A program made the position numbers and the translations under genes. Under the pieces are notes generated by a model. It ran no database searches, was not told the origin of the DNA, and saw nothing but the letters and a program-made list of their open reading frames with translations. Below, piece by piece: positions 1-64,000 of a stretch of DNA of 64,000 bases. How positions within the stretch are numbered: the stretch's first letter is position 1; each line of letters opens with the position of its first letter. The DNA comes from Planctomycetota bacterium (lineage in GTDB: Bacteria; Planctomycetota; Planctomycetia; Pirellulales; Lacipirellulaceae): NCBI GenBank assembly GCA_024278955.1, contig JAJRSE010000071.1, positions 62,001-126,000 on the forward strand. Direction: 5' to 3'.

Positions 1-646
1 GTTGGTCGCAGATTCTTGAGACCACGAAGTCGACTAAATCGCGGATCGTTGTCGCACCATGATACCAACCCGGCGAGGCCGGCATGACCACGGCTCCGGC
101 TTCGGTCACGCGGCGCATGTTGTCGATATGGGGTAGCGATAACGGCATCTCGCGCGGAACGATGATTAACCGGCGGCGTTCTTTCAAATGCACTTCGGCG
201 GCTCGTTGGATGAGATTGCTTGCCGCCCCCTGGGCAATTGCGCTGAGTGTCGTGCCCGAGCAAGGGCAAACAACCATTCCCTGGGTGAGAAATGAACCGC
301 TGGCAATGGGAGCGTGAAAATCTTGGTAGTGATAATATTGCAACTCGCCCAGCCTTCCCTGCTCGACGGAAAGTACGTTGCTATCGGCCGAGCCGATGCC
401 TGCGTTGGTCTGAAGTAGCTGGATTTTGCTGTCGCCCGAGGAGTCAATCTCGTCGAGCATCAGGTCCGAGGGTTTGAACTTTTTCAGGTTCACCTTGAGG
501 CTCATTTCCTGACGAATCACCTCGGCACCGCTCGCGCTGATCGAAAGATGGACGTCGTAGCCGGTGGCCAAGAGAACTTCGATCAGTCGAACCGAGTAGA
601 GCGCTCCGCTGGCTCCGGTGATTCCTAGGCAGATATTTTTTGGCAT
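1..646 (-). CDS. ubiX: UbiX-type flavin prenyltransferase (3' end outside window)
   Basis: The minus-strand reading frame opens with ATG at 646 and stays open to base 1, giving at least 215 codons, so the stop lies outside the window. The N-terminus has the UbiX/Pad1 flavoprotein signature (GITGASGALYSV), followed by a region around VCPCSGTTLSAIAQG and a late RRLIIVPREMPLS segment, both typical of the family. UbiX makes prenylated FMN, the cofactor of UbiD-type decarboxylases in quinone synthesis. It lies 13 bp downstream of ubiE on the same strand, so both are probably one transcript. Family members are about 190-210 residues, so only a few residues should be missing. Identification is by recognised motifs. 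Confidence 0.88.
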   Translation of the reverse strand, partial: MPKNICLGITGASGALYSVRLIEVLLATGYDVHLSISASGAEVIRQEMSLKVNLKKFKPSDLMLDEIDSSGDSKIQLLQTNAGIGSADSNVLSVEQGRLGELQYYHYQDFHAPIASGSFLTQGMVVCPCSGTTLSAIAQGAASNLIQRAAEVHLKERRRLIIVPREMPLSLPHIDNMRRVTEAGAVVMPASPGWYHGATTIRDLVDFVVSRICDQ

Positions 647-659
647 TTTTTGATTTTCG

Positions 660-1397
660 CTATTCTTCCGATTTCGGCTGAGGCTTCATTCCAACATAAA
701 GAGTCGCGACCCCCAGGGTAAGTCCTTGATGGGTGACCTCGGCTAGGCCTGCTGCTCTCATGCGATCGGCCAGCTGCTCGCCTTGCGGGAACTCGCCGAC
801 GCTGTTGGGAAGATAATTGTACGCATCGGCAGCACTGCCTGAGAACAACTGGCCGATACGTGGCAAGACGTTGCGAAAGTACCAGCCGTAAATGGCTTTG
901 AACGGTTGCCAGGTTGGGGTCGAGAACTCGAGCACGGCGACCTTGCCGCCGGGAGCACAAACGCGGACCATCTCGGATAGTCCCGCATCGGTGTCGGCAA
1001 CATTCCGAAGGCCGAAGGCGACGCAGACGATCTCGAACTGGTCGCTTTCCAGCGGCACCTGCTGGGCATCGGCCTCGATGAACGTGACCGCACGGTCTGC
1101 GCCCGACTTCGCGGCCTTTTTCCTACCGATTTCGAGCATCTCGTGGCAAAAGTCGGCTCCGATGATCTGAGCTTTGCCGCCGGTCGCCCGATAGTAGGCG
1201 AGCGCCAAGTCGCCGGTCCCGGTACAGAGGTCAAGAATCTTCGATTCTGGCCCTGCCGGCACGCGGCGCACCGTCTGCCAGCGCCAGTAACGATCGACGT
1301 TTAGCGAGAGCAGATGGTTGAGAAAATCGTACCGACCGGCGATCTCGCCAAACATTTTTTGGACGCGGGGCCCCGATTTGTCGACAGCGGTGGGCAT
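660..1397 (-). CDS. ubiE: Demethylmenaquinone/ubiquinone C-methyltransferase UbiE/MenG
   Basis: A 245-residue class I SAM-dependent methyltransferase. The UbiE signature (YDFLNHLLSLNVDRYWR, residues 23-39) precedes SAM motif I (ILDLCTGTGDLAL, about 54-66), and the family region VAFGLRNVAD is present. It methylates the quinone ring in the last step of menaquinone (MenG) or a late step of ubiquinone synthesis; menaquinone is expected for a planctomycete, but that is inference. The ATG at 1395-1397 fits the usual length. ubiX follows 13 bp downstream. The divergent comB begins 232 bp away across a G-rich repeat and a hairpin. Confidence 0.93.
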   Translation of the reverse strand: MPTAVDKSGPRVQKMFGEIAGRYDFLNHLLSLNVDRYWRWQTVRRVPAGPESKILDLCTGTGDLALAYYRATGGKAQIIGADFCHEMLEIGRKKAAKSGADRAVTFIEADAQQVPLESDQFEIVCVAFGLRNVADTDAGLSEMVRVCAPGGKVAVLEFSTPTWQPFKAIYGWYFRNVLPRIGQLFSGSAADAYNYLPNSVGEFPQGEQLADRMRAAGLAEVTHQGLTLGVATLYVGMKPQPKSEE

Positions 1398-1401
1398 TGT
1401 G

Positions 1402-1437
1402 GGTCAGAGGTCAGAGGTTGGGGGTTGGGGGTTGGGG
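1402..1437 (+). repeat. G-rich short tandem repeat in the ubiE-comB gap
   Basis: Two copies of GGTCAGA are followed by three GGGG-containing units separated by TT. Together with the GGG just before, this gives four G-runs of at least three, so a G-quadruplex is possible on the plus strand. It lies immediately upstream of the ubiE start codon (1397) on the opposite strand. Confidence 0.5.
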
Positions 1438-1505
1438 AAACAATCTGCAATCCCCATTCCGAGTTCCGGATTCAAGAGTATCGCAGTAGAATGATGTTTC
1501 CGCTA

Positions 1506-1547
1506 GCGTTAACCGGCGTTTGTCGCCCAGGGTTAACGCGTTTTTTT
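1506..1547 (+). terminator. Hairpin with T-run between ubiE and comB
   Basis: A perfect 9-bp inverted repeat (GCGTTAACC at 1506-1514, GGTTAACGC at 1531-1539) encloses a nested GGCG/CGCC pair and is followed by seven T. It has the form of a rho-independent terminator, but it sits between two divergent genes where no transcript needs to end. It may instead be a repeat remnant or a regulatory stem. Confidence 0.4.
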
Positions 1548-1628
1548 GCTTTCGCTTGGCAAAAAAGACGGCCTAGCGATCGGCGCTAACGCCCAACTTC
1601 CAATCCGAAATCCCCGTTCCGAATTCCT

Positions 1629-2390
1629 ATGAATCTCGCCGTCCACTATCTGCCCCAATTTGTGTCTGAGTCGGAACTTGCCGGCAGCGTGGTCGTGGTG
1701 GTCGATCTGCTCCGAGCCTCGACGACCATCTGCCAAGCGTTGGCCTCGGGAGCCCAAGGTGTTGTGCCTTGTCTGGAAGTCGACGAAACCTGGACCCGGG
1801 CCAAACAGTTCTCGCGGGAAGAGATTCTGCTGGGCGGCGAACGAGGGGGCAAGCGGATCGAGGGCTTTGACCTTGGCAACTCGCCCGCCGATTACACGGC
1901 AGACCAAGTCTTTGGGCGAACCGTCCTGTTTACCACCACCAACGGCACCAAGGCCTTGGCCCATGCTCGGCTAGCTAGCCGGGTACTCATCGGGGCAGCC
2001 GTCAATCGGGCGGCGCTCGCCGCAGCGATCGCTACTTCCTCGAAGATCGATATCCTCTGTGCAGGCACCAATGGGCAAGTCACTCGCGAAGATGTTCTCG
2101 CCGCCGGGGCAATTTGCGACCAGCTTGTTTCGCAAGGTTCGCCTGACTCCTGGCAAACGAACGAATGGGCCGAGTCGGCACTCGGCGAGTGGCAAGAACT
2201 GCTGACCTTGGCCCAATCGGAAGGCCGAACCGCCTCGGAGCAGCTGGCTCTTGAGTTGTGCGTCACCCCCGGCGGTATGAACCTGCTGGCGATTGGCTAC
2301 GATGCCGATCTCGTGCTCTGCGCCCAGCTCGATACGCTAGAGGTAGTTCCCGAGCTCGACCCGGTCAGCGGCAAACTTTGGCTGCCATAG
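1629..2390 (+). CDS. comB: 2-phosphosulfolactate phosphatase family protein (ComB)
   Basis: A 253-residue protein with the ComB family layout: VVVVVDLLRASTTICQAL near residue 22, a GGERGGKRIEGFDLGNSP segment and a VLFTTTNGTKAL segment. ComB was defined as the Mg-dependent phosphatase that turns 2-phosphosulfolactate into sulfolactate in coenzyme M synthesis. Bacterial homologues are common and their true substrate is often unknown. No comA or comC homologue is in the window, so the pathway here is open. The ATG at 1629 fits; the gene is single and followed after 52 bp by a repeat and glyS. Confidence 0.85.
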   Translation: MNLAVHYLPQFVSESELAGSVVVVVDLLRASTTICQALASGAQGVVPCLEVDETWTRAKQFSREEILLGGERGGKRIEGFDLGNSPADYTADQVFGRTVLFTTTNGTKALAHARLASRVLIGAAVNRAALAAAIATSSKIDILCAGTNGQVTREDVLAAGAICDQLVSQGSPDSWQTNEWAESALGEWQELLTLAQSEGRTASEQLALELCVTPGGMNLLAIGYDADLVLCAQLDTLEVVPELDPVSGKLWLP

Positions 2391-2442
2391 ACGCTCGCAT
2401 ATTGGCAGCATTAGAATACTTCTGGTCGGAAAATCGTTCGAC

Positions 2443-2490
2443 TAGTGCGTGTCGCACGGACATGTTCCGATCACCCCTTGAAGTTCAAAC
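2443..2490 (+). repeat. TAG-bordered dispersed repeat, copy D
   Basis: Begins TAGTGCGTGTCGCACGGAC and resembles the repeats at 51219-51305, 52173-52256 and 54131-54195, with divergence after the first 25 bases. It directly precedes glyS. A GTG inside it opens a 22-residue in-frame extension of glyS that should not be read as protein. Confidence 0.6.
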
Positions 2491-2510
2491 CAAACCACGG
2501 CTTTATTCTC

Positions 2511-4184
2511 ATGGAAATGGAAAAACTCGTCTCGCTCTGCAAGCGGCGCGGATTCTTGTTTCAATCAAGCGAAATCTACGGCGGCATCAACGGCTTTTGG
2601 GACTATGGCCCGCTGGGCGTCGAGTTGAAGCGAAACATCAAAGAAGCCTGGTGGCAAGATATGGTCACCTCGCACGACGAGTTGACTGTCGCCGAAGGGG
2701 CGCCGAGCACTCACGAAATGACGGGGCTCGACTGCACGATCATCATGCACCCCCAAGTGTGGAAAGTTTCGGGGCATTTTGATTTGTTCACCGACATAAT
2801 GGTCGAATGCCGGGAAACCAACAAGCGATTCCGATACGATCAACTACGAGGACGTTGGGTTACCTGCACTGGCAAGAAGGCTAAGGGGCAAACGAAGCAA
2901 CTCTCTGCCAGCACTTCCGAAGCGAAACCGCAAGAGTTCGAGAAGGTTTTCGTTCTCACTAAATCCGAAGCCGAAGAAGAACTAGCCGATCTTGAGCGAG
3001 CTGCTTTGAAAGCTTTCAATATCCGAGCTAAGGACGCTGACAAACTCAATTGGGATGGCGAAGTCGTCTCGTTTGAAACGATTAGCAATTTCGAGAACGT
3101 CCTTGGCCCAGGCGCAAAACGCGTTGGCACACTGACCGACCCTCGTGATTTTAACTTAATGTTAGAATCGCACGCTGGGCCAATCAAAAGCGACGAGAAC
3201 AAAGTTTTCCTTCGCCCTGAGACGGCTCAAGGCATCTTTGTAAACTTCAAAAACGTGGTCGATAGCACTCGAGTTCGCATTCCCTTTGGCATCGCCCAGG
3301 TTGGAAAAAGCTTTCGCAACGAAATCACGCCGCGTAACTTTACGTTCCGATCTCGTGAATTCGAGCAAATGGAAATCGAGTTTTTCTGCCATCCCGACAC
3401 GTCGCGTAAGTGGTACGAATACTGGCGCGATCGCCGGATGCAATGGTACACCGACCTGGGGTTGGCTGGTGAGCGACTTCGGTTGCGCGATCATGCGACC
3501 GACGAATTAAGCCACTACAGCACCGGTACCGCCGACATCGAGTACGCGTTTCCGTTCCTCCCCGAGGGCGAATTTGGCGAGCTCGAGGGCATCTCGCATC
3601 GTGGCGATTTCGATCTTCGTAGCCACATGGAAGGCAAGCTCGACCCGAAGTCATGTCCGCTCGAAGTCGAGTTGGGCGAAAATGGCAAACCCAAGTATCG
3701 CGGTAGCGGTCGTGATCTTACCTATCGCGACGACCAAACCAACGAGCGGTTTACGCCCCACGTGATCGAACCCTCGGCTGGTGCCGATCGTGCTACGCTT
3801 GCATTTCTTTGCGAAGCCTACACCGAGGACGAGCAACCCGACGACAAAGGCAAGATGCAAACTCGTATCGTGATGAAGTTTCATCCGCGTATCGCCCCGA
3901 TCAAAGCAGCCGTCTTTCCGCTCGTCAAAAAGGATGGGATGCCCGAGATTGCTCGCGATATCTACCGAAGCCTCAAGAAGCGATTTCCCGCGTTTTACGA
4001 CGAAAAAGGAGCCGTCGGGCGGCGCTACCGACGGCAGGATGAAGCGGGCACGCCCTACTGCATCACGGTCGACGGCCAAACGCTGACCGACCAGACGGTT
4101 ACGATTCGCGATCGCGATACGCTCAAACAATGGCGCGTCAAAATTGACGACGTGGTCGAAGAGATTGCTTTGCGTGTGAGCTAA
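2511..4184 (+). CDS. glyS: Glycyl-tRNA synthetase (dimeric alpha2 type)
   Basis: A 557-residue class II aminoacyl-tRNA synthetase that attaches glycine to tRNA-Gly. The N-terminal CKRRGFLFQSSEIYGG and FWDYGPLGVELK are typical of the single-chain type; motif 2 (FRNEITPRNFTFRSREFEQ) and a motif 3-like GADRATLAFL follow; the C-terminal anticodon-binding domain starts near RIAPIKAAVFPL. I chose ATG 2511. A GTG at 2445 is in frame, but the 22 residues it adds come from a dispersed repeat, and an ATG at 2517 is also possible. The stop overlaps the stop of the convergent gene at 4181 by 4 bp. Confidence 0.95.
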   Translation: MEMEKLVSLCKRRGFLFQSSEIYGGINGFWDYGPLGVELKRNIKEAWWQDMVTSHDELTVAEGAPSTHEMTGLDCTIIMHPQVWKVSGHFDLFTDIMVECRETNKRFRYDQLRGRWVTCTGKKAKGQTKQLSASTSEAKPQEFEKVFVLTKSEAEEELADLERAALKAFNIRAKDADKLNWDGEVVSFETISNFENVLGPGAKRVGTLTDPRDFNLMLESHAGPIKSDENKVFLRPETAQGIFVNFKNVVDSTRVRIPFGIAQVGKSFRNEITPRNFTFRSREFEQMEIEFFCHPDTSRKWYEYWRDRRMQWYTDLGLAGERLRLRDHATDELSHYSTGTADIEYAFPFLPEGEFGELEGISHRGDFDLRSHMEGKLDPKSCPLEVELGENGKPKYRGSGRDLTYRDDQTNERFTPHVIEPSAGADRATLAFLCEAYTEDEQPDDKGKMQTRIVMKFHPRIAPIKAAVFPLVKKDGMPEIARDIYRSLKKRFPAFYDEKGAVGRRYRRQDEAGTPYCITVDGQTLTDQTVTIRDRDTLKQWRVKIDDVVEEIALRVS

Positions 4185-4945
4185 CTCGCAAGCCGATCGG
4201 CCAAGTGGTCGACTTGTCCACGTAGATTGGCGGCCATTAGTTGCGGACTGGCTGCTTGATTGAAATGGCGATAAAAGTACTGACTTGAGGAGGGCTGGCT
4301 ACCTGCCAGCGCGCCGGTCATTTCTTGGATTTCATGCAACTGGCGGTCGACGCCCAGGAGTTGGCGATTCACTTGTCGGCTATTGCGCCATAGCCGAACC
4401 GCCATCCAAGTAAGGCCAAGAACCAAAAACCCTTCGGCCATGATCGTCGCGGTCATGCCCCATTGCCATTGCCTGGGCAACTGAAACGCGGCCGACCAAG
4501 TCAACAGGCCAAGCCCTAAACCGAAGCTTGAGACTCCCAAAAAAATCAACGAGCTAATCAGCCACGAGGCCCCATTGTGTTTGGTCGCACTCGACGGTCG
4601 CAAGTAGGTCGCCTTCACGCGAGGCTGCGGCGAGTCGACCGCAGTGCTCAACACGGGCGAAGTGCCCACCTCGATACTTAGACGAGGGGTACTACGCAGT
4701 TGACGGCCAATTCGCCGCAGTCGTTGGTTTGCTTGATCTCTTTCGAGTTCGCTGCTTGGAGGTGCCAAATCCTGATCAGCCGTAGCTGGCGGTGCGTCAA
4801 ACAAGTCGAGCGGCACTCCGGTATCGGCAGGACGGCTTACAGGGCCAGGCGTGGCAACCTCGTGCTCGCATTGCGAGCATAGCAGGGGCCCTTGTGCCGA
4901 ACGTGCAACGGCAGGAATATCTTGTTGGCAATGAGTACACCACAT
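4181..4945 (-). CDS. Zinc-ribbon-like two-TM membrane protein, unknown function
   Basis: Not assigned to a known function. The 254-residue protein starts with a four-cysteine zinc-ribbon-like knuckle (C3/C6 and C23/C26), then a proline-rich, charged linker, then two likely membrane helices (about 128-152 and 163-186), then a charged tail of about 65 residues with several Gln and Leu that may form a coiled coil. It overlaps the 3' end of glyS by 4 bp on the opposite strand and is followed upstream by an unrelated cytochrome operon. The start is the ATG of MWCTHC; starting later would lose the first cysteines. Confidence 0.7.
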   Translation of the reverse strand: MWCTHCQQDIPAVARSAQGPLLCSQCEHEVATPGPVSRPADTGVPLDLFDAPPATADQDLAPPSSELERDQANQRLRRIGRQLRSTPRLSIEVGTSPVLSTAVDSPQPRVKATYLRPSSATKHNGASWLISSLIFLGVSSFGLGLGLLTWSAAFQLPRQWQWGMTATIMAEGFLVLGLTWMAVRLWRNSRQVNRQLLGVDRQLHEIQEMTGALAGSQPSSSQYFYRHFNQAASPQLMAANLRGQVDHLADRLAS

Positions 4946-5036
4946 GCAAAGAGAGATCGGCCGCCGAGCATGTCAAACTGCAACGATTCTGAGTTTTGTA
5001 ATGCTAGCATTGTAGCTGCGGACGACCACGGCTAGT

Positions 5037-6977
5037 TTACTTTTCTTTGCTAGCAGTTGTCGCTTTGTCCGCTCGATACCAATCGCCTCGCAGCCAATCG
5101 ACGATTAGCTGCAGCGACTTTTGATCCATCTGGTTAAGCTGCGGGTCGTCGTGCGGAGCGAACGCAGGCATCCGGTCGTTCGATTCTCCGTAGAACCGCT
5201 CGTCGGCCGGGTTGCTGATGAAATCGATCAGCCATTGGCGAGACATGTAGCCATCAAGCTCCGGCGAACCTATGTCCTGCATTTCGCCAAAGGAATGGCA
5301 ATCGGTACAGCTCGTGCCGCTCTCTAAAATGTCTGCCAAGCCGCCCTCTATCAGTAATCGACCTTCCGCGACTAGCTCGGCATCTTCGCGATCTTTCGCT
5401 TGCTGCTCCGGTAAGTTTGCTTCGGCAGAGAGAGCTATTGCGATTTTTTTGAACGCTGCCTGAATTGTTTTTCGCTGCTCGTCTTCCACGTCCTCGCCCA
5501 GCGATTCTTGGACGAAGTCGACCATTTCAGAATATTCGCCTCCGCTTGCAAACGGCGAATCGATATACCCAAGGTAGTGAGCACTGGCAATCTGGTCGGG
5601 ATCGAGCAAGCCTTCAATCCATTTGCGTGAACCTAACCCATAAAGGTTCGGCGCGGTTGGGCTGTCGTTCACCATGTCCGAACTGCTACGTTCTTCCGTG
5701 GAAATGGGCTCGTAGTTATGACAACTTGCACAGTGTTGCTTAAATAGTTTTGGACCTTGCAAATACGGATCGTTGTAGACAAGCGTCAACGCCCCTGTGG
5801 GCGGAATCTTTGTTGGCGAAAGGGCCAACTCGACCACTCGCTCGGCGTCGTGCTCGGCGGCGTGCTTTGCCTCGATGAACGCTTGCGAGGCATCGTACCG
5901 TGCCTGGTTCTCTTCAGTTCGCTCGTTCATGGCAGCGAAATTGTCGTCATACAATGCTTGGGCGGTCAGGTAGGCCGACCCGCCGAATAGAACCAAGAGC
6001 AACAGCACGTTAAAAAAGTGACCGACTCGGCTGCGTCCGATCCACGGCATTAGAAACATTACCGCGACCACGATGCCAGGGATGATAAACGCTCCCCAGA
6101 TTTCCAATTCGCCAGGAAACCACTTCAGGAATTGGAACAAGAATAAAAAGTACCACTCAGGCCGGGCGGCGTTGTAAGGGTTGGCTGGATCGGCAGGAGC
6201 CCCTAGCTCGGCTCCCTTCCAAATGGTCAAAGCCAATACGACGGCCAAAACGCCGAGCGCTGCGACGCTATCTTTCAAAACCTGGTCGGGCCAGAACGCC
6301 GTATCGGGGCCTCGCCTTGGATCTTTCGCATGCAAGCCATGACGACGCAAGAGCAACACATGCGCGACCAGAAAACCAACCAGAAGCGCCGGCAGCACGC
6401 CTGCGTGGAGTGCGAAAAATCGAGTCAGCGTTTGATGCCCATAATCGCTTCCGCCGAGGGCGATTTTCTTGAGTGCCGCCCCAGCGACCGGCGCCTGGCT
6501 GGCAAGCTCGGTCCCGACGTTGGTTGCCCAATAGCCCTTCTGATCCCAAGGCAACAAGTACCCTGTGAAGGAAAGCCCCAGCACGATCAGCATCAAAAAC
6601 ATGCCGGTTAGGAAGTTCAGCTCGCGAGGCGCTCGATACGCACCATCCCAGATGATTTGAATAAAATGAAGCGCCAGCAGCACAATCATCAGCTGGGCCA
6701 TGTAGTGGTGTAGCCCACGCAGGAGCCAGCCCCCGGTCATCCCATGTTCGATGTAAAAGACGCTTTCCCAAGCGGTCTGAGTGCTTGGGCTGTACGCCAT
6801 CCATAAAAAGATGCCTGTCACGGCCTGGGTCATAAACGCCATAACCAGCGTGCTGCCCCAGACGTACCGCCAACGCGATCCGCCGGGCACGCTTTCGTAG
6901 AGTGCTTCGTGAACTAGGTCGCGCACTCCGGCACGATCGTCTAGCCAATCAATCACAGTGCGCATGGGATTAGTCAT
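5037..6977 (-). CDS. Cytochrome b/b6 fused to a di-haem cytochrome c tail
   Basis: A 646-residue membrane cytochrome b of a quinol-oxidising bc-type complex. Two haem b His pairs are seen: H90/H104 and H191/H206, the second spaced 15 apart as in cytochrome b6. The Qo-site PEWY is at 273-276. About eight hydrophobic segments end near residue 340. The remaining 300 residues contain two haem c sites, CASCH (416-420) and CTDCH (557-561), so the cytochrome c subunit is fused to cytochrome b. The Rieske gene lies directly upstream and overlaps by 4 bp (ATGA), giving a two-gene complex. Electron flow from quinol through Rieske and haems c is inferred from the family. Confidence 0.9.
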   Translation of the reverse strand: MTNPMRTVIDWLDDRAGVRDLVHEALYESVPGGSRWRYVWGSTLVMAFMTQAVTGIFLWMAYSPSTQTAWESVFYIEHGMTGGWLLRGLHHYMAQLMIVLLALHFIQIIWDGAYRAPRELNFLTGMFLMLIVLGLSFTGYLLPWDQKGYWATNVGTELASQAPVAGAALKKIALGGSDYGHQTLTRFFALHAGVLPALLVGFLVAHVLLLRRHGLHAKDPRRGPDTAFWPDQVLKDSVAALGVLAVVLALTIWKGAELGAPADPANPYNAARPEWYFLFLFQFLKWFPGELEIWGAFIIPGIVVAVMFLMPWIGRSRVGHFFNVLLLLVLFGGSAYLTAQALYDDNFAAMNERTEENQARYDASQAFIEAKHAAEHDAERVVELALSPTKIPPTGALTLVYNDPYLQGPKLFKQHCASCHNYEPISTEERSSSDMVNDSPTAPNLYGLGSRKWIEGLLDPDQIASAHYLGYIDSPFASGGEYSEMVDFVQESLGEDVEDEQRKTIQAAFKKIAIALSAEANLPEQQAKDREDAELVAEGRLLIEGGLADILESGTSCTDCHSFGEMQDIGSPELDGYMSRQWLIDFISNPADERFYGESNDRMPAFAPHDDPQLNQMDQKSLQLIVDWLRGDWYRADKATTASKEK

Positions 6978-7567
6978 GTTGTCGGGTGTTTCTCTTTATG
7001 GCCCGTTTGGAAATCAATGTACTCTACCCACACTTCGGTTACCGCACCGCCGTCCGCCAATTTGATCTCACGCAACTCGACCGGCAGCTGATCCATGTCG
7101 CGAGGAGAAACTTCCTTGTCGCCTCGCGAACGGGTGCCGTCGAGGTTAAAAACGCTCGTATGGCACGGGCACTGAAAAACGTCGTTGCCGGCGGTGTAGC
7201 CAATCTGACAACCGGCGTGAGGGCACTTGGCCGTAAAAGCGATCGGACTTGCTTCGCCAGCCTGCCGAGAGAGGTAAACCGCTCCGATACGCTGTTTGGG
7301 ATAGCGGTTCCAAGCATCTTCGCGGTCGGCAACCACGGGGAAATATCGGGGCATGCCGTCGTCGGGCACTTGATCGAGCAGAGCGATACGCACCTGCGGA
7401 CTCTTACTCTTTCGCAATAAGGGGGATAAAAAAGTCACCAACCCAGCAGCTAATGGCGTGAGTGTCGCAATCGCCCCCGTAACTATCGCCGCAAAAACTG
7501 CGAAAAAAGATCGACGACTCTTTGGAGGCGGCAGGCTAGTCGGCTGCTGCTTGGGTGGTTTCGCCAT
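6974..7567 (-). CDS. Rieske iron-sulfur protein of a bc-type complex
   Basis: A 197-residue Rieske subunit (QcrA/PetC-like). A proline- and lysine-rich N-terminus precedes one membrane anchor (about 20-50), and the cluster-binding motifs are complete: C115-P-H117 with C120, and C133-P-C135-H136. It transfers electrons from quinol to the haem c domain of the partner protein. It is translationally coupled (4-bp overlap) to the cytochrome b/c gene downstream. Length and ATG start match the family. Confidence 0.93.
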   Translation of the reverse strand: MAKPPKQQPTSLPPPKSRRSFFAVFAAIVTGAIATLTPLAAGLVTFLSPLLRKSKSPQVRIALLDQVPDDGMPRYFPVVADREDAWNRYPKQRIGAVYLSRQAGEASPIAFTAKCPHAGCQIGYTAGNDVFQCPCHTSVFNLDGTRSRGDKEVSPRDMDQLPVELREIKLADGGAVTEVWVEYIDFQTGHKEKHPTT

Positions 7568-7679
7568 GTGGCTGCCTTGTTAAGCGTCAGGGAAATGTGG
7601 CGAAGAACGGAAATAGACGCAAGTCGTTAGGAGTTAGAAAAAACTAGCGTCCATCGCCGTGCAACTGCAACTACTCGTA

Positions 7680-8663
7680 TTATCCCATCGCAACACGTAG
7701 CGCGTCAAGAACGGCCTTTCTAGCGTCTTCTAGCCCTCCCTCGAACGTAATTCCCGAGGCAGCCCGGTGGCCGCCTCCTCCAAATTGCTTGGCAATCGCG
7801 CTGACATCGAAGTCGGTTCGGCTTCGCAAGCTCACCTTGGTTACCCCTTCTTCTAATTCGACAAACAGCACCGCCACGATACTGCCCGCAACCGTATGCA
7901 ATGCGTTGATCGCGTCTTCTGTGTCGGTTTTATTGGCGTCTGTCTCGGCGAAATCTTGGCTCGTGACATGCGTCGACATCAGACGGCCGTCTAAATCGGA
8001 AACCACATGATCGAGAATTCGCCCGCGAAGATGCAGTCGCGAAAGGCTATGTTGCTCGTACAACGCCGAAAAAATGGCGGGTGGCTCGGCTCCTGCTGCC
8101 ACAAGCTTGGCGAGCGCAAGAAAGGTCTTTTCCTTGACCGACGAAAATCGAAACCAACCCGTGTCGGTCGCAATCGCGGCAAACAGCGGTCGGGCAATCT
8201 CTGGCGTGATTTTTACGCCTAAGACCTCGGCCAATTCGAGAATCATCCGACCGGTAGCCTCAGCGGTATCGTCACGAATTACGGTCGCCCCCAGGTCGTC
8301 GCTGCAAACGTGATGGTCGACCACCGCTCTCGCTCCCGGGAAAAACTTGACCACCTCGGCCATCGGTCCCAGCTGGCCCCAGGCACTGGTATCAACAACG
8401 ATCAATGCGTCGAGTTTCATGATCTCGATTGCTTGAACCTCCTCCCCTAAAACACAAACCTCGCTTCGCTCATCGATAAACTGAATATGACTTGGCACCG
8501 GATCGCCGTTGACGATTGTCGCCTGTTTGCCAAGCGATCGTAAAATCACGGCAAGCGCCAACTCGCTTCCGACGGCATCGCAATCGGCTCGGCAATGGCT
8601 GGTCAGCAAAAACGACTGATTCGCGTTAATAATCTCGACTAAAGGTTGCCAATCGATTGACAT
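7680..8663 (-). CDS. nrnA: DHH-DHHA1 phosphoesterase (NrnA-like oligoribonuclease/pAp phosphatase)
   Basis: A 327-residue DHH family protein. The N-terminal metal sites are complete (H23, D27 and D29 in SHCRADCD; D91; D116-H117-H118), and the C-terminal DHHA1 substrate motif GGGGHRAASG is present. NrnA-type enzymes degrade very short oligoribonucleotides and dephosphorylate 3'-phosphoadenosine 5'-phosphate. Start: ATG 8661-8663 has a good GGAGAG ribosome site about 10 bp upstream; an in-frame TTG at 8678 is part of that site. The gene follows ribF by 29 bp on the same strand. Confidence 0.87.
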   Translation of the reverse strand: MSIDWQPLVEIINANQSFLLTSHCRADCDAVGSELALAVILRSLGKQATIVNGDPVPSHIQFIDERSEVCVLGEEVQAIEIMKLDALIVVDTSAWGQLGPMAEVVKFFPGARAVVDHHVCSDDLGATVIRDDTAEATGRMILELAEVLGVKITPEIARPLFAAIATDTGWFRFSSVKEKTFLALAKLVAAGAEPPAIFSALYEQHSLSRLHLRGRILDHVVSDLDGRLMSTHVTSQDFAETDANKTDTEDAINALHTVAGSIVAVLFVELEEGVTKVSLRSRTDFDVSAIAKQFGGGGHRAASGITFEGGLEDARKAVLDALRVAMG

Positions 8664-8692
8664 GTTTCTTCTCTCCAAAGTTTCAGGGCGAA

Positions 8693-9631
8693 TTATTTTT
8701 TGTGCTCTAACGATGACACAATCTGGCCCACTTGCGAAATATCTTTTTTCAATTGAACGACCAGCTCTTCTTGACTCTTAAAAGCAACGATGTCGCGTAG
8801 TCGGTCGATAAACTCAACTTCCAACGGCTGTCCATAGAGTGACTCGTTGTAGTCGATCAAATGCACTTCAACTTTGAGCTGCGTCTGGCCAAACGTCGGA
8901 TTGGGTCCCAAGCTAATCGCGGCCGCGTGGGGAGTTGAATTGACCCAGGCTCGCCCTGCGTAAACACCGGTCTTGGGGAGCAGCGTATCGACGGCTTCTA
9001 GGTTGGCCGTCGCAAAACCTAGCTTGCTTCCTCGCCCCGCTCCGTGAGTCACCATGCCACGAATTCGATAAGGTGCCGAAAGCATCTGCGCAGCCAGGGC
9101 AACTTGTCCCTCGGCAATCAGTCGGCGCACCCGCGAACTCGAAACTAACTGCCCCTCAAGCTCATAGGGTTCGACGATATCAAGCGAGATTCCTGCCTCT
9201 TGGGTGAGCTTGCCAAGCAGGTTGACATTGCCTTCCCGGTTATGCCCAAAGAAAAAGTTAGGGCCTTCGACCATCGCCTGGGCATCCAGCAATTCACAAA
9301 CGATGGTTTTGAAAAATTGCTGCGCCGAAAGGCCAAGCAACTTCTCGTCGGTTGGATAGGCGATAACTTTGTCGACGCCATGTTGCGACAACAACTGGGC
9401 TTTGCGCTCCGTCCAAGTCAGCGGGGGGGGGCACTCGTCGGGCCTTAGAATTCTTACGGGGTGAGGATCAAACGTAAACACAATTGCCGGACCCTCCAGC
9501 TCGCGTGCCCGCTTGAGCAGCAGGTTGACGATTCGCAAATGGCCCTGATGCACCCCATCAAAATTGCCAATCGCCACAGCCCCCCCGCGGAGTGCCTCGG
9601 GGAATTGACAAAGATCACGGAGAATCGGCAC
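8693..9631 (-). CDS. ribF: Bifunctional riboflavin kinase/FAD synthetase RibF
   Basis: Converts riboflavin to FMN and FMN to FAD. The N-terminal nucleotidyltransferase part shows AIGNFDGVHQGH and TFDPHP; the C-terminal kinase part has RGMVTHGAGRGSKLGFATANLE and later LKVEVHLIDYNESLYGQ. The frame is open upstream to 9817, but those 62 residues do not look like RibF. I placed the start at GTG 9629-9631 (VPILRDLCQF), giving 312 residues, close to the family length; a TTG at 9643 is an alternative. No clear ribosome site decides between them. It probably shares a transcript with the DHH phosphoesterase gene. Confidence 0.9.
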   Translation of the reverse strand: MPILRDLCQFPEALRGGAVAIGNFDGVHQGHLRIVNLLLKRARELEGPAIVFTFDPHPVRILRPDECPPPLTWTERKAQLLSQHGVDKVIAYPTDEKLLGLSAQQFFKTIVCELLDAQAMVEGPNFFFGHNREGNVNLLGKLTQEAGISLDIVEPYELEGQLVSSSRVRRLIAEGQVALAAQMLSAPYRIRGMVTHGAGRGSKLGFATANLEAVDTLLPKTGVYAGRAWVNSTPHAAAISLGPNPTFGQTQLKVEVHLIDYNESLYGQPLEVEFIDRLRDIVAFKSQEELVVQLKKDISQVGQIVSSLEHKK

Positions 9632-9903
9632 AATAAGACTCAAGAAAGAAAGCTTAGCAAAAGAACCGCAAAGACGACATTCTACGAAAGGCAAGCTTTC
9701 AGCGAAAGTAACGAAGAAAGAAACAGTTGCGATCTTCCCGCCGCGCAATCTGACAAAAATAGCCGAAGCGTTAGCCGCGATCTGACAGATCGCCGGAGTC
9801 ATGGCCCTCTCGTACAATTTTATCAGGAGAGTAGCACGTGACCTGCCCTTGCAGAACGTCTAAAATCACCCGGCGGCGACGAGAGATTGTGCATTTGAAA
9901 ACG

Positions 9904-9922
9904 CCCGACTTCGCCGCTCGGG
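9904..9922 (-). terminator. Hairpin terminator after the GIY-YIG gene
   Basis: A CCCGA/TCGGG stem lies 29 bp past the stop of the minus-strand GIY-YIG gene. On the minus strand it is followed by CGTTTTC, and on the plus strand by a run of seven T, so it could end transcripts from either side. Confidence 0.5.
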
Positions 9923-9950
9923 TGCATTTTTTTGTTATCCCGCGATTGGA

Positions 9951-10673
9951 CTACGAGTAGGTGTAGCGTATCGGATTCGCTGCACCTTGTTTACGGAATC
10001 GGTCGGGGACACGTCTGCCAACATATTGTAGCGAAATATCATTGGTAGCGGGGGCACCAATACAACCGTAACGCCCCGGAACAGGTTCACGTCCGGGGAA
10101 ATGTTCAGTCGTGGCCGGATACCAAGCATCCGGTGCAAATGCAGCAATGATGACACCGTGCCGAACCGCGAGAATGATTTCGGCACGTTTGGCTCGACGA
10201 ACGCTGATTTTCCATGAGTATCGGGTGGCATCGTAAAGCGATTGTTCTGTCGCACTGCGGTTGACGTTAATCATGATCGCACGATGTACAAATACCGCCT
10301 CGGCAGCTTCGTATCGGCGGATGATTTCATCCGCGTGCATTGCACCAAAGTCATTGCTGCCAGCACCAGACGTTACGTTTGTTAGTCCCGGATAGGCGTC
10401 AATCAATGCAGCCTCCACCTCGAACGCGGTGGCATCATCCATTCCGTGTCGGTGAACCACATGATTGACGGAGAATCCAGCGGCGATGATCTCGCGTATC
10501 CGGTTGAGTTTGTCAGTGGGATCGTCAGATTCGATCGCACCACGCACATGCTGGAAGACACGATCGCGCTTGCCCTTGCCAACATAGAACGTCTCACCAT
10601 TGCGCGGATCAATGAGGCGATAGACATAGGTCTTGAGTTTGCGGGCAACCTCAGTTGGAAAGGATTGAGGCAT
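9951..10673 (-). CDS. GIY-YIG (LEM-3-like) domain protein with extra C-terminal domain
   Basis: A 240-residue protein. The N-terminal ~100 residues fit a LEM-3-like GIY-YIG nuclease fold: YVYRLIDPRNGETFYVGKG stands in for the GIY...YIG strands, followed by R in RVFQHVRGA and a Glu in AFEVEAALI that could be the metal ligand. The C-terminal ~120 residues (from about SLYDATRYSWKI) look like a separate small domain that I cannot name. It is flanked by a hairpin terminator and an integron-integrase fragment, suggesting acquired DNA. The function (DNA cleavage in defence or repair) is inference. Confidence 0.7.
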   Translation of the reverse strand: MPQSFPTEVARKLKTYVYRLIDPRNGETFYVGKGKRDRVFQHVRGAIESDDPTDKLNRIREIIAAGFSVNHVVHRHGMDDATAFEVEAALIDAYPGLTNVTSGAGSNDFGAMHADEIIRRYEAAEAVFVHRAIMINVNRSATEQSLYDATRYSWKISVRRAKRAEIILAVRHGVIIAAFAPDAWYPATTEHFPGREPVPGRYGCIGAPATNDISLQYVGRRVPDRFRKQGAANPIRYTYS

Positions 10674-10855
10674 CGAAGCGAGATAGCCTTAGCGGGATAA
10701 CAAGATATGGGTGGGGTTTACCTTCGTATAACACCCTATTCTAGCAACTTCTCAAAAAGCCACAAATGCCTTCCAGGAAAGAAGTTACCGACGTTTCGAC
10801 CGGATTTGATCTGGTATTATACCGGAAAGTGCTTGCATTTCCGGCAAGTGGACAT

Positions 10856-11110
10856 ATGGCCACTCCCATGAAGCTGCTCGATCAAGTCCGACAAAATTTG
10901 CGAGCGGGGTATTACTCCTATCGTACCGAGCAAGCTTATGTCCACTGGATCGTGCGCTACATTCGTTGGCACGCCGATATTCACAGGAGATGGCGGCATC
11001 CAATAGAAATGGGGGCGACCGAAGTGGAGGCGTTTTTGTCGCATCTTGCTGTCTTCGAACCGCGTACAGCGGGCGCCATCATCTTCACGAGAGTTGCTTG
11101 CAAGCCGTAA
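10856..11110 (+). pseudogene. Integron-type tyrosine recombinase N-terminal fragment
   Basis: About 65 residues match the N-terminal SAM-like DNA-binding domain of integron integrases: LLDQVRQNLRAGYYSYRTEQ, then YVHWIVRYIRWH, HPIEMGATEVEAFLSHLAV. The similarity then stops (FEPRTAG...) and a stop codon follows at 11108-11110. The catalytic C-terminal domain with the R-H-R-Y residues is absent from all frames I checked downstream, so this is a truncated, inactive copy. The start is arbitrary (ATG 10856; the frame is open further upstream). It is a likely footprint of an integron-like insertion beside the GIY-YIG gene. Confidence 0.72.
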
Positions 11111-11606
<496 letters not shown>

Positions 11607-13199
11607 ATGGACCAACAAACCTACCTCACGCCCGACATCGCGCCCCGGCTGGCTGCCATCGATATTGGCAGCAACAGTATTCGGCTGGTCGTCGCCGAAG
11701 CTCAGTCGGGGGGACGTTATCGCGTTCTCGACGAAGAACGCGAGTCGACTCGCCTTGGCCGCTCGTTGGCGACAACCGGCACGCTCAATGAAACATCGAT
11801 CACCGCTTCGCTTGACGCCCTGCGGCGATTTCAATCGATCGTCGAGGGACTGGGCGTCGAAAATCTGCGTGCGATCGCCACCTGCGCCGTTCGCGAAGCA
11901 ACCAACGGTGCTGAATTTTGTGCAAGGGTTAAACAGCAACTCGGGCTGGATATCGAAGTCATCAGCGCGAAAAAAGAAGCCCATTTGGCCTTCCACAGCG
12001 TTCGTCGGCGTTTTGATCTCAAAGGCAAAAATACGGTCTTGGCCGACATCGGCGGCGGAAGCACCGAAATCGTCCTCGCTTCGGGCGAACTGATCGAAGC
12101 CATCTACGCCACGACGCTGGGTGCGGTTCGGATCGGCGAAAAATTTGGCGGTGGGCAGGCTCTTGCCGGCGAAGATTTTTTTCGCATGCAGCGATGGATC
12201 GACCGGCAGCTGAAAAAAACAACCGAAAAGCCCGTCGCCCCACTCCACCTACTCATTGGCTCAGGCGGCACCTTTACGGCACTAGCCAACATGGTGATGG
12301 CTTCGCGGGGGCAGTCGCGTTTGCCTGTGGCCGGCTGCCAAGTCACTCGCGCCGAGCTACGCCATCTGATCGACCGACTACGTAAAATGTCGCTCAAACA
12401 GCTCCGCGACGTCCCGGGACTCAACCCCGACCGAGCCGACATCATTGTACCCGGCCTCACGACGATCGATCGCATCATGCGCCGCTTTCGTGTGAATCTG
12501 GCCCAAGTCCATCCGTACGGGGTTCGCGATGGCCTTCTGCTTTCAATGATCGAACGACTTCAAGGCGGCATCCAAACCGAGTCGGTCGACGAAGTTGCCC
12601 AAATCGAACGCTTTGCCGCAGCCTGTAATGTCGATCTTGCCCACTCTCGCCACGTCGCGATGCTAAGTTCTCAAATCTACGATGGCCTTTGCAAGCTCTA
12701 CGAGCTGAACCCTGGCGACGCCCGTCTGCTCGACGCTGCTGCTCGCATGCAGGACGTTGGCTATTTAATCAATTACGACAAACATCACAAACATTCGTAC
12801 CACCTGATTCTCCATAGCCAGCTTGAAGGCTTTCGACCTGAAGAACTAGAAATCATCGCCAACGTGGCCCGTTACCACCGCGGAGCCGAACCCAAGAAAA
12901 AGCACGAAAACTTCCAGCGACTCAGCGAAAATAACCGCAAGCGAATTCTTGCCCTCGCCGCTATCCTCCGCCTAGCGGGAGGTCTCGATCGCAGTCACAA
13001 CCAAACCGTTCGCTCGGTCGCAGTCCATGGGAAAAAAGAACAAATCGAGCTGGTCATCTCGGCCGAGCAGTACCCTGAAGTCAACCTCTGGGCCACCCGC
13101 CAACGCGCGGGAATGTTTGAGAAAGCGTTTGATGCGGAAGTGACGGTTCGCTGGGACGGAGAAACTGTGCCGGCTTCGGGTTCGAGGAAGACCCGTTGA
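11607..13199 (+). CDS. ppx: Ppx/GppA-type phosphatase with C-terminal HD domain
   Basis: A 530-residue exopolyphosphatase/guanosine pentaphosphatase family protein. The ASKHA fold motifs are present: AAIDIGSNSIRLVVAEA near residue 19 and LADIGGGSTEIVLA near 147. A SGGTFTAL segment follows, and the C-terminal third (about 320-520) is the HD-type domain seen in long Ppx forms (SRHVAMLSSQIYDGL, AARMQDVGYLINYDKHHKHS, VARYHRG). It would hydrolyse polyphosphate or pppGpp. The ATG at 11607 begins close to the first strand. A perfect hairpin repeat separates its stop from the convergent nnrD. Confidence 0.9.
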   Translation: MDQQTYLTPDIAPRLAAIDIGSNSIRLVVAEAQSGGRYRVLDEERESTRLGRSLATTGTLNETSITASLDALRRFQSIVEGLGVENLRAIATCAVREATNGAEFCARVKQQLGLDIEVISAKKEAHLAFHSVRRRFDLKGKNTVLADIGGGSTEIVLASGELIEAIYATTLGAVRIGEKFGGGQALAGEDFFRMQRWIDRQLKKTTEKPVAPLHLLIGSGGTFTALANMVMASRGQSRLPVAGCQVTRAELRHLIDRLRKMSLKQLRDVPGLNPDRADIIVPGLTTIDRIMRRFRVNLAQVHPYGVRDGLLLSMIERLQGGIQTESVDEVAQIERFAAACNVDLAHSRHVAMLSSQIYDGLCKLYELNPGDARLLDAAARMQDVGYLINYDKHHKHSYHLILHSQLEGFRPEELEIIANVARYHRGAEPKKKHENFQRLSENNRKRILALAAILRLAGGLDRSHNQTVRSVAVHGKKEQIELVISAEQYPEVNLWATRQRAGMFEKAFDAEVTVRWDGETVPASGSRKTR

Positions 13200-13219
13200 C
13201 ATCCACCTGCTTTTGAAAA

Positions 13220-13241
13220 CCCGGGGATTGCCATCCCCGGG
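13220..13241. terminator. GGATTGCCATCC hairpin between convergent genes
   Basis: CCCGGGGAT-TGCC-ATCCCCGGG: a perfect 9-bp stem with a TGCC loop between the convergent stops of ppx (13199) and nnrD (13246). It is one of a family of hairpins (48719, 59601, 28139) and probably acts as a bidirectional terminator. Confidence 0.7.
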
Positions 13242-13245
13242 CTTG

Positions 13246-14139
13246 TTACTTACTCGAAGTGTCAGTTTTTGATTGAAACGCTGCTGGCAAGAAGATAATC
13301 AAATCGCTAGCGATCATCGAGGTTTGGCCCAACTCCCCTGCCGCTAGGTCGCCGGCCAATCCGTGGACATGTACGCCAAGGCGGGCCGCCTCCCAGGGGG
13401 TTAGGCCCTGGGCGACTAGTGCCGTGATTACCCCCGTCAAGCAATCGCCTGTGCCGCCGGTTGCCATGCCGGGGTTGCCGGTTGTGTTTACCGCGTACTG
13501 CCGACCATCGGTGATTACGGTTTCGTGCCCTTTGAGTACGACCAAGGTCTGGCCGCTCGGGTCTCGCCGACAAAGCATTGCCGCCTGCTCGGCACGGTCT
13601 GCGGCATCTACGGCACAAGGTTTGCGGCTGAGTCGCTGGAACTCGCCCGGGTGGGGCGTCAAAATCCTCGGACCGGCGGGGGAATCGAGCAGCTCGACAT
13701 TCTGCGCAATCGCGTTGAGCGCATCGGCGTCGACAATCATCGGAAGCGGGATTGTGGAATAGAGCGAACAGACCAGCTCGCAGGTTGAGGGGTCGGTGCC
13801 TAGGCCTGGGCCGAGGGCAATTGCCGTCATTTTTTCGGCAGCGGCATGAATGCCGGCGCTTAGTTTTTTTTGTAGTGTGTCGTCTTCATTTTGGCCTAGA
13901 CCTAGGGTCATGGTCGAAGGTTCGTAGGCGGCAATCGTTGCTTGGATCGACCTGGGAACCGCCAGGGTCACGAGTCCTGCGCCGCTACGTAGGGCAGCCT
14001 TGCCGGCCAACGCCGGCGCACCGGCCATGCCGCGAGAACCTCCGACGATCAACACCCGCCCGTAGTCGCCTTTGTGACTCTGCGTTTTCCGAGGCACTAA
14101 CCTCGGCAACGGCGAGGAGGTTTTATTTTGCATTCTCAT
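13246..14139 (-). CDS. nnrD: ADP/ATP-dependent NAD(P)H-hydrate dehydratase
   Basis: A 297-residue ribokinase-like repair enzyme that restores NAD(P)H from its hydrated form NAD(P)HX. Family motifs: GDYGRVLIVGGSRGMAGAPA near residue 24, ALGPGLG, ILTPHPGEFQRL and the active-site region TGGTGDCLTGVI. It lacks the N-terminal epimerase (NnrE) domain found in fused forms. It lies 15 bp downstream of larB on the same strand. The start may be this ATG or an ATG two codons later. Confidence 0.92.
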   Translation of the reverse strand: MRMQNKTSSPLPRLVPRKTQSHKGDYGRVLIVGGSRGMAGAPALAGKAALRSGAGLVTLAVPRSIQATIAAYEPSTMTLGLGQNEDDTLQKKLSAGIHAAAEKMTAIALGPGLGTDPSTCELVCSLYSTIPLPMIVDADALNAIAQNVELLDSPAGPRILTPHPGEFQRLSRKPCAVDAADRAEQAAMLCRRDPSGQTLVVLKGHETVITDGRQYAVNTTGNPGMATGGTGDCLTGVITALVAQGLTPWEAARLGVHVHGLAGDLAAGELGQTSMIASDLIIFLPAAFQSKTDTSSK

Positions 14140-14154
14140 CTCACGAGTTCGGGC

Positions 14155-14907
14155 TCACGATTGTCGGCGCGTAGTAACGAGCCCCGCCAGGTAGCCGGCC
14201 TTGAAACCCGCATCGATGTTTACGACCGCCACGTTGCTTGCACAACTGTTAAGCATCGTCAGCAGTGCAGACAAACCGCCTAAACTGGCTCCATAACCAA
14301 CGCTCGTCGGCACAGCAAAGATGGGGCACGGAACATAGCCGCCTACGACGCTTGGCAACGCGCCTTCCATGCCTGCCACAACAACAATCGCATCGGCCTC
14401 GGCAAACTCCGCGAGTCGCTCGGGCAATCGATGCGGACCCGCGACGCCAACGTCTTGTACGTTTGTGGTTCGCACGCCCATCCACCCGAGCGTATCACAG
14501 GCTTCCTCGGCCACAGGCAAGTCGCTGGTACCGGCGGTGATCACGGCAACATGCCCCACCGGTTCTCGCGTTTTTCCCGCGTCGATACGGAGCGTACGGC
14601 CAACCTCGTTGTAGATTGCTTCGGGAAGTGCCTTCACGATTTCGCAAGCTTTGGCCGGTTTAACTCGGGTCGCCAGCACGGGCTGGTCGCGGTCGAGCAG
14701 CTGCTTGGCAATCTGCACAATTGTCTCAGGCGACTTGCCAGCACCGTAGATTACCTCAGGAAAACCGCAACGCCCTGCCCGATCGAGGTCGACCGAAGCA
14801 CGCTTGGTTTGCCCGGTAGCCTGTGCCGCGAGGCGCAAGAACTCCTCCGCCGAAATTTCGGATGCTGCTAATCTGCCTGCCACTGCTACGAGTTGATGTG
14901 ATTCCAT
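14155..14907 (-). CDS. larB: LarB-type pyridinium-3,5-biscarboxylate mononucleotide synthase
   Basis: A 250-residue protein with a PurE-like C-terminal half: VAVITAGTSDLPVAEEA, VVVAGMEGALPSVVGGYV and VPTSVGYGASLGGLSALL. LarB carboxylates and hydrolyses nicotinic acid adenine dinucleotide in the first step of nickel-pincer nucleotide synthesis, the cofactor of lactate racemase LarA and relatives. No larC, larE or larA is in the window, so the pathway must be completed elsewhere or the role differs. It is the first gene of a pair with nnrD; another nucleotide-repair enzyme as a partner is noteworthy but may be chance. Confidence 0.9.
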   Translation of the reverse strand: MESHQLVAVAGRLAASEISAEEFLRLAAQATGQTKRASVDLDRAGRCGFPEVIYGAGKSPETIVQIAKQLLDRDQPVLATRVKPAKACEIVKALPEAIYNEVGRTLRIDAGKTREPVGHVAVITAGTSDLPVAEEACDTLGWMGVRTTNVQDVGVAGPHRLPERLAEFAEADAIVVVAGMEGALPSVVGGYVPCPIFAVPTSVGYGASLGGLSALLTMLNSCASNVAVVNIDAGFKAGYLAGLVTTRRQS

Positions 14908-15003
14908 GTCGGCTAGTCTACACCGAAAGCAGCATCTTCCATAGTAAGCTTCCGCGTCTGTGCAGGACGATTACAAAGTCAAAAAACCAAACGAATGAAG
15001 ATT

Positions 15004-15082
15004 AGCCACAGAGGTCACAGAGAACACCGAGTACTAGAAACCAAGGTTTCTCTGAGTCCCTCTGTGATCTCCGTGGCTAAAT
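15004..15082. repeat. TTAGCCAC-ended inverted repeat
   Basis: A 79-bp imperfect palindrome: TTAGCCACAGAGGTCACAGAG on the left (first 20 bases are the key part) mirrors CTCTGTGATCTCCGTGGCTAA on the right. It is the same type as the element at 32974-33062. It lies in the 294-bp divergent gap between larB and the metallophosphoesterase gene. Confidence 0.8.
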
Positions 15083-15201
15083 TTTCTTCAATTACGCGAC
15101 TTTGCAATCGCCCTACGCGTCTGTGAGCTGTTTGACTGATGCCCGCCTCTATAATCTCCTAGAATGGAGCCATTGAACCGCAATCCTAGGAACCGTATTT
15201 C

Positions 15202-15996
15202 GTGCCAACCCCCAAACAACGAATCGCCTGCTTCGGCGGTATCTATAGCAACCACCTGGCCCTTGCAGCGGCAATCGACAGCGCACAACTTCGCGGTATC
15301 GACCAAATTTACTGCCTCGGCGATTTTGGAGGATTTGGCCCGTCGCCCAATCGCAGCCTCGACTTGCTGCGAGATCGCAACGTCTGCTGCATCCAGGGCA
15401 ACTACGACAACTCGATCGGCAACCAACTCGACGATTGCCAATGTGGCTACACCGACCCTCGTGATAACCACTTTGCCCAGATCAGCTACGAATACACCTT
15501 AGAAAACACCGACGCCGACCACCGAGCTTGGATGCGTTCGCTGCCTGGGTCGCTCCGTTTCGATCTTGGCCCGATGCGAACACTGCTCTCGCACGGCAGC
15601 CCAAGAAAAATGAATGAGTTTCTTTGGGAGAGCACGACCTCAACGCAATTTCTCGAATACCTGGCCGGCGAAACCCAAGCAGACTTGATGCTTGCGACCC
15701 ATACCGGCCTCAAGTGGCAACGCCGGTTGTCAGGTGGTCGTCGGTTTATCAACACCGGCGTCCTCGGGCGACCCGAGAACGATGGCACCAACAAAGTTTG
15801 GTATACGCTGCTCGAACACGACGGCACCAAGCTCGACGTCGAGTTCGTGCCGGTCGCCTACGATCACGAGTTGCTGGCAAAAGAGATGCATGCCGAAAAA
15901 CTGCCCGAGGAGTTCATCGAAACGATTCTCGCCGGATGGTGGACGACCTGTTTAGAAATCTTGCCGAGCAAAGAACGGCGCCGAGGACAGTTTTGA
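15202..15996 (+). CDS. Metallophosphoesterase-fold protein with degenerate metal site
   Basis: A 264-residue calcineurin-like phosphoesterase by layout: GGIYSNHLAL where family members have SDIHGNLEAL, CLGDFGGFGPSPN where they have LGDxVGYGP, GNYDN for GNHDN, then LLSHGSP and ATHTG. Thus the first Asp and His are replaced by Gly and Tyr, and the GNHD His by Tyr, while GD and the later His residues stay. It may have lost or changed phosphatase activity. The start is a GTG at 15202; no ATG lies nearby in frame. A stand-alone gene. Confidence 0.75.
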   Translation: MPTPKQRIACFGGIYSNHLALAAAIDSAQLRGIDQIYCLGDFGGFGPSPNRSLDLLRDRNVCCIQGNYDNSIGNQLDDCQCGYTDPRDNHFAQISYEYTLENTDADHRAWMRSLPGSLRFDLGPMRTLLSHGSPRKMNEFLWESTTSTQFLEYLAGETQADLMLATHTGLKWQRRLSGGRRFINTGVLGRPENDGTNKVWYTLLEHDGTKLDVEFVPVAYDHELLAKEMHAEKLPEEFIETILAGWWTTCLEILPSKERRRGQF

Positions 15997-16145
15997 GACA
16001 CCATCTCAACTCCAAGCATTCTTATCTATTACTCGCCTTGCTCGCCGGAAACTAACTAATCTTGCACTGGTGTATTGCAGAAACTACAATTCCCCCAGCA
16101 AGGACGCTTCCGTTAATCTCCAAAAACCTTCAAGGATTCCTGGAC

Positions 16146-16886
16146 ATGGGGTTAAAAAGAGAATTTGAAAAACAAGGCAATTGGCTTTTCCGCTGGCGAA
16201 GTTATTTCCCTTTGTTATTTCTTCCTCTTATGTTCTTTTCCGTGGTTGGATACAGCTATCCTTTTGGCAGTTTTCAATTTCACAAAACTTGGGGAATGGC
16301 TTGCATAGCGGTTTCGCTCTTAGGTCTAGCAGTACGTGTAGGCACTATTGCTTACACACCGTCGAACACCTCCGGTAGAAATACAAAAGAGCAAGTTGCC
16401 GATTTGTTAAATACGACAGGCATCTATTCGGTGATACGCCACCCATTGTACCTTGGCAATTACCTGATCGTTCTTGGAGCGGCAATGGCGCCTTGCGTCT
16501 GGTGGCTTCCGTTAATCTTTTCGCTCGCGTTTTGGATATACTACGAACGAATTATGTTTGCGGAAGAAGCGTTTCTTCGGAGAAAGTTTGGTGACGAATT
16601 CGTTCGCTGGGCAAGAGTGACGCCTGCCTTTTTCCCGCGAATGTCTGGCTGGAAAAAAGCGGCCTTGCCTTTCTGCTGGAGAAATGCACTAAAACGAGAA
16701 TACACCGCCTTGCTGGTCTTGGTCCTGTTACACACAGGTCTAGACTTCGCAGAACACCTAGTCGTTGATAAGCGTGTCGTATACGAACCCTTCTGGATTA
16801 TATTTTTTGCCTGCGGTGTCTTGGTTTATCTGACGCTTCGAACATTGAAGCGTCACACTGGTCTCTTGGACTCAGCTGGCCGTTAG
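16146..16886 (+). CDS. Isoprenylcysteine/phospholipid methyltransferase-like membrane protein
   Basis: A 246-residue integral membrane protein with about five hydrophobic segments. The central SVIRHPLYLGNYLIVLG and the following YERIMFAEEAFLRRKFGDEF match the SAM-binding end of the ICMT/PEMT family (RHPxYxG...EExxLxxxFGxxY). The substrate is unknown; bacterial members methylate lipids or small molecules. I chose ATG 16146, preceded by AAGGA at about 12 bp; the open frame extends to a TTG at 16062, but without coding character. It is convergent with the next operon; the stops are 7 bp apart. Confidence 0.75.
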   Translation: MGLKREFEKQGNWLFRWRSYFPLLFLPLMFFSVVGYSYPFGSFQFHKTWGMACIAVSLLGLAVRVGTIAYTPSNTSGRNTKEQVADLLNTTGIYSVIRHPLYLGNYLIVLGAAMAPCVWWLPLIFSLAFWIYYERIMFAEEAFLRRKFGDEFVRWARVTPAFFPRMSGWKKAALPFCWRNALKREYTALLVLVLLHTGLDFAEHLVVDKRVVYEPFWIIFFACGVLVYLTLRTLKRHTGLLDSAGR

Positions 16887-16892
16887 GCTGGT

Positions 16893-17720
16893 TTAGGCAG
16901 CCATGGCAGAAACGGTGAGCAGCTCATCGCTCACTGTTTGAAGCTGCTTCGCATCAATCGTATGCTGCTGTGCCGCACAGCCTACTACGAGAGCAAGGTC
17001 GCAAAGCCGGTTGATCTTGCGCGGGGTGCCTTGCGACAACTGATGTACTAGTTGAATCGCTTCAGGCGAAAAGATACTGCGAGTCGCCCCGGCGGCTTGC
17101 AAACGGTGCTCGACGTAGGCCAACGTCTCTTCCTCGGTAAACTGTTTGAGAAGCATCTTCATGTCGAGCCGCTCATCCAAAGCCGAGTTTCGCTGCATGG
17201 CCGAGATCAAAGGCAGTTGCCCCACCAGGAGTAGAGTAAATGCAGGCTGTCCCTGATGTTGAAAATTCAATAGCAGCCGCAGGGTTTCTAGTAGGCCACT
17301 ATCTTCGAGCAAGTGTGCCTCGTCGACCACAACGACTGCATGCTTGCCGGCTCGCGCATTTTCACCCAAGAAGAATTCCAATCGCCGTAGGCTTTCTTCG
17401 ATCGTATGCTGAGCAGGATCCGCAGGCGGGGCGCCTAACTCTTCGGCTAAGTAGACCAAGAAATCGCGACTCGACATCAGCGGAAAAACCACTTGCACAA
17501 ATGGCCCCGCGGTATCGCCTAGCTGGTCTTGAAGAACCTGTACGAGAAGCGTCTTGCCGATGCCCGACGGCCCCGCCAACAGGACTGCACCACGACGGCT
17601 CTCGATCGCATAACGCAACTTATGGAGTGCCGCCTGTTGCGAGTCTCCTTGATAGAGAAATCGACTCTCGTTGGTCGACTCAAACGGCTTGGTAGCGAAC
17701 TGCCAGTATTCTTCGTACAT
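16893..17720 (-). CDS. ExeA-like AAA+ ATPase
   Basis: A 275-residue ATPase of the ExeA/GspA (TniB-like) group. The N-terminus YWQFATKPFE is typical; Walker A is GPSGIGKT near residue 48, Walker B is VVVVDEAH near 125, and a sensor-like RKINRLCDLAL follows. There is no membrane segment or peptidoglycan-binding domain, unlike full-length ExeA. It follows the ParA-like gene on the same strand by 53 bp. In many bacteria such ATPases sit with type II secretion or polysaccharide genes; which applies here is inference. Confidence 0.85.
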   Translation of the reverse strand: MYEEYWQFATKPFESTNESRFLYQGDSQQAALHKLRYAIESRRGAVLLAGPSGIGKTLLVQVLQDQLGDTAGPFVQVVFPLMSSRDFLVYLAEELGAPPADPAQHTIEESLRRLEFFLGENARAGKHAVVVVDEAHLLEDSGLLETLRLLLNFQHQGQPAFTLLLVGQLPLISAMQRNSALDERLDMKMLLKQFTEEETLAYVEHRLQAAGATRSIFSPEAIQLVHQLSQGTPRKINRLCDLALVVGCAAQQHTIDAKQLQTVSDELLTVSAMAA

Positions 17721-17773
17721 GAGATGAGACTGTAGGGTTTGGCTATAGGCTGGTAGATTTTTTGGCGTTGTCG

Positions 17774-18691
17774 TTAGCGGATTGATGGTTCGTTTCCGAT
17801 GACTCCGAGGCAGGTTGAGCCTAGGAGCGACATGAGATGATCGATTTGTCGGTCAGATTCGAAGTTGGTCGCAGAAAGCTCGGCCACTAAAATACTGGCG
17901 TCGATCCGGCAATGTTCGAGCAAGCTGCTGGCAGCTGCCAACTGTTCGCCCCGATCGGGCGTCCCTAGGTCAAACAATACTAAATCGTAGTGGTATCGCA
18001 ACACTCCGGCGCTCACCGAAGTTTGGATGCTCGCTAGCAGTTCACTTGGCGACTGCACGCGGCCACTCAAAGGTAGCAAGGAGATGTGATCGTCCAAGGA
18101 ACTCACCATCGACTCGGCCAACGAGATGCGGCCAGCAAGCACGTCTTCCCATCCTGTCTCGAATTCAAGTCCCAAGCTCTTCGCAAGCGTGCCTGAAACA
18201 AAATTTCCATCGACAATGGCAACCGACTTGCCCGCCGCAGCCAGAAGCCGCGACAACGCCATCAATACGGTCGAACAGCCAACCCCAGATTGCAGCCCTG
18301 CGATGCCGACCATCGATCGCCCCTCTTCGCTAGCCGCAAGTAGCTGATCGACCACCGGCGCAAAAAGTGTTTCATGCGACTGCAACAAATGGCTGACATT
18401 GGTAGGCCAACGAAAAGCATCGACCTCGAACACCGGCTGAAAGGAAGTGGTAGGAGCAACTTCGGGTTCGACAAACGTCGACAGCGGACGGCGCACGCTT
18501 GACCCAGCCGCAGGAGCACTGCCAGCCGAGAGCAACTCGCGCTGCATCGTAGCCGTATCGGCATAGGCTCCAGTGTTTTGGGCTGCCATCTGAAAATGTG
18601 GTGCTGGAATTGGTTCTGCGCCAAGCGGTTGTGCCGCCGGTTCGGCTTCTGGAGCATAGGCCTGAATAAAGGCTTGGTCGATCTGACTCAT
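17774..18691 (-). CDS. ParA/CpsD-like P-loop protein lacking the P-loop lysine
   Basis: A 305-residue protein. After a ~100-residue low-complexity N-terminus rich in Ala and Pro comes a MinD/CpsD-type fold: GLQSGVGCST at the Walker A position, VAIVDGNFVSGTL at the A' strand, and LVLFDLGTP at the DxG strand. The lysine of GKS/T is replaced by Cys (codon TGT), so normal ATP hydrolysis is unlikely. It resembles the tyrosine-kinase-like ATPases of exopolysaccharide export (CpsD, EpsG), but lacks a clear Tyr-rich tail. It lies between the ExeA-like ATPase and a bitopic membrane protein. Confidence 0.7.
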   Translation of the reverse strand: MSQIDQAFIQAYAPEAEPAAQPLGAEPIPAPHFQMAAQNTGAYADTATMQRELLSAGSAPAAGSSVRRPLSTFVEPEVAPTTSFQPVFEVDAFRWPTNVSHLLQSHETLFAPVVDQLLAASEEGRSMVGIAGLQSGVGCSTVLMALSRLLAAAGKSVAIVDGNFVSGTLAKSLGLEFETGWEDVLAGRISLAESMVSSLDDHISLLPLSGRVQSPSELLASIQTSVSAGVLRYHYDLVLFDLGTPDRGEQLAAASSLLEHCRIDASILVAELSATNFESDRQIDHLMSLLGSTCLGVIGNEPSIR

Positions 18692-18756
18692 AGGTATTAG
18701 GCTTTAGGAGTGAGGCGGTAGAGTTTCGTCTCGTGTGGTAAATATCGGGTGACAGG

Positions 18757-19770
18757 CTAGCCTTTGATCGGAGTCAAAATTCGCGACAAGGGCCGCTTGC
18801 CCACCTCAATCGTAGGTGCCTGTCGGACAGGAACACTTTGCGGCTCACTTGGCACAGCCGCATTGAACTTTGAAAAATCGAGGGCTTGGGGGCGATTTGT
18901 CGAAGGAAAAACTAAGTCGACCGAAGAATTTGAAGTTGGCTCAGAGCGACTCACAGCCACCTTTTCAGCCGTTGGCTCAAAAACTACTTCTGGTGCCTCC
19001 GCCACAAGCTCTGGACCATCCATCAATAAATGTGGTTCCTCAATAGGCGGCACCGCCTTTTCGAGAGCTATGGCTGACTCGTCGATCTTCAGCTCTTCGG
19101 TCTCCCACCAAGGCAAGTCTTCGGCGAAGGTTTCATTCTCATCCAGCGTTATGTCCTCAGGCATATCGCTTGACACTCCTGGCGTAAAGCTCGGCAGGTC
19201 GGCCGTGCTTGCTTCAAAGCTTCCATAATTTGTACTTCGGAAATCAGCCGGCTCACGATTCGGAGCAACGGTCATCCAGTACAACAGTCCCGCCGAAAGC
19301 AGAAGGGCCAACGCAACAATCGCACCCGAGTAAGGTGCCACTTGCGAATGAAGCTTGCACAAACCGTTCGCCTTCGAGGTCGACCGCGAAGTCTGGCCGG
19401 GCGATTTGACCGACTGGCGTGCATGCGATCTTTCTCGAGTTACTTCTGAAGAATGGCTTCTACTGTGGCTTGATCGAGAGATTTCGTCCGTTGGCTCGCG
19501 TCTCGGCGCTGACGGCGTTTCGATTGCAACATGGCGGTGGTCGACAAAATTTTTCGTCAGCGGAACCGAAGAAGCAACGCTGGCTGGTGGCGAGTTAATC
19601 GACGGTGGCTCCTCGACCGCGACCTGGTCTGCGTTTCCTGCGCCCGTTAGCGGCAAAATCATGCGAGCGTCGTCTGCGCTGGCATGAGGAATTCGAGCTA
19701 GCACAATGGGCCTGCGCCCAGAAGCCTGCTTGGGCTGGAGCATTCTGTCAGTTCGCACAAAGTTCGCCAC
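18757..19770 (-). CDS. Single-pass membrane protein with acidic outer part, unknown
   Basis: Not recognised. The 337-residue protein has a basic, Ser/Arg-rich N-terminal half with many RSRSH-like stretches, one membrane helix (about 146-168), and an acidic Glu/Pro-rich C-terminal half, the pattern of a bitopic protein with its C-terminus outside the cytoplasm. The start is a GTG at 19770 with AAGGA 9 bp upstream; an ATG at 19743 is an alternative. It is the first gene of a three-gene operon with the ParA-like and ExeA-like proteins and could anchor them, or be a chain-length-like partner, but neither is shown. Confidence 0.6.
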   Translation of the reverse strand: MANFVRTDRMLQPKQASGRRPIVLARIPHASADDARMILPLTGAGNADQVAVEEPPSINSPPASVASSVPLTKNFVDHRHVAIETPSAPRREPTDEISRSSHSRSHSSEVTRERSHARQSVKSPGQTSRSTSKANGLCKLHSQVAPYSGAIVALALLLSAGLLYWMTVAPNREPADFRSTNYGSFEASTADLPSFTPGVSSDMPEDITLDENETFAEDLPWWETEELKIDESAIALEKAVPPIEEPHLLMDGPELVAEAPEVVFEPTAEKVAVSRSEPTSNSSVDLVFPSTNRPQALDFSKFNAAVPSEPQSVPVRQAPTIEVGKRPLSRILTPIKG

Positions 19771-19915
19771 GTCGATCCGTCCTTGGAAAGGGTCTCAAGA
19801 GTCGGTGCTAGCACAGTCGTTGCGCGCGGTGTCCGACAGTTTCAGTATCGGTAGGGATTATGCCGGCCTTGAGGAATGACCGGGCGGTAACCGAAACACG
19901 TCTCTACGAATCGGA

Positions 19916-20052
19916 CTAGTACTCCGCCGCAGCTTGGTTTTCGGGTGCCACTGCTGGCTCGTCCAGCAGTGCGAAGCGGGTACCCGGCGTCCACTGCTGG
20001 GCGAGCCAGCAGTGGCACCCAACTCGAATATTGAGCTGCGGTAGACTACTAG
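19916..20052. repeat. 137-bp palindromic element with CTAGT/ACTAG ends, copy 1
   Basis: An imperfect palindrome across its full 137 bp: CTAGTACTCCGCCGCAGCTT at the left mirrors the right end, which finishes CTACTAG. The centre contains GCGAAGCGGGTACCCGG. The last bases overlap the stop codon (TAG, 20049-20051 on the minus strand) of the WD40 kinase gene. Near-identical copies with the same length lie at 62136 and 63684. It resembles a miniature inverted-repeat element; it could also work as a terminator hairpin. Confidence 0.88.
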
Positions 20053-23000
20053 CGAGCCGTGGCAGATGCCTGTCGGTCGCGAGGAACGTGCCAACCGAGA
20101 GTTGGCCAGAGAATGGTTGCCCCATCGCGACTACTGGTCAAAGCAAAACGACTGTCGGGTGAGAAACTCACGGAAGTCAGCTCCTTAGCGTGGCCCACAA
20201 GCGTCAAAATCTCTTTGCCAGTTCGCGCGTCCCAAAGCTTTGCCGTGTTGTCTTCGCTGCCAGTCAGCGCCCGAGATCCATCGGGCGAGAGGGCCACCGA
20301 CGTAATCGCATCGGTATGGCCAGCAAGCCTGAGCAACGATTCGCCCGTGTTGGCATCCCAAATGATAGCGGTGCTATCTTCGCTGCCAGTAATCACTCGA
20401 CTCCCATCACTCGAAAACTCGCCACATAAAACGCCCCAAGCGTGTCCTGATAGCGTCAACTGAGAATCGCCCGTCTGGGCGTCCCAAATCCGAGCCGTTT
20501 TGTCGTTGGCTGCGGTCAACACTCGCTGGCCATCGTGGCTAAACTTCGCTTGGCGAATTCGCGATTCGTGGCCGCGGAACACGACCTCCGAGGCGGCTCC
20601 TGTTGCGGTATTCCACAATCGGGCGGTCCCATCATCGCTGCCAGTCAGCACCCATTGTCCGTCGGGTGAAAACTCGACACTGTTGACATAGCCTTGGTGG
20701 ATTCCTTCGAGCTTGCGAATCGCTTGGCCCGACTCGATATTCCAAATTTTTGCCGATTGATCCCAACTACCGGTCACCAGCAGCTTGCCATCGGGCGAAA
20801 TATCTGCCGATGCAATCGTGCCATGCGGGCTAAAATTCCCCAATGGCTTGCGAGTAGAAAGCTCCCATAGCCGGGCATCGTTTCCGCCCACGGTCAGCAC
20901 ACTCTCTCCCTCGGGTGCAAAGTGAGCAGCCCAAATGATACCTCCACGCTTGAAATCCCACCAAGCCTGCTTCCCGTTACGTTTCTCTTCGCCGGTCTCA
21001 AGCTGCCACAACCGCACCGTCCCGTTCGCAGCACATGTGGCCATCGCCCAACGTCCGTCTGGCGAAAGGTCGACTGAGGTAATGACCAAATTTTCTTTGG
21101 GATCGATCGTACGCAGCAACTCGGCATTCTCCAACGACCACAGGCGCAGCTTTCCGTCGTCGCTACATGTCAGCGCTTGCCGGCCATCTTTTGATACCTT
21201 CATGTCATTCACCCACTCGGGGTGCTTTAATACTAGCGATTCGATTTCACGGCCCGTCGCGACATCCCATTGCCCGCAAGTACTGTCGCCGCTGGCGGTA
21301 ATCAACCGCTTTGCGTCGGGCGAAAAAGCCAACGAAGTAATCGATCGGCTATGCCCTTTGAACCATGTCGAGCCAACCCACTGGTCTCCCTTGCATCGCC
21401 AGAGCCGGCAACGTCCGCGATCGTCGCCTGTGGCAATTAGCTGGGCGCCAACCGCAAATTGGGCAACCGTGATTGCCGCTTCATGTCCTACGAGCACAGC
21501 CACCTGTTCGCCAGTACGAGTATCCCAAACCAGCGCGTCGGTGCCTTCGCTACTGGTGACAATCCACCGGCCATCGTCCGAAACACCGAGTGCCGCAGTG
21601 CGACCCGTAAAGGGAAGTAATAAGATTTGTGTCTTTGAGGCGACGTCCCAAATTCTTGTCGACCCGTCGCCTGCTCCGGTCGCCAATCGATCTCCGTCGG
21701 CAAAAAACTGAACCGAGGAGGCAAGGAAGTCATGCCCTTCCGAGAATTTTTTTACCAAGCCCTTCGACGCGACATTCCATAAAGAAGCCGTACGATCGCG
21801 GCCAGCGGTGACAATCTGCTTGCCATCCCGCGAAAATTTCGCTTCCAATACCGCAGAAGTTCCTCCTCCAGGGATTTCTCGCCCTAAGACAAACGACTCG
21901 CCATAACCTGCCGGCTGCCATAGTTTGACCTGACGATCACGGCCGGCGGAAAGAATCCACTCGCCCTCGGGCGAAAAAACACAGTCGCGTACATGGCTCG
22001 CATGTCCGCGGAGTACCGCAGACTCTCGATTCTCTTCCAGTTGCCAAACTCGCAGCACATTGTCTTGCCCGCCCGAAACAAGCTGCCTGCCATCGGGCGA
22101 AAATGCGACCGACCGAACCGGCCCCTCGTGGACAGCCAACTCGCGAAACGGTGCCGGGGGATCCTGCAAATCGTCCAGACGGCGAGCGATATCTACCGGC
22201 TGTACCTCATCTGGGTTCCATAGCAGCACGCGTCGGTCATCTCCGGCGGTCGCAACATGCAAACCCTCGGGAGAAAACTGTGCCGTATAAATTGGGCCTC
22301 GGTGCTTTGTGAATTCGGTAAGAACTTCGTACTGAGAATCGGCAGGCAAACGCTTCTGCCAAACAATGGCCTTGCCGTCCTGGCTTGCGGTAACAATCCG
22401 CATTCCATCGGGCGAGAACTCTGCTGCCCAAACCCACCAGCTATGCCCCTGCAAGGTTTGTATCACCTGGCCTGTTTCTAAATCCCAAAGACGGGCCGTG
22501 TTGTCGTAGCCCGAGCTAAGCAAGTTTTTTCCGTCGGCAGAAAACCGCACGCTCAGCACCGCATCTTTATGGCCTTCTAATGTTTGAAGAAGCCTGCCAT
22601 CGTCGACAGCATAAATTCGTATCGAATGATCGCTGCTTCCCGAAACAAACCGTTTGCCCGCCGTGTCGAACGCTACCGCGTGGACGTACTGCCCATGGCT
22701 CCTCGTATGGAGCGTCTCGCCGGTCTCGCGATCCCAAAGTCGTAGTTTCCCATCAAAATCGCCGCTAACAAAAAGCCGCCCATCCGGCGAGAAGGCAACC
22801 GCTTCGACCGGGCCATCAAGACTCCAGCTCCGACGACTTAACTGGCAAAGATACGAGAGCCGACCCCACTCCCAGTCGCGTAGTTCGGCCGGGCATTCCT
22901 GTAAAAGTTCCAAGGCACGGTCAAACGCATTTTCGTCAATCTTTGCGTTCGCCAAACCGATTCGAGCTACGTACGCCCCGTACTCTTCATCTTCTTTCGC

Positions 23001-25091
23001 CTGCTTCGCAATTTGCTCTGCCTCAACCGCTCGATCGCGGGCAACCACCGCGTCCTTGCGAGCAACTTCTTCTTGGTCGCGAGCAGCTACGGCAGCAAGC
23101 TCTGATTTTTCTGCTTGCACTTTCGCAACCACCGCCTCGGCTTCCGATTTTTTGGCTCGATCGCGAGCGACGAGTGCATCTTTCTTGGCAATCTCTTCTT
23201 GATCGCGCGCAGCAACGGCTTTGTGTTCTGACTGCACCGCCTGATCGCGTGCAATCACCGCCTGGCCCTCTGCGACCACCGCTTTATCTCGTTGTGTCCG
23301 GACCGCGACATACGCCACCGAAACAATGCCAACCACGGCCAACACCAACGCTGCGACCGCTCGCTTCAATAGTTTGAGCCGGCGAGTACGTGTCTCGCGT
23401 TCCTTGAGGCCCGCTTCGAGTTTCTCGAGCACTTCGCTATGCTCGGCGTTGTTCACATCTAACAGCGAAACGCCCAAATCAAAATCGCCACGCACCAAGG
23501 CCGAATTGGCATAGGATCGTTGTGCCCATGAAAGCAACTTACGCGCCCGAGAGTTGCCATCCCACATCTCCAAAGCTTCTTGAAAACCATAGAGGGCCCG
23601 AGAAAAAAGATCGTAGTCGTTGATCTCTTCGGCAGATGCCAAGCTCTTCTCGGCGCTATCGGTTAGCAAGACGCTTTCTGAATGCGACTGATAACGACGA
23701 ATCGCGAATTGAAACTCCTGCACCGTAGCAAACCGATCGGCTGGCTTGGTCGCCATCGCCCGCATTGCCACTTCCATCAACTCGCCCGAATCCTCCGTCG
23801 CAACAATCTTATTCTTTGCCGCCGAAAACAAACAAGCCATCACGGTCTTGCCCGTGTGGGGCGGGCGACCAGCAATGATTTCGTAGAGAATCGCGCCCAA
23901 CAAATAGACGTCGCTGGCAATCGTGATTTCCTCAATCGGGCCTGTCGCCATTTCGGGAGCCATGTAGGCGGGAGTTCCTCCCATGACATCCGACTGAGTT
24001 ACCGAGTCGGCATTGGGAAACTCAGGGCTGATTCTCGCCAGCCCCCAATCCATCAACAGCACTTCGCCAAAGTCGCCGAGCATCACGTTTTCAGGCTTGA
24101 GGTCGCGATGCAGCACGCCGTTGGCATGGGCAAACGCAACCGCATCGGAAACTCGCAGCAAGATATGCAAATTCTCGTCAAGCGACTTCGTCTTGACCAC
24201 GTCGTCCCACGGGGTGCCTTTGACTCGCTTCATCGAGTAGAACAACGCACCCGAGTCGTTGGAACCTAAATCATAAATCGGCACAATGTTCGGGTGGTCA
24301 AGTTCTCCGGTAACGACTGCCTCGGAGATGAATTTCTCTCGCTGTTCGTTGGTTTGCCCGTCACCCTGTTTCAGCATTTTGACTGCTACGGTACGAGCAA
24401 TCGAAGACTGTCGGGCCGCGTAAACAACTCCCATGCCGCCTTCGCCAATCACGTTCAGCAATTCATAGTCGGGCGCATCTGCGGGAGAGGCTATCGGTTG
24501 ATCCGATTCTGCTTTCGTACGAAAGTGCCGCGATTTCACAATCAGCGACGCTTTCGACACAAACGTCCCTGTGATTGTTTCTTTCTGCCGAATCGTCGCT
24601 TCAGGATCCGACTGATTCTCGGCAACATTATCGAGCCACTGAGCCGTCACCATGCTCTCAGAAACGTCGGGATCGATTTTGCTTAGCAGCTCGATCGTTT
24701 TTTCAGCACCAAAGGCGATCGTCGACATCTCTTGCGTATCGCTGCCGTCCTCCGCGGCGATTGACTCTTGGAGGTCCAAGTCCGTGGGCTCCTGCGCATC
24801 GCCATCCTTGGAATCCGGGAGATCAAATTCGAGTGTCTGAATCGCGTCGGGATCCAGCATCGTGTCTCTTTCGTCCGAAGAGATCGGATCGAGGGTTTCG
24901 ATTTCTTCAGTTTCAATCTTTTCTGGCGATTCGGGTTCCCGATCTTCCGGAAGCTCGTTCTCTTGCTTCGATTGAATGTCCCGCACACTTCGCTTCGGCA
25001 TTTTCCTAAGTACCGCTCCGCAATAGGCGCAGGTTCCCGCAGCAAGCGACAACTCGTCGACAACAGCTTGACAGGCGGGACAGTTTTTCAT
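20049..25091 (-). CDS. Membrane Ser/Thr protein kinase with zinc ribbon and WD40 array
   Basis: A 1680-residue Hanks-type kinase. Order: zinc-ribbon CPAC...CAYC (4-24); acidic linker; kinase domain about 209-467 with VAVK (K238), HRDLKPEN (328-335), DWG instead of DFG (348-350) and GTPAYMAPE (372-380); one membrane helix (about 577-598); a RDQA/EEIAKKDA heptad-like coiled coil (about 600-705); then a long WD40 array from about 757 to the end. This architecture is typical of planctomycetes; the propellers probably sense or bind partners outside the membrane. ATG 25091 precedes the zinc ribbon; an in-frame start at 25148 adds 19 residues without support. Its stop codon lies in a palindromic repeat. 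Confidence 0.9.
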   Translation of the reverse strand: MKNCPACQAVVDELSLAAGTCAYCGAVLRKMPKRSVRDIQSKQENELPEDREPESPEKIETEEIETLDPISSDERDTMLDPDAIQTLEFDLPDSKDGDAQEPTDLDLQESIAAEDGSDTQEMSTIAFGAEKTIELLSKIDPDVSESMVTAQWLDNVAENQSDPEATIRQKETITGTFVSKASLIVKSRHFRTKAESDQPIASPADAPDYELLNVIGEGGMGVVYAARQSSIARTVAVKMLKQGDGQTNEQREKFISEAVVTGELDHPNIVPIYDLGSNDSGALFYSMKRVKGTPWDDVVKTKSLDENLHILLRVSDAVAFAHANGVLHRDLKPENVMLGDFGEVLLMDWGLARISPEFPNADSVTQSDVMGGTPAYMAPEMATGPIEEITIASDVYLLGAILYEIIAGRPPHTGKTVMACLFSAAKNKIVATEDSGELMEVAMRAMATKPADRFATVQEFQFAIRRYQSHSESVLLTDSAEKSLASAEEINDYDLFSRALYGFQEALEMWDGNSRARKLLSWAQRSYANSALVRGDFDLGVSLLDVNNAEHSEVLEKLEAGLKERETRTRRLKLLKRAVAALVLAVVGIVSVAYVAVRTQRDKAVVAEGQAVIARDQAVQSEHKAVAARDQEEIAKKDALVARDRAKKSEAEAVVAKVQAEKSELAAVAARDQEEVARKDAVVARDRAVEAEQIAKQAKEDEEYGAYVARIGLANAKIDENAFDRALELLQECPAELRDWEWGRLSYLCQLSRRSWSLDGPVEAVAFSPDGRLFVSGDFDGKLRLWDRETGETLHTRSHGQYVHAVAFDTAGKRFVSGSSDHSIRIYAVDDGRLLQTLEGHKDAVLSVRFSADGKNLLSSGYDNTARLWDLETGQVIQTLQGHSWWVWAAEFSPDGMRIVTASQDGKAIVWQKRLPADSQYEVLTEFTKHRGPIYTAQFSPEGLHVATAGDDRRVLLWNPDEVQPVDIARRLDDLQDPPAPFRELAVHEGPVRSVAFSPDGRQLVSGGQDNVLRVWQLEENRESAVLRGHASHVRDCVFSPEGEWILSAGRDRQVKLWQPAGYGESFVLGREIPGGGTSAVLEAKFSRDGKQIVTAGRDRTASLWNVASKGLVKKFSEGHDFLASSVQFFADGDRLATGAGDGSTRIWDVASKTQILLLPFTGRTAALGVSDDGRWIVTSSEGTDALVWDTRTGEQVAVLVGHEAAITVAQFAVGAQLIATGDDRGRCRLWRCKGDQWVGSTWFKGHSRSITSLAFSPDAKRLITASGDSTCGQWDVATGREIESLVLKHPEWVNDMKVSKDGRQALTCSDDGKLRLWSLENAELLRTIDPKENLVITSVDLSPDGRWAMATCAANGTVRLWQLETGEEKRNGKQAWWDFKRGGIIWAAHFAPEGESVLTVGGNDARLWELSTRKPLGNFSPHGTIASADISPDGKLLVTGSWDQSAKIWNIESGQAIRKLEGIHQGYVNSVEFSPDGQWVLTGSDDGTARLWNTATGAASEVVFRGHESRIRQAKFSHDGQRVLTAANDKTARIWDAQTGDSQLTLSGHAWGVLCGEFSSDGSRVITGSEDSTAIIWDANTGESLLRLAGHTDAITSVALSPDGSRALTGSEDNTAKLWDARTGKEILTLVGHAKELTSVSFSPDSRFALTSSRDGATILWPTLGWHVPRDRQASATAR

Positions 25092-25287
25092 CTTTCGTCT
25101 CACTAAGCTATAAGCAGGAAGAAACCTCGGAGAAGCTACGCGAACCACGAACTCAACCCAACCGTAGCAGCCGCATAGTTACCTCCTCGATTGTAATTGG
25201 GAAGGCCTACCGCAGGCATCAGATAACGGTTTTTCCGATGAAAAGTGACGGCGAAAGAGACGCCGCAACCTGCCTCGCACTCCGCTC

Positions 25288-27564
25288 CTAGCGATTATTC
25301 CGTTTAGGTGGGGTGCGTCGTTGTAGCCGCTTCCAGTCACGCGACCCTGCCTGGGCTACCGCCCGATCGACTCGCCTTGCCCAAGAGTGATAAGAGTGGG
25401 TTGCCACCAAGCCTACCGCAGCGGCACCTACGGGTAGCCGAGAGCGCAGATTCTCCGAAATCGTCGAACCTTGGGTTTGAGGAAGCTCGATCCTACTCGA
25501 AAAATCGTCCGCAGCAGGGTCAGCCGGAGCTGCCCGCTCTCCTTCTTCTTGGGGCTCAATTTCGAGATTCAATTCCTCGCTGGACTGGGGAACCGCTTCC
25601 TCGGTCGGCGGTCGATCGCGGGTCCCCTCCGAATCGTCCCCTGGGTCAATCACTTTCCCGTTGCGCACGTACACCTCGATCACGAGCCGGCGAGTATTCG
25701 TCTCATTCCGCACGAGATAGATCGCATAGTGGTTATCGGGCAACTCGCGAAACAACCCTGGCAAATCGTTTAGCACTTCGGTCTTCAACCGATAGCCCTG
25801 GCCCAACTCACCCGAGAAATCGATCACCCGCAGTTCCAAGAAGCGGTCGGTCGTGATGCTAGGGTCGCCGCTGGCTGCTCGTAGGTCTCCACTTCGTAGC
25901 ACATCTTCGCTAGCCGAGGCAGGTTCAAAAAACACGCCTCCGAGCGACTGACGTGGAAAAATGAGCCTTGGCACTTGAGGCGTCGTATCAATTCGCACCG
26001 GATCGGTACCATCCCCTGCATTGGAAATCGCTACGCTTCTGATCTGGCTCTTCCCGTCGGCAAACACCAATGGCTCACCAAAATCGTCGTCGGTCACAAA
26101 AACATTGATCTCAATATCCGACGCAGGGCTAAACGGGTTTGGAGGCCCCGAGTAAACGTGCTTCAGCGTGACCGTGAATGTGCCGGGAGCCTGAATCCCG
26201 GTAACGTCAATCACAAAAGGATTGATCGCCGGAATCGAAGGGTCGTTCGGATCGCGAATATCTCCCCAGTCGACGTAGATGGTGAGGGTGTCAGCTCCGG
26301 GGTCGTCAAACTCAAGAGTTAAGAAGGTCTCTCCCTTGGCGTTGACATTGGTCGCTGAGATGATCGGTTCTAGGTTCGGGCTCACGTTCAATACGGTGAC
26401 GTCCACGGGCCTCACCGTGCCGCCGCTATCGTCGTCGACAATCGAAACAATAATCCGATACAGGTTATCGGCAGCCGCATCGTCGGGGTTGACCGTATCG
26501 TTGTCGGCATAGAAATAGCTAATCGTAAACGAGCCCGAGCCCCCCGAGCCTACCAAAACCAATTCTTCGACCGTCCCATCGCCCCAGCGAATCGTTCCCG
26601 TTTGAGTGTCCAGCGTCCCGACATCGCTGTAAGTACCGCTCACCGTTACCGTGTTTCCTTCCGTGGTAACGGATGGCGTAACCGTCAGCGTTTCGATCAC
26701 CGGGGCTACGTTCTTCACCAACACCGTGGTCTGGCCCGTCGTCGAACCGCCATCGTCGTCGGTTACCTTCACGCTGATCGTATAAGTATCTTGCGGCGTG
26801 CTCGTTGGCGAGTCATCTAGATACCGGTGGCTAATGCCTATAAAACGCTCGCCCCCCGCTAGGTTCACCGTTGTTGAGTTGCCATCGCCCCAGTCGATCT
26901 CCACCGTGTACGTATCAAGCGTTCCTGGATCGTCGAACGTCAGTTCTAACTGTGCGAAATTGTTCTCGTCGATCATTGCAACCGGGGCGAACTGAAGGTT
27001 TGACGGTGCTACGTTCTTCACCAATACCGTGGTCTGGCCCGTCGTCGAAGCGCCCTCGTTGTCGGTTACCTTCACGCTGATCGTATATAAATCTTGCGGC
27101 GTGTTCGTTGGCGAGTCATCCAGATACTGGTGGCTAACGCCTACAAAACGCTCGCCTCCCGCTAGGTTCACCGTTGTTGTGCTGCCATCGCCCCAGTCGA
27201 TCTCCACCGTGTGCGTATCAAGCGTTCCTGGATCGTCGAACGTCAGTTCTAGCTGCGCGAAATTGTTCTCGTCGATCATCTCGATGAGAGCAAACTGGAT
27301 ATTCGATGGCGGCACGTTGTCTTGCGATAACCCGGGCGCACTGTCAGGCCCCAAATCATCGATCAACGAATCGGCATTCTCGCCTACTTGTACATACTCG
27401 CCCGCCTCGCCAAGCGGGGCAAACATCAGCCCTACGGCTGAAGCGTCGAGTAGCCGACGGCCTTCCAGCCGCCGCGGCGAAAATGGTGCGGCTGCCAACG
27501 AGCGGGTGACACCAGCTCGATTGCGAGAAGATAGACTACCAATCAATTGTGAAAAGAATCCCAT
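25288..27564 (-). CDS. PKD-domain surface protein with LEPR-type N-terminus
   Basis: A 758-residue probable secreted or surface protein. The N-terminus carries the planctomycete RRLEGRRLLDAS motif (about 31-42, LEPR-type). Several PKD-like Ig folds follow, two of them almost identical (DDPGTL, EIDWGDG, GGERF, YLDDSPT). A later region has a further PKD-like repeat (ILDWGD-type YVDWGD), then an acidic Glu/Pro-rich tract and a short hydrophobic segment near the C-terminus with a basic end (a possible anchor). ATG 27564 was chosen because the LEPR region follows; the frame is open to 27987, but upstream residues are not coding-like. It is divergent from the secreted hypothetical at 27848. Confidence 0.8.
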   Translation of the reverse strand: MGFFSQLIGSLSSRNRAGVTRSLAAAPFSPRRLEGRRLLDASAVGLMFAPLGEAGEYVQVGENADSLIDDLGPDSAPGLSQDNVPPSNIQFALIEMIDENNFAQLELTFDDPGTLDTHTVEIDWGDGSTTTVNLAGGERFVGVSHQYLDDSPTNTPQDLYTISVKVTDNEGASTTGQTTVLVKNVAPSNLQFAPVAMIDENNFAQLELTFDDPGTLDTYTVEIDWGDGNSTTVNLAGGERFIGISHRYLDDSPTSTPQDTYTISVKVTDDDGGSTTGQTTVLVKNVAPVIETLTVTPSVTTEGNTVTVSGTYSDVGTLDTQTGTIRWGDGTVEELVLVGSGGSGSFTISYFYADNDTVNPDDAAADNLYRIIVSIVDDDSGGTVRPVDVTVLNVSPNLEPIISATNVNAKGETFLTLEFDDPGADTLTIYVDWGDIRDPNDPSIPAINPFVIDVTGIQAPGTFTVTLKHVYSGPPNPFSPASDIEINVFVTDDDFGEPLVFADGKSQIRSVAISNAGDGTDPVRIDTTPQVPRLIFPRQSLGGVFFEPASASEDVLRSGDLRAASGDPSITTDRFLELRVIDFSGELGQGYRLKTEVLNDLPGLFRELPDNHYAIYLVRNETNTRRLVIEVYVRNGKVIDPGDDSEGTRDRPPTEEAVPQSSEELNLEIEPQEEGERAAPADPAADDFSSRIELPQTQGSTISENLRSRLPVGAAAVGLVATHSYHSWARRVDRAVAQAGSRDWKRLQRRTPPKRNNR
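26706..27311 (-). repeat. 303-bp tandem duplication encoding two PKD domains
   Basis: Two adjacent units (about 26706-27008 and 27009-27311) are nearly identical at the DNA level, both beginning CTACGTTCTTCACCAA. They encode 101-residue PKD repeats differing at few positions, pointing to recent duplication or gene conversion. Confidence 0.85.
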
Positions 27565-27847
27565 AGGTCGATTATTCAAACAAACAGGCGATCTTGTCAA
27601 ATTTTTGGACGCTCGCTCTGTCCCCAAAACGAGGCCTCCAGACAAGAGGAAGCCGCCCCAGTGCCAAAATCTAGCCATTGCACGGCATATCCAGGCAGCT
27701 TGGGCAAAGTTTGGCGATTCTACGGCTTGCGACGGTCGTACTGGCCACTCGGGTTCTGCTAGAGGAAACGATTCTCCGGCGTCGAAGTGCCAAGAGAGCA
27801 CTCCCTTCTTTTTCCCGCTGAAAAACCAAGCGATTGGTACACCGACC

Positions 27848-28831
27848 ATGTTCTCTTCAAACCACCGCCCAAGCTGCTCCCAAGCCAGCCTACACTCCGC
27901 CGCCATGGCCCTCGTGTTAGCATGGTTTGTCGCAGCTCCCGCGTCGCTTTTTGCCGAAATACTCGAAAACCCCTTCTCTCGCTCCACCCAAAAAGCGAAA
28001 TCGCCCCAAGCGAGCCAAGCTTGGGTTTCTGATAGCCGGCAACCTGCTGCCCTGGCCCAAGAAACCCTTCCGGCTAAAAAGACAGCCCTTCGGCGCGCAA
28101 GCCGAGGAAAAATTGCGAATGTGCCCGTTGCTTTCTACTCCTTACGAAAACCCGGGTCCTTACGAAAACCCGGGGATTGCAATCCCCTGGCTTGTTGCCG
28201 CCTCGATATTTCACAAGTGGCTCTTGCCAACCATTTCGATACCGAACAGACGGTCGAGCAAAACGACCTGCCTATTCCTTCTGAAGCCGCCAAAGCAATC
28301 GCCTCGCCTTTGGCAAAACCGTTGACTTCCGGCCAGCTGGAACAAGAAGTCGTCGCTACTCCAGGCCAATCGACCGACTGCTTTGTCGCCGCACCCATGT
28401 CGACTCTGTCGATCGATGTCTCGTTGCCCGCTGGTACGCTGCCCGAGGATGTTGCCGCCAAGTGCGTCTCGACCAACTCGCCACAGGGGGACGAGCGATT
28501 GGAATGTGGCTGGGCGTCTATCGAACAACACTGGTCAGCCACCTGCCAGCGTCATCGGCCTTTGTATTTTGAGGAGATCAACGCCGAGCGTTACGGCTAC
28601 ACCTCGAGCGACTGCTTGCAACCCCTGATCTCGGCGGGGCACTTTTTTCTGACCATTCCGGCGTTACCCTACAAGATGGCCGTCGATTGTCCGCGCGACT
28701 GCACTTACACGCTGGGCCACTACCGCCCAGGTAGCTGTGCCCCATGGCGTTTGAACCACCTGCCCTGCCGAACCCAAGCGACTGCCACCGAACTCGCCAC
28801 CATCGCCGGGCTGATTTTGCTAATTCCCTAG
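27848..28831 (+). CDS. Secreted planctomycete-type hypothetical protein
   Basis: A 327-residue protein with a signal peptide (MALVLAWFVAAPASLFAE; preceded by 19 more residues if ATG 27848 is used, or starting at ATG 27905). The middle is variable. The C-terminal ~90 residues (PLYFEEINAERYGY, AGHFFLTIPALPYKMAV, YTLGHYRPGSCAPWR) I recognise as a conserved domain of unknown function common in Pirellulales. A dispersed hairpin repeat is inserted in frame at 28139-28189, giving the tandem LRKPGSLRKPG. The frame is open further upstream, antisense to the PKD gene, but that part is a shadow. Confidence 0.68.
   Translation: MFSSNHRPSCSQASLHSAAMALVLAWFVAAPASLFAEILENPFSRSTQKAKSPQASQAWVSDSRQPAALAQETLPAKKTALRRASRGKIANVPVAFYSLRKPGSLRKPGDCNPLACCRLDISQVALANHFDTEQTVEQNDLPIPSEAAKAIASPLAKPLTSGQLEQEVVATPGQSTDCFVAAPMSTLSIDVSLPAGTLPEDVAAKCVSTNSPQGDERLECGWASIEQHWSATCQRHRPLYFEEINAERYGYTSSDCLQPLISAGHFFLTIPALPYKMAVDCPRDCTYTLGHYRPGSCAPWRLNHLPCRTQATATELATIAGLILLIP
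28139..28189 (+). repeat. Hairpin-family repeat inserted within a coding sequence
   Basis: An exact tandem 18-mer (TCCTTACGAAAACCCGGG twice, 28139-28174) runs into a hairpin with GATTGCAATC at its centre, the same family as 13220 and 48719. The insertion keeps the reading frame of the gene at 27848. Confidence 0.8.
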
Positions 28832-28851
28832 ACACGGCAGAGCAAAGTTGA

Positions 28852-28890
28852 ACCACCACGGCACGACGGACACGACGAAACTGGAGGCAG
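28852..28890. repeat. GAACCACxACGGCACGACGG repeat fragment
   Basis: Short G/A/C-rich unit (GAACCACCACGGCACGACGG and on) resembling the one at 54403-54425. It lies just past the stop of the 27848 gene and before a terminator. Confidence 0.5.
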
Positions 28891-28910
28891 TGTGCAAAGC
28901 ACAACGCAAA

Positions 28911-28942
28911 AAACCCCTCCGCCACACGGGCGAAGGGGTTTT
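28911..28942 (-). terminator. Terminator of the PEP-CTERM gene at 28976
   Basis: A strong stem (AAACCCCT...AGGGGTTT with a CGCC/GGGCG inner part, ACAC loop) with A-runs and T-runs on both sides, so it works in either direction. It lies 34 bp after the PEP-CTERM gene stop. A copy with the same core is at 30514. Confidence 0.85.
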
Positions 28943-28975
28943 TGTTTTTCTTCGTGTTGCTTCGTCTCAGGCAAA

Positions 28976-29587
28976 CTAGCTACGACGACGTCGGGTGCTA
29001 AGTAGACCGATCATGCCGAGGCCTACGAGGGCCAGCGAGGTGGGCTCTGGGATGGCTTGTAAAGTGAAACTGAAATTTTCCGAGTAAATTCCTCCGGTAG
29101 TCGATACAATATCGAACTGACCAGAGAAGACACCCACAGCATCTCCAGGAAGTGTTAGTTGTGCAAAACGGAAATTGTTCTGAGCTCCGTCATTGTCTGT
29201 GTCACCAAAGGTATCGTCGCCATTGGCTGGCAATCCACCACCAAGAACATTCGTACCGCCAGGGGTGGTGATGAACGAGTCGACTGCCAACGAAGGGAAA
29301 GTCGGGATCAATGCCCCATTCGGTTCCGAACCGGCTGTGCCAAAGGTGTTCTGATAGAAATCTCCCAGATCTGTGGTCGTCGATGCAAAGTTAATTGCAA
29401 GAATATCACCATCGGTCGTTGCAAAAAACTCATAGACCATCCCACCTACAGGGGCGGGTTGGCTGACTGCACCCGATTCTTCAGCAGTCACAGGACGCTG
29501 AGTCATCGACAAAACAATAGAGTCTGCCTGAGCTTGTTGGGCGGCAAAGATCAGCAAAACGGCAACGATTGAAAACATCTTAGTCAT
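28976..29587 (-). CDS. PEP-CTERM sorting domain protein (paralogue 1)
   Basis: A 203-residue exported protein with a signal peptide (first ~21 residues, ending AQQAQA) and a C-terminal exosortase signal: PEPTSLALVGLGMIGLLS followed by RRRR. The mature region is rich in Gly, Thr and Asp without known domains. PEP-CTERM proteins are cut by exosortase and sent to the surface, often with exopolysaccharide; no exosortase gene is in the window. It is a close paralogue of the gene at 30579 (shared TTPGGTNVLGGGLPANGD-like blocks). A GGAGAA ribosome site precedes the ATG. Confidence 0.85.
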   Translation of the reverse strand: MTKMFSIVAVLLIFAAQQAQADSIVLSMTQRPVTAEESGAVSQPAPVGGMVYEFFATTDGDILAINFASTTTDLGDFYQNTFGTAGSEPNGALIPTFPSLAVDSFITTPGGTNVLGGGLPANGDDTFGDTDNDGAQNNFRFAQLTLPGDAVGVFSGQFDIVSTTGGIYSENFSFTLQAIPEPTSLALVGLGMIGLLSTRRRRS

Positions 29588-30513
29588 AGTAATTTCTCCG
29601 AAATTAAAAAGTACAGTTCTGAGGGGCGACTGTTGCCTCCTCGAATATTCACTAAAAAGATAACTAGGCCTCCTTGGCCTCTTCTTTGTAAGCCGAGTTC
29701 CTTACTGCTTACGAGTGCAGAAAGCGGATAGCCTGACTTTAGGCACCAGTCTTCTGCTTATTTAGTTCACAATTCCTGGATGTCCTGCTGCTTTTTTCTC
29801 CAACCATTCCTTGCGAACTGAACAAGTACTCATGAGACGAATCCTCTCCAATTTCATTGCGTAAAGAACACGACTGCCATTTAAAGCTAAGGATTCTTTA
29901 ATGGCTCCTGCCTTTTCTCTTGCTTGTACGACTCTTCCGCCGTCTCGTACGAGACCATCAACTTGGGAAAACATGCTCAACCTTTATGCTGCGCCACAAA
30001 TAGACAAACAGCTTCAAGCAGGCAAGACACCGGAAGGGACGGCAAGCAGATATATGCCATCTCAAAAAGACAAAACGAACGCCCGTGTTACTGGGTGGAA
30101 GGTTCGTTTTGTTAAGAATTCACTAGGTCTTCCGATCAAGAAATCATTTTTGTTCTCACCAATACTTCTTGGTGTTACACATTCATTATAACGCCACGTG
30201 ACCCCTGTGCAAGAGAAAAAAAGAATATTCCAGAACTTTATTTCAACTTGGGAGCAGCCCGCGTTCAACTCCTTGAAGCCAAGTGCAACCCCTCAAAAAC
30301 AGTGGCGCTTATTTTATTTCTAGGCATTACCGTGGAAGAATCACACATTCTCGAATCTCGGTCAGCGACACAGGCGATAGCAATAGCGTGTGCGTCTCGT
30401 TCACCATACTAGTATCAATATGCTGCGAGGGAAATACTCGTACTAGGTTTTCTCTGCCGGAGTAACGAGATCTAGTCCGCGCAGTCTTCTTTACCGGAAG
30501 GCAAAAACATAAA
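29588..30513. other. Long non-coding spacer between PEP-CTERM paralogues
   Basis: About 926 bp with no convincing gene. Short frames on both strands (for instance 29762-29980 minus, 29901-30191 plus) have no recognised motif or ribosome site. It is more AT-rich than the neighbourhood and should hold the promoter of the gene ending at 28976, with perhaps a structured leader in the first 150 bp. Confidence 0.5.
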
Positions 30514-30545
30514 AAACCCCTCCGCCACACGGGCGAAGGGGTTTT
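30514..30545 (-). terminator. Terminator of the PEP-CTERM gene at 30579
   Basis: The same hairpin core as at 28911 (AAACCCCTCCGCC-ACAC-GGGCGAAGGGGTTT, shown here in pieces), 34 bp after the stop. The match supports duplication of gene plus terminator. Confidence 0.85.
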
Positions 30546-30578
30546 ATTTCCTTCGTGTCACTCTACTTCTCAGGTAAA

Positions 30579-31187
30579 CTAGCTACAACGACGTCGGAAG
30601 CCAATCAGGCTAACCATGGCGAGGCCGGCAAGAGCCAGCGAAGTTGGCTCGGGGATACCAAGCACACAACTAAACTGCTGGGAGAACACCCCACCAGCAG
30701 TTCCCACAATGTCAAACTGACCCGAGAAAACTCCTGTGGCACCCGCTGGAAGTGTCAACTGAGCAAACTGGAAATTATTCTGAGGTCCATCGTCATCCGT
30801 ATCGCCAAACGTGACATCACCGTTAGCAGGAATACCGCCCCCAAGCACATTGGTTCCGCCAGGAGTAGTGACCCAGGAATCAGCACCCAAGGCTGGGAAA
30901 CTAGGAATCAGAAGTGGGTTACCAGGAGCACTGTCACTGCCAAAACCATTCTGATAGAAAGGTGCGTCAGCAAGCGTTGAAACAAAGTTAACGGCAAGAA
31001 TATCTCCGTCCGTTGTTGCAAAAAACTGGTAAACAGTGCCACCATCTGGTGCACCGCCACCCGCCTCATCCACCGAGACATCGCGCTCCGCTGGGGTCAA
31101 GGTTATGAGGTCAGCAATAGCACTGCTGGAAAAGGTAAACAATACTGCGGCTATAAGCGAGCCCGTATTCACGAAGGACAATTTCAT
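30579..31187 (-). CDS. PEP-CTERM sorting domain protein (paralogue 2)
   Basis: A 202-residue paralogue of the protein at 28976 with the same layout: signal peptide (about 1-25, ending SSAIA), Gly/Asp/Thr-rich mature part with TTPGGTNVLGGGIPANGD, and a C-terminal signal IPEPTSLALAGLAMVSLIG followed by RRR. It is preceded by a good AAGGAG ribosome site about 9 bp from the ATG. The role of the mature domain is unknown; surface location by exosortase is inferred. Confidence 0.85.
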   Translation of the reverse strand: MKLSFVNTGSLIAAVLFTFSSSAIADLITLTPAERDVSVDEAGGGAPDGGTVYQFFATTDGDILAVNFVSTLADAPFYQNGFGSDSAPGNPLLIPSFPALGADSWVTTPGGTNVLGGGIPANGDVTFGDTDDDGPQNNFQFAQLTLPAGATGVFSGQFDIVGTAGGVFSQQFSCVLGIPEPTSLALAGLAMVSLIGFRRRCS

Positions 31188-31264
31188 CAGTTCTTACTCC
31201 TTGAGAATCAAGTGAAATACTATCTAGGGAAACAGAGCCTCTGTCCCATGTCCGAAACCAAATC

Positions 31265-32173
31265 CTAACGCTTGCGACGAACACCTACGAAGGAGATCAA
31301 AGCAAGTGCGGCAAGGGCAGCAGAGGTAGGCTCAGGCGTAGCTACACCCGAAAGTGCAGGAGGCGCGCTGCTACCATTGAAGTTCAAAGCCAAGGCCGAG
31401 AAATCGTTACCGTCGATCGCAGCACTGGAGTTGAAGTCACCCTCGTCCCAACCACCGGCACTGTTAAAGTTCAAAGCCAAAATTGAGAAGTCATTACCAT
31501 CAACTGAACCATCTCGGTTTGCATCGCCAGCAAGCAAGCCATCGCTAGCAACGCCGTCACCGCGGACGCTAACGTCGCCGATGGTGGCGGCTAGAACTGG
31601 GTCACTTGCTACCGCAGCGAATTCGTTTGCAAGAGCGTAAACTGTCGAGCCTGGGCTCAGGTTTCCGTTGGCAGGATCGACTTCCAGGAAGGCTGGACGA
31701 ATCGCACCAAAGGTGCCCGAAGCGAGCAGCGATGAGTTGTCCCATACTGGTGAGTTACCTGGGAAAAGATCGTCGGAAGCAATGTTGCTTGCTCCGCTAC
31801 CTGAACCTACGCCAACGATTAGGGCACCGGCAAGATCGTCGCCAGCGATAATCTCGATAGCCGATCCACCACCGAATGGCTGAAACCTAAAGACGCTGCT
31901 TGTGTTATCGAAAGCGTCGGCATTCGCCGTGATGGCTGATCCTGGAGTATCGACTCCCGTCACCCCGGTAATACCGTCGATTACGACTCGAAGGCCAGCG
32001 AGGCCATTGGGGCCTGCTGATTGGACCAAAAGGTCCCAGGTACCGCCAGCTGCTTCGTCATTTGGGTCGTCGTAGCGTAGGTTGAGTTGCGTGTCGACTT
32101 GAGCTTGAGCTGTCGTCGCAGAAAAGGCCACCAAAGCGATGGCAAGAAGTGATAATGGGCTCCTGAAATTCAT
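31265..32173 (-). CDS. PEP-CTERM protein with dockerin-like repeats
   Basis: A 302-residue exported protein. The signal peptide ends near ATTAQA (about residue 22). Near the C-terminus are two dockerin-type calcium-binding repeats (GDANRDGSVDGNDFSILALN and GDFNSSAAIDGNDFSALALN), then a PEP-CTERM signal (TPEPTSAALAALALISFVG with RRKR). Dockerin units usually bind cohesins; here they may just be calcium-binding spacers. ATG 32173 has GGAG about 10 bp upstream; the frame is open to 32455, but the 94 extra residues are not coding-like. Confidence 0.82.
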   Translation of the reverse strand: MNFRSPLSLLAIALVAFSATTAQAQVDTQLNLRYDDPNDEAAGGTWDLLVQSAGPNGLAGLRVVIDGITGVTGVDTPGSAITANADAFDNTSSVFRFQPFGGGSAIEIIAGDDLAGALIVGVGSGSGASNIASDDLFPGNSPVWDNSSLLASGTFGAIRPAFLEVDPANGNLSPGSTVYALANEFAAVASDPVLAATIGDVSVRGDGVASDGLLAGDANRDGSVDGNDFSILALNFNSAGGWDEGDFNSSAAIDGNDFSALALNFNGSSAPPALSGVATPEPTSAALAALALISFVGVRRKR

Positions 32174-33098
32174 TACAAAATTCTCCAATCCCCGGTCAAT
32201 GTCATTAGTTACAAAAAAACAAAAAGGCACTTTGCTTGTTGGGCAGTTCAGTCGATTTACTTTGTTCTTCGCTTGTGCGAGAGCACGACGTCTGAAATAA
32301 GGTAAGCCTGCGTGAAGCAGTGGCAGAAATGGAACGAGGCAAGCCCCCCTCGCCAACCACCCCGTCCAGTATGAAAAGGACCCGAGTGTGCGACTGAGCT
32401 TGTTGTGCTTAAGCTTGGGCACAACTACTCTTCCCGCTTCTCCCTTGCTTACCACAGGAAAAATCCTGTGTATCAGACGAGCCTCCAGCTAAATAGCGCA
32501 CCCTGCGCCATTCGTCTCCACTCACTCTAACAAGGATTACCCACCTTGCAACTATTTTGAGCGGATTGTTGGAAAAAATTCTCCTTCGACATTTGCCCCG
32601 CAGAGGAGAAAAGGCCTTTCTTCTTTCTGCTAAACCACTTACGCCGAATGCCTTGATTGTACTACTTACAATAAATATTGACTTTTTTCCTCTTCTAGAA
32701 CTTGAAGCAGTCCCTCAAGCGGGCCTATCTGCAAGGAAGTACTCGTTTCAGATAAGTTAGTCGCAGAACATAGAAGCTGGGAGAACCTTGTGTTAGGCGA
32801 CCGGCAGACAGGAGTTTTACCTGCTGCAGGCAGTATTAGCCCCGTCTCGGGAAAAAGGGCCGTACGCGGAAATTGGTCATGGATGGCTGTGGTTGGATTG
32901 GTGGATTTTCAACTTCCGTTCGCCTTAGTACTACTAACAGCCAGGGTCTTTGTGTATTGCGAAGATTTTCTCTTAGCCACAAAAGCACAAAAAGGAGAAG
33001 AGAGGAGGGCAAGAATGTCGGGTTTTACTTTTCTCCTCGCTTTTCGTGCTCTTCTGTGGCTATTTCTATTCATTGGATGCGGCGATGTCGGGCTGGGT
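32174..33098. other. Long non-coding spacer before the secretion cluster
   Basis: About 925 bp without a convincing gene. It contains a 7-bp hairpin (CACAGGA-AAAA-TCCTGTG, 32454-32471) and an 89-bp inverted repeat (32974-33062). The frame at 32790-33143 has no motif and runs through the repeat. Confidence 0.5.
32974..33062. repeat. TAGCCAC-ended inverted repeat
   Basis: TAGCCACAAAAGCACAAAAA on the left mirrors CTTTTCGTGCTCTTCTGTGGCTA (last 7 bases GTGGCTA) on the right. Same type as 15004-15082. Confidence 0.75.
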
Positions 33099-35276
33099 TC
33101 ACCACGGGATACGCAGCATTTGGCTGAATTCTCGGTAAATTAGCTGACTTAACGTGCCGCGGGACGTTTCGATCTTGGCTTGGCCGCGAATTCCGACCAG
33201 CCACTGCTGATCTTGCTGGTCTAGCTGCACCTGAACCAAGTGGTATGCCGCTTCTGGCTTCTGTCGGCGATCCTGCGGCTGCACAGCACGCCTCGCTACC
33301 TGCAGAACCTGGCCTTCGAGAATGTGGGCGGGAGCTGAATCGAGCCGTATTCTGACCTTCTGGCCAGGGGCTACTGCCGCGACATCCGCCTGCTCGATCG
33401 CCAGCAAGGCCTCTAATTGCCCCGATTTGGCGACTGTGCAAAAAACCGTGCCCGACTCGATCCAACAACCAAGATTTCGAGCTTCCAGCGGCGAACCCGA
33501 CCAGCCAGGCAGGCGGATTCTGTCCTTCGCAGTACTCTTAACCTGAGGCGGTGCAATAATCACGCCCGAAACGGGTGATTTCATGAGCAGCTGCTCGCCC
33601 CGATTTTGCAACTCATCTAACTGTGACTCGGCATCCGCAACTGCGGCACGCGCCGTTGGCAAAAGTTGAGATGCTTGGGTATCCCAAGCTCGCATCGCGC
33701 CCAGCTGAGCGTAGCGTGCTCGACGCACTTCGAGTTCTCCCTCCTGACGGGCTAGCGCTATTTCGATTTCGGGCTCGGCCAGGCGGGCAATCAAGTCGCC
33801 TTGCTTTACCCGAGTTCCCGCGGGTAAAGCAAACTTCAGTTCCCCTGCTTTGGTCGCGTAGACCGTCTGCCCCTTGGCTGGGACAAACACGATTGGCCCC
33901 GAAACGGTCCGCGTAATTGGCCAATAGAACAAGAGGGCCATCGCGGTAGAGACGCCCGCCCCAAGGAGAAAAGCTCGCGTCCATCGCAACTTCGCCCGGA
34001 ACGAAGGGTTCTGCAGCATGCGGCAAAGCCCAGGCAAGGGACGAATCGCGATGCCTGCCAGAACCACCCCAGCCAAGGTGTAAACCAGGTTTTCAAGTCG
34101 ATGTGGAGTGGCCCAGGAAAACAGCATCGCAAAGATGGCCAACAGAACCAGCGTCAGGTAAACCCGCGTCGCCACGGCATAGACCACCAGGCCCTGGCGT
34201 TGCCGCTTGCTGAGAAGCGGGTCGACCGGTCCCGGCTGCCCCAGCAGCCATCGCCGGAGAGCCGCCGGAAGCAGCCCCTGCGAGCGTCCCGCCAAGTTGG
34301 GCACCTCGACCAAATCGGACAGGATATAGTAGCCGTCGTACCGAAGCAGTGGGTTGAGATTCACCAGAAGTGTCCCGACCGAGCAAACAACCACCAAGCT
34401 CAGACACCAAGTATGTAGCAACCCAGGTTCGGTGTGCCACCAGGCAATTAGAGCTAGCGACGCAATCGCAAGCTCCGCGATCATGCCCGCGGCTGAGATC
34501 GCGATTCGATGCCATTTATTCGGCAGCCGCCAAGCGTCGGTTACGTCGCAATAGAGACACGGAATAAATACCAATAGCAGCAGGCCCATTTCATGGCATC
34601 GACCGCCAAAACGGTGGCACGTCGTTGCATGAGCCAGTTCGTGGATCACTTTAACCACCACTACGGTCGCGACCCATAACAGCCAATACCGTGGTTGAGC
34701 CAGCTCGGCAAGACTCGGGAATCGCGACCAGACTTCGCTTCCATGGCCCAACAAAATCCAACCGGCGTAAAAACATGCCAACATGGCGAAAAGCATCATC
34801 GGTAGCGAAAAAAGCCATCGCACCTTGCTATACAAACCGTCGACCAAGCTGGTCGCATCCACGCTTCCCAGGCGAAACGACATGAGCCGGCCCAAACTCT
34901 GTAGCCTCTCGCTACGCTGCCGCTGTTCGCTACGCTTCAGAAGCTCCCGTCCCTGAGCCGGCGAATCGCCAAGCAATAATCCCTGGCTGTACAAATGGTT
35001 GAGTCCTTGCTGCAACGCTTCGTGGGTTACCCGACGCGGAGCAAAACGCTCTTCAAACTTTCGTCGCAACCGGCTCAAGGAAACACTTTCCCGAAGCATT
35101 TGAAACAAGAAATACTCTTCCTCGGTCAGGTGAAACAACTCCAGCGCGAGCGGATCTTTCAGCACATAGGCCTGCTGCCCAGAAAACGAAACCGCGGTCG
35201 CTGTAATATCGCCCCTCGCCTGCAGGGTAAGGGGTCGATCTACGGTAGATCGATTCGTGTTGTGAGCTGACGCCAT
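33099..35276 (-). CDS. PqqD-like / M50 metalloprotease / HlyD fusion membrane protein
   Basis: A 725-residue fusion. N-terminus (about 25-105): a winged-helix region resembling PqqD-type peptide-binding domains (YVLKDPLALELFHL, EEYFLFQMLRES). Middle: a site-2-protease-like M50 membrane domain with HELAH (212-216) in one helix and NPLLRYDGYY (about 308-317) supplying the third ligand Asp. C-terminus: a helix, then HlyD-type biotinyl-lipoyl and barrel parts (VYATKAGELKFALPAGTRVKQGD). Similar M50/HlyD hybrids occur near peptide export genes. It is the last gene in an operon with two more HlyD-type genes; the gap to the next gene is 2 bp. No ABC ATPase is nearby. Confidence 0.85.
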   Translation of the reverse strand: MASAHNTNRSTVDRPLTLQARGDITATAVSFSGQQAYVLKDPLALELFHLTEEEYFLFQMLRESVSLSRLRRKFEERFAPRRVTHEALQQGLNHLYSQGLLLGDSPAQGRELLKRSEQRQRSERLQSLGRLMSFRLGSVDATSLVDGLYSKVRWLFSLPMMLFAMLACFYAGWILLGHGSEVWSRFPSLAELAQPRYWLLWVATVVVVKVIHELAHATTCHRFGGRCHEMGLLLLVFIPCLYCDVTDAWRLPNKWHRIAISAAGMIAELAIASLALIAWWHTEPGLLHTWCLSLVVVCSVGTLLVNLNPLLRYDGYYILSDLVEVPNLAGRSQGLLPAALRRWLLGQPGPVDPLLSKRQRQGLVVYAVATRVYLTLVLLAIFAMLFSWATPHRLENLVYTLAGVVLAGIAIRPLPGLCRMLQNPSFRAKLRWTRAFLLGAGVSTAMALLFYWPITRTVSGPIVFVPAKGQTVYATKAGELKFALPAGTRVKQGDLIARLAEPEIEIALARQEGELEVRRARYAQLGAMRAWDTQASQLLPTARAAVADAESQLDELQNRGEQLLMKSPVSGVIIAPPQVKSTAKDRIRLPGWSGSPLEARNLGCWIESGTVFCTVAKSGQLEALLAIEQADVAAVAPGQKVRIRLDSAPAHILEGQVLQVARRAVQPQDRRQKPEAAYHLVQVQLDQQDQQWLVGIRGQAKIETSRGTLSQLIYREFSQMLRIPW

Positions 35277-35278
35277 GG

Positions 35279-36190
35279 CTATCGGCTCTCCGCTTTCTGC
35301 TTTCCGTTTTCTTCCCCAATTTCCATTGAGCCCTGCTCGCCCGAGCGCAACGCCCCTTCGGCATTGGGGATTTCAGCCCAAACGCGAACCTGTCGGGTTA
35401 CGACATCTAGCTCGGGGCTCACGAATCGCAAAATGCCCTCTACTGGGTGCGATTGCGACTCGACTCGAAGCAATACTCGCCGCCCCACCAAGTCGGCGGT
35501 CGCAAGTTCGGCAGGCAAAAAGCCCTCGGCCCGCAGCTTGTTGGTTGCCACCAAGCGCAAGACCGGCATCCCCTCTTCAACCCACTCACCAATACGGCCT
35601 CGCAGCAACACCACGGTGCCGGCAAAGGGTGCATCAATTCGGTGCTGATCTAGTCGTAGCTGGGCCGCTTTAAGCTGGTTTTGCGCCAGCTGCTGATCGA
35701 ACCGCGCCAGATTCAATTCGTGCACCGCCTGTTGTCGCTCTAACGTGAGCTTCTCAACGGTCAGCCGCTCTACGTCAAGCTGCGACTGCGAAATACTCTT
35801 GGCAAATTGCTCGATCGAGTCGTGCGACCGGCTCAGTTCGGCAGAAGCTACTTCAAGTGCCTTTTCGGCGTATTGGATAGGTACTCGATTGCTTGCTTTG
35901 GCCTCGGCCTGCTTCTGCTCGATCTTGGCTCGAACAACCGCTAACTTCGCTTCCCGAGTGTCGAGCAACGCCAATGGCTGCGATTGCTCGACCCGTTGCC
36001 CTTCAAAAACAAGCATTTGCTTGAGCAGCCCCGTCTGACGAGCAGGCACCTCGGCGGCGTGCAGGGGACGCAGCACCACTGCGCCGACTCGCAGCCCCGG
36101 CACTTCAGCTGCGATACCTCCAGCCGCTGTGAAAGCGATTGCCAATGCCCCGAGCAGCTGTCGAGCAGATCTTCGGAAGACTAATTTCAT
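35279..36190 (-). CDS. HlyD-family periplasmic adaptor
   Basis: A 303-residue membrane-fusion (adaptor) protein. Signal/anchor: LLGALAIAFTAAGGIAAE. Then a lipoyl half (MLVFEGQRVEQSQPLALLDT), a long coiled coil of about 100 residues (KIEQKQAEAKASNR to AAQLRLDQHRI), the second lipoyl half (DAPFAGTVVLLRGRIGEWV) and a beta-barrel. ATG 36190 is coupled to the upstream gene (its stop TGA overlaps the ATG by 1 base). The frame is open to 36265, but that part is inside the upstream gene. It should link an inner-membrane component to TolC. Confidence 0.88.
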   Translation of the reverse strand: MKLVFRRSARQLLGALAIAFTAAGGIAAEVPGLRVGAVVLRPLHAAEVPARQTGLLKQMLVFEGQRVEQSQPLALLDTREAKLAVVRAKIEQKQAEAKASNRVPIQYAEKALEVASAELSRSHDSIEQFAKSISQSQLDVERLTVEKLTLERQQAVHELNLARFDQQLAQNQLKAAQLRLDQHRIDAPFAGTVVLLRGRIGEWVEEGMPVLRLVATNKLRAEGFLPAELATADLVGRRVLLRVESQSHPVEGILRFVSPELDVVTRQVRVWAEIPNAEGALRSGEQGSMEIGEENGKQKAESR

Positions 36191-38259
36191 CAAAACACCA
36201 CCCACGAATAAACGGTTTCCCAGACGTCGTGCAGCCAGACATAACCCAGAGAACGCTGTCCACAATCAAACCGTACCTGGGCAGTCATCCCCGGTCGCGC
36301 CGCCGGCAGTTCGGCCTCGTCGACCGCCAATCGAACTCGGATGGCTGGTGGCTCTTCTTCCAGGCTCGACGAATCGAGCACCGCGATAGCCATCACTTCC
36401 TCGACATGGCCCTTGTAAACCTGTTCTCGCTGGCCTGCGAGCCGAAATCGCACCGGCATCGCTTGCTCGGTCTGCCGCTGGGCAAGCAGGAGATGGCCAA
36501 TCCGATCCTGGCTCACCTCGGCTAGCAGCTCCCAGCCCGAGCGTGTATCGGCCACGGTAAACAAGACCTGGCCTCGCTCGACGGGCCGCGTTTGTAACAA
36601 ATTTTGTAAATCAAGAGTCAGTAGGGTCCCAGCAATTGGACTTCGCAGGGTAAGCGATTCGCGCCGCGCGGCGAGGATTTCCTTCTGGCGTTCCAAGCTA
36701 GCCAACTGTTTCTCTAGCTGCTGCCCATCGGCCGAAATCGGCAATCTCTGCCCAGCAGTATCCTCACGCACATTGCGAGCCGTACGCGCAATCGCAATTG
36801 CTTCGAGCCGCTTGCGTGCCGTCTCGATCTCTCCTTGAACCTGTTGTTCGTCAAGCGCCAGCTGAGGATCATTGAGCACCGCCAAAACCTGGTCTTTCTG
36901 CACTTGGTCACCATGCGTCACACGTACCTCGGCAACCGTCCCCTCAGCCGTCGCAAAGATATCTCGCTGCTCCACCGGCATCAAGGTAGCCGGTGCCTCG
37001 ATCTCGAAGTCGTAAGGCACATAAACCAGCGCCGCGATCAGAGCAGCTACCGCTACGAGGGCTAAACTTGCCCTTAGAATGCCCCACATCCCTCCAAATC
37101 GCGAAAGTCCAATCGACCAACGTGCGAGTAGCCGCATCGGGAAATGGTCAAGCTGCGTTGCCAGCCGCAAGGCTGGTTCGCAAAGCGCCGCCAGCTCAAT
37201 CACACGCTGACAAGCAAATTCGCCCTTACCGCCGCTAAATTGCTCAGCAATCAAAACCGCAGAAAACGGCGTTCGCGATCTTCTACGTTTCTCTTCATCC
37301 TCCGATTCAGACGCAAATTCAAATGGCACTGCCACAAGCCGCCGGACATGCGTCTGATCGACATGCTGCTCAACTAGAGCTGCCAGCTCAAGCGGCAACT
37401 GCATTTCCAGACTGCCTGCTGTCTCTGTTCCTCCAGCCTCGGCATAGTCGATTGGCTCGCCCCAAAGGGCCGCTTTCTTTGCCAACGCTTGAATTCTCTT
37501 TGCTGTATCTCCCCGCAATTCAACGCGGTCTGCACCACTCACGGCCAATAGCCGCCACGATCGGCCTCGGCGCACAAGCACGCTTAGCCGATCCGCATTC
37601 ACAAACCGCCGCCCTTCGTTTGCGATCTCAAAAGCGGTTCGGCGCAGCCCGGTTGATTTATGAATTCGATGCAACAAATCGAGCGACTGATCGTGAAGGC
37701 CTTGATCGGCGCGCAGCGATCGTAGCTCGTCATGCGTGTGGAACCTGCTAGCAATCTGACAAATGGTCGCAAGGAAATCTTTCCAACCCTGCTGTACCGC
37801 GGGGCTACTTCCCGATCGCATGGATAGCTCGATCAAAGCGAGCGGTTTTGCATCTGCGGTCGGCGTTTCGGCAGTTACGGCACCAATCAGAAGCACTGAG
37901 TCGGTACGATTTCCCCCGGTCTCGACTGTTCCGCTCCGAGGAGCAAATACTTGGGGCTCGCCCTCGATCGCTGCCGTTTGCAACAACGCATAGTGAGCTG
38001 CCCGATCGTTCTCGTCGTCGCCCTGTACGACGCTTTCAAAATTCGACTGCTGCGCCAGCACCCATCTGCCTCGCACGTCGGGCAACCATATTGCCCCACC
38101 AACCGCAGCCAGCGAAGTCACACATCCTTCCAGCAACGAACGATAGAACGCTCCCGACTCGACAGGCGAACTCGCCATTTCGTGAAGCCGGTCAACGAAC
38201 TCCTCGATCTGCTGCCAATCGGAGTCGACAGAATCATGTTTTTGGGTAGAGGAAGTCAC
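36190..38259 (-). CDS. GAF-like sensor fused to HlyD-type adaptor
   Basis: A 689-residue protein: two GAF-like regions in the cytoplasmic N-terminus (about 20-180, GAIWLPDVRGRWVLAQQ; about 195-365, FEIANEGRRFVNADRLSVLV), one membrane helix (about 396-415), then an HlyD domain outside (lipoyl half EGTVAEVRVTHGDQVQKDQV, short coiled coil, TLRSPIAGTLLTLDL, barrel). The combination of a ligand-sensing cytoplasmic part with an adaptor in one chain suggests that export is gated by a small molecule; that is inference. It is the first gene of the operon, divergent from tolC with a 237-bp gap. Confidence 0.82.
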   Translation of the reverse strand: MTSSTQKHDSVDSDWQQIEEFVDRLHEMASSPVESGAFYRSLLEGCVTSLAAVGGAIWLPDVRGRWVLAQQSNFESVVQGDDENDRAAHYALLQTAAIEGEPQVFAPRSGTVETGGNRTDSVLLIGAVTAETPTADAKPLALIELSMRSGSSPAVQQGWKDFLATICQIASRFHTHDELRSLRADQGLHDQSLDLLHRIHKSTGLRRTAFEIANEGRRFVNADRLSVLVRRGRSWRLLAVSGADRVELRGDTAKRIQALAKKAALWGEPIDYAEAGGTETAGSLEMQLPLELAALVEQHVDQTHVRRLVAVPFEFASESEDEEKRRRSRTPFSAVLIAEQFSGGKGEFACQRVIELAALCEPALRLATQLDHFPMRLLARWSIGLSRFGGMWGILRASLALVAVAALIAALVYVPYDFEIEAPATLMPVEQRDIFATAEGTVAEVRVTHGDQVQKDQVLAVLNDPQLALDEQQVQGEIETARKRLEAIAIARTARNVREDTAGQRLPISADGQQLEKQLASLERQKEILAARRESLTLRSPIAGTLLTLDLQNLLQTRPVERGQVLFTVADTRSGWELLAEVSQDRIGHLLLAQRQTEQAMPVRFRLAGQREQVYKGHVEEVMAIAVLDSSSLEEEPPAIRVRLAVDEAELPAARPGMTAQVRFDCGQRSLGYVWLHDVWETVYSWVVF

Positions 38260-38496
38260 TATTATCAGTATATCCGAGTCGCCAACATGACTTGCTCAAT
38301 TGCGCCGCGTCAGCAAGAAAAGCTGACAAAGAAACGGACGCTCAGAACGACTTGGTAGTTTGCGCAAAGTTTGTCGTTTTTGTTGAAAATAGTGTTTATG
38401 CCCGTTGTAAGGCGCCGAAAACGATACAGAGACTAAGTAGGTCGCCTACGGACCGACCTCCATTCAGTTTTCCCGCAAGCACTCACTCACAACGTA

Positions 38497-40599
38497 ATGA
38501 ATACCTGGATATCCACTAGAATCCGGCTCTCGCTGACGCTCTGCCTCATGCTGGCAGTTGCTGTGGGCTGTCGTTCGCGCGGTGAGTCGGACTTCGTCGC
38601 TTGCGGATCGGGCGACTGCTATCAAGCACTCGCTACCCAAATTGAATATCCCCAGGTCCAACAATGCAGTGCCACCGACGCCGACTGGGCTAGCCTCGAA
38701 CCTCTTTCGCTAGCATCCACGACCAACCCTGAGTACTGGGACATTCCGCTCGAAGAAGTCGTCCAGCTCTCGCTCACACGTTCCAAAGTGCTGCGTGACC
38801 TCGGCGGAGTCCTGCTACGATCTCCCTCGTCAGTAAGCACCTTTTGGGACCCCGCCCTACAAGAAACCGACCCTCGATTTGGCATTGATGCCGCGCTCAG
38901 CGCCTTCGATGCTCAATTCTCGACCAGCGTCTTCGGCGAAAAAAACGACAAAGCACTTAACAACGAATTCTTCGGCGGCGGCACCCGAATTTTGCAACAA
39001 GACGCTGCCGTCATTCAATCGCAGCTCACCAAACGAGCAGTCACCGGCACAGAATTCACCTTGCGGCATAACATCGACTATGACGCCAACAACGCACCGA
39101 GCAATCGATTCCCGAGCGCTTGGAACGTCAATTTTGAAACCGAATTTCGCCATCCTCTGCTCCAAGGCAGCGGCATGCAGTTCAACCGTATTGCCGGCCC
39201 CAGCACGACTCCCGGCATCTACGGCGGCGTGCTAATCGCCCGCGTCAATACCGACGTTGAACTCGCCGACTTCGAGATCGCCGTCCGCGATCACATCAGC
39301 AACATCGAAAACGCCTATTGGGACCTCTACTTTGCTTACCGCGACCTCGACGCCAAAGTCGACGCCCGCGACGCGTCACTCGAAACCTGGCGAAGAATTC
39401 ACGCTCTTTACAAAGCAGGTCGACGCGGCGGAGAAGCCGAAAAAGAAGCCCAAGCCCGCGAACAATACTATCGTTTTCAAGAAGATGTCCAAAACGCACT
39501 CAGCGGCCGACGCATCGACGGCACTCGCAACGGCAACGGAAGCGATGGTGGAACCTTCCGCGCCAACGGGGGCGTTCACGTTGCCGAGCGACAACTCCGA
39601 CGACTCATTGGCCTACCTCCGAGCGATGGCCGGCTACTGCGTCCTGCCGACGAACCTCTCTCGGCCCTTGTCCATTTTGACTGGTCTCAAGTCACCCAAG
39701 AATCGATGGTACGTCGCGCAGAACTTCGCCGACAACGCTTTGAAACTCGCCGCGCCGAACTCGAATGGATTGCCAGCAAAAACTATCTCCTGCCAAGGGT
39801 CGATGCCATCGGGCGCTATCGATGGCGAGGTTTCGGACAAGGCCTGGGCAACTCCGGCGGCAACAATCCGCGTTTCGACAACGCTTACGAAAACCTCACC
39901 GGCGGCGACTTCCAGGAATGGCAACTCGGCGTAGAACTCAGCGTGCCGATCGGCTTCCGCCGCGCCCATTCTGCAAACCGCAATTCGGAACTCAAACTCT
40001 TCCGATCGCGGGCTATTCTTCGCGAACAAGAACACCAAGTCCTACACGATCTGGCTGCCGCAGTCGCCGAAATGCAACGTGCCTATGCGGTTTCGCAAAC
40101 TACGTTCAACCGTTTAGAGGCCGCACGCCAGCAGCTCGAAGCCGTTACCGCAGCCTTTGAAGCCGACAAAGCCTCGCTCGACTTGCTGCTCGATTCCCAG
40201 CGCCGACTCGCCGACGGCAAAAGTCGCCACTTCCGCAGCATGGCCGAATACGCCGTTGCGATTAAAAACATCCACTTCACGAAGGGTTCACTCCTCGACT
40301 ACGACGGCGTCTTCCTCAGCGAAGGCGGCTGGCCCCGCCAAGCTTACAGCGATGCCCAGCGTCGAGAGAACCTCCGAGGCAAACCCCTGCCGCTGAACTA
40401 CTCCTCGGCCAAAGCTCTGCGTGTTAGCCACGGCCCCTACGATCAGCAAACCGCGCAAGAGCCCTTCGCCGACGAGCCTAAAGAACTGCCCAGCGACAAA
40501 CAAGCAGGCCCTCCACAAGCGGTCCGCCAAACCCAACACTATGTCGAAGAGCTTCTGCCGCTTCCTTTGTCGAGCATAAGCGAATCAAAGGTCCAGTAA
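38497..40599 (+). CDS. TolC-family outer-membrane efflux protein (lipoprotein)
   Basis: A 700-residue TolC/OEP-type protein, longer than usual (about 450-500). It has a lipoprotein signal (LMLAVAVGC, Cys about 25), a long N-terminal part with LRHNIDYD-type porin strands, then two helical-hairpin repeats: NIENAYWDLYFAYRDLDAK and ELRRQRFETRRAELEWIASK, and a late LLDSQRRLADGKS. It forms the outer-membrane channel for the divergent adaptor operon. ATG 38497 starts the lipoprotein signal. Confidence 0.87.
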   Translation: MNTWISTRIRLSLTLCLMLAVAVGCRSRGESDFVACGSGDCYQALATQIEYPQVQQCSATDADWASLEPLSLASTTNPEYWDIPLEEVVQLSLTRSKVLRDLGGVLLRSPSSVSTFWDPALQETDPRFGIDAALSAFDAQFSTSVFGEKNDKALNNEFFGGGTRILQQDAAVIQSQLTKRAVTGTEFTLRHNIDYDANNAPSNRFPSAWNVNFETEFRHPLLQGSGMQFNRIAGPSTTPGIYGGVLIARVNTDVELADFEIAVRDHISNIENAYWDLYFAYRDLDAKVDARDASLETWRRIHALYKAGRRGGEAEKEAQAREQYYRFQEDVQNALSGRRIDGTRNGNGSDGGTFRANGGVHVAERQLRRLIGLPPSDGRLLRPADEPLSALVHFDWSQVTQESMVRRAELRRQRFETRRAELEWIASKNYLLPRVDAIGRYRWRGFGQGLGNSGGNNPRFDNAYENLTGGDFQEWQLGVELSVPIGFRRAHSANRNSELKLFRSRAILREQEHQVLHDLAAAVAEMQRAYAVSQTTFNRLEAARQQLEAVTAAFEADKASLDLLLDSQRRLADGKSRHFRSMAEYAVAIKNIHFTKGSLLDYDGVFLSEGGWPRQAYSDAQRRENLRGKPLPLNYSSAKALRVSHGPYDQQTAQEPFADEPKELPSDKQAGPPQAVRQTQHYVEELLPLPLSSISESKVQ

Positions 40600-40650
40600 G
40601 CTCGATCTGCAAAAAAAAACAAAGTGACCTGGATTTCCAAAACCGGCCGT

Positions 40651-41433
40651 CTATTCTCCGCAGTTCGCGGAGACTCCAATAGGAATCGGTTGGAAAGCTT
40701 CCGTGTTGCAAGGCTTAAAACCGGCGGGCCAACAAGCCTGCATGCGGCAAAGTACACGTTGTTGCAGAGGAGCATCTTCGTTAAAACGCTTGACCGAAAG
40801 ATCAACAAAATCAGAGCCGCATTGCCGTTGTAGCGTATGGATGTCATGGGCTAAATAACGAGGTGCGTAACCAAGTCTTGGCCCGCCGCCCAACGGATAA
40901 ATCGCCAACGCAAGTCGATCAACTGGATTGGAAGGCTCGGGGATAAATTGTAGTAGTTCCCTTTCTTGCAACTGGTCGACATATTCTCGGCCGGCCTCCT
41001 CGGCCCACCGAATTCCGTGTAAGAAAAAGTGGTTGAGGTAACAGTAGTCCCCGTCGGGCAACGGGCAAGGAAATACCTCAATCGCATCGGTTTGGCGTTG
41101 GCCTTCAGTCACTGCCAAAATTGCCAGTGGGTCGGGCGGAGTGTCGTGACTAAAACCACCCCAACGCAAATAGGCCTCGTACTCCGGCCGCTTCTTGGAA
41201 AGCAAACGATTCACAAACAGCGGAAACAACTCCGTCGATTCATAAACTTCGTCGAGATTGCCCATCTGCGGGAAAGGCTCGAAGCCAGGCAGCGACCGAG
41301 CACCGTGAGTGTAGAAATAGCGGTAGAACTTGCCATCGAATTCCAAGCGGCCGACCGGTCCCCAAGCGGGATTCTCAGGATCGCGAGTTCGCCAAGCTAC
41401 AAACAGGGCTTGTGTCATATGGGGTTGTTTCAT
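40651..41433 (-). CDS. HIRAN-domain protein
   Basis: A 260-residue protein. The last ~95 residues have the HIRAN pattern (NPVDRLALAIYPLGGGPRLG, YAPRYLAHDI), a fold that binds DNA ends or stalled forks in other proteins. The first ~160 residues contain YRYFYTHGARSLPGFEPFP and RPEYEAYLRWGGF, a segment I associate with partners of HipA-like kinases, where it may bind the kinase. Its ATG overlaps the stop of the kinase gene by 4 bp (ATGA), so both are translated together. A role in a toxin-antitoxin-like or regulatory pair is inferred from this coupling. Confidence 0.72.
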   Translation of the reverse strand: MKQPHMTQALFVAWRTRDPENPAWGPVGRLEFDGKFYRYFYTHGARSLPGFEPFPQMGNLDEVYESTELFPLFVNRLLSKKRPEYEAYLRWGGFSHDTPPDPLAILAVTEGQRQTDAIEVFPCPLPDGDYCYLNHFFLHGIRWAEEAGREYVDQLQERELLQFIPEPSNPVDRLALAIYPLGGGPRLGYAPRYLAHDIHTLQRQCGSDFVDLSVKRFNEDAPLQQRVLCRMQACWPAGFKPCNTEAFQPIPIGVSANCGE

Positions 41434-42401
41434 GTGAGGTAGGCCTCAAGCAGGCGTTGCTGATTCACTAATAGTAATTGTAGCGTAAACTCTTTGGCAG
41501 TTTTCGACATACGCTGTTCGGGGACTTTGTCCAAAATTGCTTGAATGGACCCTGTTTCGATCAATTCAAGCTGCTTTAGCCAGCCTTGGGCGGCGCCTGG
41601 GGATTTTTTGGCAAATTGCCAAAATGCTTCGTGGGTTCCTAGAGCCCGCGTGTCAGACACTTGGTCGTAAAATGCAGAACGAGCCTTTGCCGCAAACTTG
41701 GACACTTGGCGGTTTTTATCCTTGCTCGCGAGCCGCTCCTTCCGTTCCGTATCGTTTAGATTGCGTGCCAAGGAAGCCCCATGGTCGAACGTCGGTGCCA
41801 ACCGTAGCCGTTCGCTCTTTGGCCGTTCGCCATCCCATAGCATCGCCCAATTCTGATGATGCCGATCTTGATTGGCAATCCAAGCATCAAGCATCACGTA
41901 ACCAACAAAGATATCCAAGCCAGAGGTAGCAACGAATGGCACGCCCTGCATCCACCCATCAGCAGGAGTGCTTACAATGGCAAGCGCATCGGTCACTGCA
42001 TCAACCGTGTGTTGGCTGACCTTGTATTTCTTTTCTTCATCTGCTGGGTAGTCCGAAACAACAGCTAGCAAAAGTTGGTTGCCAAGCATCAGCCAAAGAT
42101 TTCCCGGAGAGCAGCTTTCGCACACCACCCCAGGCCAGCGGGCCGTTTCGCCGTCATATTCGTGAGCCATCTCATAATGTACGTGCGGCAAACCAAGAAG
42201 CTGGCACAGTTCGCAAGCAATTTTCTCGGCCCAATCTTCGCCAGTGCCACGTGTTTCGGCTTTGAAGAGTACGCGTTTACCGCCTTGCCAAAACCAACAC
42301 TTTCTTTTGGCACCGAGCGTTTCGACCGCTTCAAACTGACTTCTGTCGACTCGGTGGATCTTGTACACGATGTGCGAATCCATTGTGTTGGAGGTTACCA
42401 T
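41430..42401 (-). CDS. HipA-like Ser/Thr kinase
   Basis: A 323-residue HipA/CtkA-like kinase. Visible motifs: K47 in VLFKAE, GTGEDWAEKIACELCQLLG (helix after the P-loop-like strand), catalytic DRHHQN (179-184) and DHG (206-208) for Mg binding. No N-terminal HipA subdomain is present. HipA toxins phosphorylate tRNA synthetases; other members act on different targets. Start: ATG 42401 is used; a TTG at 42428 touches the stop of the upstream gene, and an ATG at 42383 is the shortest option. No HipB-type HTH antitoxin is nearby; the coupled HIRAN protein is the only partner seen. Confidence 0.78.
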   Translation of the reverse strand: MVTSNTMDSHIVYKIHRVDRSQFEAVETLGAKRKCWFWQGGKRVLFKAETRGTGEDWAEKIACELCQLLGLPHVHYEMAHEYDGETARWPGVVCESCSPGNLWLMLGNQLLLAVVSDYPADEEKKYKVSQHTVDAVTDALAIVSTPADGWMQGVPFVATSGLDIFVGYVMLDAWIANQDRHHQNWAMLWDGERPKSERLRLAPTFDHGASLARNLNDTERKERLASKDKNRQVSKFAAKARSAFYDQVSDTRALGTHEAFWQFAKKSPGAAQGWLKQLELIETGSIQAILDKVPEQRMSKTAKEFTLQLLLVNQQRLLEAYLT

Positions 42402-42428
42402 AGTTTCCGCTCGTCCAGTTGCTGACAA

Positions 42429-44531
42429 CTAATCGTCCACAGGCTTCACATGACTAATCATAAGCTGCTCGACTAAGTAGACCGACAGTTCCTCGACTGT
42501 CGGGCAACTCCAGATGACCATTGGCGGCAAACGCAGTCCCAGCACTTGATCCATCTCTTGGCTGATCTCGACCGCCGTTAGCGAATCGATTCCTAACTCG
42601 GCAAAAGGGGTGCTCCGCTGCATCGTCCCAGGCTGCAAGCCGGCGCGATCCGACAACCAAGTCACCAGCCACTCTTCGACCTCGGTCGTCAGACGCTGCG
42701 TCTCCAGTTGGGGTAACTCTTCAAGAAACCCTGGTTTGGCCAAAGCGGCCGGTTTCTCGTCTGTCCCTTCCGAAGCCTCGCCCTCCAAGGGCTTCTTCCA
42801 TTCGGCCACCACGGATAAATCGCCGGCCAAAAACTGTTCGCGGCAAAGGCTTCGCTGCACTTTTCCGCTCGAAGTAATCGGCAAACTCACCGGACGAATC
42901 AACACGATTGCTTGCGGATCAAGCTCATGCTCGTCGACGATGCTGGTGCGCATACAACGCAAAACCTCGTCCATGTCGGCCTTGCGATGCTCACGCCGTA
43001 TCTGATGCACTACCACCAACTGCTCTTCCCGGTCGCCCGCGATCGAAAATGCTGTCCCCAAATCTACCGCTTCGTGGGCGCGCTGCGCCGTGCGTTCGAT
43101 ATCGTGCGGGTAATGATTACGACCTCGAATGATAATCACATCCTTCCGCCGACCCGTCACAAACAGTTCGCCTCCGGAAAAGAATCCCAAATCTCCGGTA
43201 CGCAAAAAGTCGCTTGAATTTTCCCCTGCAAGCGACGATCCAAAGGTCTCTCGGTTGAGGCTCTCTCGGTTCCAATAGCCCCGCGCTACCGACCCACCTT
43301 GAATCCAAATTTCGCCCACCTGGCCCTCATCGCACGCAACACACGACTGAGGATCGACAATCTCGACCCGATTGCCATTGCGTGGTGAGCCACAGCTCAC
43401 AAGCCGCACCGCTCGGGAATGAGAACTCTCGACTAAGGCCGCCCGATGCTTTCGCAGTTCCTGACGATCGACCGACAAAATCAACGGCTCCGCTGGCCCC
43501 TTGCCACCCGTCGCAAGCAGAGTCACTTCAGCCAATCCGTAACAAGGATAAAACGTACTCGATCGGAACCCTGATTCGGCAAAAGCTGAGGCGAAATCTT
43601 CCAATGTGCCTGGGTGAATCGGCTCCGCCCCACAAAAAGCAAATCGCCAATGCCGCAAGTCGAGTGCTTCACGCTGCTGCGGTGTCGTTTTCTGCACGAC
43701 ATATTCATAACCAAAGTTTGGCGATCCGCTGATCTCTGCTCCCGTTGCCGATAACAACTCAAGCCAACGTATCGGAGAACGCAAGAACGTGGTCGGCGCA
43801 AGCAGATGGCAACTCCCTCCTGAGTAAAGAGGGCACAGAATACCGCCAATCAATCCCATGTCGTGGTATGCAGGAAGCCAAAAGACTCCGGCCGTTAATT
43901 TCTCGCTCTTGGTATCAATCGCAAACCCTTCGCAAATCGCTTCCAGGTTATGTAGCAAGTTGCCATGAGAAATCATCACTCCGCGAGGTTCTGCTGTCGA
44001 ACCGGAGGTGTACTGTAAAAACGCCAAATCCTCAGGCTTCCGCTCAACGCGACAATACTCCGAACCGGCTGCCCCAGAAATTTCATCCGTCGATTCCCAA
44101 GAGATCGAAGACAACACTGCCGATTGCTCTTCCAGGCACAGCCCGCTTAGCACGGAGCTATGGGTCAACACCAACCGAGGCTGACAGTCGGTCGCAATCG
44201 CATCTAACCGCGGCATCGGACGGCGGGGCTTCGGATAAGTCGCCGGCACCGGCAACACGCCCGCGTAAAGGCAACCAAAAAATGCGGCAATAAACTCCAA
44301 CCCCGGCGGATAGACCAGCAGCGCCCGATCGCCCACTTCGCATTGCCCCGCCAAGTAAGCGGCTATCCCGCGGGAACGAGCGTCCAGCTCGCCATAGGTC
44401 CACTCAACCGCTTGGCCTGTCTCGTCTTCGTAGAAAAACGCGATTCGCTCAGGGTGTTCCTTAGCGCGTTGTTCCAATACCTCGGCCAGAGAATTCCATC
44501 CCGAGAAGTTAACCGTCTGTTTGCCGTGCAT
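42429..44531 (-). CDS. Fatty acyl-AMP ligase with C-terminal acyl carrier domain
   Basis: A 700-residue stand-alone FAAL-ACP. The N-terminal adenylating domain has YTSGSTAEPRG (174-184), AYHDMGLIGGI, CYGLAEVTL and RTGDLGF; the FAAL-type insertion and RKDVIIIRGRNHYPHD follow. The C-terminal carrier has GIDSLTAVE with Ser about 650 for the phosphopantetheine arm. It activates a fatty acid as acyl-AMP and loads it on its own carrier. No polyketide or peptide synthetase is nearby. ATG 44531 fits; an in-frame TTG at 44564 exists. The HipA-like kinase gene begins 27 bp downstream of its stop. Confidence 0.88.
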   Translation of the reverse strand: MHGKQTVNFSGWNSLAEVLEQRAKEHPERIAFFYEDETGQAVEWTYGELDARSRGIAAYLAGQCEVGDRALLVYPPGLEFIAAFFGCLYAGVLPVPATYPKPRRPMPRLDAIATDCQPRLVLTHSSVLSGLCLEEQSAVLSSISWESTDEISGAAGSEYCRVERKPEDLAFLQYTSGSTAEPRGVMISHGNLLHNLEAICEGFAIDTKSEKLTAGVFWLPAYHDMGLIGGILCPLYSGGSCHLLAPTTFLRSPIRWLELLSATGAEISGSPNFGYEYVVQKTTPQQREALDLRHWRFAFCGAEPIHPGTLEDFASAFAESGFRSSTFYPCYGLAEVTLLATGGKGPAEPLILSVDRQELRKHRAALVESSHSRAVRLVSCGSPRNGNRVEIVDPQSCVACDEGQVGEIWIQGGSVARGYWNRESLNRETFGSSLAGENSSDFLRTGDLGFFSGGELFVTGRRKDVIIIRGRNHYPHDIERTAQRAHEAVDLGTAFSIAGDREEQLVVVHQIRREHRKADMDEVLRCMRTSIVDEHELDPQAIVLIRPVSLPITSSGKVQRSLCREQFLAGDLSVVAEWKKPLEGEASEGTDEKPAALAKPGFLEELPQLETQRLTTEVEEWLVTWLSDRAGLQPGTMQRSTPFAELGIDSLTAVEISQEMDQVLGLRLPPMVIWSCPTVEELSVYLVEQLMISHVKPVDD

Positions 44532-44854
44532 AGTGTGAAAAATACGAGGAGTACTGATTAGCAAGAATTCCGATTTCTGTTTTGCTTCAACTACGTCTGC
44601 GACTCATACAGAACCGGGGGGAGCGCTGCCCAATTACCTTGAAAAACAAGCGGGGCACACTTCGCAACCTATTGCTTGATTTAGCCGAACCGCTGGCAAA
44701 CCGGACAGCCGAGCGATTCGTCGCTTTATTCTAGGGGTTGCTGAGGCACTAGGGTAGCCTGTTTGCGGCGACGTTGGCAACGCACACTTGGGTTGTCACG
44801 CAACAATCCCGTTTTTTCGTGTGTTTCGCGATGGTCCAACCTTGGGCCGTCATA
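44532..44854. other. Spacer with no recognised feature
   Basis: About 320 bp upstream of the FAAL gene and downstream of the hypothetical at 44855. I see no gene, repeat or strong hairpin; it should contain the FAAL promoter. Confidence 0.5.
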
Positions 44855-45406
44855 CTAAGAAGAAGAACCCTCCGGCGCATCAGGTTGCTCCGCATCGGAA
44901 GTCGCTGGAGGCTGTGGTGCTGAAGCCGCAGGTTTCGGAGCAGGAGGAGCCAGGCGGATTCCCGTGCCCAGCGGTCGGTTATTCAGATAAATAACTCCTT
45001 GAAATGAAACCCCCGGGTTGCCACTCCCATCGATCATCATTCCCGGAACCGGCTCCGTGCCAACGAGCACCAAGGGCCTCTTGTTTACCGGATCAACCAC
45101 AAACAATTGTTGAGCAATCAGCCGGTTGATCAGCATGTCGCTCGACATTTTGCAAATTTCTTTTCCCTCGCCATTGAGGATTCGCAAATATCCCACTCGA
45201 TCGTCTACCTGGCTCGGATCGTTTCCTATCGCACGACCAATGCCAAGCTCAGCTAATAGCTTGTGGGGCTCGTTCTGGTCAATAATTTTGAGACTCTCAC
45301 AATAAATTTCCTTCGTATCCACACGCTGCAAAAGCTTGTCGCGCAGCGAAGCGCCCAAAGCAAAAAAAAGCAGTGGGTAAACTATCCAACGTTCCCGTTC
45401 CGACAT
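44855..45406 (-). CDS. Conserved planctomycete membrane-anchored hypothetical
   Basis: A 183-residue protein of unknown function. The N-terminus (SERERWIVYPLLFFALGASL) is one short membrane helix and a form I recognise from many planctomycetes. The middle region has mixed strands (YLRILNGEGKEICK, PLVLVGTEPVPG), and the C-terminal ~35 residues are Pro/Ala-rich and probably disordered. An identical 24-bp motif lies just upstream of this gene and of the next gene at 46139, hinting at shared control. Confidence 0.65.
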   Translation of the reverse strand: MSERERWIVYPLLFFALGASLRDKLLQRVDTKEIYCESLKIIDQNEPHKLLAELGIGRAIGNDPSQVDDRVGYLRILNGEGKEICKMSSDMLINRLIAQQLFVVDPVNKRPLVLVGTEPVPGMMIDGSGNPGVSFQGVIYLNNRPLGTGIRLAPPAPKPAASAPQPPATSDAEQPDAPEGSSS

Positions 45407-45427
45407 TATTCAGTACTCCAATGTTTT

Positions 45428-45451
45428 ATGTTTGATGTGGGATGTTTGATT
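45428..45451 (-). promoter_or_regulatory. 24-bp motif upstream of the 45406 gene
   Basis: ATGTTTGATGTGGGATGTTT and four further bases (GATT), starting 22 bp before the ATG of the minus-strand gene at 45406. An identical copy starts 24 bp before the ATG at 46139. Either a regulatory site or a dispersed repeat. Confidence 0.4.
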
Positions 45452-45602
45452 GTTGATGTAAGGGGAGGGGTTAGGATTTAGGGGCTAGGATTCAGGGGCT
45501 AGGGATTGATCCTTCGCCTCAATCGCGAACTCCTTGTTTCAGAACCAACTATTCAAGTGGCAAAGAAATCTCGATCAGATCAACAATTAAACATCAAACA
45601 TC

Positions 45603-46139
45603 TCACATCCCCACGGTTCGCTGAAAGTAAAGTGTCCCCAACTGCCGGTCCGCTCCTACTTCGATTAACGTAAACCCAACACACTCGCCTTCGCGCTCGT
45701 CCAAGTCGATCTGAAACTGGCGTAGCACAGTCGAAGCCGCCTCCTCGCCCTTCGCTTCTTTCGTCTTCGCTTCTTTCGTCTTCACTTCAATCGTACAGCC
45801 GATCGGTGTCGTCGAAAGTACTCGCCATGTGCCTGATACAGGTTCCGATCCATCGGAGAGCGACATCTCTAGATGCTCTCGGTCGACAAATTCGAAGCGG
45901 ACGCCCAAATCGTAGCTTTCCCAATCGGTCGCCATGGACCCAGTTGGCGAATTCGCCGTTACGGCTTCTCCGCCATATTTCTCGGCTTCCCTCTCGCTCC
46001 GCGCAGTCGCCGTATCGGGACGCCCCTCCCAACGGCCAAGCAACTTATTCGCCGCCTGCTGCTGGCAACCACTCGCGCCAGCCAGCATCAGCAACACGAT
46101 CGCGGCGCACCACGATCTGCCAAAGCATCGATAAACCAT
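45603..46139 (-). CDS. Small lipoprotein, unknown function
   Basis: A 178-residue lipoprotein: signal sequence AAIVLLMLAGASGC with the lipidated Cys about residue 25. The mature part starts like a lipocalin-type small domain (LLGRWEGRPD) with later strands (GVRFEFVDREHLEMSLSDG, SGTWRVL, QLGTLYFQRT). A KTKEA tandem repeat (from an 18-bp DNA repeat at about 45752-45787) interrupts the fold. An inverted form of the motif seen at 45428 starts at its stop codon. Not assigned to a family. Confidence 0.65.
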   Translation of the reverse strand: MVYRCFGRSWCAAIVLLMLAGASGCQQQAANKLLGRWEGRPDTATARSEREAEKYGGEAVTANSPTGSMATDWESYDLGVRFEFVDREHLEMSLSDGSEPVSGTWRVLSTTPIGCTIEVKTKEAKTKEAKGEEAASTVLRQFQIDLDEREGECVGFTLIEVGADRQLGTLYFQRTVGM

Positions 46140-46162
46140 AAAAACGCCGCTCTACTGGTAGA

Positions 46163-46186
46163 ATGTTTGATGTGGGATGTTTGATT
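46163..46186 (-). promoter_or_regulatory. 24-bp motif upstream of the 46139 lipoprotein gene
   Basis: Identical to 45428-45451, at nearly the same distance (24 bp) from the start codon. Confidence 0.4.
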
Positions 46187-46275
46187 TTTAATCTGAAAAT
46201 TGAGTTCACCCCTACGAAAACATCAACAATCCAACCCGCTATTGTACCGCAGCAATCCCCAAGAACCAGCCGGGA

Positions 46276-48678
46276 TTAATACGCCACCAGAGCGTCCCCT
46301 TCTGCGTCTACTTGCCACGGCAGCCATACCAGCATCACTCGATCGATCGAGGTATCGCTCTTCCGCAACGGCACTTCCAGCTTTTCCAGTTCCAGATTCT
46401 TTGGCTCTAAATCAAAATCGACCTGCTCCAAAGCGTTCTCCAGGTCCTCCTCAATCTCTTCCAAAGCAATCAACTTATCCTCCAGTCGCTCGGCTGCTCT
46501 CGACTGCTCGCCTCGCTCACGCATTGTCTGCCGCATCGAAGTCGACGACACCCCCCGACGCTTCGACCCACTCAAAAACATTTGCAACACTTTCCAAAGC
46601 ATTTCGGCCAACCGCATCCAGAACTGCGATTTCTGCTCGTCGGCCACCTGCTCTGCTTTCCGAACCGCCACTTTTGCGCGTTCTAGCCGCTTGGCAAACT
46701 TATCGCGAACCTTCTCCTTCTTTGCATCGCGTTCTTCCCGCGCTCGCTGCGTCATACGAATCCGAAAATCGGCCTCGTCTTCGCCTGACGCCGAAAATTC
46801 ATCCAACTCCTCACATCGCCACAAAACCAACTTTTCGGTCCGATACAGATGACTCTCCAACTCCTGGTTCCACCGCTTGTAGTTTTTCTCCTGTGCAAGT
46901 GCCGAAGCAAGATCGGCAAACTCCGCCCCTGGTTCAGGCTCCTCCTCCAGGGCCGGGCTATTTTCCAACACCAACGCCGAGTCCCACACCGGCTCTGGCA
47001 TCTCCCCGTGCACAGGCTGCAATACTTCGCAGTTTGGCCCCTCGTCTACCTCGTACGACGCCTTCACGTAATGCAACTTGCATTCGCCAAAAATCCCAGC
47101 CCGATACTCAAGTCGACTCCCCTCGGGTAACGGCTCCGCAAGCGGCCAAAACTTTTGAACGATACTCGAAGTAATCACCGGCCGCGCATTCGTTTTTACC
47201 ACTGCCTCTTTAGCCGCCGCCCCCTCTGCTTGCGGTTTCGCCGCCACTTCCGCAGCCAACGCTGCCTTACGATCTGCCATCACGTCGCGAATTTGGTCGC
47301 GCGTCATTGGTCCGCGCAGGTACGACATGGCCCAGCGAGTATGAAAAATCCGAGGGTGGTTATCATGTACGTTGTTCATCAAAAACACTCGGCTGCCGAG
47401 CCCGGCCAACGTCGCTTCCATCTGTGATTTATTGAAGCTCGACCCGGCCTGCGCCGACGCGCCTTCGAGCCCTTCCAGCACGCGAGCCTTGTCCCGCTCG
47501 GTCTGAAGTCGTCCCAAAAACCAAGTCCCGCAGTTCGACAAACCTTTGTAATCCAAATCAACCGGGTTCTGCGTCGCCAGCACGACGCCCAACCCATACG
47601 CCCGAGCTTGCTTGAGCAGCGTCAACATCGGTTTCTTACTGGGCGGGTTCGCCGTCGGCGGAAAGTAGCCAAACACTTCGTCCATATAAAGCAACGCCCG
47701 CAAACTGCCCGTCCCCGGCTGGCTGCGCATCCAGCTCACCACTTCGTTGAGCAAAATCGTCACAAAAAACATCCGCTCGGCTTCGCTCAAATGCGCGATC
47801 GAAAGAATCGACAGCCGCGGCTTACCGGTCTCGGTATAGAGCAGCCGTTTTACGTCGAGCGGTTCGCCCTCAAGCCAACTCGCAAACGAAGGCGAAGCCA
47901 GCAGATTGTTCAACTTCATCCCCAGCGCCAACCGATCTTTGGCCGGATAAAAAGTTTCCAGATCGACCACGCCCACTTTCTTAAACGGCGGGTCTTGGAT
48001 CTCATGAATAAGACTCGGCAGATCCAAACTCCGCCCCTCACGCCACGCTCGATCAAGCACATTCGACAGAAAGATATGCTCTCGGCTCTGTACCGGGTCG
48101 GCATCGATGCCCAGCAACGCCAGCACACCCGAGGTGGTCGATTGCACCCGATCGCGAAACGCGTCGCGATCGTCAATCACCTGCTGAGACGGCGCATTGA
48201 ACGACTTGAGCACAGTCAGCGGGATACCCGCCGAACTGCCCGGCGTGTAAATGGTCTTCTCGACCGAATCGTTGTAGCGCCGAATCCGCTCGCCATCCTG
48301 CCCCCAATCGGCAAGCCCATTTTTCCAAAGCGTCGCCGTCTGTTCGGCCAATTCCTCGGGAGTGATGCCCTTGCGACTGGCCGCACCCGGATCGACCCAA
48401 GGCGCAAAATCCTTGGGACGAAGCTCAGGAAACGTGAGCAGCAGATTGCCCAGGTCGCCCTTTGGGTCAATTGCAATCACCGGCACCCCGTCGAGCCCCG
48501 CCTCTTCGATCAACGACAAGCAGAGCCCCGTCTTGCCGCTGCCGGTCATCCCCACGCAAACCGCATGGGTGGTCAAATTTTTGCTGTCATAAAGGGTCGA
48601 CTGCGGCGACACCTCGCCTGCCGCCAAGTCGTATTTGCGCCCCAAATAAAACGCCCCTGGATTTTCAATGTCTTTCAT
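46276..48678 (-). CDS. HerA/FtsK-like ATPase with coiled coil
   Basis: An 800-residue ATPase. Walker A GMTGSGKT (about residue 44-51), Walker B-like IAIDPKGDLGNLL, and LLYMDEVFGYFPP near 330; arginine-finger-type region with ATQNPVDLDYKGLSN. The C-terminal 200 residues hold a long charged coiled coil (VRDKFAKRLERAKVAVRKAE, then LEEIEEDLENALEQ). It resembles TraG/HerA-type DNA pumps of unknown role in planctomycetes. A hairpin repeat lies directly upstream. Confidence 0.78.
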   Translation of the reverse strand: MKDIENPGAFYLGRKYDLAAGEVSPQSTLYDSKNLTTHAVCVGMTGSGKTGLCLSLIEEAGLDGVPVIAIDPKGDLGNLLLTFPELRPKDFAPWVDPGAASRKGITPEELAEQTATLWKNGLADWGQDGERIRRYNDSVEKTIYTPGSSAGIPLTVLKSFNAPSQQVIDDRDAFRDRVQSTTSGVLALLGIDADPVQSREHIFLSNVLDRAWREGRSLDLPSLIHEIQDPPFKKVGVVDLETFYPAKDRLALGMKLNNLLASPSFASWLEGEPLDVKRLLYTETGKPRLSILSIAHLSEAERMFFVTILLNEVVSWMRSQPGTGSLRALLYMDEVFGYFPPTANPPSKKPMLTLLKQARAYGLGVVLATQNPVDLDYKGLSNCGTWFLGRLQTERDKARVLEGLEGASAQAGSSFNKSQMEATLAGLGSRVFLMNNVHDNHPRIFHTRWAMSYLRGPMTRDQIRDVMADRKAALAAEVAAKPQAEGAAAKEAVVKTNARPVITSSIVQKFWPLAEPLPEGSRLEYRAGIFGECKLHYVKASYEVDEGPNCEVLQPVHGEMPEPVWDSALVLENSPALEEEPEPGAEFADLASALAQEKNYKRWNQELESHLYRTEKLVLWRCEELDEFSASGEDEADFRIRMTQRAREERDAKKEKVRDKFAKRLERAKVAVRKAEQVADEQKSQFWMRLAEMLWKVLQMFLSGSKRRGVSSTSMRQTMRERGEQSRAAERLEDKLIALEEIEEDLENALEQVDFDLEPKNLELEKLEVPLRKSDTSIDRVMLVWLPWQVDAEGDALVAY

Positions 48679-48718
48679 AGTTCCTGCTACTCAAATGAAA
48701 ACGATGCGCCATTCAAAA

Positions 48719-48740
48719 CCCAGGGATTGCAATCCTTGGG
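48719..48740. terminator. GGATTGCAATCC hairpin upstream of the HerA-like gene
   Basis: CCCAGGGATTGCAATCCTTGGG: palindrome of the same family as 13220-13241, 10 bp past the stop of the DUF2780 gene on the minus strand. It probably ends the toxin-antitoxin/DUF2780 transcript. Confidence 0.65.
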
Positions 48741-48749
48741 CTTGGCATT

Positions 48750-49127
48750 CTACCGAAACGCCCCCCCCAGCGACTCCCCTACTCTCTCGCCCCCCTTCTC
48801 ACGGAAGTACCTCAACAACACCTCCACAAATTTCCTCAACTGCAACTCCTCAAGCCCCAAACGCCCAAACGCCTCGACCAATACATACAAACAGCCCACT
48901 CCGCCAAATAGACGGCTAAGATATGCCCGTACGGGCTGCGGCACGGCAATCTCGCCGCGTGGTGCCTTGCCGATGATATCCGAAATCGCAGGGATCGAAT
49001 CGGCCACCGCGACAAACGGCTCGCAGCCAAGCTGCCGCTGAGCAAACCCAAGCAGCAGCCCAGCCCCTCCTTCGGCCTGCTGCCGCGTCACGCCCAAATC
49101 TTTCATCAACCGTTCAATCAAATTCAC
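48750..49127 (-). CDS. DUF2780 family protein
   Basis: A 125-residue protein matching the DUF2780 (VcgC/VcgE) layout: DLGVTRQQAEGGAGLLLGFA, ADSIPAISDIIGKAP, FGRLGLEELQLRKFVEVLL, EKGGERVGESL. The role is unknown. The start is set at GTG 49127 because GGAGG lies 8 bp upstream; a TTG one codon earlier is also possible, and TTG 49151 is before the ribosome site. It follows the toxin gene (stop at 49148), so the three genes probably share a transcript. Confidence 0.72.
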   Translation of the reverse strand: MNLIERLMKDLGVTRQQAEGGAGLLLGFAQRQLGCEPFVAVADSIPAISDIIGKAPRGEIAVPQPVRAYLSRLFGGVGCLYVLVEAFGRLGLEELQLRKFVEVLLRYFREKGGERVGESLGGAFR

Positions 49128-49147
49128 CAAGAAAACCTCCGTGCTTA

Positions 49148-49438
49148 TCAACGACTTTTCCAGTACCCTGGCTTCCGCGCAGTATGAGCTATCGCAATGA
49201 CTACCAGATGATTCTTATGCTGGCGATAGAGCACCTGAAAAGGAAAGTTGCGCATCAGATAAAACCGATGCCGCTTATCGTATCGTGGAAACCGCTCGGG
49301 ATCCGATGCAATAAGCTGCAATGTGCGATCCAACTCCACATCAAAACGATTTGCTACTTCCACGCTTCGCTCTGCATACCATGACAAGGCTTCCGAATAC
49401 TCCAACTCAGCCGCCGAGCAAACGACTAGGTCAATCAT
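49148..49438 (-). CDS. ParE/RelE-family toxin
   Basis: A 96-residue toxin of the ParE/RelE superfamily: EYSEALSWYAERSVEVANRF, then FPRYDKRHRFYLMRNFPFQV and a late VIAIAHTARKPGYW. The final strand with H/R and Y matches the family. It overlaps the upstream antitoxin gene by 8 bp, the usual antitoxin-first order. Whether it is an mRNA interferase (RelE) or gyrase poison (ParE) cannot be read here. Confidence 0.85.
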   Translation of the reverse strand: MIDLVVCSAAELEYSEALSWYAERSVEVANRFDVELDRTLQLIASDPERFPRYDKRHRFYLMRNFPFQVLYRQHKNHLVVIAIAHTARKPGYWKSR

Positions 49439-49667
49439 CGAGCCCAGCCTTGCGCCGCGATCGCTGACGAACTTCCGACCACGGGGCCGCGGTCATATCG
49501 CCCGCGTCGTAAGCCGCGCTGCGCCGATCGGCTTCGGCAACCCAATCGTCCGCAGGAGGTGCCCAGTCTTCGGGAGAAACAGCTCCCCAAAGCGCAGAAA
49601 GCAACCGAGCCCGATCCGCAACCGGTAATGCTTGCGCCGCATCCAAAATCTCCTGCACCGTAGACAT
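49431..49667 (-). CDS. Addiction-module antitoxin (short acidic helical type)
   Basis: A 78-residue protein of the putative addiction module component family: EILDAAQALPVADRARLLSALW near the N-terminus, acidic C-terminal half. It overlaps the toxin start by 8 bp. It would bind and neutralise the ParE/RelE toxin at 49148. It has no obvious DNA-binding domain. Confidence 0.82.
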   Translation of the reverse strand: MSTVQEILDAAQALPVADRARLLSALWGAVSPEDWAPPADDWVAEADRRSAAYDAGDMTAAPWSEVRQRSRRKAGLDD

Positions 49668-49810
49668 ACAAATATTCTACCTGATAGGGCCTCCTCAAGC
49701 CAAGCGGAATCAGTCCAATAAATCCTTCGCACAAGTTACCCTATCCACAAATCACCGGTATACTCAATCTACTTCAAAGCAAACCGATTCGCCCACACGG
49801 AGGTTTAGCC

Positions 49811-51193
49811 ATGCTCACCCGCTCTCTTTTGTCGTCGTCGCTCTCGCTGACAATTATTCTCTCGCTCCCGCTCTTTGTTCACGCTGAAGAAGTTGTTCAC
49901 GCTGAAGAAGCAACCAACTGGCCCCAGTTCCGTGGCCCGCTAAGCGATGGTGTCTCCCATGCCAAGCAGCTACCCGACACCTGGGACACTTCGCGCAACG
50001 TCCTTTGGCGAGCCGAAACCCCCGGTCGCGGTTGGTCGTCGCCCGTCGTATGGGGCGATCGCATTTTTCTTACGACGGTCGTCCGAACCGAACAAGGCGA
50101 GGAAGCCAAGAAGGGCCTCTACTTCGGTGGCAACCGCCCCAAACCGCCTGCCGACGTGCATCAGTGGCGCGTCCTCTGTCTCGACTTAAAAACGGGCGAC
50201 GTGCTTTGGAATTATCTGGCCTACGAAGGGGCCCCCTCGACCGCAACTCATCTTAAAAACAGCTTCGCCTCGGAGACTCCCGTCGTCGATGGCGAGCGGC
50301 TTTACGCTTACTTCGGCAACCTGGGCGTCTACTGTCTCGACCACGAGGGCAAGCTACTTTGGGATAAGAAAGTCGAGCCTCACAAAATGCAACTCGGCTG
50401 GGGAACGGCCGCTTCGCCCGCCTTGCACGACGACACTCTTTACCTCGTCAACGACAACGAGCAGTCGTCCTACCTCATGGCACTCGATGCCGCGACCGGC
50501 AAAGAAAAATGGACCGCCCCCCGCGACGAGAAAAGCAACTGGTCGACCCCTTTCGTTTGGGTCAACGACCAACGCACCGAAATTATCACCACCGGCAACC
50601 TTGTCCGCTCCTACGACACCGCAGGCGAACTGCTCTGGCAACTCGGCAATAACTCCTCGATCGTCATCCCTACCCCCTTTGCCACCGATGGCTTGCTCTA
50701 CGTTGCCAGTGGCTACGTGCTTAGTCTCAGCAAGCCGATCTACGCCATCCGTCCCGGTGCCACCGGCGATATCACGCTCGACACGGGCGAATCTGCGAAC
50801 GACAGCATCCAGTGGGCTCAACCCGCCGCAGCGCCCTACAACACCTCGCCGTTGGTCTACGAGGGCCGCGTCTACGTGCTGCTCGACCAAGGCTTTTTTG
50901 TTTGTTACGACGCGGCCACCGGCGAGATGATTTACAAACGCCAACGACTCCCCAAAGGCCGCGCCTTCACCTCAAGCCCTTGGGCTCACGACGGAAAAAT
51001 CTTCTGCCTCAACGAATACGGCACCACGTTTGTTATCAAAGCCGGCCCCGATTTTGAAATCCTCCACACCAACTCCCTCGACCCCGACGCCATGTGCATG
51101 GCCACCCCTGCGATCGCCGGCAACCAGCTCCTCATTCGAACCGAAACGGCCCTCTACTGCCTCCAAGAAGGGGCAACGCTCGAAGAAAAATAA
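49811..51193 (+). CDS. Secreted PQQ-type beta-propeller protein
   Basis: A 460-residue exported protein with a signal peptide (LSLTIILSLPLFVHA). The repeats are of the PQQ/BamB-like propeller type: NWPQFRGPLSDGVSHAKQLP, WSSPVVWGDRIFLTTVV, LYAYFGNLGVYCLDHEGKLLW, YLMALDAATGKEKW, VCYDAATGEMIYKRQRLPKG. Such proteins are abundant in planctomycetes; the ligand is not known. A perfect GGAGG ribosome site lies 8 bp upstream of the ATG. The motif VHAEE is doubled at the cleavage site by an 18-bp repeat. It ends 25 bp before a TAG-bordered repeat. Confidence 0.85.
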   Translation: MLTRSLLSSSLSLTIILSLPLFVHAEEVVHAEEATNWPQFRGPLSDGVSHAKQLPDTWDTSRNVLWRAETPGRGWSSPVVWGDRIFLTTVVRTEQGEEAKKGLYFGGNRPKPPADVHQWRVLCLDLKTGDVLWNYLAYEGAPSTATHLKNSFASETPVVDGERLYAYFGNLGVYCLDHEGKLLWDKKVEPHKMQLGWGTAASPALHDDTLYLVNDNEQSSYLMALDAATGKEKWTAPRDEKSNWSTPFVWVNDQRTEIITTGNLVRSYDTAGELLWQLGNNSSIVIPTPFATDGLLYVASGYVLSLSKPIYAIRPGATGDITLDTGESANDSIQWAQPAAAPYNTSPLVYEGRVYVLLDQGFFVCYDAATGEMIYKRQRLPKGRAFTSSPWAHDGKIFCLNEYGTTFVIKAGPDFEILHTNSLDPDAMCMATPAIAGNQLLIRTETALYCLQEGATLEEK

Positions 51194-51218
51194 TCGGAGG
51201 CAACGCAACATCTAGAGC

Positions 51219-51305
51219 AAATCTCAGGCGGGTGTTCCGCTCGTAGCAGGGTTTGACACTGAAACGCCAGCTGGCGACCGGAACACGTCCGTGCGACACG
51301 CACTA
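51219..51305. repeat. TAG-bordered dispersed repeat, copy A
   Basis: On the minus strand it reads TAGTGCGTGTCGCACGGACG then TGTTCC, GCCAGCTGGCG and ends in CGGGTGTTCC... Its TAG is the stop codon of the universal stress protein gene. Similar copies: 2443, 52173, 54131. Confidence 0.75.
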
Positions 51306-51740
51306 ATCTCGCAAAACCAACACGGGGCAATGGGCCAGCCTCACTACCCGCTCGGCCACCGAGCCGATCATCATTCGCATCAAACCCGTTCGTCCATGCG
51401 ACGGCAGCACGATTAGCTCGCACCCGTGGTCTTGGGCATAACGAGTGATCTCGTCCGCCGGGCTGCCAAACGCCACCTCAAACTTGACCCCATCGTACTT
51501 CGGGTCGGCAAATCGCTCTCGAAACATCTTGCCAAGATGCCCCGTCCGGTCGGTGTTGCTCACCACATTCCAGGCAACAGCCGGGTCGCCTACCGAGAAT
51601 GTTTCCATTGGCAGCGCCACATGCAGCACTGTTAGCTGGGCAGAGTCTTTGACCAACTCCAAAGCGTAATCGACCGCCTCATGGGCCTGCTCCGAAAAAT
51701 CGCTAGGGACAAGCACTGATTCGCAACTTAGCTTTACCAT
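51303..51740 (-). CDS. Universal stress protein
   Basis: A 145-residue UspA-type protein. The N-terminal strand [19 protein letters not shown] and the C-terminal ATP-binding pattern (GRTG then [18 protein letters not shown], i.e. G-2x-G-9x-G-S) indicate an ATP-binding member. It has an AAGGAG ribosome site. Its stop is the TAG that starts a dispersed repeat (51219-51305). The neighbouring BON, globin-coupled and hemerythrin genes suggest a stress/oxygen group. Confidence 0.9.
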
Positions 51741-51776
51741 GATAGTTGCTCCTTATGCGTAAAGGTTTCGGTTTTC

Positions 51777-52118
51777 CTACGGCTCTCGCCGACCAATTTC
51801 CTCCGGCATCCTGCTTTTGACACTACTAACACTACTAAGCCCCGTCGCCGACACAACATCCACTCGATTCTCGATCTGCCGAACCCCCGGAAGCCCCCGA
51901 AGCACCGTTTGCAACACCTGCTTCAGATAAAAAGAAGGCAACCGACCAGCCAGCACTAAACGCCCTTTCTCGTACCCGATGTCAATCGAATCGCAGTGAC
52001 AGCGAAAATGATCGCTGTTGTCCAACTGGACACGGGCCTGTGAAACCACTCGGTTCGCCATGACTTCTTTCTTCAATCTGGCATCCTTGGACAACGTTTC
52101 TTCCCTCAAATCCAACAT
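51777..52118 (-). CDS. BON-domain-like small protein
   Basis: A 113-residue protein. The C-terminal ~80 residues follow a BON-type pattern (IDIGYEKGRLVLAGRLPSFYLKQ, LRGLPGVRQIENRVDVV), usually linked to membrane or phospholipid binding under osmotic stress. No signal peptide is seen. The ATG at 52118 is preceded by GGGGTG; a start at 52142 would add 8 residues. It is probably transcribed with, or parallel to, the universal stress protein gene. Confidence 0.65.
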   Translation of the reverse strand: MLDLREETLSKDARLKKEVMANRVVSQARVQLDNSDHFRCHCDSIDIGYEKGRLVLAGRLPSFYLKQVLQTVLRGLPGVRQIENRVDVVSATGLSSVSSVKSRMPEEIGRREP

Positions 52119-52666
52119 GGCTATCACCCCTATCCTACGCAACTTCTAAAAACTACTGGCAACAAAGGCAAGTCTCAGGCGGGTGTTCTACCCGCAGCAC
52201 GGTTTGACACTGAAATGCCAGTTGGCGACCGGAACACGTCCGTGCGACACGCACTAGAAGAGGGAGCAAAAACCAGACCAAAAGCAAAGCGAAGACGCCT
52301 TTAGTTTTTTCATGCCCATTCGCCCTGTCGCCAAACCTTAGCGGAAGCAACTAGGCGGCCACGAATGGCAAAAGGGCCCCGTCACAAAAAACAAAAGAAC
52401 GTCTCTCGAAACTCTCGCTGGCGTGCCACCCCGCACACTGAAAGCACAATCCGCACAGCAAACGAAAAAGCTAAGCGTCCTCTCCGCGATGAGTGCTGAG
52501 AAGATTACCAACTCTCCGGCGAGCTGGTACGTTTCGCTCTTGGCGAACTTGGCGGTTCAAAATACCGACTTTGTAATTGCTCTGAATAACCAACTCAAGC
52601 CTCTTGGAGCCACCTAGCAAACGTGCTAAAAAGCAGTTGGAGAACATCCTAATCAGGTGTCGCATC
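52119..52666. other. Divergent spacer upstream of the globin-coupled activator
   Basis: About 550 bp with a TAG-bordered repeat (52173-52256) and otherwise no gene I can support. I searched by eye for -24/-12 elements toward either side and found no good match. Confidence 0.45.
52173..52256. repeat. TAG-bordered dispersed repeat, copy B
   Basis: Minus-strand TAGTGCGTGTCGCACGGACG start and CGGGTGTTC end match copy A over nearly the whole length. Here it is intergenic and not at a stop codon. Confidence 0.75.
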
Positions 52667-54133
52667 ATGACGCTGGAGCTAACTCAGAAATATGTCGAAT
52701 TGCAAAGGTACGTCGGCTGGACTGACGACGACCGGCACCGGGTTGTCTCCGTCCGAGACCTCCTGCTAGCGCACGCCGATCCTGTCATCGACGATTTTTA
52801 CGACGAAATTCAACGTCATCCCCAGACTGCCCAAATGGTTTCCGGGGGGCAGCAGCAAATCGATCGCCTTAAAACGACCCTTCGCCAATGGCTCCGGCAA
52901 CTCCTGACTGGACCCTACGATCACGATTTCGTTGCCCTCCGCTCCAACGTGGGTCGCCGCCATGTGGCAATTGGCTTAGAGCAAGTCTATGTCAGCGCCG
53001 CCCTATCGCGACTGCGTCAAGGACTCTGCCAGCAGCTGCACGACCACTGGGAAAAATCGCCTGAGGAACTACGCAGCACGATCGAATCGCTCGATAAACT
53101 CCTCGATCTTGATCTTGCTATTATCAATGACGCCTACCAGACCGAGTATTTCGCGACCCACGAAAAGCTAAGCAAAGAGAATCTCCAGCTTAGGGTAGCG
53201 CTCCAGCGTGAACAAAAGTGCTCTGAAATCGTCGGCAAGTCGGAGTCGATGCAGGAAGTTTATCGATTGATCGAACGCATCGGGCCCACCAACAAACCGA
53301 TCCTTATCCAGGGCGAAAGCGGCACCGGCAAAGAATTGGTCGTCAAATCCTTACACCAAGTCAGTATGGTTGCGGACAAACCAATTGTCATTATCAACTG
53401 TGCTGCCTTGCCTGAATCACTTCTCGAAAGCGAGCTCTTCGGACACGAAAAAGGAGCTTTCACCGGTGCCATTACCAGTAAACCAGGCCTATTTGAAGTT
53501 GCCGACCGTGGCACACTCTTTATCGACGAAATCGGTGAGTTAGCTCTTGGCCTGCAAGCAAAACTGCTCCGCGTACTAGAAGACGGTTCGCTCCGCCGCG
53601 TCGGTTCGGTAAAACAACGTCACGTTAATGTCCGGCTTATCGCCGCCACCAACCGCGACCTGGCCAAAGAAGTCGCCGAAGGACGCTTTCGCGAAGATCT
53701 GTTCTACCGAATCAACGTCCTCACCATTGTCTTACCCCCCCTGCGGGAAAGACCGGGCGACATTCCACTCCTGCTCGAACACTTTGCCGGCGAAGACTGG
53801 CAATGGGATGAAGACCTCCTCAACGTGCTCGAAAATTACAGCTGGCCTGGCAACGTGCGCCAACTGATCAACGCGATTGATCGCGCCAAAACCTTAGCCG
53901 TCGACGAACGCCTCTTGCCCCAAAACTTACCGCCCGAGTTGCTACGCAGTAGCCGAGAAGCAGCCCATCGACCTCTCAGCCAAAACGCCGACCTCGAAAC
54001 TATCAACCGCCACCACATTGCCGAAACCTTTCACCGACTTCATGGCAACAAGACTCGCACAGCCAGGGCGTTAGGAATCAGCCGGCGTACTCTCTATCGT
54101 CTGCTAGAAAAACACGCCATTGAAGCCGAATAG
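52667..54133 (+). CDS. Globin-coupled (protoglobin) sigma-54 activator
   Basis: A 488-residue bacterial enhancer-binding protein. Residues about 1-165 match the protoglobin/globin-coupled-sensor fold: YVGWTDDDRHRV, the conserved HPQTAQM, and RRHVAIGLEQVYV with proximal His99, so it should bind haem and sense O2, NO or CO. Residues about 190-420: AAA+ sigma-54 domain with GESGTGKE (216-223), GAFTGA (263-268), Walker B GTLFIDEIGEL. C-terminus: Fis-type HTH (NKTRTARALGISRRTLYRLL). ATG 52667 has AGGTG upstream; an in-frame ATG at 52604 adds 21 residues. Its stop TAG starts a dispersed repeat. A sigma-54 promoter and hemerythrin gene follow. Confidence 0.87.
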   Translation: MTLELTQKYVELQRYVGWTDDDRHRVVSVRDLLLAHADPVIDDFYDEIQRHPQTAQMVSGGQQQIDRLKTTLRQWLRQLLTGPYDHDFVALRSNVGRRHVAIGLEQVYVSAALSRLRQGLCQQLHDHWEKSPEELRSTIESLDKLLDLDLAIINDAYQTEYFATHEKLSKENLQLRVALQREQKCSEIVGKSESMQEVYRLIERIGPTNKPILIQGESGTGKELVVKSLHQVSMVADKPIVIINCAALPESLLESELFGHEKGAFTGAITSKPGLFEVADRGTLFIDEIGELALGLQAKLLRVLEDGSLRRVGSVKQRHVNVRLIAATNRDLAKEVAEGRFREDLFYRINVLTIVLPPLRERPGDIPLLLEHFAGEDWQWDEDLLNVLENYSWPGNVRQLINAIDRAKTLAVDERLLPQNLPPELLRSSREAAHRPLSQNADLETINRHHIAETFHRLHGNKTRTARALGISRRTLYRLLEKHAIEAE

Positions 54134-54195
54134 TGCGTGTCGCCCGGACGTGTTCCAGCCGCCGCACTCGCTTTCCAGCGTCAAACCGTGCGGTT
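54131..54195 (+). repeat. TAG-bordered dispersed repeat, copy C
   Basis: TAGTGCGTGTCGCCCGGACG then TGTTCC; its TAG is the stop codon of the globin-coupled activator. The distal half is more diverged than copies A and B. Confidence 0.65.
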
Positions 54196-54302
54196 TGAAT
54201 CAAAACTGTGCGAACCTGCACATTTTGAGTGCCTGCTATCTGAAATCGAGTTCTCAAAAAAACCGTGGCGAGAACAAGCTCAGCGATTGCAATTCCAGGG
54301 TT

Positions 54303-54320
54303 CTCTGAACGGGTTCAGAG
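54303..54320 (+). promoter_or_regulatory. Perfect dyad, possible activator site
   Basis: CTCTGAAC-GG-GTTCAGAG: 8-bp perfect inverted repeat with a 2-bp centre. It is centred about 72 bp upstream of the start of transcription predicted from the sigma-54 element, a normal place for an enhancer-binding protein. It may also be a part of the neighbouring repeat. Confidence 0.4.
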
Positions 54321-54356
54321 GAACACCTCTTCACGCAGTTACCACCGAGAAGACCC

Positions 54357-54372
54357 TGGCACCCCGTTTGCA
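54357..54372 (+). promoter_or_regulatory. Sigma-54 (-24/-12) promoter of the hemerythrin gene
   Basis: TGGCAC-CCCGT-TTGCA: an exact match to the consensus TGGCAC-N5-TTGCW. Transcription would start near 54383, leaving a leader of about 258 bases before the hemerythrin ATG at 54641. The only downstream gene on this strand is the hemerythrin gene. Confidence 0.7.
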
Positions 54373-54402
54373 CAACGGACTTACGTACTTATAAGGCTAG
54401 GT

Positions 54403-54425
54403 TGAACCACGAAGGCACAACGAAA
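54403..54425. repeat. GAACCACGAAGGCACAACG repeat fragment
   Basis: Short dispersed unit similar to the one at 28852; it lies in the predicted leader of the hemerythrin transcript. Confidence 0.5.
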
Positions 54426-54640
54426 TGGAGCTAGAAATATTGGAGTTTCAACGATTGCTCCTTGATCAGCAGGTTGACATGTTGTTTCCTGAAAAATGCC
54501 TACTCAACAAAAACACTATTTCGTATTTTGTTTGTCCTGGTTTTTTACTAGGGCGTCGTGTCGTTGTGTTTCCAACGACTTAGCGCTTTAGTAATTAGCC
54601 ATTATCGCTTTTCTTCAAAAATCGTATCGGAGCCCCAATC

Positions 54641-55087
54641 ATGTCTGCAAGCGACACTCAAACACGCCCCAACAGCACAATTGCTCGCCAGCACGCTCAA
54701 ATTGAGTCCTTAGTCGATGCGCTCACAAGCCGGTTCGACGGGGAAAAAAAGGCCACTCGCAACTTAGTCTCGCTGCTGAATTCTCTTGCAGCACACTTAG
54801 AAATGCATTTTGAATTGGAAGAAGAGGACGAGTACTTCGGTTACATTCTCACTCGCTCGCCACATCTCTCCGAACGCGTCGATCGCTTGCTGCACCAACA
54901 CGAAATGCTCAAAACAAACGTCGACGACCTCGTCGACTTAGCTCGACAAGCTTTTGAGCAAAACAGCGGTACCGCCGAGCTGGCTTCCATGTTCGCAAAA
55001 TTCCGATCCCTGTTACTAGAACACGAAAAAAAAGAAATCGATCTCCTCCAAGAAGCATTCAATCGGGACCTCGGCACCGGCGACTGA
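54641..55087 (+). CDS. Hemerythrin (HHE) domain protein
   Basis: A 148-residue four-helix hemerythrin-like protein. Candidate di-iron ligands include H18, H52, H56, E60, H87 and H128 (ARQHAQ; HLEMHFELEEEDE; HQHEML; LEHEKKEID). Such proteins bind O2, NO or iron. The -24/-12 promoter upstream and the globin-coupled sigma-54 activator before it make regulation by a gas signal likely (inference). No ribosome site is strong. Confidence 0.85.
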   Translation: MSASDTQTRPNSTIARQHAQIESLVDALTSRFDGEKKATRNLVSLLNSLAAHLEMHFELEEEDEYFGYILTRSPHLSERVDRLLHQHEMLKTNVDDLVDLARQAFEQNSGTAELASMFAKFRSLLLEHEKKEIDLLQEAFNRDLGTGD

Positions 55088-55310
55088 AGAAGCTCGTTTT
55101 GGTTGGTTCGCTTTGACTGTGAATAGTCAAGATCGGTAGAGATGCTCAAAGTCGAGAGGACCGGCTTGTCTGCGTACCTAGGGCCTTGTCACCGCTAAGA
55201 ATTAGGGTTCGCTAAATTAGTCGTTTTGGGTAGCACATGAGCCAGTTGGTCGGTATTTTGTAGGGTAACGTGTTTAGTCGTCCTGCAGAGAAGAGAACCC
55301 CGAGGCCCGA

Positions 55311-56585
55311 ATGACCAATTTCCTAGCTGCCAACGACCCCGAGGTCTGGTCTGCTGTTGCCGATGAAATCGAGCGTCAGCACGATGGTTTAGAGCTTATT
55401 GCTAGCGAAAACTACACCAGCCCAGCCGTCATGCAAGCCGCCGGCAGCGTGTTGACCAACAAATATGCTGAAGGCTACCCGGGACGCCGATACTACGGAG
55501 GCTGCGAGCACGTCGATGTGATCGAAGACCTCGCCCGAGATCGTGCTAAGCAGCTTTTTGGGGCGGAGTTTGCCAATGTGCAACCGCATTCGGGCTCGCA
55601 GGCCAACATGGCCATCTATTTGGCTGCGCTCGAGCCAGGCGATACGGTGCTGGGTCTCGACTTGGCCCATGGTGGCCATTTGACGCATGGTATGAAACTC
55701 AACACCTCGGGTATGCTCTATAACTTCGTTAGCTACGGGGTGCGTCGCGACGATCATCGGCTCGATTTCGACCAAATTGCCAAGCTGGCCAAAGAACACA
55801 AACCCAAGATGATCGTTGCCGGGGCAAGTGCTTATCCCCGTGAGATACCTCATGCCAAATTTGCCGAGATTGCAGCCGATGTTGGGGCTAAGCTTATGGT
55901 CGACATGGCCCATTATGCGGGCCTTGTCGCGGCAGGGCTTCACGACAATCCTGTGCCGGTTGCCGATTTTGTGACCACAACCACCCACAAAACGCTCCGC
56001 GGCCCCCGCGGTGGACTTTGTCTGTCGAAAAAGGAATATGCCAAGCCGATCAACAGCCGCGTTTTCCCCGGTATGCAAGGCGGACCTCTGATGCATATCA
56101 TTGCGGCCAAAGCCGTCTGTTTTGGCGAAGCGCTCCAGCCCGAATTCAAAGTCTACGCCCAACAAGTGATCGACAACGCCAGCACGTTGGCCGAGTCGCT
56201 TGCCGCGGGGGGATTGAGCCTGGTCAGCGGAGGGACCGACAATCACTTGGTTTTGGTGGATGTCACTCCGTTGGGAGTTGGTGGTCGTCTGGCCGAGGAA
56301 TCGCTGGGTGCCTGTGGTATCACGGTTAATAAGAACATGATTCCTTTTGACGAGCGAAAGCCGGTCGACCCCTCGGGTATCCGAATCGGTACGCCAGCGC
56401 TGACGTCGCGGGGAATGGGCATTGAAGAGATGCGTTCGGTTGGGCGCTGGATGCTAGAGGCCCTTCGGGCTCCCGAAGACACAGCCGTCCACGAACGTGT
56501 CCGCAAAGAAGTGCGCGAATTGTGCCAGCATTTCCCGGTTCCGGCAGCAGCGCTGAACGAAGCCGCGACAACCGCCGCGGTATGA
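55311..56585 (+). CDS. glyA: Serine hydroxymethyltransferase
   Basis: A 424-residue PLP enzyme that converts serine and tetrahydrofolate to glycine and methylene-tetrahydrofolate. Family landmarks: [52 protein letters not shown], and PLP Lys227 in [14 protein letters not shown]. Length and ATG are as expected. The mntA/hepT pair follows. Confidence 0.96.
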
Positions 56586-56642
56586 GGTAGAATGGGAGTA
56601 GGCGGCATTTCGCCTTTTGCACCTACAGAAACGTAAAATCCT

Positions 56643-56945
56643 ATGGTTCGCGCCGCGATCGAAATCCCTGAAGATAAAATTACGGATTTTTGTCTTCGGA
56701 ATCACATAACCAAGATGGCGCTATTTGGTTCGGTATTGCGTAATGATTTTACTTCGAATAGCGATGTCGATGTTCTCGTTGAGTTTCATCCGGAGCATGT
56801 TCCGGGGCTGTATTTTTTTTCGATTCAGGACGAACTTTCCGATATCCTAAGGCGAAAGGTCGACTTAGTAACATTTAGGGGATTGAGCAAATACATCCGT
56901 AAGCGCGTCATGGAAGAGGCGAAGACCGTTTATGTCAGAGCATGA
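56643..56945 (+). CDS. mntA: MntA-type minimal nucleotidyltransferase antitoxin
   Basis: A 100-residue MNT-fold protein with GSx10DxD (G29-S30 ... D41-V-D43 in FGSVLRNDFTSNSDVDV) and a C-terminal RKRVMEEA. MntA neutralises its partner by AMPylating HepT. It overlaps hepT by 14 bp (56932). Together they form a type VII-like toxin-antitoxin pair. Confidence 0.87.
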   Translation: MVRAAIEIPEDKITDFCLRNHITKMALFGSVLRNDFTSNSDVDVLVEFHPEHVPGLYFFSIQDELSDILRRKVDLVTFRGLSKYIRKRVMEEAKTVYVRA

Positions 56946-57282
56946 CGACGACATTTCGCTGAGGCAGATACTCGACCATGCTCTTGAAGCTGTGAAGTTG
57001 GTTCAAGGCCATACCGAGGCCTCTTTGTCCGAAGACCGCCTTAGGCATTTGGCGGTCACTAGGTTGTTGACTATCGTAGGCGAGGCCGCGACGCGACTTT
57101 CGTCAGAACGTAGGGGAACACTTTCCCATATTCCTTGGCGACAAATCATTGGTCTAAGAAATATCTTGATTCACATGTATCATGATATCGATGATTCCAC
57201 ACTGTGGCAGATACTGACAAATGATTTGCCCAAGTTAATCTACGAAATAGAGAAGCTGGATCTTCCAGGAGAATTAAGTTAG
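56932..57282 (+). CDS. hepT: HepT-type HEPN ribonuclease toxin
   Basis: A 116-residue HEPN (DUF86) protein with the RNase motif R76-x4-H81 and Tyr83 (RNILIHMY), the AMPylation target in known HepT. Helical throughout. It shares a transcript with mntA and lies 2 bp before the response regulator. Confidence 0.87.
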   Translation: MSEHDDDISLRQILDHALEAVKLVQGHTEASLSEDRLRHLAVTRLLTIVGEAATRLSSERRGTLSHIPWRQIIGLRNILIHMYHDIDDSTLWQILTNDLPKLIYEIEKLDLPGELS

Positions 57283-57284
57283 CA

Positions 57285-57725
57285 ATGTCTGAAAAACAAA
57301 GCCGTATCCTGATCGCTGACGATAACGAAGCGAACGTCGAGTTGCTTGAGGCCTACCTGAGCGGTCTCGAAGTTGAAACCGCCGTTGCCGTCGATGGGCA
57401 GGATACGTTGGATAAGGTTCAATCGTTCCGGCCCGACCTGATTCTGCTCGACATCATGATGCCCAAGTTTAGCGGGTTTGAGGTTTGCCAACGTCTCAAG
57501 AACGATTCGGCGACCAGTGGGATTATGATTCTCATGGTCACGGCACTCAACGAATTGGGCGACATTGAGCGTGCCGTTGAAGCAGGCACCGACGACTTTC
57601 TCTCGAAGCCGGTCAATAAATTTGAGCTGGTTTTGCGAGTGAATAATATGCTGCGTCTACGCGACGAAACCGATGAACTTGAGCGGCTACGCAAGTATAT
57701 CGAACAAATGGAAGCTTCTCGCTAA
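57285..57725 (+). CDS. Single-domain response regulator with C-terminal helix
   Basis: A 146-residue receiver: acidic pair D12-D13, phosphoacceptor D56 (LILLDIMMPKFSG), switch Thr in MVTAL and Lys in LSKPVNKFEL. A C-terminal helix (LRDETDELERLRKYIEQME) may form a coiled coil. No histidine kinase is nearby. It may be transcribed with the TPR protein 20 bp downstream. Confidence 0.88.
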   Translation: MSEKQSRILIADDNEANVELLEAYLSGLEVETAVAVDGQDTLDKVQSFRPDLILLDIMMPKFSGFEVCQRLKNDSATSGIMILMVTALNELGDIERAVEAGTDDFLSKPVNKFELVLRVNNMLRLRDETDELERLRKYIEQMEASR

Positions 57726-57745
57726 CTGCGACCCCAAGGTGTTCA

Positions 57746-59587
57746 ATGATCGGGGCACTTCGTATTCTGACTTTTCTCCTGACGGTCGCCCTGTCGACTG
57801 CCGTGGCGAATCTGCGTGCTGCCAGCGAAGAGGCCCTTCGCCCCAAGCCAACCGGCCAGCTTTTGGAAACGGTCTCTCGCAAGAAGACCGTCGCCCAGCT
57901 GATTCTCCAACTAGGCAACCCGCAGTATCTCGATCGCCGCAGTGCGGAGCTACAGCTTATCGAACTTGGAGCCGATGCTTTCGATCAACTTCAGGTGGCT
58001 GAAAATCATTCCGATTTAGAAATCGCCTCCCGAGCTCGCTATCTAATACACCGAATTCGCATCGAGTGGGTCCGAGCCGACGACCGGGCCAACGTGCAGG
58101 CAATTTTCCGTCGCTACGGTGAGCTACCTCTTCGCGATCGACTTGAACGTCTTCGTTTGCTTGGTGCCTTGGAGGACCATCAAGGTCTTGGGCCGCTTTG
58201 CCGCATCGCACGGTACGATCAATCGCCGATCTTAGCTCGAAAGGCAGCCTTAGAGGTTTTGGCCGCTTTGCTCAGCCAGAGCGATCGCAATCAGAGTCTT
58301 CTCGGGGCAACTGAGTTTGCTCGCTTGGTTGGCGAGGTCGAGAGCAGCAAGCGGGCTCCGGCAGAATGGATTCGGCTATTTCTTGATCATATGAATCAGC
58401 CCAAAAAAATGGGGACTGGTTGGCTGCCGCTGATCGATTCTGAACTCGGCCTGCTCAAGCAACAGAGCGACGAGACCGACCTCTCGCTGGTAACCAGTCT
58501 GCTCAGGTTCCACTTGAAACTATGCGACCAATTTTCTCAAGAAGAATTGATTTTTGAAACGATGCAACGATGGGTTGATCTTTCGATTTCCCAAGGTAGT
58601 TCGGAGAGCGAGAGCCTGATTCCGGCATTGACTTGGCTTTTGAAGAACGAGCAATGGAAGTCTTTTGAGATGATCGAGTCGCGTTACGCTAGCCAGCTAC
58701 GCAGCAGTCGACTCTTGGTCTACTTGGCGGCCATGGCCCGAGCCCAACAGGGCCATGAAGAAGAAGCCACCGAGTTTGCTGAACAAGCCTTTCGCCTCGA
58801 CGACCGCATCGAGCTTCGGTTTCAAGCCGCGGCGAACATCGCCGATCTGGGACGCCACGATTGGGCCGAACGCGAATGGAAGTATCTCGTCGAGACTTTG
58901 CCAGTGCTCGACGAGTTTTCGAGGAGGGCCCGTGAGTCGCTGGCAACGCTACGGCTGCACGACCGAGGTGAAAACCAAGCTGCTGCAGAGTTGCTGGCCG
59001 TCTATTGCGACGCGATAGAAAGCAACCCGGCAAATAAGAACGGTATTCGAGGTGATCGTGTTCGGCACAATACTTATCAAAGCTTCGTTGCCCAACGCGA
59101 CTTTCTTTTTGCTTGCCATGCCCAGCAACAGGGCGACTACGCGAAGCAGCAAAAATACCTTGATCGGGCCATCCAAGCCCATCCGTTGAATCCGGACGTT
59201 GTGATTGCGATGTACCACCTGCAGGATGCCGACGAAGCGTATCGAAAGAAAACGGCCCTTCTGATCCGGCGTTCGTGCGAGTGGCTCGAAAACAATATCG
59301 AGCAGGCCCCGGACGAGCCTAATTGGTACAACCACTGGGCATGGCTCGTAAGCAACACCGAAGGCGACTACAAAAAAGCGGTCAAATACTCACAGCATTC
59401 TTTAGCGTTAAGTCCCGAAAGCCCTAGCTATCTCGATACTCTGGGTCGCTGTTACTACGCGGCAGGCGATCTGGATAACGCGGTCGCTACGCAACGACTC
59501 GCCGTAGCGGGCCACCCTTATCTCTTGGTAATGCAACGCCAACTGAATTTCTTTGAAAAAGAATTGGCCGAGCAGAACAAAAAGTAG
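57746..59587 (+). CDS. Secreted helical/TPR-repeat protein, unknown
   Basis: A 613-residue exported protein: signal peptide (RILTFLLTVALSTAVANLRA), then an alpha-helical solenoid; the last ~250 residues read like TPR motifs (AEREWKYLVETLPVLDEFSR, KQQKYLDRAIQAHPLNPDVV, KAVKYSQHSLALSPESPSYL, DTLGRCYYAAGDLDNAV). The early part has HEAT-like SAELQLIELGADAF. The specific role is unknown; such proteins scaffold complexes. A hairpin follows the stop. Confidence 0.78.
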   Translation: MIGALRILTFLLTVALSTAVANLRAASEEALRPKPTGQLLETVSRKKTVAQLILQLGNPQYLDRRSAELQLIELGADAFDQLQVAENHSDLEIASRARYLIHRIRIEWVRADDRANVQAIFRRYGELPLRDRLERLRLLGALEDHQGLGPLCRIARYDQSPILARKAALEVLAALLSQSDRNQSLLGATEFARLVGEVESSKRAPAEWIRLFLDHMNQPKKMGTGWLPLIDSELGLLKQQSDETDLSLVTSLLRFHLKLCDQFSQEELIFETMQRWVDLSISQGSSESESLIPALTWLLKNEQWKSFEMIESRYASQLRSSRLLVYLAAMARAQQGHEEEATEFAEQAFRLDDRIELRFQAAANIADLGRHDWAEREWKYLVETLPVLDEFSRRARESLATLRLHDRGENQAAAELLAVYCDAIESNPANKNGIRGDRVRHNTYQSFVAQRDFLFACHAQQQGDYAKQQKYLDRAIQAHPLNPDVVIAMYHLQDADEAYRKKTALLIRRSCEWLENNIEQAPDEPNWYNHWAWLVSNTEGDYKKAVKYSQHSLALSPESPSYLDTLGRCYYAAGDLDNAVATQRLAVAGHPYLLVMQRQLNFFEKELAEQNKK

Positions 59588-59600
59588 GAGTGTGCCAAGG

Positions 59601-59622
59601 CCGTGGGATTGCCATCTCACGG
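59601..59622. terminator. GGGATTGCCATCTC hairpin between convergent genes
   Basis: CCGTGGGAT-TGCC-ATCTCACGG: 9-bp stem with one mismatch and the same TGCC loop as at 13220, between the convergent stops of the TPR and DUF2617 genes. Confidence 0.7.
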
Positions 59623-59642
59623 TAAGAAAGCGAGCCTGCGCA

Positions 59643-60182
59643 TTACGGCAAATGGTAGGACGATTGAATCTTCAGAACGGCACAATCGTCGGGAAAGGTG
59701 TGGAACGCCTGAACGCGGAAGACCTTGTCCCGAGAGTCGACGCTAACATAGCTCATCGCGCCGGTCTCGAAACGTCCGCTGGAGTCGAACTTCTGTAACA
59801 TCCCACGACGCGTCGATTGCAAAGTGAGTTCTTTCTGATAAGCCAGAAATCGTTCGGGGCTGGTAGGTTCGAGCGAAAACGACATCTCGTAGCCGATCCC
59901 GCCACGGCAAACGAGCTGGTCGGTTCTGTCACCTTTCAAACGATAAGACATCAGCCGACGCTTCAGAGGCAAAGGGTGATGTGTAGCGGCAGCAACTTCA
60001 GTCAGAATAATATCACCATATTTCCAGGAAACTAAATGCCCGGCACTAGTGATCTGAACTTTTGCTTCGTAGCTTCCGCGGGTGATGGTTCGAGATTGGT
60101 AAATTTCGAACAACTCGGGGTGTAACGATCGCCCATAAAGTTGAAAAACCAACTCGGCAATTTTTGGTCGTACTGAAAGCAC
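59643..60182 (-). CDS. DUF2617 family protein
   Basis: A 179-residue protein recognised from the planctomycete DUF2617 family (LSVRPKIAELVFQLYGRSLHP N-terminus, then RTITRGSYEAKVQITSAGHL and a beta-rich remainder with a late AFHTFPDDCAVLKIQSSYHL). Function unknown. It follows a hairpin, and the next gene on the other strand is 765 bp away. Confidence 0.7.
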   Translation of the reverse strand: MLSVRPKIAELVFQLYGRSLHPELFEIYQSRTITRGSYEAKVQITSAGHLVSWKYGDIILTEVAAATHHPLPLKRRLMSYRLKGDRTDQLVCRGGIGYEMSFSLEPTSPERFLAYQKELTLQSTRRGMLQKFDSSGRFETGAMSYVSVDSRDKVFRVQAFHTFPDDCAVLKIQSSYHLP

Positions 60183-60246
60183 TATAGGTAATCTCGGTTA
60201 TGAGTGAAGCGGACATCTTAGTGCTTTGACAAATGCTAATTTTCGG

Positions 60247-60282
60247 GTGTGAGATGTCAGAACGACTTCTGACATCTCACAC
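60247..60282. repeat. Perfect 16-bp stem-loop
   Basis: GTGTGAGATGTCAGAA-CGAC-TTCTGACATCTCACAC: perfect 16-bp stem, 4-base loop. Upstream of the DUF2617 gene. Flanking words (CATCTCA, ACTCGAATT) recur around 62950. Confidence 0.85.
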
Positions 60283-60701
60283 TCGAATTTTTGATAATGA
60301 CAAAGCACTCGGTATGCGTCAATTATACTTACGACCCCCAAGCATCACAAAGAGGAATTCTCTTGTCCAATTTTGAAACCAAATTCGACCTTGACAAGGG
60401 GTTGTTTCGCAACTCTGAGGGATGGGTACTCATGGGTCCTGTTGATGACGCCTTTTGATGCTGAAATGTAAGTGCGCTAACACATGCCCGATTGTCCGAC
60501 TTACCGCGACGGGTTGGCATTTTGTTTTTCTTTTTTTGCAAGACGCAAAATGAACACTTGGTCGCTAGCATGTTCACTGGATATTTTTAGAAAAAAGATG
60601 ACGTGATCAGGGGTATTCGGCAGGGTAGCAGGTAGGGAACTAACCACCTAACGCTCAGTCCCAGCTAAAAAACTGAGGTTCACTGAAGCAGCCGTTTGGG
60701 C

Positions 60702-60738
60702 GCTAGCCCCGGTTTTTTCTGCATCAACCGCGGATAGC
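60702..60738. repeat. GCTAGCCCCGGTT imperfect hairpin
   Basis: GCTAGCCCCGGTT and its mirror AACCGCGGATAGC form an imperfect 13-bp stem with an 11-base loop. Meaning unknown. Confidence 0.45.
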
Positions 60739-60947
60739 ACTAAAGCGGCTAATCCGAAAATGTAAGCTGCGACATACTACTAGCCCCCGTCGAGTTGCTT
60801 GTAATTGCTAGCAGGCAGAGGACGAATTTTTTTCTGGAGGAGAGACTGACATAGCCGGAGCGACAGAGGTTACCTATTATCCTGCCGGTTGCGAGCCCCT
60901 TGATGCTCGTACAATACCGATTCCTTCTTCGTAATGGAGTGCGAGCC

Positions 60948-62129
60948 GTGAGTTCGATCCGATCTCTAGCCACGATTACCGTATTAGCCGGCGTGGGTAT
61001 TTTCCTTTATATGAAAATCAACGAAACCGACCCCATTCTCCCAGCAGAAGTTGCGGACTTTGAGATCGGTGAGATAACTTTTGACTCGCAAGCGAGCCCG
61101 TCAAACGAATTGCCCCAATTCGTTTCGACGCCTGACAAAAGCATCGCACCGGCCTTCAATCCGCCCGCTCCCGCAGCGTCAGCCCCAGCCTGGAACGATT
61201 CTCCAGTAGCCAATGCCCCGCCTGCGATAGCCGCTCCAACCGAACACCTGCACAACGACGAACCTGCGGATGCCGCCAGAATGAATGATCGTGCTCCCGA
61301 CTTGCCGACGATCCCGTCTGCCGCGACGACAGCCGAAGAGTCCTTGGAACATTCTCCTGCGTCTTCGCCGCAAGTCGAAGCTGCTCACAGCCAACCTAGC
61401 GCTGCTCACATCGATAGCACGGCAGAGTCGTCTTTGTTCTCGGCGACTCGCTTGGCAGTCGACTCTGCTCTAGATCGCGGCGAGTTATCGCAAGCGTTGT
61501 TGTTGCTTTCTGATTGGTACGACGACCCATCGCTGTCGGCCAAGGAATCGCAAGAAGTCAACGACTTGCTTCGGCAGCTGGCCGGTACGGTTATTTATTC
61601 CTCAGAGCATCGTCTCGAACCACCTTACATGGTCCAGGCAGGTGAGCAGCTAGAACAGATTGCCCAAAAGTACCAGGTGCCTTGGCAGCTGCTTGCTAAG
61701 ATCAATGGAATTACCACGGCAGACCAATTGCAGCCGGGACAACATTTGAAAGTCATCCGCGGCCCGTTTTCGGCTTTAATCGACTTGGGAAGGCATAAGC
61801 TCACCTTGATGCTCGACCGTCGCTATGCGGGACAGTTTTCTCTTGAGATCGACCCGGGCAATTCCGTCGAAGCAGGTCACTGGACGGTCAACCAAAAGTT
61901 GCTTACGCCAGGCAACGTCGGCTTTGGTTCGTCTGGTGTTGCTACCGAAGAGCCAAGCCTGATGCTCTCCAATCCCGATAGCGGCAACAACCGGCTGGCC
62001 ATACTGCGCGGTTCCAACGCAGTCGCGCCGACCGAGCCTTCGGGACGGGTCCTACGTCTGAGCTCGCAGGAAGTCGGCGACGTTTACGACATTCTCTCGC
62101 TGGGCTCTCGGGTCGTGATACGAAGGTAA
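60948..62129 (+). CDS. Membrane-anchored LysM protein with degenerate L,D-transpeptidase-like end
   Basis: A 393-residue protein: N-terminal membrane anchor (TITVLAGVGIFLYMKI), a long Pro/Ala-rich linker, a LysM domain (YMVQAGEQLEQIAQKYQVPW, about 230-275) and a C-terminal part that begins like an L,D-transpeptidase (FSALIDLGRHKLTLMLD) but lacks the HGT and SxGC parts; a Gly-Arg-Val-Leu segment (EPSGRVLRLSS) replaces the catalytic Cys region. So it likely binds peptidoglycan but does not cross-link it. GTG 60948 with GGAG 8 bp upstream was chosen; ATG 60903 is the alternative. A 137-bp repeat follows. Confidence 0.72.
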   Translation: MSSIRSLATITVLAGVGIFLYMKINETDPILPAEVADFEIGEITFDSQASPSNELPQFVSTPDKSIAPAFNPPAPAASAPAWNDSPVANAPPAIAAPTEHLHNDEPADAARMNDRAPDLPTIPSAATTAEESLEHSPASSPQVEAAHSQPSAAHIDSTAESSLFSATRLAVDSALDRGELSQALLLLSDWYDDPSLSAKESQEVNDLLRQLAGTVIYSSEHRLEPPYMVQAGEQLEQIAQKYQVPWQLLAKINGITTADQLQPGQHLKVIRGPFSALIDLGRHKLTLMLDRRYAGQFSLEIDPGNSVEAGHWTVNQKLLTPGNVGFGSSGVATEEPSLMLSNPDSGNNRLAILRGSNAVAPTEPSGRVLRLSSQEVGDVYDILSLGSRVVIRR

Positions 62130-62135
62130 GCGGTT

Positions 62136-62272
62136 CTAGTATTGCGTCGCAGCTTAATTTCCGGGTGCCACTCCTGGCTTGTCCAGCAGTGCGAAGCGGG
62201 TACCCGGTGTCCACTGCTGGGCAAGCCAGCAGTGGCACCCAACTCGAAAGTTGAGCTGCGACGCTCCACTAG
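62136..62272. repeat. 137-bp palindromic element, copy 2
   Basis: Same length and ends as the copy at 19916: CTAGTATTGCGTCGCAGCTT at the left, ACTAG at the right; core GCGAAGCGGGTACCCGG. It starts 6 bp past the stop of the LysM gene. Confidence 0.88.
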
Positions 62273-62382
62273 TGTGCCGGCAGCAAACAAGTATCGGTAC
62301 GTCTGCACTTAATTGTAATCGCTCTTCATGTTATGCTCCTGAGGTTCACGAACTTCCGTTACGCTAAGGGGCACCGTTACCG

Positions 62383-62922
62383 ATGTACGATCGACAATCA
62401 CTAATCGAGTTAATCCGTAAACAGGCTTTGCAGTTTGGCAACTTTACGCTTGCCTCGGGAAAGAAGGCGACATTTTATCTTGATTGCCGCAAGGTAACCC
62501 TTGATGCCTGCGGTGCAAGGCTGATTGGCGAAGGGATGCTTGACCTTTTGGCCGACGACATGCCTCCGCTCGTAGGCGGGATGGCCATTGGTGCCGATCC
62601 GATCACGGCTTCGATTCTCACCTTGGCCGGCATACGAGAGCAACCGCTTCGAGGGATTATTGTCCGTAAAGAGTCGAAAGAGCATGGCACCGGTCGATTT
62701 GTAGAAGGCCCTTACGAGTCGGGCGAAGAGCTGGTCATTGTCGAAGATGTGGTTACCACAGGTGGTTCGTCGCTCAAGGCGATTGAGCGATGCGAAGCTG
62801 TGGGACTCAAGGTGAAGCGTGTTCTTGCGATCGTCGACCGCTTGTCAGGCGGCAAAGAAGCGTTTGCCGAGCGTGGCTACGAGTTAACCACGCTGCTGAC
62901 GATCAAAGATCTCGGCATCTGA
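62383..62922 (+). CDS. pyrE: Orotate phosphoribosyltransferase
   Basis: A 179-residue PyrE: DCRKVTLDACGARLIGEGM, GMAIGADPITASILTL, and the PRPP loop VIVEDVVTTGGSSLKAIE with VRKESKEHGTGRFVEG ahead. It joins orotate to PRPP in pyrimidine synthesis. Start ATG 62383; length is normal. Confidence 0.95.
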   Translation: MYDRQSLIELIRKQALQFGNFTLASGKKATFYLDCRKVTLDACGARLIGEGMLDLLADDMPPLVGGMAIGADPITASILTLAGIREQPLRGIIVRKESKEHGTGRFVEGPYESGEELVIVEDVVTTGGSSLKAIERCEAVGLKVKRVLAIVDRLSGGKEAFAERGYELTTLLTIKDLGI

Positions 62923-63010
62923 GCGATTGCGGATCTCGGATTGCGGAATAGTTGAGGCTGACATATTTTTCGCCATCTCAAACTCGAATTCTCCAATCTA
63001 AAATCGAAAC

Positions 63011-63688
63011 ATGGAAACTTCGCTTCATCGGCAGCTCAAGTTGCACTACGCCGCGGGATCCGACCAGCTTGAGGTTGCTTTCGAGGGGTATCGCATTGAT
63101 GCGATCCGTGGCAAAGAGTTGATTGAAATCCAGCACGGATCGCTCGCCGCGATTCGCGACAAGATTGCCAAGCTGCTGATCAAACACCGAGTCACCGTAG
63201 TCAAGCCGATTGTGGCCCGTAAAACTTTGGTCAAACTCGACAAGCGAGACGGCGAAGTCGTCGGTCGCCGGTTGAGCCCCAAACGGGGGCAACTTTTGAA
63301 TTTATTCGACGAAATGGTTTACTTCACCCGCGTCTTTCCTCACAAACGACTCACGCTTGAAGTGGCCCTGGTCGAAGTCGAAGAACTCCGTTACCCGGGC
63401 CACGGTCGCCGTCGGCGTCATCGCGAAAACGACTTTCAAGTGGAAGATCAACTGCTCGTTTCGATTCTTGAAACCCATCGATTCAAGACTTTGCGTGATT
63501 TAAGAAGGTTGCTGCCTCGGAGTTTGGAGTCGACGTTTCACACAGGCCAGCTGGCCAAATCGCTGGGCGTGCGACGACCTATCGCCCAACGAATTGCCTA
63601 CTGCATGCGGGAAACCGGCGCCATCCACATTGTGGGCAAACAAGGCAATTCGGTCCTCTATAGCAAGCGGAAACGCCTGGCTGCGTAG
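63011..63688 (+). CDS. Hypothetical protein with PD-(D/E)XK-like N-terminus and C-terminal helix domain
   Basis: A 225-residue protein of unknown function. The N-terminus (YRIDAIRGKELIEIQHGSLA, IRDKIAKLLIKHRVTVV) has the shape of a PD-(D/E)XK nuclease-like core: Asp, then E-x-Q, followed by a helix. The C-terminus (LAKSLGVRRPIAQRIAYCMRE) looks like a winged helix. Highly basic in between (GHGRRRRHREN). Its stop TAG (63686-63688) is within the left end of a 137-bp repeat. The DNA-binding role is inference. Confidence 0.6.
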   Translation: METSLHRQLKLHYAAGSDQLEVAFEGYRIDAIRGKELIEIQHGSLAAIRDKIAKLLIKHRVTVVKPIVARKTLVKLDKRDGEVVGRRLSPKRGQLLNLFDEMVYFTRVFPHKRLTLEVALVEVEELRYPGHGRRRRHRENDFQVEDQLLVSILETHRFKTLRDLRRLLPRSLESTFHTGQLAKSLGVRRPIAQRIAYCMRETGAIHIVGKQGNSVLYSKRKRLAA

Positions 63689-63820
63689 ACACTACCGCAG
63701 CTCAAATTTCGAGTTGGGTGCCACTGCTGGCCTGCCCAGCAGTAGACTCCGGGTACCCGCTTCGCAGTGCTGGACGAGCCAGCAGTGGCACCCGAAAACC
63801 AAGCTGCGATGGAATACGAG
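63684..63820. repeat. 137-bp palindromic element, copy 3 (inverted)
   Basis: Runs opposite to copies 1 and 2: the mirror of their right end is at the left, with GGGTGCCACTGCTGGC, and it ends GAATACGAG. Exactly 137 bp. The left end holds the stop codon of the 63011 gene. Confidence 0.85.
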
Positions 63821-63956
63821 GGGACCATTTGCATCTAACGCTGGGCTTGCGATTGTGTCTGCGAGTGCGTACCCTGCTAGCTTCAAATTGAGTCGCATCA
63901 AGTGGACCTCTTGGTCCTATTTTTCTATCTAAGTTTGTCGGGGGAGGTTTTCTGTC

Positions 63957-64000
63957 ATGAGCGAGCGAAGCGAACTGAAATCCAGATCGCCGGTGCGAAA
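63957..64000 (+). CDS. Start of a further gene (cut by window end)
   Basis: An ATG at 63957 follows a strong GGGGGAGG ribosome site (63940-63947) at about 9 bp and opens a frame MSERSELKSRSPVR to the end of the window. Too short to identify. Confidence 0.55.
   Translation, partial: MSERSELKSRSPVR

Follow-up and report, generated by a model that had tools for sequence, protein, structure and literature searches.

The locus lies in a 64-kb window, the whole 64,000-nucleotide stretch of planctomycete DNA that we analysed, and centres on a gene whose product joins a globin to a sigma-54 activator. A hemerythrin gene follows on the same strand, while a BON-like gene and a universal stress protein (USP) gene diverge on the other side. 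The features are as follows.

51303-51740, minus strand: USP gene (PF00582, 114.1 bits), 36 bp after the BON-like gene and in the same direction
51777-52142, minus strand: BON-like gene, probable second target (BON, 23.7 bits, below the Pfam cut-off of 27)
52346-52361, minus strand: candidate sigma-54 promoter of the BON-USP operon, TGGCCG-CCTAG-TTGCT, 59 bp from the enhancer
52421-52438, no strand assigned: second candidate enhancer, GCGTGCCACCCCGCACAC, between the divergent BON gene and the activator
52667-54133, plus strand: fused globin-coupled sigma-54 activator, 488 aa (Pfam Protoglobin, Sigma54_activat, AAA_lid_14, HTH_8)
52697-53149, plus strand: Protoglobin sensor domain, residues 11-161 (Pfam; sequence and fold match to 5ohe)
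52961-52963, plus strand: codon of H99, the proximal His, in the Protoglobin domain
53228-53728, plus strand: AAA+ sigma-54 interaction domain (Pfam), with GAFTGA at 53453-53470
53993-54112, plus strand: Fis-type HTH_8 DNA-binding domain (Pfam)
54206-54223, no strand assigned: candidate hemerythrin enhancer, CTGTGCGAACCTGCACAT, 133 bp upstream of the -24 element
54303-54320, no strand assigned: dyad CTCTGAAC-GG-GTTCAGAG, pointed out in an earlier note; present, not conserved
54357-54372, plus strand: -24/-12 sigma-54 promoter of the hemerythrin gene, TGGCAC-CCCGT-TTGCA, top score in the window
54641-55087, plus strand: hemerythrin HHE-domain protein, 148 aa (PF01814, 39.4 bits, cut-off 25.3)

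Using Pfam, we found that the activator matches Protoglobin (PF11563, 131.6 bits, cut-off 25), Sigma54_activat (232.5 bits, cut-off 20.2), AAA_lid_14 and HTH_8 (PF02954, 35.7 bits, cut-off 22). Response_reg, the receiver domain, was not among the nine Pfam families reported for the protein, and the globin occupies that place. With an N-terminal protoglobin-type domain joined to an AAA+/HTH_8 output the protein has the architecture of a globin-coupled sensor, and with Walker A and GAFTGA in its AAA+ domain and a C-terminal Fis-type HTH also that of a sigma-54 enhancer-binding protein; its score against the NorR equivalog lies below the cut-off (321.8 of 476 bits). H99, Y45, Walker A and GAFTGA are invariant in all ten fused proteins, the window's own counted. 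These matches and residues bear out the architecture given in the earlier note, namely a protoglobin with H99, an AAA+ domain with GAFTGA and a Fis-type HTH. The start at 52667 is consistent with the relatives, whereas the TTG start at 52604 chosen in the list of open reading frames disagrees with them.

The globin aligns without gaps to that of AfGcHK (5ohe; E 3.9e-27), and its modelled fold matches 5ohe with a TM score of 0.88-0.91, depending on target length. The model of the whole activator has a mean pLDDT of 52.7 and is usable mainly in the globin part, being poor elsewhere. H99 aligns with H99 of AfGcHK, the haem ligand of that protein. Haem binding is predicted, and the gas ligand and polarity proposed below are likewise predictions.

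In the hemerythrin, the ligand-type residues H56, E60, H87, H128 and E132 are invariant in 11/11 sequences and H18 in 8/11, while the match to bacteriohemerythrin (NF033749, 25.8 of 84 bits) falls below the subfamily cut-off. A sequence search of the PDB gave 0 matches and a fold search none with E ≤ 0.001, the HHE protein 6q09 appearing at rank 19 (E 0.43); the fold, a generic four-helix bundle, thus says little. The promoter described in the earlier note is present exactly and has the highest score among sigma-54 elements in the window (18.2; the next one reaches 14.3), so that sensor, promoter and target do stand side by side, as had been claimed. Searching for TGGCAYNNNNNTTGCW with at most one mismatch gave a single match in 64 kb, but shuffled sequences averaged 4 at the same tolerance, and the pattern count is therefore not evidence for the promoter. 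More telling are that top score and recurrence. A -24/-12 element lies upstream of the window's own hemerythrin gene and of all 8 closest homologues from other genomes (9/9 best matches), including 2 that are not linked to the activator; the chance of this is ~1e-15 if the loci are independent, a figure that overstates the case, since these genomes share ancestry and include the window's own. By the scoring matrix used, 10/30 hemerythrin loci have no sigma-54 element. The genome encodes rpoN. A small open reading frame in the hemerythrin leader (54425-54583) was treated as spurious, its best tblastn match across the collected loci beyond its own site having an E value of 0.11.

A palindrome of the form TGTGC-N6-GCACA was found de novo in 15/28 regions, compared with at most 7 in 60 shuffles. 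We scored the window with an enhancer matrix whose training set was 9 sites, drawn from 6 genomes that gave no globin match, and at both 54206-54223 and 52421-52438 0/300 shuffles scored as high. The former is the top site in the window and, among 220-bp stretches taken from loci of this genome, ranks near the 99.9th percentile; an element of the latter type occurs in 6/9 other fused loci, 52-65 bp from the divergent promoter. Overall, the matrix finds the element in 7/10 divergent regions (missing or non-significant in L036, L043 and L044) and in 3/6 hemerythrin intergenic regions (missing or non-significant in L042, L043 and L044), and both unlinked hemerythrins have a site upstream (p 0 and 0.017). 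In the window, exact GTGC-N6-GCAC is present 3 times where 1.2 were expected, a count reached by 13/100 shuffles. Genome-wide, the exact form occurs 15 times and its reversed control 9 times, and with one mismatch allowed the counts are 36 and 53; the pattern alone shows no useful excess and cannot by itself list a regulon. As the palindrome is not rare in the genome, the case for the candidate enhancer is one of position and recurrence.

The divergent BON-USP operon, which the earlier note had missed, is a probable second target with its own candidate enhancer. Its candidate promoter scores weakly (7.8) and was spotted by eye once the spacing in relatives was known; same-strand sigma-54 elements upstream of the activator in the 9 other fused loci score 10.1-15.9. 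A BON-related gene stands in the divergent position in 6/9 of these loci and a USP-related gene is present in 5/9, the relatives' counterpart of the operon being BON-CBS-USP. One relative with the fused gene, Bythopirellula polymerisocia Pla144 (L149), carries BON-CBS genes and an unlinked hemerythrin. In genome G009, enhancer and sigma-54 elements precede a BON gene and also lie between an NtrC regulator and a hemerythrin.

We found the fused architecture in 10/43 genomes of the family, including the window's own. A search of genome contigs recovered a sigma-54 output at 6/80 globin loci, which agrees with the earlier statement that such a direct output is uncommon. The nearest non-fused relatives are NtrC-type response regulators, many of them beside globin histidine kinases; the AAA+ and HTH parts of the activator belong to a group whose other members carry receiver domains, and its HTH recognition region is nearly identical to that of the NtrC regulators of this group. 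In a tree of the AAA+ and HTH parts, the fused proteins form a single clade (95/83) that joins (92/88) seven regulators encoded near same-family globin kinases, and in a globin tree they form a single clade (95/95) among kinase globins; both roots are arbitrary and the key nodes moderately supported. Across the phylum, with 6 candidates scored per genome among the matches listed, the fused form was seen in the window's own genome only, of 392 sampled, a weak negative. Searching viral contigs with a globin-linker profile gave 71 pattern matches, no relative among them. In plasmids, the whole activator matched 2,497 records, of which 3 had a single place spanning 80% or more of the query sequence; the matches listed, 15 in all, are sigma-54 regulators or unannotated, with alignments that begin at residue 83 or later, and none covers the start of the globin.

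These findings suggest, at the level of sequence, that the fusion arose once, within one planctomycete family, and probably in the direction from two proteins to one. We give somewhat better than even odds to the fuller account, in which a globin kinase and its NtrC partner collapsed into one oxygen-gated sigma-54 activator while the enhancer and a hypoxia regulon (hemerythrin, BON-CBS-USP) were kept. Under a stricter threshold, just one of the 16 globin-kinase loci scanned (L071) carries an enhancer paired with sigma-54 elements, so that use of this enhancer by the supposed two-component ancestor is conjecture. Within the reach of our searches, no earlier sensor would have a globin in direct control of sigma-54 polymerase; no title or abstract opening among the PMC matches listed describes a globin-sigma-54 fusion, which does not establish its absence from print.

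From the observed domains, recurrent promoter and enhancer elements, gene order, single clade and kinship with kinase-linked regulators, we propose, with a probability of roughly 0.68, that the protein is a one-component, haem-globin-gated sigma-54 activator of the hemerythrin and BON-USP genes, derived from a globin-kinase/NtrC system and likely to answer low oxygen. A protoglobin of the GcHK/NmpU type, presumably a dimer, would have replaced the receiver domain of an NtrC-type regulator, the starting point being a globin histidine kinase and an NtrC response regulator, followed by loss of the kinase and receiver. The long H helix and the linker would carry the ligand state of the globin to the AAA+ ring; the active protein, which we predict to bind DNA, would then occupy the TGTGC-N6-GCACA-type enhancers at 54206 and 52421, and the hemerythrin promoter (54357) and the divergent BON-USP operon would be the places where it opens sigma-54 polymerase by means of GAFTGA and ATP. 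The hemerythrin and stress genes are very probably switched on by the adjoining activator. In Myxococcus, the hypoxia-induced NmpU-NmpR system governs CBS, USP and hemerythrin genes (PMC11841059); by this analogy, O2 loss is the most likely signal here, the deoxy form being the active one.

Alternatively, the switch may answer NO. It would then be the globin equivalent of NorR, and the hemerythrin-like protein that it induces would serve in repair or in some other NO-related role. PMC3820574 describes NorR as a one-component sigma-54 activator of NO genes and names AvGReg among globin-coupled sensors that react with NO, and the hemerythrin has an H-HxxxE-H-HxxxE pattern and a weak match to DnrN (22.8 bits). 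The DnrN cut-off is 300 bits, however, far above that match; the globin most similar to the sensor is that of AfGcHK, a kinase active with O2 present (PMC11841059); and the USP and CBS neighbours match the NmpR hypoxia regulon, all of which makes an NO switch unlikely. Descent from a group with receiver domains could also mean that the protein answers, also or mainly, a protein partner or kinase and that its globin is a structural relic; with no receiver domain reported, and with H99 and Y45, needless in a relic, kept in 10/10 proteins, we regard this as very improbable.

Two further alternatives concern the sites and targets. The earlier note had taken the dyad at 54303-54320 for the regulator's site, and its perfect 8-bp arms, placed between enhancer and promoter, might mark either the true activator site or that of a second regulator. 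The window holds 43 perfect 8-bp dyads with loops of up to 10, and this is one of them. Across 114 loci, exact matching returned only 5 copies of its own site, the 8 other hemerythrin upstream regions leave at best 6-7 of 16 arm positions wrong, and the stretch holding it scores -7.8 with the family enhancer matrix. We consequently rejected it as the enhancer and think either role quite improbable; a dyad not conserved near hemerythrin genes of relatives was among the outcomes that the earlier note had itself named as refuting. The candidate enhancer ends 79 bp farther upstream. The neighbourhood itself might mislead, the activator mainly controlling other genes: hemerythrin is not nearby in 4/10 fused loci (a hemerythrin match is missing from one of these four genomes, and only a distant one exists in another), and a strong enhancer-like palindrome (20.7) precedes a Rieske-like gene at another place in the genome (L113), a possible further target. 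Against this, both unlinked close hemerythrins keep sigma-54 elements and enhancer-like sites, and when all 48 strict sigma-54 consensus sites in the genome were scored upstream, the family enhancer was found within 220 bp at the hemerythrin and at none of the other 47, so that this reading, too, has little probability. The self-contained switch of the earlier note is accordingly likely, its proof left incomplete by C124:115828, a site that has an enhancer-like palindrome at a distance of 220 bp, although it falls within an apparent reading frame.

If the one-component, oxygen-answering activator is real, a single soluble protein would take a gas signal and switch transcription at the expense of ATP, offering a minimal setting in which to study the gating of an AAA+ ring by a globin dimer, and a concrete low-oxygen regulon would be predicted in planctomycetes. 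Because split and fused forms coexist in one family with similar neighbour genes, two- and one-component signalling could be compared side by side.

Like the window's activator, HemAT, YddV/DosC and BpeGReg have an N-terminal sensor globin joined to an output, but theirs are chemotaxis or cyclic-di-GMP domains, in contrast to AAA+/HTH_8 here. In AlphaFold models of HemAT and YddV, one long helix ties the globin to the output (PMC10882959). NorR resembles the protein in that a single protein links gas sensing to sigma-54 promoters (predicted here), but senses through an iron centre in a PAS-GAF domain, as PMC3820574 states, rather than through a protoglobin. The closest solved globin, that of AfGcHK from Anaeromyxobacter, shares the numbering of H99 and Y45, while its output is a kinase instead of an AAA+ activator. 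The earlier note had linked the locus neither to a globin-kinase/NtrC pair nor to the Nmp hypoxia regulon. NmpRSTU of Myxococcus xanthus likewise combines a Protoglobin sensor (NmpU) with an NtrC-type sigma-54 output carrying HTH_8 (NmpR), and its hemerythrin, USP and CBS targets overlap with the hemerythrin and BON-CBS-USP genes of this locus and its relatives; its regulator genes are under their own enhancer, as is predicted for the NtrC gene of G009. The NmpR site is GCGCA-N5-TGCGC, compared with TGTGC-N6-GCACA here, and NmpRSTU is a phosphorelay of several proteins, whereas in the window sensor and activator are one protein without a receiver.

Domain searches bore out the earlier note's description of the activator as a protoglobin with H99, an AAA+ domain with GAFTGA and a Fis-type helix-turn-helix (HTH). 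The features discussed below are as follows (window coordinates).

52667-54133, + strand: fused activator, 488 aa; Protoglobin, Sigma54_activat, AAA_lid_14 and HTH_8, each over its Pfam cut-off
54641-55087: hemerythrin, an HHE-domain protein (Pfam)
51740-51777: gap of 36 bp between the divergent genes, BON and then USP
54206-54223 and 52421-52438: copies of the candidate enhancer TGTGC-N6-GCACA, for hemerythrin and for the BON-USP operon
52346-52361: candidate divergent promoter TGGCCG-CCTAG-TTGCT, a weak match (7.8)

A receiver domain was absent among the nine Pfam families reported for the activator. All ten fused proteins, including that of the window, strictly conserve H99, Y45, Walker A and GAFTGA; the window's genome encodes rpoN. 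In sequence searches, the closest solved globin was 5ohe (E = 3.9e-27), from the Anaeromyxobacter globin-coupled histidine kinase AfGcHK. Activator residues 9-158 align with it without gaps, and H99 and Y45, which we take to be haem-site residues of AfGcHK, carry identical numbers in both proteins. An AlphaFold model built from seven sequences was poor overall (mean pLDDT 52.7), while its globin part matched 5ohe with a TM score of 0.88-0.91, normalized by target length; the model places a long H helix at residues 132-165. The linker that follows is conserved among fused proteins (L168, E171, N172 and R176) and, by eye, resembles that of related NtrC regulators.

We next considered the origin of the fusion. 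By eye, the nearest non-fused AAA+/HTH proteins start with receiver-like sequences (the start of one, L134, is hidden by a run-on frame), and a domain scan of a related regulator in genome G031 found Response_reg, Sigma54_activat and HTH_8. Globin histidine kinases lie near many of these regulators; one such kinase, L058, comprises Protoglobin, PAS, HisKA and HATPase. The ten fused proteins grouped as a single clade (95/83) in a tree built from 44 AAA+HTH segments, and a node at 92/88 unites this clade with seven regulators that lie close to globin kinases from the same family. Similarly, a tree of 40 globin domains, which left out the partial row L069, placed the fused proteins in one clade (95/95) amid kinase globins. 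The trees have arbitrary roots and do not resolve several inner nodes. The simplest reading of these sequences would be a single fusion event that removed the kinase and receiver, its direction being a proposal from arbitrarily rooted trees.

A query made of the globin and the start of the AAA+ domain matched fused proteins in 10 of 43 family genomes (own genome included), representing 3 of 14 genera. One fused locus belongs to Bythopirellula polymerisocia Pla144 (L149). Across a phylum sample of 392 genomes, searched at reduced scoring depth, it was found only in the window's own genome. From 84 relatives found in genome contigs with a globin-linker profile, we retained 80; a loose script test classed 6 of these as fused, 67 as carrying a kinase-like H box and 7 as other. 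The window's genome also encodes a second protoglobin, possibly single-domain, in a 204-aa open frame (L002, G000:C143:1118-1648).

The window's hemerythrin scored below the cut-offs for both bacteriohemerythrin and DnrN. Across 11 hemerythrin proteins, H56, E60, H87, H128 and E132 are invariant, and H18 is present in 8. The -24/-12 promoter claimed for this gene held up: the element at 54357 scored highest in the window (18.2; runner-up 14.3) with a matrix that approximates published compilations. Among 30 hemerythrin loci drawn from a search of 147 genomes, 20 had an element scoring >11 in the 700 bp before the gene, and the other 10 lacked one; all nine best hemerythrin matches (the window's own and those of eight other genomes) had one. 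The hemerythrin gene is close to the activator in 6 of 10 fused loci, counting the window's own. G010 and G004, the latter from the window's genus, are two of the eight other genomes above; their hemerythrin gene is not close to the activator and has the element upstream. The long hemerythrin leader contains a 52-codon open frame (54425-54583) with no relative among the loci compared.

A de novo dyad search covered 28 regions, comprising 10 activator upstream regions and 18 hemerythrin promoters (the 20 with an element, minus L082 and L087). Gap-6 dyads of GTGCG and TGTGC occurred in 15 and 14 regions, respectively, compared with 7 for the top dyad of any of 60 shuffles, a count that overstates independence as some regions are related. 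We then built an enhancer matrix from nine sites in six genomes without a globin match (G009, G012, G017, G019, G029 and G031). Applied to fused loci, it picked out the candidate element (p ≤0.0033, 300 shuffles) in seven of the 10 divergent regions and in three of the six hemerythrin regions; at this threshold, the divergent regions of L036, L043 and L044 and the hemerythrin regions of L042, L043 and L044 had no match. Once extended, the L036 divergent region contained a weak site (6.8) at the correct spacing. Both unlinked hemerythrins have matrix sites (p = 0.017 and 0). In six divergent matches outside the window, the enhancer-promoter distance is 52-65 bp, and this spacing led us to the candidate divergent promoter at 52346-52361. 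Within the window, the bare pattern showed no significant enrichment (3 versus 1.2 expected; 13 of 100 shuffles reached that count), and genome-wide there was no clear enrichment either (15 versus 9 in the reversed control; with one mismatch allowed, 36 versus 53 reversed). The window's second-best enhancer-like site, CTATGCGGTTTCGCAAAC, lies at 40083-40100 (16.1).

The strict sigma-54 pattern TGGCAYNNNNNTTGC occurs at 48 sites in the window's genome, compared with 12 in the reversed control. When all 48 were scored for an enhancer within 220 bp upstream, only the hemerythrin promoter had one (17.2; next 5.6). A strong palindrome (20.7) precedes the 48th site, C124:115828, by 220 bp, and the promoter-like string at this site falls within an apparent Rieske-type gene. 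This perfect palindrome, TGTGCGAAAATGCACA (L113, G000:C124:115591-115606), lies upstream of the Rieske-like iron-sulphur protein gene, its nearest strict sigma-54 string being 220 bp downstream within the reading frame; it may be a site of the window's activator or of another regulator.

BON was recognized in 6 and USP in 5 of the 9 other fused loci. In all five relatives scanned (L036, L037, L041, L042 and L043), BON is followed by a CBS-domain gene, which the window's divergent operon lacks. Six genomes without a globin match (G019, G009, G017, G029, G031 and G012; loci L235-L242) share the enhancer and sigma-54 elements, which lie at or close to the hemerythrin gene or that of its regulator. 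In G009 they precede BON and recur between hemerythrin and an NtrC regulator; in G029 they lie between a USP gene and hemerythrin. A sister-clade NtrC regulator adjoins hemerythrin in G009, G019 and G031, with a PAS kinase nearby in G009. Among these genomes, the sensor may have been exchanged and the regulon kept.

Elsewhere in the window, a nucleotidyltransferase-domain protein is followed by a 116-aa partner that looks HEPN-type by eye (56643-57282), a possible MNT/HEPN pair, and a 96-aa protein at 49148-49438 has a ParE/RelE-type toxin appearance, also by eye.

In NtrC-type regulators, the AAA+ domain is restrained by a receiver dimer and linker helix. In the activator, the receiver's place is taken by a globin whose H helix is long, followed by the conserved linker; on ligand binding, the globin dimer would shift and thereby permit AAA+ ring assembly.

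Taken one by one, the sensor, the type of activator and the type of regulon are already known. Among the matches listed in PMC literature, there was no description of a globin sensor and a sigma-54 activator in one protein. One study reports that predicted planctomycete sigma-54 regulons are enriched in USP (PMC12316311); other literature includes PMC3820574, PMC6211767, PMC2556348, PMC10882959, PMC9239204, PMC2754498, PMC1457004 and PMC13401364.

The best functional guide to the window's activator is the Nmp system of Myxococcus xanthus. As described in PMC11841059, the globin kinase NmpU begins a relay to NmpR, which turns on sigma-54 promoters of genes for CBS, USP, cbb3 oxidase and hemN-hemerythrin; its CBS operon is induced under hypoxia in an NmpR-dependent manner. 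By analogy with this system, the deoxy state of the activator would be expected to be the active form, the main rival ligand being NO.
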